In this document: in pieces, positions 1 through 32,011 of the stretch
Numbering within the stretch: position 1 is the first letter of the stretch
Layout of the letters: each line of letters starts with the position of its first letter
From: an uncultured Bacteroidales bacterium
Lineage (GTDB): Bacteria > Bacteroidota > Bacteroidia > Bacteroidales > F082
Assembly: GCA_947303335.1 (NCBI GenBank)
Contig: CAMYYB010000021.1
Coordinates: 1 to 32,011, forward strand
Direction: 5' to 3'
DNA: 32,011 nucleotides
Position numbers and translations under genes: made by a program
The notes under the pieces: model-generated
Told to the model about the DNA's origin: nothing
What the model saw: the letters and a program-made list of their open reading frames with translations, nothing else
Databases searched by the model: none

Positions 1-1447
1 TTACAGGATGATAAACAAAGGAGTCGGTATTGAGATAGCTTACGTCGTCCACATCATCGATAGTCAAAGAGCTACTTGTGATGCTTGTGGATGAGCCACT
101 TCCTCCTATAATGTTTATCTTCTCCACATCTCTGCTAATATGGATGTTGCCGCATGAGCCGTTTTCTCCGCAGCCCAAACCGGGGGCGTTGTCACCACCA
201 CAGGCAGAGATTTGACCGCCCAGAAGAGAGATGTTGCCGCAGGTGATATCGTTGCCTCCGCCAATACCCGGGGCGTTGCTTCCGCCTTGGGCACTGAGCG
301 AGCCTGCGCCCTGAATGGTAAGCGTATTGCCTGAGGGGCCTGCTTGAATACCAGGATAGCCAGCAGAAGAGCTGTTAATTATGGAGCCGCCTGTCAAATT
401 AATGGTGGCACTGCCTACACAGGTGATTCCCGCGCAACTTACACTTCCACTTTTTGAGCCGTTGTTGATATTTGCGCCATCGAGCGTCACGGTGGCACCG
501 TCGGCAATCGAAACTTTCACATTGGCTGCAAGCGTGCCTGAAATAGTCATGCCGTCGGTGGCTGTGGCATATCTCTCAGACACACCTTCCGTCAACTTCG
601 AGAGGTCGCCGTCCCAAGCGGGAGTATTCACCGTCATGGAAACGCCACTGCTGAGATACTGATTCGAGCCTATGGCCGAAAGAGCAGGACGAGTCCCGAA
701 ATAGACGTTGTCTTCGGAAAATGCATCACCGGTTTCTTCCAAAGCTGCTTGCGGTAGCACGACGGCCCAAGTGACACCCTCAGCGTCCTTGCCGGGCATC
801 TTAATCAAACCGCCATCGGTTTGGCTGTAGCTGAAGCCCTCATCTGTGTTGTCCGCAGTAGGGTCAAAGTTCAGTGTCACCATATTGTTCATGCCAGTGA
901 TGCAAATGGGAGCCGAAGAAGGTGTGATCACGTTGAACTTCATGATGGACACCTTGTTCTGCAGCTTTGCGCTGTAGGAATGAACATCCGAATTGAATTT
1001 CTTCGTTGAATGAGCATAGGAAATCACGGGGTATTTCGATGATTGGTCGGCGATATTCACCGTGGCAGTGTTATTGGGTTCATCAATGGTAGGATTGAAT
1101 CCCACGCCGCCGAGGAAGTAGAAGTGCAGATAATCCTGATCGTTAAAATTCGTGCCAGAGATAGTGCCTTCGAATTTGGATTCGTGATATGTAAGGAATC
1201 CACGATATTGGCCGTTGTTGCCAACGTAGATAATGTCGCCCTCCTCAAAGGTCACGGTGGCGTAGTCGGGGTTGGTGTGACCCGTAGGATCAACTACAAC
1301 CTTCGAATTGCCATTGTCACCGCCATTCACTTCGAGGGTGATGCTGATGCCTCCCGTCGGGTTGTTGGTGGGTATCTGTTCTTTCTTGCACTGCGCGAGG
1401 CCCAGCACCAAGGCCAAGGCCATCACAATATAGGTCATCTTTTTCAT
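1..1447 (-). CDS. Surface lipoprotein with beta-helix repeats, module copy A (C-terminus beyond the window)
   Basis: The frame is open from the ATG at 1447 down to base 1, so about 482 residues are visible and the end is missing. The N-terminus is a lipoprotein signal peptide, MKKMTYIVMALALVLGLAQC, so the mature protein should be anchored by Cys20. A domain of roughly 230 residues follows that parallels the protein encoded at 4008-6437 (for example HFYFLGGV against QFYFLGNV). The visible C-terminal part has short beta-strand turns rich in Gly, Ile and Ala with recurring CGNI motifs (CGNISLLGGQ, CGNIHI), as expected for a right-handed beta-helix. Its start overlaps the stop of the small upstream gene by 4 bases (ATGA), so the two are translationally coupled. 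Function is unknown; surface binding of a glycan or host ligand is only an inference from architecture. Confidence 0.8.
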   Translation of the reverse strand, partial: MKKMTYIVMALALVLGLAQCKKEQIPTNNPTGGISITLEVNGGDNGNSKVVVDPTGHTNPDYATVTFEEGDIIYVGNNGQYRGFLTYHESKFEGTISGTNFNDQDYLHFYFLGGVGFNPTIDEPNNTATVNIADQSSKYPVISYAHSTKKFNSDVHSYSAKLQNKVSIMKFNVITPSSAPICITGMNNMVTLNFDPTADNTDEGFSYSQTDGGLIKMPGKDAEGVTWAVVLPQAALEETGDAFSEDNVYFGTRPALSAIGSNQYLSSGVSMTVNTPAWDGDLSKLTEGVSERYATATDGMTISGTLAANVKVSIADGATVTLDGANINNGSKSGSVSCAGITCVGSATINLTGGSIINSSSAGYPGIQAGPSGNTLTIQGAGSLSAQGGSNAPGIGGGNDITCGNISLLGGQISACGGDNAPGLGCGENGSCGNIHISRDVEKINIIGGSGSSTSITSSSLTIDDVDDVSYLNTDSFVYHPV

Positions 1448-1755
1448 TGCTCATTCTCCTTTTTCTTATTAATGGCCCAATAGCCCAATCCGGCGGCCAG
1501 CATGATGAACATACCGCTGCCAAGGGGAACCTCTTGGCCGATACCATAGATATCGATTTCTCCCTCTTCTTCTTCCTCTTGCACATTAAACAAGCCCCGG
1601 AGCCATCCGTCCGAGTCTTCGGTAGCACCGCGGCCAAACAGCCCGCCGCCCCATTTACCATTTTCTTGGGCATAGCCCTCTGCCGGCAGCAGCATCCCCG
1701 CCGCCAGCACCATCGAAAGCACGATGGCTTTCAAAGATTTTGTGTTTCGTTTCAT
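1444..1755 (-). CDS. Small secreted protein with C-terminal sorting-like hydrophobic tail, module copy A
   Basis: This is a 103-aa protein with an N-terminal signal peptide (MKRNTKSLKAIVLSMVLAAG, probable cleavage after EGYA), a WGGGLFGRG segment and a very acidic stretch (QEEEEEGEID). The end is a proline-led hydrophobic helix and a basic tail (VPLGSGMFIMLAAGLGYWA then INKKKENEQ). The tail resembles the PID-CTERM-type tripartite sorting tails of Bacteroidota (short Pro motif, membrane helix, Lys/Arg end). That match is recalled from family knowledge, not computed. It is a paralogue of the protein at 6439-6840, which shares FGRG and the same tail plan. It lies between the HTH gene (52 bases upstream) and the beta-helix lipoprotein, which it overlaps by 4 bases. 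The function is unknown. Confidence 0.75.
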   Translation of the reverse strand: MKRNTKSLKAIVLSMVLAAGMLLPAEGYAQENGKWGGGLFGRGATEDSDGWLRGLFNVQEEEEEGEIDIYGIGQEVPLGSGMFIMLAAGLGYWAINKKKENEQ

Positions 1756-1807
1756 TGTTGATTTGAATAATTAAGTTATTTCAACTTTATCTAACCTAAA
1801 ACAATTT

Positions 1808-2020
1808 TCAAACAAACTTATTGACGATGATTCCCCTGACGACCAGTTCGTCAAAGATGAGCCTGTCATGCTTGTCCTGCGCCCTTTTCCCGTGGGCGAT
1901 TTCGTAGACGTGCTGCGGCGAAACCTTGAAGGTGTCAGCGATTTCTTCGTAGACCGAAGGCCTGCTGGAATCCTGATAGGAACCGTAACGTAACTTTGAC
2001 AAAAATGAAGAGAGCGTCAT
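1808..2020 (-). CDS. Small helix-turn-helix DNA-binding protein, module copy A
   Basis: This is a 70-aa protein starting MTLSSFLSKLRYGSYQDSS. Residues about 23-45 (VYEEIADTFKVSPQHVYEIA) read as a helix-turn-helix: helix, turn at KVSP, recognition helix QHVYEIAHGK. The ATG at 2020 was chosen because it is the first Met after a consensus -7 promoter element at 2051-2058, and the second copy has the same arrangement. The first 45 residues are identical to the copy at 6978-7193. The last 25 have diverged (RAQDKHDRLIFDE against KPQTREDQSIFEE). It heads the operon with the small tailed protein and the lipoprotein, so it is a likely local regulator. No family could be named with certainty. Confidence 0.75.
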   Translation of the reverse strand: MTLSSFLSKLRYGSYQDSSRPSVYEEIADTFKVSPQHVYEIAHGKRAQDKHDRLIFDELVVRGIIVNKFV

Positions 2021-2050
2021 ATCCCGAATGTGTTTTTGTTTTTCGGGACG

Positions 2051-2058
2051 CAAAAATA
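2051..2058 (-). promoter_or_regulatory. Bacteroidota -7 promoter element (TATTTTTG) for the copy A HTH operon
   Basis: On the minus strand this is an exact TAnnTTTG, 30 bases before the ATG at 2020. The surrounding sequence is identical to the promoter of copy B at 7224-7231. Confidence 0.6.
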
Positions 2059-2118
2059 ATGATTTGAAACATACAAAAAAAAGCGTTGGACAAATTATCT
2101 GATGGAAAAAGACAAGGC

Positions 2119-2245
2119 ATTGCTCCACCTCGTCGTAGATGGCCGTCACGCGGTCGTACTCACCCAACTGCCTCAGCGTCGAGACTATCATGAAGTGCCC
2201 CGTGAGGCTCTGGCCCGCAAACGTCTCGTCGTAGAGGGCATCTGG
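2119..2245 (-). pseudogene. Remnant of a TPR/AraC regulator gene
   Basis: One minus-strand frame encodes about 42 residues (ALYDETFAGQSLTG, LGEYDRVTAIYDEVEQ) that match an internal stretch of the intact regulator at 7405-9294 (ALYDQTAAGQSLTG, LGEYDRVLAIYDEVEQ). The remnant is joined directly to sequence matching the intact gene's start codon region (CATCTGGAAAT at 2239-2249, matching 9292-9302). The old ATG at 2241 now reads out of frame and stops after 17 codons. Everything between codon 1 and the ALYD region is gone, as are the membrane helix and the AraC DNA-binding domain. This is a decayed gene left by internal deletions. Confidence 0.75.
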
Positions 2246-2391
2246 AAATAGCTTAGGCAACGAAGTCGCAAAAACAGGAAAATCCCTCAAACGGCGAGGA
2301 AGGCTGGGGGAAAAATTTTGGTGGATGTTGGAGACCTCACCCCCCCTGCCCCCCTCTCCACGGTGGAGAGGGGGGTGTCTGCCGGACGCAA
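2239..2391. repeat. About 150-bp repeat containing the regulator upstream region and a palindromic CCTCACCCC element (copy 1)
   Basis: This aligns almost base for base, with a few substitutions and 1-2 base indels, to 9292-9441 upstream of the intact TPR/AraC regulator. The right part (2333-2391) is a palindromic element with the core CCCTCTCCACGGTGGAGAGGG. Bases 2249-2280 also match 10103-10134 exactly. The gap from 2021 to 2475 therefore holds a promoter, a regulator remnant, this repeat and a terminator, with no intact gene. Confidence 0.8.
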
Positions 2392-2394
2392 GGG

Positions 2395-2431
2395 AAAAAA
2401 ACGAAAGGCGACCCAATGAGGCCGCCTTTCG
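2395..2431 (-). terminator. Intrinsic terminator after the DUF6261 gene
   Basis: Read on the minus strand, a 12-bp stem (CGAAAGGCGGCC pairing with GGTCGCCTTTCG, one mismatch) is followed by seven T. It lies 45 bases past the stop of the gene at 2476-3459. The same stem type recurs at 3952-3979 and 9455-9481. Confidence 0.8.
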
Positions 2432-2475
2432 ATGAAGATAAACGGTTGTTGCGGGCTCACCCCGCGTTGAGGGCC

Positions 2476-3459
2476 TTAGCCGGCAAACGGGTCGTCGCCG
2501 CCGTTGTTACCGCCACCGCCATTGTTGCCGCCATTACCGCCGGGGGTGTCACCACCACCAGTGTTGCCGCCAGGCTCTTCGCCTCCGGGTTCTGTGCCTC
2601 CGGGTTCTTCGCCACCAGGTTCTTCACCTCCAGGTTCTTCGCCTCCGGGTTCAGTGCCGCCGGGCTCCGTTCCCGTTCCCGTGCCGGAGTTGGTTCCTGT
2701 GCCAGTGCCGCCGTTGTTGTTGCTCGGGCTACCCGTGCTCACGCCCTTGCGGGCGAGGATTTGGCGGTAGTGCTCGATTTCGGCGTTCAGCAGGTCGATG
2801 GGACGGTTGTAGTCGAAGCCCTCGGGCACTTCGACGATGGCCAGGGCGTTGATGAGTCTCACCACATCCTTGTAGGCAGTCTCGGTCTTGAGGCGCGTCT
2901 CGCGCACGATGCCCTTCTGCTGTCCGGCCTGCGCCTCGGTGCGCTCGTTCATCTTGTCAAGGAAGGCTTCGTTCTTCGCCTTCAGGTCGGCAAACCAGTC
3001 GTCGAGGCCCGTCGCGGCGAGGTCGTCGAGGGGTTGCTGGGTGGCTTCCATCTCCTGAATCATCTGTGCGACGGCGGTGGTTTCCTTCATGTACTCGTCG
3101 CCCGTGTTGAGGTTGTACTTGTCGCGGATGAAGAGGAGGCGCTTGGCGGCCAGCTGCTTGGTCTGGTTGGGCGAGGTCAGCAGGGCTTTCAGCGCGGTAA
3201 GGAAGGCCGACAGGGCGTCGTCGCGCTCGGTATCGTAGCGGGCGATATCCTCGGTCTGCACCCAGCGGCGGGCCTGGGCGTAGGCATCGTCGAAGGCGGC
3301 GTAAGCCGCAGTGAAGCTAGTCCAGACGGTGCTGAGGTTGGCGGTCAGCCCCGTGTTAGCAGCGATGAGGTTCTTGATTTGGCCGAAGAAGCCGAGAACA
3401 GACGTGTTGTCCATTGAATGGCAGTCAATCGAGTTGACTAATTTTGCGTTAATGTTCAT
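2476..3459 (-). CDS. DUF6261 family protein with Pro-Glu-Gly repeat tail
   Basis: The protein has 327 aa and no signal peptide. Residues 1-240 are helical and resemble DUF6261, a Bacteroidota family of unknown function: an N-terminal INAKLVNSIDCHSM segment, a middle with TSPNQTKQLAAKRLLFIRDK, then LDDWFADLKAKNEAFLDKMN and an AYKDVVRLINAL helix. This assignment is from memory of the family. After about residue 240 the protein becomes low-complexity, GTGTGTNSGTGTGTEPGG followed by seven-odd EPGG/TEPGG repeats and a GGNNGGGG end, which is not typical of the family. The gene has its own terminator at 2395-2431. The only promoter match lies 262 bases upstream, beyond a 41-bp repeat array. Confidence 0.8.
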   Translation of the reverse strand: MNINAKLVNSIDCHSMDNTSVLGFFGQIKNLIAANTGLTANLSTVWTSFTAAYAAFDDAYAQARRWVQTEDIARYDTERDDALSAFLTALKALLTSPNQTKQLAAKRLLFIRDKYNLNTGDEYMKETTAVAQMIQEMEATQQPLDDLAATGLDDWFADLKAKNEAFLDKMNERTEAQAGQQKGIVRETRLKTETAYKDVVRLINALAIVEVPEGFDYNRPIDLLNAEIEHYRQILARKGVSTGSPSNNNGGTGTGTNSGTGTGTEPGGTEPGGEEPGGEEPGGEEPGGTEPGGEEPGGNTGGGDTPGGNGGNNGGGGNNGGDDPFAG

Positions 3460-3509
3460 AGTCTGGTTGTTTTTTGATTGTTTATAATAGAGTTAATAAC
3501 CGTGTCGCT

Positions 3510-3706
3510 TTTTCCGAAGCTCGGCAAGGCCGCCCAAGCCGGTTTTCGGGTTTTCCGAAGTTCGGCAAGGCTGCCCAAGCCGATTTTCGGGTTTTCCGAA
3601 GTTCGGCAAGGCTGCCCAAGCCGATTTTCGGGTTTTCCGAAGTTCGGCAAGGTTGCCGAAGCCGATTTTCAGGTTTGCCGAAGTTCGGCAAGGTTGCCGA
3701 AGCCGC
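3510..3706. repeat. Five tandem 41-bp hairpin repeats in the DUF6261 leader
   Basis: Units start at 3510, 3551, 3592, 3633 and 3674. Units 2 and 3 are identical; units 1, 4 and 5 carry substitutions and unit 5 is short. In minus-strand RNA each unit can fold with CCGAA pairing to TTCGG and TCGGC pairing to GCCGA, separated by a small internal loop. Units 4-5 add an alternative CGGCAA/TTGCCG stem. A period of 41 breaks every reading frame, so the array is not coding. The 3460-4007 gap otherwise holds a promoter element, two palindromic G/C-rich repeats and a terminator. Confidence 0.9.
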
Positions 3707-3721
3707 TACCCGCTCCGCCTG

Positions 3722-3729
3722 CAAAAATA
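3722..3729 (-). promoter_or_regulatory. Bacteroidota -7 promoter element upstream of the 41-bp repeat array
   Basis: This is an exact TATTTTTG on the minus strand, with TTGC 19 bases further upstream at the -33 position. If used, the transcript of the DUF6261 gene would carry an approximately 255-base leader that includes all five repeats. Confidence 0.5.
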
Positions 3730-3804
3730 AACATAAGAAAAACACCTCGCAAGGGGGTGAGAGAAAAAAAATCCGGAAATCTCGCCTCGGCTTGGGGTGT
3801 TTCT

Positions 3805-3855
3805 GACCTCACCCCCTGCCCCTCTCCACTGTGGAGAGGGGTGCCTGGCGGACGC
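3805..3855. repeat. Palindromic CCTCACCCC/GGAGAGGGG element (copy 2)
   Basis: The element matches 2333-2391 and 9386-9441 in the order GACCTCACCCCC, CTGCCCCTCTCCAC, GTGGAGAGGGG, GTGCCTGGCGGACGC. A looser relative, with CCCCTCGCCTCGGGGAGAGG and then GGGGGTGAGGG, lies at 3908-3945. The bases between the two show no gene. Confidence 0.8.
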
Positions 3856-3951
3856 TGGCCTGACGGACACCTTTATTAATATGCCGCGTCTCCGCGTCGC
3901 TTTGCGCCCTCCCCTCGCCTCGGGGAGAGGGGTCGGGGGTGAGGGATAAAG

Positions 3952-3979
3952 AAAAAGGCGACCCGAAGGCCGCCTTTCG
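3952..3979 (-). terminator. Intrinsic terminator after the copy B lipoprotein operon
   Basis: On the minus strand AAAGGCGGCC pairs with GGTCGCCTTT (one mismatch), followed by TTCTTTATC. It begins 29 bases past the stop at 4008. Confidence 0.75.
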
Positions 3980-4007
3980 TATTAGGGGTTAGACGATTGT
4001 CGTTGGA

Positions 4008-6437
4008 TTATTCCGCATCACACACAAGACGCACTGAAAAATCGCAGCCGTATTCGTCGTCATTTATAAAATCCTGGGTTGCGCTTAGAGTATAGAATCT
4101 CACGTAGTACGCGTATTCATCTTCATCGGGCGTAGAAGTCCAATACTTGCCATAGTTTCCAAATGCAGCTGGAAGGAACACGGCGCCAGCATTCTCCATG
4201 GCAGCCCAATGGTCAACATCATACACGTTATCAGTAGCGCTATAAGGATTGAAAGAGCAACCCTCTGGTATCGTCCAATTGTCAGGCAAAATGAGCAATC
4301 CTTTGACAGAATTAACGGTGGCTATACCCCATTTTCCCCGATCACGAGTCGAAAGCAAATATTTCCATTCGTCTTTGCTCAATATGTAATAGCCGTTCGG
4401 TCCACTATAGTTATTAAATGTAAAGGTTCCACCCAAGTCGTATTGGTTGGTGGCAAATGTGCCATTGTTCTGCAAATTACCCTTTGAGAACCACACCTGT
4501 TTGGTAGTGCTCACCGAGAAGAGACCGTTGATAGCGCCTTCGGGGATGGCGGGAGCCGGAGCGGGATAAACAAACGTCAATCCGTCAGTCTGGTTGGGCG
4601 TTGCGCCGTCGGGATACACTGTGCCGCCGATGGTGATGGTGCCGCAGGTGCCGTAGTCACCATTGCCCAAACCGATGCAACGGGGGGCGTTGGAACCCTT
4701 TGTGGCCGTCACGCTCTCCACGCCTTCGGTGATGGTGATGGTGCCACAGGTGTTATTGGTTGAAGCGCCAATGGCAACATAATTGTTTCCGCCAGTGGCC
4801 GTGACCGTGCCGCCGCTGATGAGGATGTCGCCGCAACCAGCTTGCTGACCGCCTCCAATACCCACACCGCCAGAACTGCTGGCCGTGACATTGCCGCCGC
4901 TGATGGTGATGTTGCCGCACAGACCCACATTGCCTTCCCTCCAAAGGCCTGCACCAATGCCTGAGCCACTATTACCCGAAGCGATAACGGTGCCTCCCGT
5001 GATGGTGATGTCGCCGCAATTGCTGTAGTAACCACCGCCGATACCTGCGCGACTGCCAGTGGCCGTGACATTGCCACCGTTGATGGTGATGTCTCCACAG
5101 CTAAAATAACCTTGGTTGCCGCAACCAATGGCTGTACCACTAGTACTGGTAGCCGTGATGTTGCCGCCGTTGATGGTAATGTTGCCGCAATTGCCGTTGA
5201 AACCGGCACCGATGGCTGCACACGAGCCGGCAGTGGCCGTGATGTTGCCGCTCTCAATCACAATGTTGCCGCAACTATTGCCGCTGCTATAACAGCCGCC
5301 AATGGCTGCGGTAATCATGCCCGTTGACGAGGCATTGAGCGAGCCATTACCAGTGATGGTGAGCGTCTTGCCTGAGGCAATGTAAATGCAGGGCATTTGT
5401 TCTGCCCACACATACATGTCGTTTTCGCCTTCAATGACGATGGTGGCGTCGTTGTCGCATCTGATGCAGGCGCCCTGGGGCGTTTTGTATAAATGGCCTG
5501 GGTTGATGCTTACGTTCCACAAAGTGACAGAGGCACCTTCGGCCACGGTGATGTTGTAGTGCTGGCTGAGCGTGCCCGTCAGCGTGTCGCCGTCCACTGC
5601 TTCATAGTCGCCCGTGAGGGTCGAGAGGTCAACGAGGTAATTATGGGTGAAGGTGGTGACTTCCACAGGAATGCCAGCGGGGAAATAACCGTTTACATAC
5701 ATGGCGGGCACAGCGCCGAAAGTGCCGGCATATTCGTCACCTGAAGCGTAGGCACTTCCTCCCGTCATAGACTCTTGGGGCAGCAGGATAGCCCACTTCT
5801 CGCCGCTGCCGGCGGGCAGGGTGATGGAGCCGTCGCCCTCCATGCTATTGGTGATGGTGTTTTCCGCGAAGTCAATCATCACCTTATTATTAAAGCCCAC
5901 AACGCAGGTAGGAGCCGCAGAGGAAGTCGTCACGTTGAACTTCACCAAGGCGCACTTGTTCTTCAGTTCGGCGGTGTATTCGGTCACCTCGCCGTAGAAG
6001 TTCTCCACCGAAGGGGCGGCTGAAATCACGGGCAGATGCTGCGTTTGGTCGCTGATGACCACCGAGCACGACTCGCTGGTTCCTATCGACAGCGTCTCGG
6101 CGGGGGTCACGTTGCCGAGGAAGTAGAACTGCAGGGGCTGGCCTTCCGTCGCGTTGCCGATGGCTCCGGCGAACACCGTGCCGTCGTAGGTCAACGTGCC
6201 GACATACTTGCCTGCGCTGGCCACGTAAATTTGGTCGCCAGTCTCAAAGTCGACGCTGCCCGTGATGGGGTTCACCTCGACCTTTTCACCCTTGTTGGCG
6301 CTTGAGGCACCTCCTACGCTGAGGGTGATGTTGTAGGTTTCGCCTTGGTATTCGGTTGTAGGTTGTTCGTTTTTCTTGCATTGCGTCAGGCCGAGGGCCA
6401 GCACCAATGCCATTATGATTGTGCTAAGTCTTTTCAT
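4008..6437 (-). CDS. Surface lipoprotein: cysteine-ladder beta-helix with FISUMP-like C-terminus, module copy B
   Basis: The protein has 809 aa. The start at 6437 was chosen because it gives a clean lipoprotein signal peptide (MKRLSTIIMALVLALGLTQC); the 70 residues open upstream in this frame overlap the preceding gene. An N-terminal domain shared with the protein at 1-1447 runs to about residue 290. Residues about 375-605 form eight turns of the type CGNITINGGNVTATG...GIGGG. Each turn carries one Cys just before G[ND]I, so the cysteines would stack on a beta-helix. The end (about 635-809: FSVSTTKQVWFSKGNLQ, ENAGAVFLPAAF, YWTSTP, FSVRLVCDAE) resembles the FISUMP-like paralogous domain common in gut Bacteroidales. 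It starts 1 base after the small gene at 6439 stops. Ligand and function are unknown. Confidence 0.85.
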   Translation of the reverse strand: MKRLSTIIMALVLALGLTQCKKNEQPTTEYQGETYNITLSVGGASSANKGEKVEVNPITGSVDFETGDQIYVASAGKYVGTLTYDGTVFAGAIGNATEGQPLQFYFLGNVTPAETLSIGTSESCSVVISDQTQHLPVISAAPSVENFYGEVTEYTAELKNKCALVKFNVTTSSAAPTCVVGFNNKVMIDFAENTITNSMEGDGSITLPAGSGEKWAILLPQESMTGGSAYASGDEYAGTFGAVPAMYVNGYFPAGIPVEVTTFTHNYLVDLSTLTGDYEAVDGDTLTGTLSQHYNITVAEGASVTLWNVSINPGHLYKTPQGACIRCDNDATIVIEGENDMYVWAEQMPCIYIASGKTLTITGNGSLNASSTGMITAAIGGCYSSGNSCGNIVIESGNITATAGSCAAIGAGFNGNCGNITINGGNITATSTSGTAIGCGNQGYFSCGDITINGGNVTATGSRAGIGGGYYSNCGDITITGGTVIASGNSGSGIGAGLWREGNVGLCGNITISGGNVTASSSGGVGIGGGQQAGCGDILISGGTVTATGGNNYVAIGASTNNTCGTITITEGVESVTATKGSNAPRCIGLGNGDYGTCGTITIGGTVYPDGATPNQTDGLTFVYPAPAPAIPEGAINGLFSVSTTKQVWFSKGNLQNNGTFATNQYDLGGTFTFNNYSGPNGYYILSKDEWKYLLSTRDRGKWGIATVNSVKGLLILPDNWTIPEGCSFNPYSATDNVYDVDHWAAMENAGAVFLPAAFGNYGKYWTSTPDEDEYAYYVRFYTLSATQDFINDDEYGCDFSVRLVCDAE

Positions 6438-6438
6438 T

Positions 6439-6840
6439 TTACTTGTTGTTTTGATGGATTTGTTTGTTTTGTTTCTTGTTTCTTTTCTTGATGGTTGCAT
6501 AGCCTGCGCCTGCCGCCGCGAGGACGAGCAGGCCGCCGCCAATGGGCACGTCGAAGCCCTCGTTAGTGATGCCTCCCTGGGTTCCTCCAAAGTTCTGGTT
6601 GCCCAGTCCTCCATGAGTCCCTCCGAAGCCTTGGTTGAAGAGGCCACCAGTAGTACCGCCGAAGCTCTGGTTCAGCACACCTGAGCCATTCACCTCGTGG
6701 GTGTTATCCCTGCCATTACGGCCTCTACCGAAAACCCCTCCGCCTTCGTGCTGGGCTGCTGCCGTCGGCGGCGAGGCCAGCCCGACAGCCAACGCCATCA
6801 CCAGCGAGAGGGTTCTTGCTTTCTTTCGTTTTCTGTTCAT
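6439..6840 (-). CDS. Small secreted Gly-rich repeat protein with sorting-like tail, module copy B
   Basis: The protein has 133 aa from the ATG at 6840, which gives a normal signal peptide (basic MNRKRKKAR, then LSLVMALAVGLASPPTAAA). The mature part has GGGVFGRG, shared in form with copy A. It then has four 12-residue repeats (GVLNQSFGGTTG, GLFNQGFGGTHG, GLGNQNFGGTQG, GITNEGFDVPIG). It ends with a membrane helix and a basic tail (GGGLLVLAAAGAGYATI then KKRNKK). The tail is PID-CTERM-like, so processing or anchoring at the inner membrane is plausible but inferred. One base separates it from the lipoprotein gene. Function is unknown; a partner or export accessory of the lipoprotein is the simplest guess. 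Confidence 0.8.
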   Translation of the reverse strand: MNRKRKKARTLSLVMALAVGLASPPTAAAQHEGGGVFGRGRNGRDNTHEVNGSGVLNQSFGGTTGGLFNQGFGGTHGGLGNQNFGGTQGGITNEGFDVPIGGGLLVLAAAGAGYATIKKRNKKQNKQIHQNNK

Positions 6841-6977
6841 GACTATAGTTTTTAAAGGGTTTGCTCTCAATATCAAGGCTGTAACTAACTGTTCATTGAT
6901 GTTAGGAATTAATTGAGATTTAAGATTTAAAGTTTTATAATTTAACTTGACTTCGTCCAATGATTCGCGTTTCAGGA

Positions 6978-7193
6978 CTATAATACAAACCTGTTTACAA
7001 TTATGCCCATTGACAGCAATTCCTCAAAAATGGATTGGTCTTCTCGCGTCTGCGGCTTTTTCCCGTGGGCGATTTCGTAGACGTGCTGCGGCGAAACCTT
7101 GAAGGTGTCAGCGATTTCTTCGTAGACCGAAGGCCTGCTGGAATCCTGATAGGAACCGTAACGTAACTTTGACAAAAATGAAGAGAGCGTCAT
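6978..7193 (-). CDS. Small helix-turn-helix DNA-binding protein, module copy B
   Basis: The protein has 71 aa. The N-terminal 45 residues are identical to those at 1808-2020, including the VYEEIADTFKVSPQHVYEIA helix-turn-helix. The C-terminal helix differs (KKPQTREDQSIFEELLSMGI). The start at 7193 is the first Met after the -7 element at 7224-7231. Just upstream is an array of 20-bp palindromic repeats, and 137 bases downstream begins the small tailed protein gene. It is likely a regulator of the lipoprotein operon or of itself; no named family is claimed. Confidence 0.75.
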   Translation of the reverse strand: MTLSSFLSKLRYGSYQDSSRPSVYEEIADTFKVSPQHVYEIAHGKKPQTREDQSIFEELLSMGIIVNRFVL

Positions 7194-7223
7194 ATCCCGA
7201 ATGTGTTTTTGTTTTTCGGGACG

Positions 7224-7231
7224 CAAAAATA
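7224..7231 (-). promoter_or_regulatory. Bacteroidota -7 promoter element for the copy B HTH operon
   Basis: This is an exact TATTTTTG on the minus strand, 30 bases before the ATG at 7193. It lies within the 210-bp block that is identical to copy A apart from one base. Confidence 0.6.
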
Positions 7232-7280
7232 ATGATTTGAAACATACAAAAAAAGCGTTGGACAAATTTTCAGTTGCAAA

Positions 7281-7382
7281 AGGACAAATTATCGGATAAT
7301 GGGACAAATTATCGGATAATGGGACAAATTATCGGATAATGAGACAAATTGTCGGATGAGTTTGGACTGATTGTCGGATAAG
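7281..7382. repeat. Array of five 20-bp palindromic repeats, putative operator array
   Basis: Units begin at 7281, 7301, 7321, 7341 and 7361. The consensus is GGACAAATTATCGGATAATG; the first three are nearly identical and the last two are degenerate. Each good unit contains ATTATC-G-GATAAT, a perfect palindrome with a one-base centre. The 20-bp spacing puts sites about two helical turns apart, on one face of the DNA. The array sits between the TPR/AraC gene and the promoter at 7224-7231, so it is well placed as a regulator binding array. Copy A keeps only one degraded unit (2088-2105). Confidence 0.85.
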
Positions 7383-7404
7383 TACCAGCTTCGCCAGGCT
7401 ATTT

Positions 7405-9294
7405 TCACCGCCTGTTGGCGCGGTAGGCGGTAGGAGTCATGCCGTATTTGGCCTTGAAATTACGGCTGAAGGTGTCGGCGCTGGTGAACCCGCTGGCCAC
7501 GCGGACCTGCTCGACGTTGAGCTTGGGCTGCTCATTCATGAGGCGCACGGCATAGTCGAGGCGCATCTCACGGACGATGGAGGTGAGCCTTTCCTGGCCG
7601 CTGCCTTGGGCGAAGGCGGCGCCGATGCGATTCTTCGAGATGCCGGTAATATCGATGAGCGTCTGGCGCTCAAAGTTGGGGTCGAGGAAGAGCTGTTCGC
7701 GCTCGATGAGGTCGCGGAGATAGTCGAAAAGCTCGGAGTCCGATTGGGGAGGCTGTGGGAAGTCGTCGCTGGTCGGTTGCGCGTTATCGGTGGCGGGTTC
7801 AGCCACGGCTGCCACTGGGCTGTCGGACACCGGCGATGCCACATCCCCATCCCCTTGCGGACGGATTTCAACCTCTCCCGACCCTGCTTTGGGAGCAGGG
7901 GCTTCCATTTTGTGCTTCAGTTCCTTGTATTTCTCCTTGTATTTCACCGCCTCAGTGATTTGCGCGGCCAGGATACGGTTATGCTTTTGCATCTTGTACC
8001 ACTGGCGGACGGCAAAGAGGGCGAACAGCAACACCAACAGGCCGATGATGCCGAAGGCGGTGAGCGTCGTTTGGGCGCGGCGGGCGGCTGCGCGATGACG
8101 CTCAATCTCGCGCTGCTGCTCCGAGGCATGGAAGCGGGCGGCATACAGATGGGCCTTGCCCTGCAGCAAGTTTTCAATGAGATGCCCATTGAGCGCGACA
8201 TACCGCTTCCAGTAGACTTTCGACGCATCAAGGCGGCCTTGCGCATCAAGGATTTCGGCACGGCCCCTGAGAATTTCAAGATAATTCTCATTCAGTGTGT
8301 CAGTTCCCAAATGCTGCTCCACCTCGTCGTAGATGGCCAACACGCGGTCGTACTCCCCTAAGTCCATCAGCGTTGGAGCTATCATGAAGCGCCCCGTGAG
8401 GCTCTGGCCAGCCGCCGTCTGGTCGTAGAGGGCCAGATATTCCCATGCCTTTGCGCTGTCGCCCAACGAGGCGTGGGCTGTCGCCAAGTAGCCGTAGGCT
8501 TTGCCTCGATAGAAATCGATGTAGTCGGGGCGGTCGTCGTCAGAAGGCTCGCGGACGGAGCCGTCGTGGAAGCTGGCGGCGTGCAGTTCATAGTCGTCAA
8601 GCTCGCTGAGTATGCGCTGGGCGACGGGAATCGCCTCGGCATAGAGGCTCTTCTCGATGCAAATCTCAGCCTTGCGCTTCAGGGCGATAATCAAGGCATC
8701 CAATTCGTTGAACTTCCGCTTGCCCTCAAGCTGAGCGATGACGGAGTCAATCTTGGCCAGCCCTTCATCCTGTTGCCCGATGCGGACGAGCAGCGTGCCT
8801 ATCTCGGCATCGGTGCGCAGGGCTTCCGTCATCTCGCCTCGGCTATGATGGAGGTCGTCCAGCTGGACGGCCCAGTGCAGGGCCTGCTCATAGTCCTTCC
8901 GCATTCGGCAGGCATTCAACAAGATTCCGAGCACATCTTCTCGCGTGTTCAGGTCCTCCATCATGGATTCCAGAAGCATCAGCCTTTCGCAAATCAAGAT
9001 AGCCGTGTCGTAGTTCATCTCCTCGCAAGTCCAGGCATACACCTTGGCCCGCAGCAAATCAGCCCAGTCAGCTGTCAGGTTGCCCACGATTTCCGCCGAG
9101 TCGATAATCAGCAAAGCACGCTCAGGGTCTGAGGCGTAGACATCCATCGCCGCCTTCTTGGTGTAAAGCGTGTCTGACGGTTGCGCAACGCGGTCTTCTT
9201 CCCCGCCCTTGTCGGAAGGGGTGCCACAGCCCGTGCAGCCTGCCAGAAAAACAGTCAATGCAAGGAATACTATGAGATCCCGGAATCTCAGCAT
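7405..9294 (-). CDS. Membrane-bound TPR sensor / AraC-family transcriptional regulator
   Basis: The protein has 629 aa. The start at 9294 was preferred over an ATG 10 codons earlier because the longer version would run into the promoter element at 9322-9329, and because MLRFRDLIVFLALTVFLAGC is a clean lipoprotein-type leader. Residues about 30-410 are TPR-like helices, expected in the periplasm. One membrane helix (LTAFGIIGLLVLLFALFAV) follows near residue 430, then a coiled segment and a Pro/Ala-rich linker. The last 100 residues are an AraC-type double helix-turn-helix (ITGISKNRIGAAFA, VASGFTSADTFSRNFKAKYG, MTPTAYR). This layout is a common Bacteroidota one-protein transmembrane regulator. 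Downstream are the 20-bp repeat array and the HTH/lipoprotein operon, its most likely target. Confidence 0.9.
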   Translation of the reverse strand: MLRFRDLIVFLALTVFLAGCTGCGTPSDKGGEEDRVAQPSDTLYTKKAAMDVYASDPERALLIIDSAEIVGNLTADWADLLRAKVYAWTCEEMNYDTAILICERLMLLESMMEDLNTREDVLGILLNACRMRKDYEQALHWAVQLDDLHHSRGEMTEALRTDAEIGTLLVRIGQQDEGLAKIDSVIAQLEGKRKFNELDALIIALKRKAEICIEKSLYAEAIPVAQRILSELDDYELHAASFHDGSVREPSDDDRPDYIDFYRGKAYGYLATAHASLGDSAKAWEYLALYDQTAAGQSLTGRFMIAPTLMDLGEYDRVLAIYDEVEQHLGTDTLNENYLEILRGRAEILDAQGRLDASKVYWKRYVALNGHLIENLLQGKAHLYAARFHASEQQREIERHRAAARRAQTTLTAFGIIGLLVLLFALFAVRQWYKMQKHNRILAAQITEAVKYKEKYKELKHKMEAPAPKAGSGEVEIRPQGDGDVASPVSDSPVAAVAEPATDNAQPTSDDFPQPPQSDSELFDYLRDLIEREQLFLDPNFERQTLIDITGISKNRIGAAFAQGSGQERLTSIVREMRLDYAVRLMNEQPKLNVEQVRVASGFTSADTFSRNFKAKYGMTPTAYRANRR

Positions 9295-9441
9295 CTGGAA
9301 ATCGCTTTTGCAACAAAGTCGCAAAAATAGGAAAATCCCTCACACGGCGAGGAAGGCTGGGGGAAAAAATTTGGTGGATGTTGGAGACCTCACCCCCCTG
9401 CCCCCCTCTCCACCGTGGAGAGGGGGTGCCTGCCGGACGCA
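9292..9441. repeat. About 150-bp repeat upstream of the regulator (copy 2)
   Basis: This is the partner of 2239-2391. It covers the regulator start codon and promoter region, then a block including GAGGAAGGCTGGGGGAAAAA, and ends with the palindromic CCTCACCCCC/GGAGAGGGGG element (9386-9441). Confidence 0.8.
9322..9329 (-). promoter_or_regulatory. Bacteroidota -7 promoter element for the TPR/AraC regulator
   Basis: This is an exact TATTTTTG on the minus strand, 27 bases before the chosen start at 9294. The corresponding base in copy A (2270-2277) and at 10124-10131 has changed to give TGTTTTTG. Confidence 0.55.
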
Positions 9442-9442
9442 A

Positions 9443-9481
9443 GAAAAAACAACGAAAGGCGACCTGTGGGAGGTCGCCTTT
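9443..9481 (-). terminator. Intrinsic terminator after the toxin-antitoxin operon
   Basis: On the minus strand a perfect 10-bp stem AAAGGCGACC/GGTCGCCTTT (9455-9481, 7-base loop) is followed by a T-rich stretch ending in six T. It starts 5 bases past the toxin stop. Confidence 0.8.
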
Positions 9482-9485
9482 GCGC

Positions 9486-9764
9486 TTATTTGTCGTCGTA
9501 GTGGCCGTAGGCCGAAAGGACATTGACATGCACTATGGTCTCAAATATGTCATAGACGAGGCGGTGTTTCTGAGTAATCCTGCGGCTCCATAATGTGCCG
9601 CCGCCGCCTTTGAGACGTTCTGGCTTGCCGGTGCCAGTTTGTGGATGGTCATAAAGCTCTGCTATTAAGGTAAGAGCCTTCTGATAGGCAGCAGGCTCGT
9701 TTTTGCGCAATGCCTTGAGGTCTTGTTGCGCCTGCTCTTTAATCTCTACAATGTATCGGCTCAT
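9486..9764 (-). CDS. yoeB: YoeB-type (Txe/RelE superfamily) mRNA interferase toxin
   Basis: The protein has 92 aa, the usual size of YoeB. Family landmarks are visible: IKEQAQQDLKAL at the N-terminus, GTGKPERLKG, LWSRRITQKHRLVYDI and the C-terminal VLSAYGHYDDK. These include the Glu, Arg, His and Tyr positions used for ribosome-dependent mRNA cleavage in the family. Its start overlaps the antitoxin stop by 4 bases (ATGA), the normal toxin-antitoxin arrangement. A strong terminator follows at once. It would cleave mRNA at the ribosomal A site when freed from the antitoxin. Confidence 0.92.
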   Translation of the reverse strand: MSRYIVEIKEQAQQDLKALRKNEPAAYQKALTLIAELYDHPQTGTGKPERLKGGGGTLWSRRITQKHRLVYDIFETIVHVNVLSAYGHYDDK

Positions 9765-9997
9765 AAAGCACTAATATATTTGTCAAGCTCTTCAACATTG
9801 TCAAATTGCTTGCCTGGTTGCTTTCTGGCTTCTTCAATACGGGCATAGAACTCGTCGCGGGTAAACTCTGTAGGGTCGGCCTCCTTTTCAGCGACCAATT
9901 TGCGAAGGTATTTGGCAGCTCGTTTCAACAGGTTTTCATCCTCAGCAATAATGCTTAGGTTTCGAAGCACTTCGGCATTCATCTGTATTGCAGTCAT
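9761..9997 (-). CDS. Antitoxin partner of the YoeB-type toxin
   Basis: The protein has 78 aa. The N-terminal half (MTAIQMNAEVLRNLSIIAED) should form the DNA-binding and dimerisation part. The acidic C-terminal half (ARIEEARKQPGKQFDNVEEL) is expected to be the disordered toxin-wrapping tail. The identification rests mainly on position: it lies directly upstream of the toxin, overlaps it by 4 bases, and has a promoter 25 bases before it. It does not look like canonical YefM at the N-terminus, so the subfamily is left open. Autorepression is expected from the family. Confidence 0.82.
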   Translation of the reverse strand: MTAIQMNAEVLRNLSIIAEDENLLKRAAKYLRKLVAEKEADPTEFTRDEFYARIEEARKQPGKQFDNVEELDKYISAL

Positions 9998-10022
9998 GGC
10001 GATATTCTTTTATTTCCACCTG

Positions 10023-10030
10023 CAAAAATA
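10023..10030 (-). promoter_or_regulatory. Bacteroidota -7 promoter element for the toxin-antitoxin operon
   Basis: This is an exact TATTTTTG on the minus strand, 25 bases before the antitoxin ATG at 9997. Confidence 0.55.
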
Positions 10031-10067
10031 CACACTTTTCCCTTCACAGCCACAGATTGTTGAAAAA

Positions 10068-10134
10068 ACAAAGAAAGGCGACCCGCCAGGGGCCGCCATA
10101 TTTAGCTTAGGCAACGAAGTCGCAAAAACAGGAA
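10068..10134. repeat. Orphan fragment of the regulator-upstream repeat and terminator stem
   Basis: Bases 10074-10097 hold an incomplete version of the local terminator stem (GGCGACC pairing with GGCCGCC, lacking the outer TTT). Bases 10103-10134 are a 32-base exact match to 2249-2280. No gene ends here that would need this terminator, so it appears to be a leftover piece of the module flank. The rest of 9998-10168 holds two divergent promoters. Confidence 0.7.
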
Positions 10135-10141
10135 TTTTTCT

Positions 10142-10149
10142 TATTTTTG
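10142..10149 (+). promoter_or_regulatory. Bacteroidota -7 promoter element for the RNA methyltransferase operon
   Basis: This is an exact TATTTTTG on the plus strand, 19 bases before the ATG at 10169. Confidence 0.55.
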
Positions 10150-10168
10150 CGCCCATATAGAAAAAAAT

Positions 10169-10942
10169 ATGATTACCAGCAAAACCAACCCCAAGATAAA
10201 GAACCTCGTCAAGTTGCAAAAAGCCTCAGAGCGGCGCGAGCAAGGCCTCATCCTCATCGAGGGCCGGCGCGAGATTGAGCGGGCACAGGCCTGCGGCTTC
10301 GAGCTGGAGCAGCTCTACGTCTGTGAGCCGCTGCTGCGTACACCTTATATTAATATAGGGGCCGCCACGGTGGAGACCGTCAGCGAGGAGGTGTTCGACA
10401 AAATCGCCTACCGCGAGGGCAGCGACGGACTGTTGGCCGTGGCCAAGCCCAAATACAAGAGCCTCGACGAGTTCAAGCCGAAGAAAGACGCGCTGATTAT
10501 CGTCCTTGAGACCGTCGAGAAGCCCGGCAACCTGGGCGCCGTGATGCGCACCGCCGACGCCGCCGGCGTGGACGCCGTCATCATCGCCGACCCCGCCACG
10601 GATTTGTTCAACCCCAACGCCATCCGCGCCAGCATCGGCTGCATCTTCAGCGTGCCGGTCTACGCCTGCTCCACCGACGAGTGCATACACTGGCTGAAAA
10701 AGAACGGGATAACCATCTACTGCACCTACCTCAAAGCCTCCATTGACTACCTTGACGCCGACTTCCGCAAAGCCTCGGCCCTCGTGATGGGCACCGAGGC
10801 CACCGGCATCTCAGAGGCTTGGGTCGAGGCCGCCGACCAAAACATCATCATCCCCATGCAGGGCATCGCCGACTCGCTCAATGTGTCGGTCACCACGGCC
10901 ATCGTCACCTTTGAAGCCGTCCGTCAACGCAGAAAGCCATGA
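10169..10942 (+). CDS. TrmH/SpoU-family RNA 2'-O-methyltransferase
   Basis: The protein has 257 aa. An N-terminal substrate-binding domain (about 1-100, with LILIEGRREIERA) precedes a SPOUT knot domain carrying all three family motifs: motif 1 ETVEKPGNLGAVMRTADAAG (residues 114-133), motif 2 ALVMGTEATGIS, and motif 3 IIPMQGIADSLNVSVTTAI. Arg127 is the expected catalytic residue and the knot binds S-adenosylmethionine. It probably methylates rRNA; the exact target (RlmB-like or another) cannot be read from sequence alone. The stop overlaps the next gene's ATG by 4 bases, so the two form an operon. Confidence 0.9.
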   Translation: MITSKTNPKIKNLVKLQKASERREQGLILIEGRREIERAQACGFELEQLYVCEPLLRTPYINIGAATVETVSEEVFDKIAYREGSDGLLAVAKPKYKSLDEFKPKKDALIIVLETVEKPGNLGAVMRTADAAGVDAVIIADPATDLFNPNAIRASIGCIFSVPVYACSTDECIHWLKKNGITIYCTYLKASIDYLDADFRKASALVMGTEATGISEAWVEAADQNIIIPMQGIADSLNVSVTTAIVTFEAVRQRRKP

Positions 10943-11856
10943 AGAAAGACTACTTCCTGCTGCATCTATCGGTGTTCATCGCCGGATTCACCGGCGTGCT
11001 GGGGCGGCTCATCACCCTGGACTCTGCCATCCTCGTGTGGTGGCGCATGGCGGCTGCGGCGGTGATAATGTATATCTATTTGCGAATATCGGCGCGACGG
11101 AGAACCATGCGGCAAGGGACGGACGCATTCGATGCGTCCCTACGGAAATACAACATCATGGATGTTTTGCAGATGGGCGGCGTGGGTATGCTGCTCTGCC
11201 TGCACTGGGTGTTCTTCTACGCCAGCATCAAGGCATCCAACGTCTCCATCGGCGTGGTGTGCTTCTCCTTGGTGGGTTTCTTCACCGCCCTGTTCGAGCC
11301 CATCATCAACAAGCACCGCTTCTCGGGGCGCGAGTTCCTCTTCAGCCTGCTCACCATCCTCGGCATCTGGCTCATCTTCCAGTTCGATGCGCGTTACCGC
11401 TTGGGCATCGCCTTGGGCGTGGTGTCGTCAGCCCTTTATGCGCTCTTCGCCATCGTCAACCAGCGCGTCGGCAAGCACTATGAGCCGAAGAACATGCTGC
11501 TTTGGGAGATGATAGGCGGCCTCGTCGGGCTCAGCTGCCTCCTACCTTTATATAATATGTTCATCCCCGTCGGGCGGCTCTACCCCGTCGGCATGGACTA
11601 CGCCTACCTCGCCTTCATGGTTGTGGTCTGCACCATCGGGCTGTGCCTGCTCCAAATCATTGTCCTGCAAAAGATTCCCGCCTTCACCGTCAACCTGACC
11701 TACAACCTCGAACCCGTCTACAGCATCATCCTCTCGATGTTCATCTTCAGCGAGTACAAGGAACTGAACTACTCGTTCTGCATCGGCATCGCCCTGATTA
11801 TCACCTCCGTCGTCCTGCAAACCCTGAGCGAGGTAAAACGGCGAAGCAAGGCATAA
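10939..11856 (+). CDS. EamA/DMT-superfamily inner-membrane transporter
   Basis: The protein has 305 aa with about ten hydrophobic segments in two EamA repeats, for example LHWVFFYASIKASNVSIGVV and FTVNLTYNLEPVYSIILSMF, the latter holding the conserved loop before the last helices. It is translationally coupled to the methyltransferase (ATGA overlap). Substrate is unknown; the superfamily exports metabolites and amino acids. Between helices 2 and 3, residues about 55-71 (TMRQGTDAFDASLRK) are encoded by a palindromic element inserted in frame, and they look like extra sequence compared with remembered homologues. Confidence 0.88.
   Translation: MKKDYFLLHLSVFIAGFTGVLGRLITLDSAILVWWRMAAAAVIMYIYLRISARRRTMRQGTDAFDASLRKYNIMDVLQMGGVGMLLCLHWVFFYASIKASNVSIGVVCFSLVGFFTALFEPIINKHRFSGREFLFSLLTILGIWLIFQFDARYRLGIALGVVSSALYALFAIVNQRVGKHYEPKNMLLWEMIGGLVGLSCLLPLYNMFIPVGRLYPVGMDYAYLAFMVVVCTIGLCLLQIIVLQKIPAFTVNLTYNLEPVYSIILSMFIFSEYKELNYSFCIGIALIITSVVLQTLSEVKRRSKA
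11113..11145. repeat. GTAGGGACGCAT-type palindromic element inserted in frame in the transporter gene
   Basis: GGACGCAT-TCG-ATGCGTCC (11121-11139) is a perfect 8-bp inverted repeat, preceded by AAGGGAC and followed by CCTACGG. Read on the minus strand it begins CCGTAGGGACGCATCGAATG, a dispersed-repeat style also suggested by 16050-16066 and 31261-31290. It keeps the reading frame open through the cytoplasmic loop. Confidence 0.65.
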
Positions 11857-11880
11857 AGCGTGTGATATACCTTTTTTTAT

Positions 11881-11888
11881 TACTTTTG
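11881..11888 (+). promoter_or_regulatory. Bacteroidota -7 promoter element for the TPR-aroE-rlmD operon
   Basis: This is an exact TACTTTTG, 24 bases before the ATG at 11913. It supports that start over the longer open frame beginning inside the transporter gene. Confidence 0.55.
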
Positions 11889-11912
11889 CAGCGCATTAAG
11901 TGGAGAACCAAC

Positions 11913-13379
11913 ATGTTTGAAGACGACGACATAGAAGATTACTACGACGACGAAAAAGACCGCGAGGCCGCCATTGAGCGCTACGAGGAGATGAAGAAGA
12001 CACAAGGGACGGCCTACTTCGACAGCAGCGAGTTCGGGTACATCATTGACCACTATGTGGAAAAGAACCAGCTGCGCCAGTCGCGCAAAGCCCTTGAGCT
12101 GGCCCTGCAGCAGCACCCCGAAAGCAGTTTACTGAAGATTAAGGAGGCGCGGCAGTACCTGTTGGAGGGTCAGGCAGACAACGCTTTCCAAATCATGCAG
12201 CATATCGAACGCGACGAAGACGACGAGCCTGACTATTTCCTCGTCCTGGGCAGCTGCCTCGCCGTCCTCGGTGAGTCGAAGAGCGCCATCGAGAGCTACT
12301 TCAACGCCCTGCCCTACTTCGACGAAGACGAGAAGTTCGACCTCTACAACGCCATCGCCTTCGAATACCAAAGGATGCAAAAGTACGACCTTGCCCTCGA
12401 CTTCTACCAACGCGCCCTGTCCCTGGCCTCCGACGAGAACGAAGAACGCGGCAACATCTATCAGGAGATACGCAGCTGCTACCTCAGCCAAAACCGCCGG
12501 GACGACGCCGTCGCCTTCTTCAAGCGCCTCGTCGACCAAAACCCGCACGACAGCCAGGCCTGGGCCAACATCGGCGAATGCTACCAACAGTCTGACGACT
12601 TCGGGCAAAGCATCGACCCCTTCGAGTTCGCCCTCGCCATCGACCCCACCGACATCGTGACCAACGTCCATCTGGCCGACACCTACTACGACCTGGGACG
12701 CTACCAGGAGGCCATCGACACCCTCCACGAAGCCCTGCGCCAAGGCGTGGAGCACACAGCCATCCGCTCAGCCCTGGGCGAATCCTACTATGCACTGCAA
12801 GACATCCAAAACGCCGAGACCAACTTCAAGAAAGCCATTGAGCTGAGCGAAGACAACGGCATCGCCTGGGACGGACTCGGCCACGTCAACTTCAGCAGGG
12901 AAGACTACAAGACCGCCCTCAAGTACTTCGAAAAAGCCTCGGAGCTACAACCTTGGGTGACCCAGTATCTCTATTCTATTTCCACCACCCATCTCAAGCT
13001 CGGACATATCGACCTTGCACTGAAAGCCCTGCACAAGGCACAGGAAATGGACCCATTAGACCCCAATTCATATTACTATATCGCCGACATCTACGGCCAG
13101 ATGAATCAGATAGACGAGGCCATCAACACCCTGAACTACGGCCTGATGCAGACCGAAAACGACCCGATGCTACTCTACCTGCTGGCCTACGCCTATTTCG
13201 TGAAAGGCGACCGCCTGCACGGGCTCGACACTTTCGACCGCGCCTTGGAAGCCGACTTTGATGCCTGGCCCGACTTCATCGACTACGACAGAGACCTGCT
13301 CTTGGGCGATAACGACATCATCAACCTGATTGAGCAGCACAGGATACAAAACAAACAAAACCCCGAAGACAACGCATGA
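11913..13379 (+). CDS. Tetratricopeptide repeat protein
   Basis: The protein has 488 aa and no signal peptide. It begins with a strongly acidic segment (MFEDDDIEDYYDDEKDREAA). From about residue 60 it consists of TPR helices, at least nine repeats with typical forms such as AWANIGECYQQSDDFGQSID, VHLADTYYDLGRYQEAIDTL and SYYYIADIYGQMNQIDEAIN. It is likely a cytoplasmic scaffold for protein-protein contact; no partner can be named. The start at 11913 follows the promoter element at 11881. Its stop overlaps the next gene by 4 bases. The frame is also open upstream of 11913, but that part overlaps the transporter and is not credible. Confidence 0.88.
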   Translation: MFEDDDIEDYYDDEKDREAAIERYEEMKKTQGTAYFDSSEFGYIIDHYVEKNQLRQSRKALELALQQHPESSLLKIKEARQYLLEGQADNAFQIMQHIERDEDDEPDYFLVLGSCLAVLGESKSAIESYFNALPYFDEDEKFDLYNAIAFEYQRMQKYDLALDFYQRALSLASDENEERGNIYQEIRSCYLSQNRRDDAVAFFKRLVDQNPHDSQAWANIGECYQQSDDFGQSIDPFEFALAIDPTDIVTNVHLADTYYDLGRYQEAIDTLHEALRQGVEHTAIRSALGESYYALQDIQNAETNFKKAIELSEDNGIAWDGLGHVNFSREDYKTALKYFEKASELQPWVTQYLYSISTTHLKLGHIDLALKALHKAQEMDPLDPNSYYYIADIYGQMNQIDEAINTLNYGLMQTENDPMLLYLLAYAYFVKGDRLHGLDTFDRALEADFDAWPDFIDYDRDLLLGDNDIINLIEQHRIQNKQNPEDNA

Positions 13380-13870
13380 AAAACTACATCTACATCTTCC
13401 TCATCGCCATGGTGCCGCTCATCGAGCTGCGCGGCGCCCTGCCCGTAGCCTACGGCATCCATACCGCCAACCCCGACTTCAGCCTGCTGTGGAGCTACAT
13501 CATCATCGCCATCGGCAACATGCTGCCCGTGCCTTTCATCTTCTTCTTTGCCCGCAAGGTGCTTGACTGGGGCAAGGACTGCAAATTCAGACTTTTCAGC
13601 AGATTCTGCCACTGGTGTTTGGAAAAAGGCGAAAAAGGCGGACAGAAACTGCAAGCCAAGGCGGGTCGCGGACTCTATTGGGCCTTGGTGCTCTTCGTCG
13701 GCATCCCGCTGCCCGGCACCGGTGCCTGGACGGGCACCCTCGCCGCCAGCTTCTTAGACATGGACTTCAAGAAGAGCGTGACTGCCGTGATGGGCGGTGT
13801 GGTGCTGGCCAGCGTCATCGTGGGCGTGGTCTGCACACTCGGCTTTGGAGCAATCTTTGGAATCGGTTAA
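13376..13870 (+). CDS. Small multidrug-export family (COG2426-type) membrane protein
   Basis: The protein has 164 aa. It has an N-terminal membrane helix followed by the family signature PLIELRGALPVAYG, a second helix (YIIIAIGNMLPVPFIFFFA), a basic loop with KGEKGGQKLQAKAGRG, and two C-terminal helices that include GIPLPGTGAWTGTLAA and a Gly-rich end. This matches the Sm_multidrug_ex (PF06695) pattern as remembered. Despite the family name, drug export is not demonstrated for most members. It is coupled to the TPR gene (ATGA) and lies 3 bases before aroE. Confidence 0.85.
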   Translation: MKNYIYIFLIAMVPLIELRGALPVAYGIHTANPDFSLLWSYIIIAIGNMLPVPFIFFFARKVLDWGKDCKFRLFSRFCHWCLEKGEKGGQKLQAKAGRGLYWALVLFVGIPLPGTGAWTGTLAASFLDMDFKKSVTAVMGGVVLASVIVGVVCTLGFGAIFGIG

Positions 13871-13873
13871 GAC

Positions 13874-14605
13874 ATGAAACGCTACGGACTCATCGGACAC
13901 CCCCTGAAGCACTCGCAGTCGAGGAACTATTTCAACCAGAAGTTTGAATACCTTGGTCTGGACTGCCTCTATCAGCACTTCGACATCAAGACCGTCGAGG
14001 AGGTCTTCGACATCATCGCCCACTACCCCGACCTCTGCGGGTTCAACGTGACCCTACCTTATAAGGAAAGTATCATCCCGCTGTTGGACGAAATCGACCC
14101 CGAAGCGAAAGAAGTGGGAGCCGTCAACGTGGTGACCATCGTGAACGGTGTGCTGAAAGGCTACAACACCGATGTCTACGGCTTCACCCAACTCTTGGAA
14201 CGGGCCGTCAAGGGCCGCGACACAGACAAAGCCCTCATCCTCGGCACCGGCGGAGCCTCGAAAGCCGTGCAATACGTGCTGAGGCAGAAAGGCATACCTT
14301 ATTCTATAGTGAGCCGCGACGCTGCCAAGGGCGACTACACCTACGACACCCTCACCGACGAGATTCTGGGGCAGCATCCCCTCATCATCAACACAACCCC
14401 CTTGGGAATGTTCCCGCAGATGGACAACTACCCCGACCTGCACTACCAAGGCCTGACGCGGAAACACACCCTCATCGACCTCATCTACAACCCCAAGGAG
14501 ACCGCCTTCATGGAGCTGGGCCACACCTGGGGAGCCAAAGTCTACAACGGTATGCAGATGTTTGAGGAGCAGGCGAAGAAAACCTGGGAGTTGTTTAATA
14601 TTTAA
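13874..14605 (+). CDS. aroE: Shikimate dehydrogenase
   Basis: The protein has 243 aa, short for AroE but typical of Bacteroidota. It reduces 3-dehydroshikimate to shikimate with NADPH in aromatic amino acid synthesis. Visible landmarks are the substrate-binding HSQS (residues 13-16), FNVTLPYK with catalytic Lys64, GYNTD with Asp100, the dinucleotide loop LGTGGASK (123-130) and the C-terminal YNGMQMFEEQA. The gene sits in the plus-strand operon, 3 bases after the export-family gene and 5 bases before rlmD. Shikimate kinase, two steps along the same pathway arm, is encoded nearby on the other strand (18053-18571). Confidence 0.95.
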   Translation: MKRYGLIGHPLKHSQSRNYFNQKFEYLGLDCLYQHFDIKTVEEVFDIIAHYPDLCGFNVTLPYKESIIPLLDEIDPEAKEVGAVNVVTIVNGVLKGYNTDVYGFTQLLERAVKGRDTDKALILGTGGASKAVQYVLRQKGIPYSIVSRDAAKGDYTYDTLTDEILGQHPLIINTTPLGMFPQMDNYPDLHYQGLTRKHTLIDLIYNPKETAFMELGHTWGAKVYNGMQMFEEQAKKTWELFNI

Positions 14606-14610
14606 AACGA

Positions 14611-16047
14611 ATGGCAAGAAACAAAACAAGACGAGAGCCCGAATACCTCGAAGACGTTGAAATCATCGACGCCGGTGCTGAAGGTATGTCGGTGGCCAAA
14701 CCCGAAGGCCGCGTGGTCTTCATCCCCTTCGGCGTGCCTGGCGATGTGGTCGACATCGAGGTCTACAAGCGCAAGAAGAACTTCTTCGAGGGCAAGATAC
14801 TGAATTTCAAAAAGAAGTCAGACAAGCGCGTGGAGCCTGTCTGCCAGCACTTCGGACTCTGCGGCGGCTGCAAGTGGCAGCAGATGGCCTACGAGTGGCA
14901 GACCTACTACAAGCAGAAACAGGTGAAGGACAACTTCGACCGCATCGGGAAGATTGAATATCCCGAGATACGTCCCATATTGGGCTGCGAGAAACAGTTT
15001 GCCTACCGCAACAAGTTGGAATACACCTTCTCCAACCGCAAATGGCTCACCGACGGTGCTCCCATCGGCACCCACGACGAGGATGCCTGCAAGGGCCTGG
15101 GCTTCCACCTGCCCCAGCTCTTCGACCGCATTGTAGACATCGAGCAATGTCACCTCCAAGCCGACCCGTCCAACGACATCCGGCTCTTCGTCAGAAGGTT
15201 CACGTTGGAGCGTCACTTGCCCTACTTCAACTTCCGCAGCCACGAGGGACTGATGCGCAACCTCGTCATCCGCTGCAACTCAAAGGGCGAATTCATGGTC
15301 ATCCTCGTTATCAGCGAGGAGAACGAAGTGGTTCGGCACGAACTGATACCCGCCTTGGAAATGGCCTTCCCGCAAATCGTCTCTCTGCTCCTCGTCATCA
15401 ATTCCAAACTCAACGACATCATCAACGACCTGCCGTTTGAATGCCTCAAAGGTGAGCCTTACCTTACCGAGACGATGGCTTCACCCCGCGAGGGTTTCGA
15501 CGACCTGAAATTCCGCATTGGGCCGGTATCGTTCTTCCAAACCAACGTCTACCAAGCCGAGCGGCTCTACCGCACCGCCTTCGACCTCGCCAACGTGCAA
15601 GGCGACGAACTGATGTACGACCTCTATACAGGTACAGGCACCATCGCCCAGTATTTCTCACGTTTCGTGAAAAAGGTAGTCGGTATCGAGTATGTGGAAG
15701 CCGCCATTGAGGATGCCAAAATCAACGCGGAAATCAACGGCATCACCAACTGCAAGTTCTACGCCGGCGACATGGCCAAGGTCTTCACCGACGACTTCAT
15801 CGCCACCAACGGCACCCCCGACCTCATCGTCACCGACCCGCCCCGCGCCGGTATGGCAGAGAAGGTAGTGGAACAACTGCTGAAGATACGCGCCAAGAAA
15901 ATCGTCTACGTCAGCTGCAACCCCGCGACACAGGCCCGCGACTTGCAATTATTGGATGCTGCCTACAAAGTAATGGCCGTGCAACCCGTTGACATGTTCC
16001 CGCATACACAGCACGTTGAAAATGTTACCTTACTGGAATTGAGGTAA
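14611..16047 (+). CDS. rlmD: 23S rRNA (uracil-C5)-methyltransferase, RlmD/RumA family
   Basis: The protein has 478 aa. An N-terminal TRAM domain (about 10-68, VEIIDAGAEGMSVAKPEGRV) is followed by the [4Fe-4S] ligand set VCQHFGLCGGCKWQQ (Cys78, Cys84, Cys87) with a further Cys in VDIEQCHL. The SAM-dependent methyltransferase domain has DLYTGTGTIAQYF (motif I), DPPRAGM and VSCNPATQARDL, which holds the catalytic cysteine. The family methylates U1939 or a related uridine of 23S rRNA; which uridine this one modifies is not determined by sequence. It is the last gene of the plus-strand operon, ended by the terminator at 16075-16113. Confidence 0.93.
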   Translation: MARNKTRREPEYLEDVEIIDAGAEGMSVAKPEGRVVFIPFGVPGDVVDIEVYKRKKNFFEGKILNFKKKSDKRVEPVCQHFGLCGGCKWQQMAYEWQTYYKQKQVKDNFDRIGKIEYPEIRPILGCEKQFAYRNKLEYTFSNRKWLTDGAPIGTHDEDACKGLGFHLPQLFDRIVDIEQCHLQADPSNDIRLFVRRFTLERHLPYFNFRSHEGLMRNLVIRCNSKGEFMVILVISEENEVVRHELIPALEMAFPQIVSLLLVINSKLNDIINDLPFECLKGEPYLTETMASPREGFDDLKFRIGPVSFFQTNVYQAERLYRTAFDLANVQGDELMYDLYTGTGTIAQYFSRFVKKVVGIEYVEAAIEDAKINAEINGITNCKFYAGDMAKVFTDDFIATNGTPDLIVTDPPRAGMAEKVVEQLLKIRAKKIVYVSCNPATQARDLQLLDAAYKVMAVQPVDMFPHTQHVENVTLLELR

Positions 16048-16049
16048 TC

Positions 16050-16066
16050 AGGGGCTCGCCCCTACC
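16050..16066. repeat. GTAGGGGCGAGCCCC-type short palindrome
   Basis: AGGGGC-TC-GCCCCT forms a perfect 6-bp inverted repeat, then ACCC. On the minus strand it reads GGGTAGGGGCGAGCCCCT. It lies between the rlmD stop and the terminator and has the same GTAGGG lead as the element inside the transporter gene. Confidence 0.5.
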
Positions 16067-16074
16067 CGACATAA

Positions 16075-16113
16075 AAAAGCCCGAAAGACAGGAAGAATGT
16101 CTTTCGGGCTTTT
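16075..16113. terminator. Bidirectional intrinsic terminator between rlmD and the M28 peptidase gene
   Basis: The arms AAAAGCCCGAAAGACA and TGTCTTTCGGGCTTTT are perfectly complementary over 16 bp with a 7-base loop. An A-tract on one side and a T-tract on the other let it serve both converging transcripts. It is 27 bases past the rlmD stop and 18 bases past the peptidase stop on the other strand. Confidence 0.95.
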
Positions 16114-16131
16114 AGATATTCAATGAAAAAC

Positions 16132-17964
16132 TTACTTCACGACAATGTTCTTCGTCGCCACGCCGTTAGCAGTAACCACTTGTACCGTGTAAAGCCCAGG
16201 AGCATAGTCACCAACTTGCAGCACGTACTGGTTCCCTTCCGCAACTTTTGTCTCGATCAGTTGACCCATCATATTATAGACGGCGATTCTTTGCAAATCA
16301 TTCGCCACAATATAGAGCAGGCTTTCAGCGGGATTGGGAAAAACCGAAACATGGGAGGCCAAATCACTTAATTGATAAGGAATGCCCTCACCAACCAAGG
16401 TCTCTGACGGAGCCTCGCAACCGTCGCTATACACGGACATGATGAAATACTCTGCCTGGGCACCGATTGAAATTGTGTCAGTATAAAGATGATGGATGAT
16501 AGTGGGGTCATACTGCACTGTGGCAATTACCGCATTGTCACGATACACATCAAAATGCTCAAGTTCGCCTGTAGAACCATCTTCGGGCGCATCCCAAATC
16601 AGATAAAGCTCCATCACATCCTTGTCAACAGGAAAAGCAAACTCAAAATTACTCACAGGATTGCAATACACTTGCGGCGTACTGCCCACAGGGTTGGCGA
16701 TCTCTGCAAGGCAGGCAATGTTCATCTGACAGTACTGTTGCGACATCTCGAAGCTATTGACGCTATTGCCAATCAAGTCGTTGGGTGTGTGGATGTAAGG
16801 GCTGTAGTTCTGGTAATCCTCGAAGGGATAGATGCCCATGTAGCCATGGTTGTTGAACGAGGTGTGGTCGCTGTCGCCCTGGTTGAAGTTGACGTGACGG
16901 ATAGGCAGCTCGGGATAATACACCTCGCCGACATTCATATAATAGGTGCCGATGGGCTCCACCGAATTGGGATAGATGCAGTCGATATGGATTTGGTCGC
17001 CGTAGAGGTAGCCGTTCATGTCGTTGTTGAAGTAGCCGATGATGTCCATGCCTTCCTGCTGGCAACGTGAGGCGTAGGCTTCGCTACCGTAAAGGCCCAT
17101 CTCCTCGCAACCGTAGGCGCAATAGATGATGCTGTATTCAAACTCGTACTGCGTCATGATTCTCGCACTTTCCAACACACTGGCCACACCTGTGGCGTTA
17201 TCGTCAGCACCGGGAGCTGTGCCGCCACCATACATCGCATCGTAGGAGAACGAATCAAAGTGGCTGCCACAGATCACGTAGGTATCAGGATAGAGCGTGC
17301 CACGCTGAATACCGATAACATTGGGGGCCGCCTGTCCGCTTCCCATCCATGTATTAGCATTAAACGGTTGCTGTTCAACTTCAAGACCCAGAGCAGCCAT
17401 CCTGCCGGCAATCCAGTCGGAAGCAGCAAAGGCATTGTCGGAGTTCCAGATACGGTTTTGGTAGTCCTGCAAGTGTTGGACGGTGGCCCTCAAGGAATCC
17501 AGGTTCACTTGGTCAAGCATTTCGCGGATGATGGGATTCACCTCAGTCACCACAGGGAAGTCGCGGCTCATGCGTGGCAGTTGTGCCTCCTTGTTGAAAA
17601 TGGCTACGGCACCGTCGTTCTTGTAAGGCATTGCGCTGCCTTTGACAAGCACATAGTCATTCGTTTGCAGCAGGGTCTCACCATCACCGATATAAGTCTC
17701 TTGTTCCGATGCTGGACAATATACTAAGGTGTAGACCTCAGCATCGGCAAAAGCATCGGTGTCGACAAGAGTCATCGTGTTGGCATCATAACGTTCCGCA
17801 GAGGCAAACACCTCGGAATTGTTGTAGTAATGCACCGTCAGATTGGAATCGTTGAAGATTTTTTCCAATTCGGAACGGTTTGAGTAAGAGATTCTCACAA
17901 AGTCTTTGGCCATCATCGTTGCTGACAGCAGCAAAGCGAGTAATAACGTACAAAATCTTTTCAT
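16132..17964 (-). CDS. Secreted M28-family zinc aminopeptidase with T9SS C-terminal domain
   Basis: The protein has 610 aa with a signal peptide (MKRFCTLLLALLLSATMMA). The zinc peptidase core is complete: GSHFDS with His235, PGADDNATG with Asp254, YGCEEMGLYGSEAYA with the Glu287/Glu288 pair, NNDM with Asp315, and YIHTPND with His392. These are the M28 ligands and general base. A fibronectin-like region follows. The end (SVFPNPAESLLYIV to GLYTVQVV, NIVVK) is a type A C-terminal sorting domain, so the enzyme should cross the outer membrane by the type IX system and be surface-attached or released. It is convergent with rlmD across the shared terminator. It probably releases N-terminal amino acids from dietary or host peptides. 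Confidence 0.93.
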   Translation of the reverse strand: MKRFCTLLLALLLSATMMAKDFVRISYSNRSELEKIFNDSNLTVHYYNNSEVFASAERYDANTMTLVDTDAFADAEVYTLVYCPASEQETYIGDGETLLQTNDYVLVKGSAMPYKNDGAVAIFNKEAQLPRMSRDFPVVTEVNPIIREMLDQVNLDSLRATVQHLQDYQNRIWNSDNAFAASDWIAGRMAALGLEVEQQPFNANTWMGSGQAAPNVIGIQRGTLYPDTYVICGSHFDSFSYDAMYGGGTAPGADDNATGVASVLESARIMTQYEFEYSIIYCAYGCEEMGLYGSEAYASRCQQEGMDIIGYFNNDMNGYLYGDQIHIDCIYPNSVEPIGTYYMNVGEVYYPELPIRHVNFNQGDSDHTSFNNHGYMGIYPFEDYQNYSPYIHTPNDLIGNSVNSFEMSQQYCQMNIACLAEIANPVGSTPQVYCNPVSNFEFAFPVDKDVMELYLIWDAPEDGSTGELEHFDVYRDNAVIATVQYDPTIIHHLYTDTISIGAQAEYFIMSVYSDGCEAPSETLVGEGIPYQLSDLASHVSVFPNPAESLLYIVANDLQRIAVYNMMGQLIETKVAEGNQYVLQVGDYAPGLYTVQVVTANGVATKNIVVK

Positions 17965-18003
17965 GGTATTGTGTTTAAAATGTTCATTTCATCAATATGG
18001 TGA

Positions 18004-18011
18004 CAAAAACA
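18004..18011 (-). promoter_or_regulatory. Possible -7 promoter element for the M28 peptidase (one mismatch)
   Basis: TGTTTTTG on the minus strand lies 39 bases before the ATG at 17964 and differs from TAnnTTTG at the second base. No better match lies in the gap. Confidence 0.3.
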
Positions 18012-18052
18012 GGCATAAAATAACTATTGGCAACAATTTTCCCCTTTATTTA

Positions 18053-18571
18053 TCACATCGACTTATCCGCTTCATAGATCAGTTGCAACAGGTGCTCTAT
18101 ATCAAGGTTTTCCGACTTCACCGTGATTCTCGCCTGCTCATAGAAAGGCATACGCGAGGCATAGTGCCAAGTGACATACTCCATCAACTCGGCTTCCGAC
18201 TTGCCCCGCGTCAAGGGACGCTTGTGATGCGAATGCAACACTCGGTCGACGGCGGCAGCGGGGCTGATGCGCATGAAGACCGTCAGCCCGTGCAAGTTCA
18301 TCCAGTCCATATTGTCGAAATAGCAGGCAGTACCGCCCCCAGTGGATATCACCGTGTCTTCCAGATTCTCAGTGCTTTTCAGGATTTCCGACTCCAGTTT
18401 CCTGTACAGCGGCTCGTCGTATTTCTGGAAGAAATCGTCTACAGAAATGCGGTATTTCTCCTCAAAGAGGTCATCAGTGTCCACCACTTTCCAATTCAAA
18501 CGACTCGCGAGACGCTTGGCGGCACTGGTTTTGCCCGCTCCCATATAACCGACGAGGTAAATCCTATTCAT
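18053..18571 (-). CDS. aroK: Shikimate kinase
   Basis: The protein has 172 aa, the normal family length. It phosphorylates shikimate at the 3-hydroxyl using ATP. The Walker A loop GYMGAGKTS covers residues 8-16, the VVDTDDLFEE segment holds the Mg2+ and shikimate Asp, STGGGT is the second substrate loop, and KRPLTRG is the lid with its catalytic Arg. It overlaps the upstream radical SAM gene by 8 bases and is thus the third gene of the lipoprotein-radical SAM-aroK operon. That pairing with an unrelated modification enzyme is probably a matter of convenience rather than function. Confidence 0.95.
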   Translation of the reverse strand: MNRIYLVGYMGAGKTSAAKRLASRLNWKVVDTDDLFEEKYRISVDDFFQKYDEPLYRKLESEILKSTENLEDTVISTGGGTACYFDNMDWMNLHGLTVFMRISPAAAVDRVLHSHHKRPLTRGKSEAELMEYVTWHYASRMPFYEQARITVKSENLDIEHLLQLIYEADKSM

Positions 18572-19637
18572 TAATCATGTGATATTGGCATAATTGCAGT
18601 TTCCCGTCGCCATCACGAAGGTGCATCCCGTTGCCCTGACAGTAGCGCCACATCTTGCAGTCGGCGCATGGGCCGGTCTTCATCCATTTCCTGTCACGAT
18701 AGACTTGGAACTTGTTCTGCCAAACCTCCCAGAAGCTGTCCTTATAGATATTGCCCTGATGGTAGTCGCTGCGGATACTCAGGCAACCCGAGATGGAGCC
18801 ATCGGCCAACACCGAGGCAATATTGATGCCCGCGCTGCAAGAATAATAATGGTTGCGCACCTCGCCCTCGTATTTACCCAAGAACCCGTCGCAGCCATAG
18901 TCGGCACGAATCTTGCCTTCCAAGCGGGTTTGCTTGATGAACTCCATCATCTCGACAAACTGGCTGTTGGAAAGTTTGAAGTCCGGCTCATTGGCAGCGC
19001 GTCCAAAGGGGAACACAGTGAACAGGCGCCAACGCTTGATGCCCAAGGAAATCAGGAAGTCGCGGAACTTGGGCAGATATTGGATAGTACGCTGGTTGAC
19101 GCAGGTAATCACATCCCAGGTGAGTCCCGGATGCTGCTTCATGCCTTCCACAGCACGCAGCACGTTCTTGTAGCTCATGGGGTTGCCGCGCATCCAGTTG
19201 TGGTCTTCCTCAAAGCCGTCAAAACTGACGGCAATAGACCTCAATCCAGCAGCAACAAACTCATTCAGCTTTTCAGGCGAGAGCAGCATTCCATTACACA
19301 CCATACCCCAAACGAAGCCTCGCTTGGTAATCTCAGCACCGCAATGGGCCAAGTCGTTGCGCATCGTGGGTTCACCTCCTGTGGTAATCACCATCACCTT
19401 GGCGGGGTCTTGATGGGCGCGTACCTCATCGAGGACTTTCAAAAAGTCTTCAAGAGGCATGTCGTCTTTCTCGGAAAGCATACGGCAATCGGAGCCGCAA
19501 TGCCTACAATTCAGGTTGCAGCGCAGGGTGCATTCCCAAAACAGTTGGTGCAACTCATGCTCATCGATGCGCTGTTGCAGCACCTGATGGTTAAGTTCGA
19601 GCATCACCCTTTTATGCAATCCGAGACGTTCCCTCAT
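18564..19637 (-). CDS. Radical SAM/SPASM enzyme, TIGR04133-like (rSAM/lipoprotein system)
   Basis: The protein has 357 aa. The radical SAM cluster motif CNLNCRHC (Cys40, Cys44, Cys47) lies in the phrase LFWECTLRCNLNCRHCGSDC. It is followed by TTGGEPTMRNDL, SFDGFEEDHNWMRGNP and RWRLFTVFPFGRAA. The C-terminal SPASM region has CSAGINIASVLADGSISGC, GPCADCKMWRYCQGNGMH and LCQY, with enough Cys for auxiliary [4Fe-4S] clusters. These phrases match my memory of TIGR04133, the Bacteroidota rSAM enzyme linked to a lipoprotein partner. Consistent with this, a lipoprotein with three YGSP motifs is encoded 21 bases upstream. The reaction is unknown; modification of the partner is inferred from SPASM family behaviour. 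Confidence 0.9.
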   Translation of the reverse strand: MRERLGLHKRVMLELNHQVLQQRIDEHELHQLFWECTLRCNLNCRHCGSDCRMLSEKDDMPLEDFLKVLDEVRAHQDPAKVMVITTGGEPTMRNDLAHCGAEITKRGFVWGMVCNGMLLSPEKLNEFVAAGLRSIAVSFDGFEEDHNWMRGNPMSYKNVLRAVEGMKQHPGLTWDVITCVNQRTIQYLPKFRDFLISLGIKRWRLFTVFPFGRAANEPDFKLSNSQFVEMMEFIKQTRLEGKIRADYGCDGFLGKYEGEVRNHYYSCSAGINIASVLADGSISGCLSIRSDYHQGNIYKDSFWEVWQNKFQVYRDRKWMKTGPCADCKMWRYCQGNGMHLRDGDGKLQLCQYHMINE

Positions 19638-19658
19638 GGCTAATTCATCTCATAACCA

Positions 19659-20219
19659 TTATTTACGCATAGGATCTGGTGAGCCATACAACACATCGGC
19701 AGCGCGTCCCTCCGACTTCCTATTAGGCAAAGCTTTAATTTCCTCCTCCGTTATGGTATCAATGTTTGGTTTGTCCAAAGCCTTGATTTGCTGCTGCAAG
19801 TCTTCGGCTTCCTTCCTCAGTCGACCCGTCTCCCTGCCCCACTCTTCTATCACTTCGGGCGAGCCGTAGACACAAGCACCCTCGCGGCGGCGCAACTCGG
19901 ATCGCACCTGATTCAGACGTCCCTGCAACTCTATACGGCGAGCGCTTTTCTCCAAATCGACATTCTCGCCCAACTTGTAGTTGATGGAGTCAAGCCGGCT
20001 CCTGAGGCGTAAGGTTTCCATTCCGTACTCCGCAATGATTTCTGGCGAGCCGTACACGGCAGCACCTTCGCGACGGGTAAGCATTTCCTGAATGGAATCG
20101 CGTTCCTTGATGAGTTGTTTGCGTTCCTGCCTCGACAAGCCTTTTGTCGTACAGCAAGCAGTCATGAAAGCCAGTCCTGACAGGGCACCAATCCATACTG
20201 TTCTAACAATTTTTTTCAT
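19659..20219 (-). CDS. Coiled-coil lipoprotein with three YGSP motifs, probable radical SAM substrate
   Basis: The protein has 186 aa. A lipoprotein leader ends MTAC (Cys22). The mature part is charged and helical. Two long repeats share RREGA-VYGSPE-I-E--G-ET-RLR, with YGSP at residues 56-59 and 118-121. A third YGSP (178-181) ends the protein, in DVLYGSPDPMRK. Bacteroidota radical SAM-associated lipoproteins recalled from annotation carry one YG-P motif just after the lipid Cys. Here the motif is repeated and placed in turns between coiled-coil helices, so this looks like a variant partner. It has its own promoter element 23 bases upstream and heads the operon. That YGSP is the modification site is an inference. 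Confidence 0.82.
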   Translation of the reverse strand: MKKIVRTVWIGALSGLAFMTACCTTKGLSRQERKQLIKERDSIQEMLTRREGAAVYGSPEIIAEYGMETLRLRSRLDSINYKLGENVDLEKSARRIELQGRLNQVRSELRRREGACVYGSPEVIEEWGRETGRLRKEAEDLQQQIKALDKPNIDTITEEEIKALPNRKSEGRAADVLYGSPDPMRK

Positions 20220-20242
20220 GGCAATAGGATGTTATGAGGGTG

Positions 20243-20250
20243 CAAAGATA
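20243..20250 (-). promoter_or_regulatory. Bacteroidota -7 promoter element for the YGSP lipoprotein operon
   Basis: This is an exact TATCTTTG on the minus strand, 23 bases before the ATG at 20219. It falls in the 42-base gap after the outer-membrane protein gene, so the operon is separately expressed. Confidence 0.6.
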
Positions 20251-20261
20251 GCAATTTTTCT

Positions 20262-22919
20262 TTATAGCGAATCGCCCGCCTCGTCGGCACCCTCCTTGGC
20301 CTGTTGTTCAAGCTCGAGTTTACCAAAGCGGAAGGTGATGCCTGCCGAGATATAGCGGCTGTTCAGCATCTTGTTGGTGCTGTTGGTCAGGTAGTACGGG
20401 TTGTAGTTCTCGCTGGTGGAGCCGTATTTAGCACCCCAATTGAAGATGTCCTGCACGTTGACAAACACCGACACCTTGCGTTTGAAGAAGTCGCTGCGCA
20501 ATCCCATATTGAGGAAATAGCGTGCGCCACGGGTGCTCATCAGTCCCAAGGTGGGCGAGCTGTAGTTGGCAGCCGCAGTCAACTGAAGCTGGTCGAACAG
20601 CTTGGCCCAGGCATTGACACGCACGCTCCACGACCACTTGTCGCGTTCATCGACTTGATGCACACCGTTGCGGTCATACTCCATGTGGTAGCCGTAGTCG
20701 TAGACGTTGGCATAAAGGCGCACGTTGAAGAAGCCCGTAGGACGATAGGTCATGTTGAGCGAGGCACCGTAACGCCACGAACTGCCCATGTTGTAAGGCA
20801 TGGAATAGCTCACCACGCGATCGAGGTAGTCGTCGTATTCCGAGTCGGTCAGCGAGCTAATCTCGTTGGTGCTCCAGCGTCCGTAGGCCTCAAGACCGAT
20901 ATTGCCGAAACGGTCGAAGTATTTCTGCCATCCGGCTTCCATGTTGTGGGTATACGAGTCTTTCAATCCATTGGGATTGCCCACGCTGTAGCTGTCGTCA
21001 CCATAGCTGCGGAAACGTGTGACTTGACTATAGCCCGGACCTGTTGCACGCAGTGAGTAGTTGAGTTTCCAGTTATGCATACTCTCGGTGCGGTAAGTCA
21101 AGTGGATGGAGGGGCGCAGATGCACGCGCCAATAAATACTGTCGTCGGCAAAGGGCATATTGCTTTGGAAGTCAAAGGCGGTGCGTTCCGACTCCAAGCC
21201 CAATCCCGTACTCAGAGTGAAGCCACCCCAACGGTGTGTCCAATTGACATCAGCCCCGACGCTCGTCTCTAAATCTTTCAACTGATAGGTACGCAAATAG
21301 TCAATCGACCTTACGGTGTCGCCTGTGGGACTGATGGAGTCGATATAGCGGCTATAGTTGTTGCTGGTCTTGCGATGGTCAGCACGCAGGCCGTAGCTCA
21401 GCTCGCCGTCTTCGCTGTAGGGACGGTTGTAGCGCACATCAAGGTCGCCACCAAAGCTATTGGCTTTCGACAGCAGGTAGCGATGCTCGTCGAGGTCGGT
21501 ATAGACATCGTACATCCTATTGTACCATTGCTCGTTGGCGTTGTTCGAGAGGGTGGTGTTCAGCCCGATGCGGAGGTTGTGTCCGTTTTTGTCAAACTTC
21601 TTGGTGTAATCGGCACCAATATGACCAAATATTGACCGGTCATCGGTATTGCTGTTGGTGGTGTCGATGTACAGGGTCGAATACGGGATAGCATCCTCTG
21701 GATAATAGTAATAGGTCTGTCGTTGTGAACGAAGTGCATCGTTGAAACCTCGGTTATAGAAACCGCCACCATCAAACGAAATCTCGCTGGTGGAGTCGAT
21801 TTCATAATTGATACCCATGAAGACGTTGGCGGAATATCGGCGATTCGAGCTGGTCTGAGAGGTGGTGTCAGCCCAGGTGTTGACATACTCGCCTTCGTGC
21901 TCCTCGTCGTCGCGACGTTGCAAAGCCCACGAGTCGGAGCTGCTGCGCCTGTCGCTGTAACGGCCCGAGGCAAACAGGTTGATACTGACTTTCTCCTTCT
22001 TCCACATATAGCTCACCCAAGGCGAGACGAAAGGCTGGTTGGAACCATTAACGCCAAAACTGACAAATTGGTTGCTCTTGATATGGGCTGAGGTGACGAT
22101 GTTGATGACGGCCTCTGCATCGGTGGCGTATTTAGCCGAGGGATTGGTAATGGTCTCAATGCGGGCAATCGCGTTGGCGGGAAGGGTCTGAAGGTAGGTC
22201 TTCAGGTTCTCCTCTGTGAGCTTCGAGGGCTTGTCGTTAATCCAAATCTCCACGCTGGAGACACCTCTTAAAGTAATGTTGCCTTCCACATCGACCTCCA
22301 CGCCCGGGGCGTTCTGCAAGGCATCTTCGGTGGTGCCGGTCTGTATGGACGGGTCTTCGCTGACGTTATAGACCAGTTTCTCTCCTTCCATCGCATAAAG
22401 CGGACGTTCAGCCGTGATGGTCACCTCGTTGAGGGCTGTCGAGCTTTCCACCATTTTGATGACACCAAGGTCGGTATTGTTAGTCACGCGGAAAGGAATG
22501 GCTCGGTTGCCGTAGCCGATGGCCGATATGCGAAGCACCATAGGACCCTGTGGTATTCCATTGAGTTCGAAACGTCCGTCGATATTGGTGGCGGTGCCTT
22601 TCACAAACTCCTGGTCCACCGAGTCAAGCACAGCCACGTTGACGTAAGGAAGCGGCTCTTGGGTAATGGAGTCGCGCAGATAACCTACGACAACGAAAGT
22701 GTCGCCTTCGCGGACGCGCTTTTTCTGGCGCACAGTGGACATATTTTGGTCACGGTTCCATTCAGGATTGCCCCCTGGTGGACGTCCAGGAGGTCTTCCC
22801 CCTGGGAATCTGCCTCCTGGAGGCGGACCGCCCCCCGGAGGTTGCGCTTGGACGTTCAACACAGCAAAAGCAACAAGAGCCAAAAGGCTTAAGACTTTCA
22901 AAAACTTGGATTTTTTCAT
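20262..22919 (-). CDS. TonB-dependent-receptor-like outer-membrane beta-barrel protein
   Basis: The protein has 885 aa from the ATG at 22919, which gives a standard signal peptide (MKKSKFLKVLSLLALVAFAV...QAQ); an earlier in-frame Met would lie at the promoter. A Pro/Gly-rich stretch (PPGGGPPPGGRFPGGRPPGR) follows directly. Next come a carboxypeptidase-regulatory-like Ig fold (GYLRDSITQEPLPYVNVAVL, NIDGRFELNGIPQG), a plug domain (ALNEVTITAERPLY, DALQNAPGVEVD, GNITLRGVSSVEIWINDKPS) and a long barrel, ending GITFRFGKLELEQQ. This is the OMP_b-brl_3 type of Bacteroidota barrel without an obvious SusD partner. Ligand is unknown. Confidence 0.9.
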   Translation of the reverse strand: MKKSKFLKVLSLLALVAFAVLNVQAQPPGGGPPPGGRFPGGRPPGRPPGGNPEWNRDQNMSTVRQKKRVREGDTFVVVGYLRDSITQEPLPYVNVAVLDSVDQEFVKGTATNIDGRFELNGIPQGPMVLRISAIGYGNRAIPFRVTNNTDLGVIKMVESSTALNEVTITAERPLYAMEGEKLVYNVSEDPSIQTGTTEDALQNAPGVEVDVEGNITLRGVSSVEIWINDKPSKLTEENLKTYLQTLPANAIARIETITNPSAKYATDAEAVINIVTSAHIKSNQFVSFGVNGSNQPFVSPWVSYMWKKEKVSINLFASGRYSDRRSSSDSWALQRRDDEEHEGEYVNTWADTTSQTSSNRRYSANVFMGINYEIDSTSEISFDGGGFYNRGFNDALRSQRQTYYYYPEDAIPYSTLYIDTTNSNTDDRSIFGHIGADYTKKFDKNGHNLRIGLNTTLSNNANEQWYNRMYDVYTDLDEHRYLLSKANSFGGDLDVRYNRPYSEDGELSYGLRADHRKTSNNYSRYIDSISPTGDTVRSIDYLRTYQLKDLETSVGADVNWTHRWGGFTLSTGLGLESERTAFDFQSNMPFADDSIYWRVHLRPSIHLTYRTESMHNWKLNYSLRATGPGYSQVTRFRSYGDDSYSVGNPNGLKDSYTHNMEAGWQKYFDRFGNIGLEAYGRWSTNEISSLTDSEYDDYLDRVVSYSMPYNMGSSWRYGASLNMTYRPTGFFNVRLYANVYDYGYHMEYDRNGVHQVDERDKWSWSVRVNAWAKLFDQLQLTAAANYSSPTLGLMSTRGARYFLNMGLRSDFFKRKVSVFVNVQDIFNWGAKYGSTSENYNPYYLTNSTNKMLNSRYISAGITFRFGKLELEQQAKEGADEAGDSL

Positions 22920-22941
22920 TGTTTTCGAGGATTTTAGGCGG

Positions 22942-22949
22942 CAAAGATA
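22942..22949 (-). promoter_or_regulatory. Bacteroidota -7 promoter element for the 885-aa barrel protein
   Basis: This is an exact TATCTTTG on the minus strand, 22 bases before the ATG at 22919. Confidence 0.55.
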
Positions 22950-23005
22950 CACAAAATTCCGTCAACGGCACAGCCTTTTGAACCCATTTTTTTTCCACAA
23001 CAGGC

Positions 23006-24925
23006 TCAATATTTATAGTTTACCATCACTTCGAAACTCCTTCCCGGCATAGCACGCCAGATGACGTTTTGATAGTCGGTGTTGAACAGGTTGTTGCAGC
23101 GTAGCTCAATATGGAACTTCCAGATTTGCCTGCCCAAGGCAACATGATGAAGGGTGTAGGGATTCAAGGGGAACGACTCCTCGTCAGCATACGAGGTGCT
23201 GCGCCGCCCGGTCATTTCCAAGGTGTAGCTCCCGTTCCATTGCTTCCATTGGGCATTGAGGAAGAGGTTGCCATGATGGCGCGGAATGTAGATAAGCTGT
23301 TTGCCATTGATGCCCTGTTGTTGGGCTTCTTCACTCTCGTCGGTGGTGACGGTGAAGACGTAGTTGCCTGACAGTCCCACCTTCCAGTCTCCGACGACGA
23401 CCGAAGTGCTGATATGGTTCTCAATTCCCCGGGCAAAGACCATCGCCACGTTCTCTGGTACCCAGTAGCGGTAGAAACTGGGTTTCCATTGTATCCAGTT
23501 CTTTACCCGTGAGAAGTAACCGCCAATGCGGATGTCCAACTTGGCGCCATCTTCATCGGCGTGAAAGCCCAAAGCCAAGTCGAGGGTGCGACCGTTCTCA
23601 GGCAACAGGTCGGGATTGCCGCCCGGATACCAATACAGGTCGTTCAGCGAGGGGTTACGGTAGTTGTGGCTGTAGCCCAAGGTCAGCACATAGTAGTCCA
23701 GGAAATGGTATGAGAAGGTGGCGGTGGGAAACAGTCCCATAGGCTTGCCGTCGGTGAAGTCGTATCGTGCCGTGAGGCTGAGATTGGCCTGCTTGAAAGG
23801 CTCGCCGTTGATGGCTGCGTAGGCCGACACCATGTTGCGTTTCTTCATCCCCTCGTAATTGTTCGACCACACCCGCTCGTTGTCCCATTGCAGCTTGGCT
23901 TTCAGATTCCAGCTTTTGTAGAGCTGCTGTTCCAAGTTGGCAATCTGATGCAACACAAGTGCTTTGTTGGTGGAATTGATGCCCGTCACCACTTGATAAG
24001 TGTCAGGATTGCGAACTTCAAGGAAATACCGTTGGTTCTCAATGAAAGCCGCTGACTTCAGCTGTAGGCTTCCCGTAGACCAGAAGAATTTGAAGGCGAT
24101 GAAGTTGCGTGAGAAGTTGTCCCTGGTCCATTCCTCGAAGTTCTTGTTGCTAACGTTGGTCATGATGGGCGGAAGGTTACGGTGGTTCCATTGGTTCCAC
24201 GACGAGGCGCTAATGATGCAGTTTTTCAACAGCAGGCTGACCTCTGGCATCACGCCATAGTCAACGAAGTCGGCGTTGCGCTGCTTCATGTGTTCTGGAG
24301 GAAATACGCCTGTGTTATAGTATTCGAAATCATTGTCCGACGAGTTGCGGTAGGCCTTCACGCGGAACGAGAACTTCTTGCCATAGTGGCCTACAGTGGC
24401 AAAGCTGCCCAAAGTGTTGAAGCTACCGTAGGTCTGCTTCAGGTCAATGAGCCAGCCATCGCCAAAGTGGTTACTGTTGTCAATGTTGACCGACCCTCCC
24501 AGTCCTCCGCTGTTACTTGAGGTGCCGCTGCCCCAGTTGAGGCTGACATCGTCGATGAGAAAGACGGGAATAGTACTGAAGTCGACCTGCCCAAGACTTG
24601 GTGCATTGAGCTGAAAGCCGTTCCACAGCACCAACGTATGACTCGCTGTAGTTCCCCTGAACGAAGCCGTCGACACGCCACCCGGTCCATAGGTCTTGAT
24701 GAAGACAGGGCTGTGCTGAATAAGCAGGTCAGACAATGTAGCTGTACTTTTAGACTTCAGAATGATGGTATCCAACTTTCTCGAAACCAATGGCTTCACT
24801 GCCTCAACTCTGTCACGCTCCGCCGTCACCTCGACGGTTTTTAGCGTAATAGTATCCTGAGCCCAGAGTGATGAGGTCAAAATACAAAACCATATCAAGA
24901 TGCAATATCGACGAAACTTAGTCAT
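23006..24925 (-). CDS. TonB-dependent receptor, BtuB/CirA-like
   Basis: The protein has 639 aa with a signal peptide (MTKFRRYCILIWFCILTSSLWA). There is no N-terminal Ig-like domain; it goes straight to a TonB-box-like start (TITLKTVEVTAERDRVEAV). The plug has LSDLLIQHSPVFIKTYGPGG, VSTASFRGTTASHTLVLWNG and SGTSSNSGGLGGSVNI. The barrel has the late motif YSHNYRNPSLNDLYWYPGGN with PDLLPE, a signature of cobalamin/siderophore-type receptors, and ends in an aromatic residue (MVNYKY). It probably imports a small metal complex or cofactor with TonB. No cobalamin riboswitch was recognised upstream. The 80-base gap to the next barrel gene shows no terminator, but that gene has its own promoter. Confidence 0.9.
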   Translation of the reverse strand: MTKFRRYCILIWFCILTSSLWAQDTITLKTVEVTAERDRVEAVKPLVSRKLDTIILKSKSTATLSDLLIQHSPVFIKTYGPGGVSTASFRGTTASHTLVLWNGFQLNAPSLGQVDFSTIPVFLIDDVSLNWGSGTSSNSGGLGGSVNIDNSNHFGDGWLIDLKQTYGSFNTLGSFATVGHYGKKFSFRVKAYRNSSDNDFEYYNTGVFPPEHMKQRNADFVDYGVMPEVSLLLKNCIISASSWNQWNHRNLPPIMTNVSNKNFEEWTRDNFSRNFIAFKFFWSTGSLQLKSAAFIENQRYFLEVRNPDTYQVVTGINSTNKALVLHQIANLEQQLYKSWNLKAKLQWDNERVWSNNYEGMKKRNMVSAYAAINGEPFKQANLSLTARYDFTDGKPMGLFPTATFSYHFLDYYVLTLGYSHNYRNPSLNDLYWYPGGNPDLLPENGRTLDLALGFHADEDGAKLDIRIGGYFSRVKNWIQWKPSFYRYWVPENVAMVFARGIENHISTSVVVGDWKVGLSGNYVFTVTTDESEEAQQQGINGKQLIYIPRHHGNLFLNAQWKQWNGSYTLEMTGRRSTSYADEESFPLNPYTLHHVALGRQIWKFHIELRCNNLFNTDYQNVIWRAMPGRSFEVMVNYKY

Positions 24926-24941
24926 AGAATCAAATTGGCTG

Positions 24942-24949
24942 CAAAATTA
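24942..24949 (-). promoter_or_regulatory. Bacteroidota -7 promoter element for the TonB-dependent receptor
   Basis: This is an exact TAATTTTG on the minus strand, 16 bases before the ATG at 24925. Confidence 0.55.
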
Positions 24950-24989
24950 CGTTTTACGTCTGACATTTCCTTTGTGAAATTGTATTTTC

Positions 24990-25183
24990 AATGAAAATAA
25001 TTCACATCTTTGGTTCGAACTATTGGATGAAGGCCACCGAATACAACCTCCTAACCCTCGTTGTGAACGTTTGCACGGTTCCTATAACTGCGGTTGCATG
25101 CCTATACCTTTCCTCAGCAAAATGCCGGGAAGCGATATGGACTTTCACACCCATAAAAGGTGGCATGAAAGCATCCTTTTTTT
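24990..25183 (+). ncRNA. Candidate small RNA or leader ended by an intrinsic terminator
   Basis: The gap between the divergent receptor and dGTPase genes (24926-25221) has no convincing gene but has a strong terminator-like structure on the plus strand. GGA-CTTTCA-CACC (25139-25151) pairs with GGTG-TGAAAG-TCC (25159-25176) and is followed by seven T (25177-25183). No plus-strand gene lies upstream to be terminated. A 71-codon open frame from 24991 runs through the terminator and has no recognisable protein features. The 5' end is a guess and no clear promoter was found. Alternatives are a leader or attenuator. Confidence 0.3.
25139..25183 (+). terminator. Intrinsic terminator-like hairpin upstream of dgt
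   Basis: The stem is GGA/TCC, CTTTCA/TGAAAG and CACC/GGTG with small bulges on the 3' side, a CATAAAA loop and a T7 tract. It lies 21 bases before the dgt promoter element. Confidence 0.6.
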
Positions 25184-25203
25184 CGATGTATGAAGATTTT
25201 GGT

Positions 25204-25211
25204 TAGTTTTG
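25204..25211 (+). promoter_or_regulatory. Bacteroidota -7 promoter element for dgt
   Basis: This is an exact TAGTTTTG on the plus strand. It lies 25 bases before the ATG at 25237 and only 10 before the ATG at 25222, which favours the later start. Confidence 0.55.
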
Positions 25212-25236
25212 CAGCATCAAAATGGAAAAGCATCCC

Positions 25237-26565
25237 ATGACACACACACCAATGAACTGGAACGACTTACTCTCCAACAAACGCTATGCGCAGCCGCACA
25301 AGAGCAGCGACATCCGCAGTTCTTTCCAACGCGATTACGACCGTATCATCTTTAGCAGCCCTTTCCGCCGTTTGGAGAACAAGACTCAGGTGTTTCCCCT
25401 GCCAGGCGCACAGATGGTACACAACCGCCTGACCCACAGCCTTGAAGTGGCCAGCGTAGGTCGCAGCATTGCCTGCCGCACAGTGGAGCAACTGGCTCTA
25501 CAGCACCCTGAACTGAAGGAACGGCAATCGGACATCGAGACCATTGTGGCGGCAGCCTGCCTCGCCCATGACCTCGGCAACCCACCCTTCGGACACTCGG
25601 GCGAGGACACTATCAGCAGCTTCTTCAAGGATGGCAAAGGCAAAAGTCTGGAAAACCTCGTTAAACCCGAGCAATGGAGCGACCTCATCGCCTTTGAGGG
25701 CAACGCCAACGCTTTCCGTCTGCTAACCCACCAGTTCAAGGGTCGGCGTGCCGGCGGCTTTTCGCTCACCTCGGCCACCCTTGCCACCCTACTGAAATAC
25801 CCCTACCCTTCCTTTAATAAAGGCAACCGCAAGAAATACAACGTCTTCCACTCCGAAACCGATGCTTTTCTGGAAGTGGTTAACGAATGCGGCATCCCTC
25901 GCGTGGATGCAGAGCATCTGGTATATGCCCGCCATCCGTTGTCTTACATGATGGAAGCCGCAGACGACATCTGCTACCTCGTCTTGGATATGGAAGATGC
26001 CCACAAACGCGGCATCATCAGCACCGAAGTCATCGAAAGTTGCTTCGTCTCCTTCTTCAACGAGAAGCGCGACAAAGCTTTCTTCAACCACAAGGAGAAG
26101 GTGTACTGCGAGGTGAGCGATGTGAATGAACGCATGGCATTCCTACGCGCCACCCTTATCAACAAGCTGGTCAACTGTGTGAGTAACATCTTTGTGAAGT
26201 ATTATGACAGCATCATGGAAGGCCTCTTTGAGAAAAGCCTCATTGCTCACCTGCCTGAATATGAGAAAAATGCGCTGGACATCTGCCGAAACGAGTCGGT
26301 CAGGCTTATCTACCGCCATCCTTCCGTCATCAAAATCGAGTTGACCGGATTCAACGTCATCGGGACGCTGTTGGAGAATTTCACCGACGCTGTGCTGAAT
26401 CCAAGTACACCTTATAATAAAAAACTGCTCTCCCTCATCCCTGAACAATTCAAAACTGAGAGCGACGACACTTATGCCAAACTGCAGTCCGTCATCGATT
26501 TCATCTCCAACATGACCGACCTCTATGCTGTGCAACTTTACAAAGACCTGAGAGGAATCGACTGA
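25237..26565 (+). CDS. dgt: dGTP triphosphohydrolase (dGTPase)
   Basis: The protein is about 442 aa. It removes triphosphate from dGTP and so controls the nucleotide pool. HD-domain metal ligands are visible: His in HNRLTHSLEVASVGRS, His-Asp in AACLAHDLGNPPFGHSGED, and a later Asp in MEAADDICYLVLDMEDAHK. FQRDYDRIIFSSPFRRLENK is the conserved N-terminal signature. Three Met codons could start it (25222, 25237, 25252). 25237 fits the spacing seen for other promoters here, while 25252 (MNWNDLL) fits remembered Bacteroides homologues. The stop overlaps the next gene's ATG by one base (TGATG), so the two are coupled. Confidence 0.93.
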   Translation: MTHTPMNWNDLLSNKRYAQPHKSSDIRSSFQRDYDRIIFSSPFRRLENKTQVFPLPGAQMVHNRLTHSLEVASVGRSIACRTVEQLALQHPELKERQSDIETIVAAACLAHDLGNPPFGHSGEDTISSFFKDGKGKSLENLVKPEQWSDLIAFEGNANAFRLLTHQFKGRRAGGFSLTSATLATLLKYPYPSFNKGNRKKYNVFHSETDAFLEVVNECGIPRVDAEHLVYARHPLSYMMEAADDICYLVLDMEDAHKRGIISTEVIESCFVSFFNEKRDKAFFNHKEKVYCEVSDVNERMAFLRATLINKLVNCVSNIFVKYYDSIMEGLFEKSLIAHLPEYEKNALDICRNESVRLIYRHPSVIKIELTGFNVIGTLLENFTDAVLNPSTPYNKKLLSLIPEQFKTESDDTYAKLQSVIDFISNMTDLYAVQLYKDLRGID

Positions 26566-28046
26566 TGAAGAGGACTTTGCTTATCGTTTACCTGTTGTTC
26601 AGCGGTCTGGTCGCTTTTGCGCAGAAGTCCTATCTGATTGCAGCCCCCAACCCTAACGACACTGCCTTCCTGAAAGCGCAATGCCGTAAAGCAGGTATAG
26701 ACTTGGGGCTAACGGTATTGGCCAACCGTATCCCTACGGATAGCCGACTCGTCACACCCAAACCCTCGGAACACCTATTAAAACAAGGCATCTTGAAACT
26801 GCAACTGCCTATGGACGAGAAGCAAGATGAGTTTGCCGTGTACCGTTCCGATCTATTCGACCGACCAGCATACATCAATGTGCTTCAAATCGACGAAGAG
26901 CTGATTACCTACCGGACGACAGAACGTTCAGGCGACATCCAACTGATTTACGGCTGCACGCGCGGAGCATTCGGGACGAAGAAATCGGCACATTCGAAAG
27001 ACGCAACAGTCTACAAACTTTGGGACACCCCTGAACGCACCCTCCTCCCCGACCTTGAGCAACAAAACCTAATGGCCCAAGCCGAAGCCCATAGGTTGGC
27101 AAAGACCAATTATCCTTTGCTTATTTTCAACGATTTGAAAAGTTATGCTTACATTGAGGGCGATGCCGCCATAGGCAGTCTCCTCGACACGATGCGCAAA
27201 TACAATCCCGACAAGCTCATTCAAGGCGATCTGCTCAGTCCAGCCTCCCAACGCTATTTGGACCGCATCAACGAGAACCAACTCTGGAATGCGACGATGC
27301 GAACCAAAATCGTGGAGACTCTCGCTGTAAAGCTGGAATTCTATCACAGTCACCAGATGCCTTGGATGATAGGAAACTTTCAGGTTCATCTCGCCGACAA
27401 GAACCAACCCGCCACCACGATGGAAGAGTTAGAGTGGTTCCTCAGCCAAGCCGCCGCTTTCGATGCAGGCTTCGGCCTCGACTTCAGTGCGGAGACGATG
27501 CGACACCATGGGCTGACGGAAGCGATGCTCAATCAAGTCAACTTATGGGAAACAATGCGGCTCAGCGGAGCCTTCAACGAGGAAGTGAAGAATCAATTAA
27601 AAGACCCCTTCGGCAACTGGCACCTTGAAAAGATAGACGACAGCACCTGGCACCTCTATCCGCTTCATATCTCGCGCCAATACCGTTGCTCTTCCTGCGA
27701 GGAGCATTGGGAATGGTATAGTCCTTTCAAGAGCCGCTTTGCCATGAGAATCAGCGTTGAAGGAAAAGGAAGCGTCAGTGAATTGAGTTTCCGCACGTCC
27801 AACGGCATCCTTTACTTCCCCTGCTCAATCGAAGCCGGGCAACACTTGCTCTATGGCTTCGATGGAAAGGTCTATCTCACCGACGGCAACTATAACATTT
27901 TGGAAGAAATGGTTCCACAAGGTGTCTCCTACCTTGACGAAGGCACGTCGGAAGTGTCGTTCACCTACGAGGCACAAAGCGAAAGCAAGAAGCAACCCCA
28001 AGTGACAGTACGCTACTTCACCCAAGGGAAGAATCTGATAGAATGA
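26565..28046 (+). CDS. Exported protein of unknown function
   Basis: The protein has 493 aa with a signal peptide (MKRTLLIVYLLFSGLVAFA, then QKSY). I do not recognise the family. The N-terminal third alternates strands and helices and includes YINVLQIDEELITYRTT and YGCTRGAFGTKKSAHSKDA. The middle is helical with several Trp and His residues (KLEFYHSHQMPWMIGNFQVH, FDAGFGLDFSAETMRHH). The last third is strand-rich with a CxxC pair in YRCSSCEEHWEWY. The middle could be a TIM-barrel or glycosidase-like fold followed by a beta-sandwich, but this is a guess. It is translationally coupled to dgt and probably periplasmic. No terminator with a T-tract follows; a hairpin repeat lies just past the stop. 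Confidence 0.8.
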   Translation: MKRTLLIVYLLFSGLVAFAQKSYLIAAPNPNDTAFLKAQCRKAGIDLGLTVLANRIPTDSRLVTPKPSEHLLKQGILKLQLPMDEKQDEFAVYRSDLFDRPAYINVLQIDEELITYRTTERSGDIQLIYGCTRGAFGTKKSAHSKDATVYKLWDTPERTLLPDLEQQNLMAQAEAHRLAKTNYPLLIFNDLKSYAYIEGDAAIGSLLDTMRKYNPDKLIQGDLLSPASQRYLDRINENQLWNATMRTKIVETLAVKLEFYHSHQMPWMIGNFQVHLADKNQPATTMEELEWFLSQAAAFDAGFGLDFSAETMRHHGLTEAMLNQVNLWETMRLSGAFNEEVKNQLKDPFGNWHLEKIDDSTWHLYPLHISRQYRCSSCEEHWEWYSPFKSRFAMRISVEGKGSVSELSFRTSNGILYFPCSIEAGQHLLYGFDGKVYLTDGNYNILEEMVPQGVSYLDEGTSEVSFTYEAQSESKKQPQVTVRYFTQGKNLIE

Positions 28047-28049
28047 AAA

Positions 28050-28118
28050 AGTTTGGTGCCGCCAAACTGGGAGTTCGCCACAAGCAAACTGGGAGTTTGG
28101 TGCCGCCGAAGTAACTCC
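28050..28118. repeat. GTTTGGTGCCGCC / AAACTGGGAGTT interspersed repeat pair
   Basis: GTTTGGTGCCGCC occurs at 28051-28063 and 28095-28107, and AAACTGGGAGTT at 28064-28075 and 28086-28097. The first copy forms a 7-bp hairpin (AGTTTGG/CCAAACT, 28050-28068) four bases after the upstream stop codon. The rest of the 28047-28311 gap shows only a promoter element. Confidence 0.65.
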
Positions 28119-28244
28119 GAATCCTCCGAGGCCATGATTCAAATCGCCTTCTCAATAATCATGCTTAACAAATTATCGAATTGGATTTTAAACAGACTCT
28201 ATGATTCTTTCTTGAATTATCCACTATATATGAAGGAATTTGTG

Positions 28245-28252
28245 TACTTTTG
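28245..28252 (+). promoter_or_regulatory. Bacteroidota -7 promoter element for the flavodoxin-family gene
   Basis: This is an exact TACTTTTG on the plus strand, 59 bases before the ATG at 28312. The intervening leader is A-rich. Confidence 0.5.
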
Positions 28253-28311
28253 CATTCAACCAAAGAAATAGAGTAAAAATAGATAATCAGTTCACAAATA
28301 CCACATCATAA

Positions 28312-28959
28312 ATGAAAAAAATCATCATCATCGACGGAGGCCCGCGCGCTACCTTCAACACGGCCTCCATGCTCAAGAAATTCGCTGAAGGAGCCAGTTC
28401 CGTCAGTAACGAAATCGAAGTGAAAACGGTGCGCCTCTATGCCCTCGACTACAAAGGCTGCATGTCGTGCATGGCCTGCAAAATCAAAGGCAAAGCCTCG
28501 AATGTATGCAAGTTCAAGGATGCTTTGACTCCTATTTTGGAGGAGATTGCGCAAGCTGACGGCTTGGTATTAGGTTCGCCTAACTATTTCGGCGAGATTA
28601 CTGGACAGATGCGGGCTTTCTTGGAACGTTTGGCCTTCCCGTGGCTCTCCTACAACGACTACAGCATCACCGCCCAAAAGCGGATGCCTGTGGTATTGGT
28701 GGAGACGCAAAACGGAGGTGTAGGTGGCAGCAACTGCAATGGCTACGGCACTATGGAGCCTTGCATTGCCAAAGCCCTCGGACAGCCGGAAAAACTGTTT
28801 GCCAACAACACCTACCAAGTGAAGAACTACACCAACTTCGAGTTGGGAGGTTTTTCGGAGGAAGCCAAACGCAAATATCGCGAGGAGCACTGGGAAGAAG
28901 ACCTGCAAAAGGCTTTCGATGCTGGCAAGCGTATGGCGGAAATGATTATTAAGGCATGA
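28312..28959 (+). CDS. Flavodoxin-family NAD(P)H-dependent (iron-sulfur) flavoprotein
   Basis: The protein has 215 aa. The N-terminal strand and phosphate loop (KKIIIIDGGPRATFNTASML) and GSPNYFGEITGQMRAFLERL mark the FMN-binding flavodoxin-like fold of the NADPH-dependent FMN reductase group. A cysteine set, CMSCMACK (Cys50, Cys53, Cys56) plus Cys66, matches the position of the [4Fe-4S] motif of iron-sulfur flavoproteins, so it may carry a cluster. It likely acts as a cytoplasmic electron-transfer protein or reductase; the partner is not known. Its position before rex fits a redox role. The stop codon overlaps a 19-codon open frame (ATGA). Confidence 0.85.
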   Translation: MKKIIIIDGGPRATFNTASMLKKFAEGASSVSNEIEVKTVRLYALDYKGCMSCMACKIKGKASNVCKFKDALTPILEEIAQADGLVLGSPNYFGEITGQMRAFLERLAFPWLSYNDYSITAQKRMPVVLVETQNGGVGGSNCNGYGTMEPCIAKALGQPEKLFANNTYQVKNYTNFELGGFSEEAKRKYREEHWEEDLQKAFDAGKRMAEMIIKA

Positions 28960-29015
28960 CGAGAAAGCTTGTACTGATTTTGGCATTAGCCTGTCCGTTC
29001 AGCCTCTTAGGATAA
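28956..29015 (+). pseudogene. 19-codon frame that looks like a truncated signal peptide
   Basis: The ATG overlaps the flavoprotein stop by 4 bases, the arrangement used by real coupled genes in this window. The peptide MTRKLVLILALACPFSLLG is a plausible signal sequence but stops at once. It is more likely the leftover start of a lost exported protein than a working micropeptide. Confidence 0.35.
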
Positions 29016-29088
29016 GCCCTGCTTTCATTATTGAAATATTTCATTGTCTTCATCAATCTGAAACACAATAATATATAAACGATTCCAT

Positions 29089-29134
29089 AATTAGTGCATT
29101 TTTTTGATACAGCATATCAGAAAATGCACTAATT
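29089..29134. promoter_or_regulatory. Nested palindrome over the rex promoter, probable operator
   Basis: Perfect 14-bp arms AATTAGTGCATTTT (29089-29102) and AAAATGCACTAATT (29121-29134) flank a loop that contains a second dyad, TGATA-CAGCA-TATCA. The right arm overlaps the -7 element of rex. It does not match the known Rex operator (TTGTTAA-type half-sites), so the binder may be another regulator. It could also fold in RNA as an AT-rich hairpin. Confidence 0.6.
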
Positions 29135-29137
29135 TTG
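29130..29137 (+). promoter_or_regulatory. Bacteroidota -7 promoter element for rex
   Basis: This is an exact TAATTTTG, 33 bases before the ATG at 29171. A TTTG lies at 29103-29106, 23 bases upstream, slightly too far for an ideal -33 box. Confidence 0.55.
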
Positions 29138-29170
29138 TGCCATCAAACGATTAGATAAATTTATATCGAT

Positions 29171-29830
29171 ATGGCAAAGCAACACAATATCTCCTTGGTA
29201 GTACCCAAATCGACTTTGAGCCGGTTGCCACTCTACTATAGCCACATCCACAAGATGCAGCAGCAAGGCGATAAATATGTGTCTGCTGCCGTCGTTGCCC
29301 AAAGCCTCAACCTCAATCCTGTCTTGGTTCGCAAAGACCTATCGGGCGTGAGTAGCGTGGAAGGAAAGCCTCGCGCTGGTTTTGAAATCAATACCTTATT
29401 AAGTGATTTAAGTGAGTTTTTGGGTTATAATAAGGTGGACGAAGCCATCCTGGTTGGCGTAGGCAGCCTCGGTCGACTGATTCTGACCAACACTGAGTTT
29501 TCGAGCATGGGTTTAGACATCGCTGTAGGATTCGACAAGGATCCTGACCTGGTTGGGCTCCAAATTGGTAGTAAATATATACTTCCCATGGAAAAAATGG
29601 AGAGCTACATCAAGCGCACAGGTGTCAAAATCGGCATCATCACCGTACCTGCCGACCAAGCCCAAAGCGTGTGCGACCAAATGGTGGAGTGTGGCATCCT
29701 TGCCATCTGGAACTTTGCCTTCACCCTACTCAACGTGCCAAAAGGCATCCTCGTGAAAAACGAGAACCTCCCCTCCTCTCTCGCTGTGCTGTCGCAACAG
29801 CTTGCCAAGAAACTGAACAACATCAAATAA
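29171..29830 (+). CDS. rex: Redox-sensing transcriptional repressor Rex
   Basis: The protein has 219 aa, the usual Rex length. A winged helix-turn-helix covers about residues 15-65 (STLSRLPLYYSHIHKMQQQG, LNPVLVRKDLSGVS). A Rossmann NAD(H) domain follows with ILVGVGSLGRLIL and FDKDPDLVG, and a C-terminal swap helix (NFAFTLLNVPKGILV, NENLPSSLAVLSQQL). Rex binds DNA when NADH is low and releases it as NADH rises, controlling fermentation genes. The adjacent iron-dependent alcohol dehydrogenase and hydrogenase-like genes are natural targets. Only a single Rex-like half-site (TTAACAA, 29989-29995) was noticed before the dehydrogenase gene. Confidence 0.95.
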   Translation: MAKQHNISLVVPKSTLSRLPLYYSHIHKMQQQGDKYVSAAVVAQSLNLNPVLVRKDLSGVSSVEGKPRAGFEINTLLSDLSEFLGYNKVDEAILVGVGSLGRLILTNTEFSSMGLDIAVGFDKDPDLVGLQIGSKYILPMEKMESYIKRTGVKIGIITVPADQAQSVCDQMVECGILAIWNFAFTLLNVPKGILVKNENLPSSLAVLSQQLAKKLNNIK

Positions 29831-30019
29831 TCCATTCAATTTCCAATTTTCATGAACTAATAAATTGATAGTAACCAAAGAGAAAAACACACTGTTTAAA
29901 ATCAATAAAAAAATATCGAAATAAGAAATCAGCCTATTACAGAAAATAAAAGGATTTTCAACAACCAATAATCAAACCAAAAACGACCTTAACAATAAAC
30001 AATCAAAACACAAAAGAAA

Positions 30020-31237
30020 ATGAACAGATTCACATTACCGAGAGACCTTTATCATGGTGAAAACGCTTTAGAAGCATTGAAGACCTTCACTGGCAAACGC
30101 GCTGTTATCTGCGTTGGCGGAGGAAGCATGAAACGCTTTGGTTTTTTGGACAAGGCCATCGCCTACCTGCAAGAGGCTGGCATGGAAGTGAAAGTGATTG
30201 ACGGCATCGAGCCCGACCCGTCGGTGGAAACCGTGATGAACGGTGCCGCCGTGATGAGGGAGTTCCAACCCGACTGGATTGTGGCCATTGGCGGTGGTTC
30301 ACCCATCGACGCTGCCAAAGCCATGTGGATAAAATATGAATACCCTGAGACTACTTTCGAAGACATGTGCAAAGTGTTCGGCCTGCCCAAACTGAGAACC
30401 AAGGCCCACTTCTGCGCCGTTTCGTCCACCTCGGGCACTGCCACCGAAGTGACTGCTTTCTCCATCATCACCGACTATGCCAAAGGCATCAAATACCCCA
30501 TTGCTGACTTTGAAATCACGCCCGATGTAGCCATCGTTGACCCTGCCCTGGCCCAAACCATGCCCAAGAAGCTGGTTGCCCACACGGGTATGGATGCCAT
30601 GACACATGCCATTGAAGCCTACGTCTCGACCGCCCATTGCGACTACACCGACCCGTTAGCTATGCATGCCATCAAGATGATCCAAAGAGACCTTGTGAAT
30701 TCGTACAACGGCGACGTGAACGCCCGCAATGAGATGCACAACGCCCAATGCCTCGCTGGCATGGCCTTCTCCAACGCCCTGTTAGGCATCGTCCACTCGA
30801 TGGCTCACAAGACAGGTGCCGCGTTTGCCGACTTTGGCGCACACATCATCCACGGTGCCGCCAACGCCATGTATCTGCCCAAGGTGATTGCCTTCAATGC
30901 CAAGAACCCCGAGGCCAAGCAACGCTACGGTGTCATCGCCGACATTATGAACCTTGGCGGCAACAACGATGACGAAAAGGTGGCCCTGCTCATCGCCGCA
31001 TTGCGCAAGATGAACGACGACCTCAACATCCCGCACTGCATCAAGAACTACGGTGCCGACTCCTACCCTTGCGAACAAGGCTTTGTGCCTGAGAACGTGT
31101 TCCTTGAAAGGCTGCCCGAAATCGCCAAGAACGCCATCGGCGACGCCTGCACAGGCTCCAACCCGCGCATCCCGACGCAAAAGGAGATGGAAGAACTGCT
31201 GAAGTGCTGCTATTACGATACTGAAGTTAATTTTTGA
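30020..31237 (+). CDS. Iron-containing alcohol dehydrogenase
   Basis: The protein has 405 aa, slightly longer than the group III family norm of about 385. The NAD(P) site is AIGGGSPIDAAKAMW (from residue 89), and SSTSGTATEVTAF is the conserved middle signature. Metal ligands fit Asp192 and His196 (GMDAMTHAIEAY), His263 (HSMAHKTGA) and His278 (IIHGAANA). It likely reduces an aldehyde to an alcohol, for example in ethanol or butanol formation, to reoxidise NADH; the substrate cannot be fixed from sequence. The leader upstream is very A-rich and nearly free of G, as seen for highly translated Bacteroidota genes. No TAnnTTTG was found in the 189-base gap after rex, so the promoter is unresolved. 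Confidence 0.92.
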   Translation: MNRFTLPRDLYHGENALEALKTFTGKRAVICVGGGSMKRFGFLDKAIAYLQEAGMEVKVIDGIEPDPSVETVMNGAAVMREFQPDWIVAIGGGSPIDAAKAMWIKYEYPETTFEDMCKVFGLPKLRTKAHFCAVSSTSGTATEVTAFSIITDYAKGIKYPIADFEITPDVAIVDPALAQTMPKKLVAHTGMDAMTHAIEAYVSTAHCDYTDPLAMHAIKMIQRDLVNSYNGDVNARNEMHNAQCLAGMAFSNALLGIVHSMAHKTGAAFADFGAHIIHGAANAMYLPKVIAFNAKNPEAKQRYGVIADIMNLGGNNDDEKVALLIAALRKMNDDLNIPHCIKNYGADSYPCEQGFVPENVFLERLPEIAKNAIGDACTGSNPRIPTQKEMEELLKCCYYDTEVNF

Positions 31238-31260
31238 GTTGATATAACATTAAAACTTAC

Positions 31261-31290
31261 GGGTGACCACAAAAATAGTGGCCACCCTAC
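31261..31290. repeat. GTAGGGTGGCCAC-type palindrome, possible terminator
   Basis: GGGTGACCAC (31261-31270) pairs with GTGGCCACCC (31278-31287) with one mismatch around an AAAAATA loop, then TACCTAATTTTTA. Read on the minus strand it starts GTAGGGTGGCCAC. It may act as a weak terminator for the dehydrogenase gene, or be a dispersed element of the same style as 11113-11145 and 16050-16066. Confidence 0.5.
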
Positions 31291-31368
31291 CTAATTTTTA
31301 AACGACACTACAACAAAAGCAAGAAATAATCGTTCAAAAACAAAACAACCCTTTAAAACTAACCCAAA

Positions 31369-31668
31369 ATGAATATTAAAGTATGCGTTGGCAGTTCATG
31401 CCACCTGAAAGGTTCCTACGATGTCATTCTAGCTATGAAAGACATCCTCAAGAAGTATGACGTTGAAGACCTGGTCGAACTGCAAGCCAGTTTCTGCCTC
31501 GGCCATTGCGCCCAAGGCGTGAACATAAAGACCGACGACATCCCGGAAAACATGATGAAAAAAGCCAGCATCAGCACCGAAGACGGCTTCTTGCTTTTGC
31601 ACAATGTCACCAAAGACAACGCAGAAGAACTTTTCGTAAAGGAAATCTATCCGTTGATTGAAATCTAA
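31369..31668 (+). CDS. Thioredoxin-like [2Fe-2S] ferredoxin domain protein
   Basis: The protein has 99 aa. The four cluster ligands are Cys6 and Cys11 (KVCVGSSCHLKG) and Cys43 and Cys47 (SFCLGHCAQGV), the pattern of the NuoE/HoxE-type thioredoxin-fold ferredoxin. Length fits a stand-alone domain without the N-terminal NuoE extension. It is followed 11 bases later by an [FeFe]-hydrogenase-like gene, so it probably feeds electrons to or from that protein. The leader (about 31310-31368) is A-rich and almost free of G, like that of the dehydrogenase gene. Confidence 0.9.
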   Translation: MNIKVCVGSSCHLKGSYDVILAMKDILKKYDVEDLVELQASFCLGHCAQGVNIKTDDIPENMMKKASISTEDGFLLLHNVTKDNAEELFVKEIYPLIEI

Positions 31669-31679
31669 AAAAGAACGAC

Positions 31680-32011
31680 ATGTCGAAATATTTAGAGTTT
31701 CGCAATGCGAGATGCAAGGATTGCTACAAATGCCTTCGCGAATGTCCGGTAAAAGCCATCGACGTCAAGGGCCATCAGGCCGAAATCATTGAAGACCGCT
31801 GCATCTTGTGTGGCCACTGCACGCTGGCTTGTCCGCAAAATGCGAAGATCGTTCACAGCGAACTGGAAGAAGTGAAACAACTGTTGGCCGGCACCGACAA
31901 GGTGATTGCCAGCGTTGCCCCCTCGTTCATATCAAGCTTCGGCCTCACTGACTTTGGTGTGATGAAATTGGCCTTGGCCAAGTTAGGCTTTGCCGATGCG
32001 GAAGAAACCGC
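31680..32011 (+). CDS. [FeFe]-hydrogenase-like protein, N-terminal part (cut by the window end)
   Basis: About 110 residues are visible. Two [4Fe-4S] ferredoxin motifs come first: Cys12, 15, 18, 22 (CKDCYKCLRECP) and Cys41, 44, 47, 51 (CILCGHCTLACP). These are followed by KVIASVAPSFISSFGL and KLALAKLGFADAEET, the opening of the hydrogenase large-subunit domain. The H-cluster cysteines lie beyond the window, so catalysis cannot be judged. A short N-terminus with only two clusters beside a small [2Fe-2S] protein resembles the sensory or group C-like hydrogenases, but a catalytic form is possible. Confidence 0.85.
   Translation, partial: MSKYLEFRNARCKDCYKCLRECPVKAIDVKGHQAEIIEDRCILCGHCTLACPQNAKIVHSELEEVKQLLAGTDKVIASVAPSFISSFGLTDFGVMKLALAKLGFADAEET

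Follow-up and report, generated by a model that had tools for sequence, protein, structure and literature searches.

Gene Organization of the Locus

The window, i.e., the whole stretch of DNA that was analyzed, is contig CAMYYB010000021.1 with a length of 32,011 nt, which belongs to a genome assembly of 2.66 Mb in 116 contigs with a completeness of 71%. It harbors a lipoprotein gene and, downstream of it after a gap of 21 bases, a gene for a radical SAM/SPASM enzyme. Both are located on the minus strand, and the ORFs thereby confirm the arrangement that had been described in an earlier, sequence-only reading of this DNA. The following features were assigned:

20243..20250, minus strand: TATCTTTG, 23 bases ahead of the lipoprotein start, resembling a Bacteroidota -7 box
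19659..20219, minus strand: lipoprotein gene, 186 aa, with three YGSP sites (ORF reading); proposed substrate
20154..20156, minus strand: codon of the lipobox Cys22 (lipobox by rule); C22 invariant in 30/30 aligned relatives, partly by selection
20043..20054, minus strand: YGSP site 1, residues 56-59, preceded by V55 (X); Y56, G57, and P59 invariant in 30/30, partly by selection
19857..19868, minus strand: YGSP site 2, residues 118-121, preceded by V117 (X); Y118, G119, and P121 invariant in 30/30, partly by selection
19677..19688, minus strand: YGSP site 3 in the C-terminal tail, residues 178-181, preceded by L177 (X) (ORF reading)
18564..19637, minus strand: TIGR04133 radical SAM/SPASM enzyme gene, 357 aa (561 bits, cut-off 425)
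19497..19520, minus strand: CX3CX2C motif (C40/C44/C47), residues 40-47, followed by GS; invariant in 51/51
18654..18839, minus strand: SPASM domain, residues 267-328 (PF13186, E 3.2e-8)
18053..18571, minus strand: shikimate kinase gene, 8 bases of which overlap the enzyme gene

By its likeness to the Bacteroidota consensus, TATCTTTG is a candidate promoter -7 box. The pattern TAnnTTTG occurs 23 times on both strands of the window compared to 13 expected occurrences, and none of 100 shuffles contained as many; such an excess is what is to be expected for Bacteroidota promoters. The shikimate kinase gene, which follows the enzyme gene within at most 300 bases in 17 of 68 related loci (class A, see below), is probably a neighbor outside the function of the pair. 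At 88 bases past this gene, an M28-type peptidase with a type IX secretion tail is encoded on the minus strand (16132-17964), which is possibly co-transcribed with the enzyme-lipoprotein pair.

The Enzyme Is a Member of TIGR04133

The enzyme matched the Pfam profiles Radical_SAM (E 1.6e-21) and SPASM (E 3.2e-8), both above the gathering scores, and the residues C40, C44, H46, C47, G48, and S49 were invariant across all 51 aligned enzymes, so that the CX3CX2C motif and the SPASM domain noticed previously were borne out. Its assignment to TIGR04133, which had also been suggested from the sequence, holds as well, since the score of 561 bits lies above the curated cut-off of 425. The next NCBIfam profiles were TIGR04053 (123 bits), TIGR04103 (119), and heme b synthase (118). 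In the membership test for TIGR04103 the enzyme reached 118.8 bits against a cut-off of 725, and for TIGR03913, the GDL system, 108.6 bits against 591.75. A search against solved structures returned distant radical SAM enzymes only, with PqqE as the best one (E 4e-13). TIGR04133 and the lipoprotein family TIGR04134 are known families that are already annotated as a pair, and our literature search on TIGR04133, TIGR04134, and radical SAM-associated lipoproteins yielded no assigned chemistry.

The Lipoprotein Carries Three YGSP Sites

Translation of the upstream gene yielded the features that had been claimed for its product, namely a lipobox cysteine at position 22, which the lipobox rule predicts behind ...FMTA, and three YGSP, which begin at residues 56, 118, and 178. 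The first two sites lie within a duplicated module, whose copies share 22 of 51 aligned residues and score 108 against a maximum of 47 in 300 shuffles, whereas the third one is located outside the module in the C-terminal tail. This tail is missing from many relatives, and in two loci (L052 and L058) it reads LYGTKRP or LYGTRRP with no proline at the fourth position. The 247 other ORFs from the genus loci contain 38 YGxP in their 101,078 residues, which corresponds to about 0.06 expected occurrences in the 164 mature residues of the lipoprotein and to a nominal P of 4e-5 for three, a value that disregards that one duplication accounts for two of the sites. The 30 aligned relatives were picked as coiled-coil YGxP lipoproteins, and the invariance of YGxP and C22 among them is thus partly due to selection. 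For the same reason, i.e., because the rows had been chosen for having YGxP, we do not use the invariant YGxP columns of alignments A1, A3, A4, and A5 as an argument (A4 and A5 omit one of 82 and four of 34 rows, respectively).

Neither NCBIfam nor Pfam, TIGR04134 included, contained a family that matched the lipoprotein above the cut-off. TIGR04134 gave no match in the source genome at E values up to 10, and none of 81 coiled-coil relatives reached its cut-off of 39.8 bits. Judged by these profile searches, the putative coiled-coil, multi-site partner is new to NCBIfam and Pfam. In this respect it differs from the annotated pair, with which the locus has in common that the enzyme is a TIGR04133 member, that the lipoprotein gene lies directly upstream, and that a lipobox is present by rule; the lipoprotein of the window gives no TIGR04134 match and presents three sites in presumably helical modules and a tail.

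The repeat structure allows for the explanation that YGSP is purely structural, forming a turn and a helix cap between the repeat helices, and was multiplied by duplication. SPE is similar to a helix N-cap, and the duplicated module contains two of the three sites, as this explanation would have it; the third site in the tail speaks against it, and so does the distribution of the motif among unrelated partners described below.

Enzyme and Lipoprotein Co-occur Within the Genus

TIGR04133 was found in 76 of 99 genomes of the genus, the source genome included, with 107 matches, of which 16 class-B matches were not fetched. By score the matches fall into class A (at least 545 bits, 68 genomes), to which the enzyme of the window belongs, and class B (467-487 bits), which is present in 38 genomes, class A being found in 31 of these too, with one further match at 502 bits in genome G027. 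A profile of the coiled-coil lipoprotein matched 71 of the 99 genomes, namely 68 of 68 with class A and 3 of 31 without it; the profile was derived from the same loci and the genomes are related, and Fisher's P of 1e-21 is to be read in this light. The three class-A-free genomes (G075, G089, and G111) contain only a single-site paralogue, and in one of the 68 genomes (G004) the match does not adjoin the enzyme. Among named genomes, the enzyme was encoded on the same strand in 47 of 47 loci that were found via the lipoprotein, a set that overlaps the organisms of the genus set and is not an independent sample. Thus, the co-occurrence that had been proposed for the two genes was found when a profile was built for it. 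The titles of the named genomes refer to uncultured Bacteroidales or Bacteroidia, several from the gut of deer, goat, sheep, yak, buffalo, or horse.

In the 1.5 kb ahead of the class-A enzyme gene, one, two, three, four, or no YGxP lipoprotein genes were present in 47, 17, 2, 1, and 1 of the 68 loci, respectively, and the number of sites per lipoprotein (n = 90) was one in 34, two in 38, and three in 18 cases. Over all genus loci that were fetched, a lipobox YGxP protein was detected at most 1.5 kb from the enzyme in 90 of 91 rows, but one of the 90 (L101) is really a kinase ORF. Several loci deserve separate mention. In L069 (G029:C12) a single enzyme gene is preceded by a tandem array of five lipoprotein genes, each of which encodes one to three YGxP. 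The second TIGR04133 gene of the source genome (478 bits; L002, G000:C40, with genes at 933-1325, 1341-1487, and 1498-2556) has two upstream lipoproteins, whose YGVP and YGPP are located at the lipid cysteine or close to it. In L050 (frame 1190-1463) and L060 (frame 1183-1471) small lipobox-free ORFs are located directly ahead of the enzyme, which contain YGCPV behind a charged N-terminal part and look like RiPP precursors.

The YGxP Motif Is Shared by Unrelated Partners Across the Order

In a sample of the phylum TIGR04133 was present in 3 of 394 genomes, and in a sample of the order in 97 of 393, the source genome being counted in. From these, 109 loci were fetched (L123-L231) and 107 were kept, L230 and L231 being dropped because of the missing signature; the set leaves out the order matches in G571, G719, and G861:C29, and L188 and L198, with two enzyme matches each, count as one row each. 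A lipobox YGxP protein on the same strand within 1.5 kb, either up- or downstream, was found in 88 of the 107 rows. The 19 misses comprise three loci (L129, L155, and L169) with an upstream YGxP ORF that was overlooked by the lipobox or start rule, five (L179, L195, L202, L211, and L218) with an upstream lipoprotein that has YG and no Pro, one (L171) with a downstream YGAP ORF without predicted lipobox, and two (L156 and L228) in which the sequence stops less than 240 bases upstream; in eight of the 107 rows (L124, L159, L160, L164, L180, L185, L192, and L219) no YG partner was detected.

For a comparison that does not depend on the motif, the nearest upstream ATG-lipobox ORF of each enzyme was picked blind to YG, which gave 177 proteins, some of them looking spurious as ORFs (e.g., in L060, L142, and L219), in 18 BLAST clusters, and three-residue gapped patterns were counted with one mature protein per cluster. 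YGxP was the commonest pattern and occurred in 10 of 18 clusters, compared to a mean of 0.18 and a maximum of 3 in 100 shuffles, in which no pattern at all exceeded 6 clusters. A single site was present in 92 of 108 order-wide partners, and two- or three-site partners occur elsewhere, too (e.g., L184 and L186). TIGR04134 (E up to 0.001) covered 75 of 107 order-wide YGxP partners and none of 30 class-B partners, and 33 of the 107 carry a carboxypeptidase-regulatory-like domain. The residue in front of the tyrosine varied with the subtype. Of 164 class-A sites, 156 had V, L, or I there, and of 126 order-wide sites, 111 had C, E, K, M, or V. The lipid cysteine itself occupies this position in class B at 26 of 34 sites and order-wide at 34 of 126.

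The motif is therefore not an oddity of one subtype, an option which we rejected because YGxP is common to unrelated partners. Regarding the previous suggestion of an undescribed subtype, its place outside TIGR04134 stands, whereas the motif runs through the whole TIGR04133 system. Likewise, YGSP had been suggested to be the recognition or modification site; YGxP is indeed the commonest element shared by unrelated partners, as such a site would be, but the core that survives in the exceptions is Tyr-Gly. As the motif stays while the scaffold changes, X-Tyr-Gly is likely to be the target of the enzyme, judging from these comparisons. That YGxP is also found right behind the lipid cysteine or ahead of carboxypeptidase-regulatory-like domains in unrelated partners makes a purely structural role of YGSP very improbable.

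The partner does not even need to be a lipoprotein, as follows from locus L101 (G027:C19), where one operon encodes the TIGR04133 enzyme between a protein kinase and a small soluble protein, each with two YGPP sites, and no lipoprotein. A TIGR04133 pair from outside the Bacteroidota was observed on the Treponema saccharophilum plasmid pTS1 (L233, 3580-5056), with CYGMP at the likely lipid cysteine; in the tree (see below) its enzyme clusters with two Bacteroidales enzymes.

A Single-Site Paralogue Occurs Apart From the Enzyme

The single-site paralogue mentioned above was inspected in 12 genomes (L253-L264) and contains one YGSP or YGPP in 12 of 12. It sits on a different contig from TIGR04133 or, in G008, 23 kb off, and is followed by the shikimate kinase motif in 7 of 12 cases, as in the window. 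A class-A enzyme is present elsewhere in 9 of the 12 genomes. YGSP lipoproteins without any radical SAM gene, named beforehand as an observation that would speak against the pairing, thus occur on a small scale only. The paralogue may be modified in trans or may be a sign of enzyme loss.

Its existence away from the enzyme would also fit with an alternative in which the enzyme leaves the lipoprotein alone and both belong to one shared pathway, e.g., with a small molecule made by the enzyme that is bound or sensed by the lipoprotein, and the modification is so far a prediction. In a binding protein one would expect the fold to be conserved and not a tag of four residues, however, and the unrelated scaffolds have only the short motif in common, up to three times per protein and in several tandem genes. 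In G027 the motif even occurs in a kinase and a soluble protein adjoining the enzyme. We therefore consider a shared pathway without modification rather improbable.

Comparison With Spliceases

PlpX is a member of TIGR04103. It is reported that PlpX cuts tyramine out at X-Tyr-Gly and that PlpXY acts at XYG in a leader-free manner on a ten-residue tag (PMC10533398). The same study found that of 16 splice tags in FtsZ two were accepted, both with GYGLP, and that others with YGLP failed (PMC10533398), which implies that the motif alone is insufficient for PlpXY and that the context matters. In a review, the modification is described as widespread and as serving protease inhibition, and the PlpX family is given as IPR026482 (PMC11002830). 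A plasmid from Nostoc encodes a 'nif11-class peptide radical SAM maturase 3' (TIGR04103) next to a Nif11 precursor ending with GGRGSIALYGLPPELF; this end, ALYGLPPELF, has X-Tyr-Gly-x-Pro, the same as the Bacteroidales partners. TIGR04133 and the Nostoc enzyme align over 329 columns with E 1e-33. Both systems thus combine a SPASM radical SAM enzyme with an adjacent X-Tyr-Gly-x-Pro protein, and the enzymes are homologous, but the enzyme of the window scores far below the TIGR04103 cut-off, and none of the genes next to the pair resembles PlpY (querying the genome with the PlpY-like protein from Nostoc, a search of low informativeness, gave no hit). Unlike the Nif11-type precursors, the putative substrate is a lipoprotein with predicted export and without Nif11 leader. 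The GDL system also uses a related enzyme, with partners that are short peptides annotated as DUF1843 and that read X-Tyr-Gly, X-Tyr-Ala, or X-Tyr-Met; six such proteins next to GDL-type enzymes show LYGG, PYGV, MYMA, LYAA, MYAA, and PYGA at one place.

Ten enzyme references were taken from plasmid hits, five of them splicease-like and the others comprising three TIGR04053-type enzymes, one MftC, and one PqqE. Against 42 TIGR04133 enzymes the median scores of the splicease-like references were 97-138 bits and those of the other five 58-93 bits, and HCGS after the cluster cysteine was present in 5 of 5 splicease-like references and in none of the other five. In none of the 42 cases did the Nostoc TIGR04103 enzyme come out as the best reference. 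For 33 of 42 the best of the ten was an uncharacterized radical SAM protein from an Agathobacter rectalis plasmid (L235, 3998-5152); a motif scan beside its gene revealed no YGxP. In the tree TIGR04133 formed one group (99/100) and the splicease-like enzymes another (100/99), with long branches and an unsettled sister relation. We rejected enzyme similarity as sole proof of splicing, since the family scores single out no chemistry and the tree leaves the sisterhood open.

Another chemistry at the same YGxP site has to be weighed, such as a cyclophane-like tyrosine crosslink or an oxidation or epimerization of the tyrosine. SPASM enzymes carry out many peptide reactions, the family scores point to no single one of them, and the closest reference, from Agathobacter, is uncharacterized. 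The kept core is Tyr-Gly, however, with a free X (V, L, I, C, E, K, or M) and a fourth residue that is likewise free in five exceptions, which fits splicing better than a crosslink with a fixed partner, and such other chemistries therefore appear unlikely, if less so than a shared pathway. Cys-based thioethers were rejected, as there is no cysteine near sites such as AAVYGSP.

Proposed Function and Implications

We propose that the two genes encode a substrate and its enzyme and, because of the motif match and the kinship of the enzymes, that the enzyme excises tyramine at X-Tyr-Gly, a reading to which we would give about an even chance. The enzyme would act on up to three places of the lipoprotein, V55-Y56, V117-Y118, and L177-Y178, and the protein would then be exported and lipidated at Cys22. 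The product, located in the envelope, would bear up to three electrophilic alpha-ketoamides, of which two would sit on the presumably helical modules and one in the tail. Its purpose is the least sure part of the proposal; such a lipoprotein might trap proteases, be they from competitors, the host, or the cell itself, through reversible covalent bonds, or it might offer a covalent attachment point. More tentatively, and with more doubt than confidence, TIGR04133 enzymes in general might be spliceases that make alpha-keto-beta-amino acids in lipoproteins throughout the Bacteroidales, in this herbivore-gut genus several times per protein, whereby Cys-Tyr-Gly partners would acquire an edited lipid-anchor residue with a beta-amino-acid backbone.

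A 2022 study of widespread spliceases may already list Bacteroidota spliceases and cover part of these findings. The common X-Tyr-Gly site turns an annotated pair into a testable prediction. If it is true, Bacteroidales make backbone-edited, electrophilic lipoproteins with an identical site on several unrelated scaffolds, and splicing would be extended from RiPP precursors to envelope proteins. This would provide additional enzymes for protein labelling and would point to gut bacteria having a class of lipoproteins that react with proteases or form covalent links.
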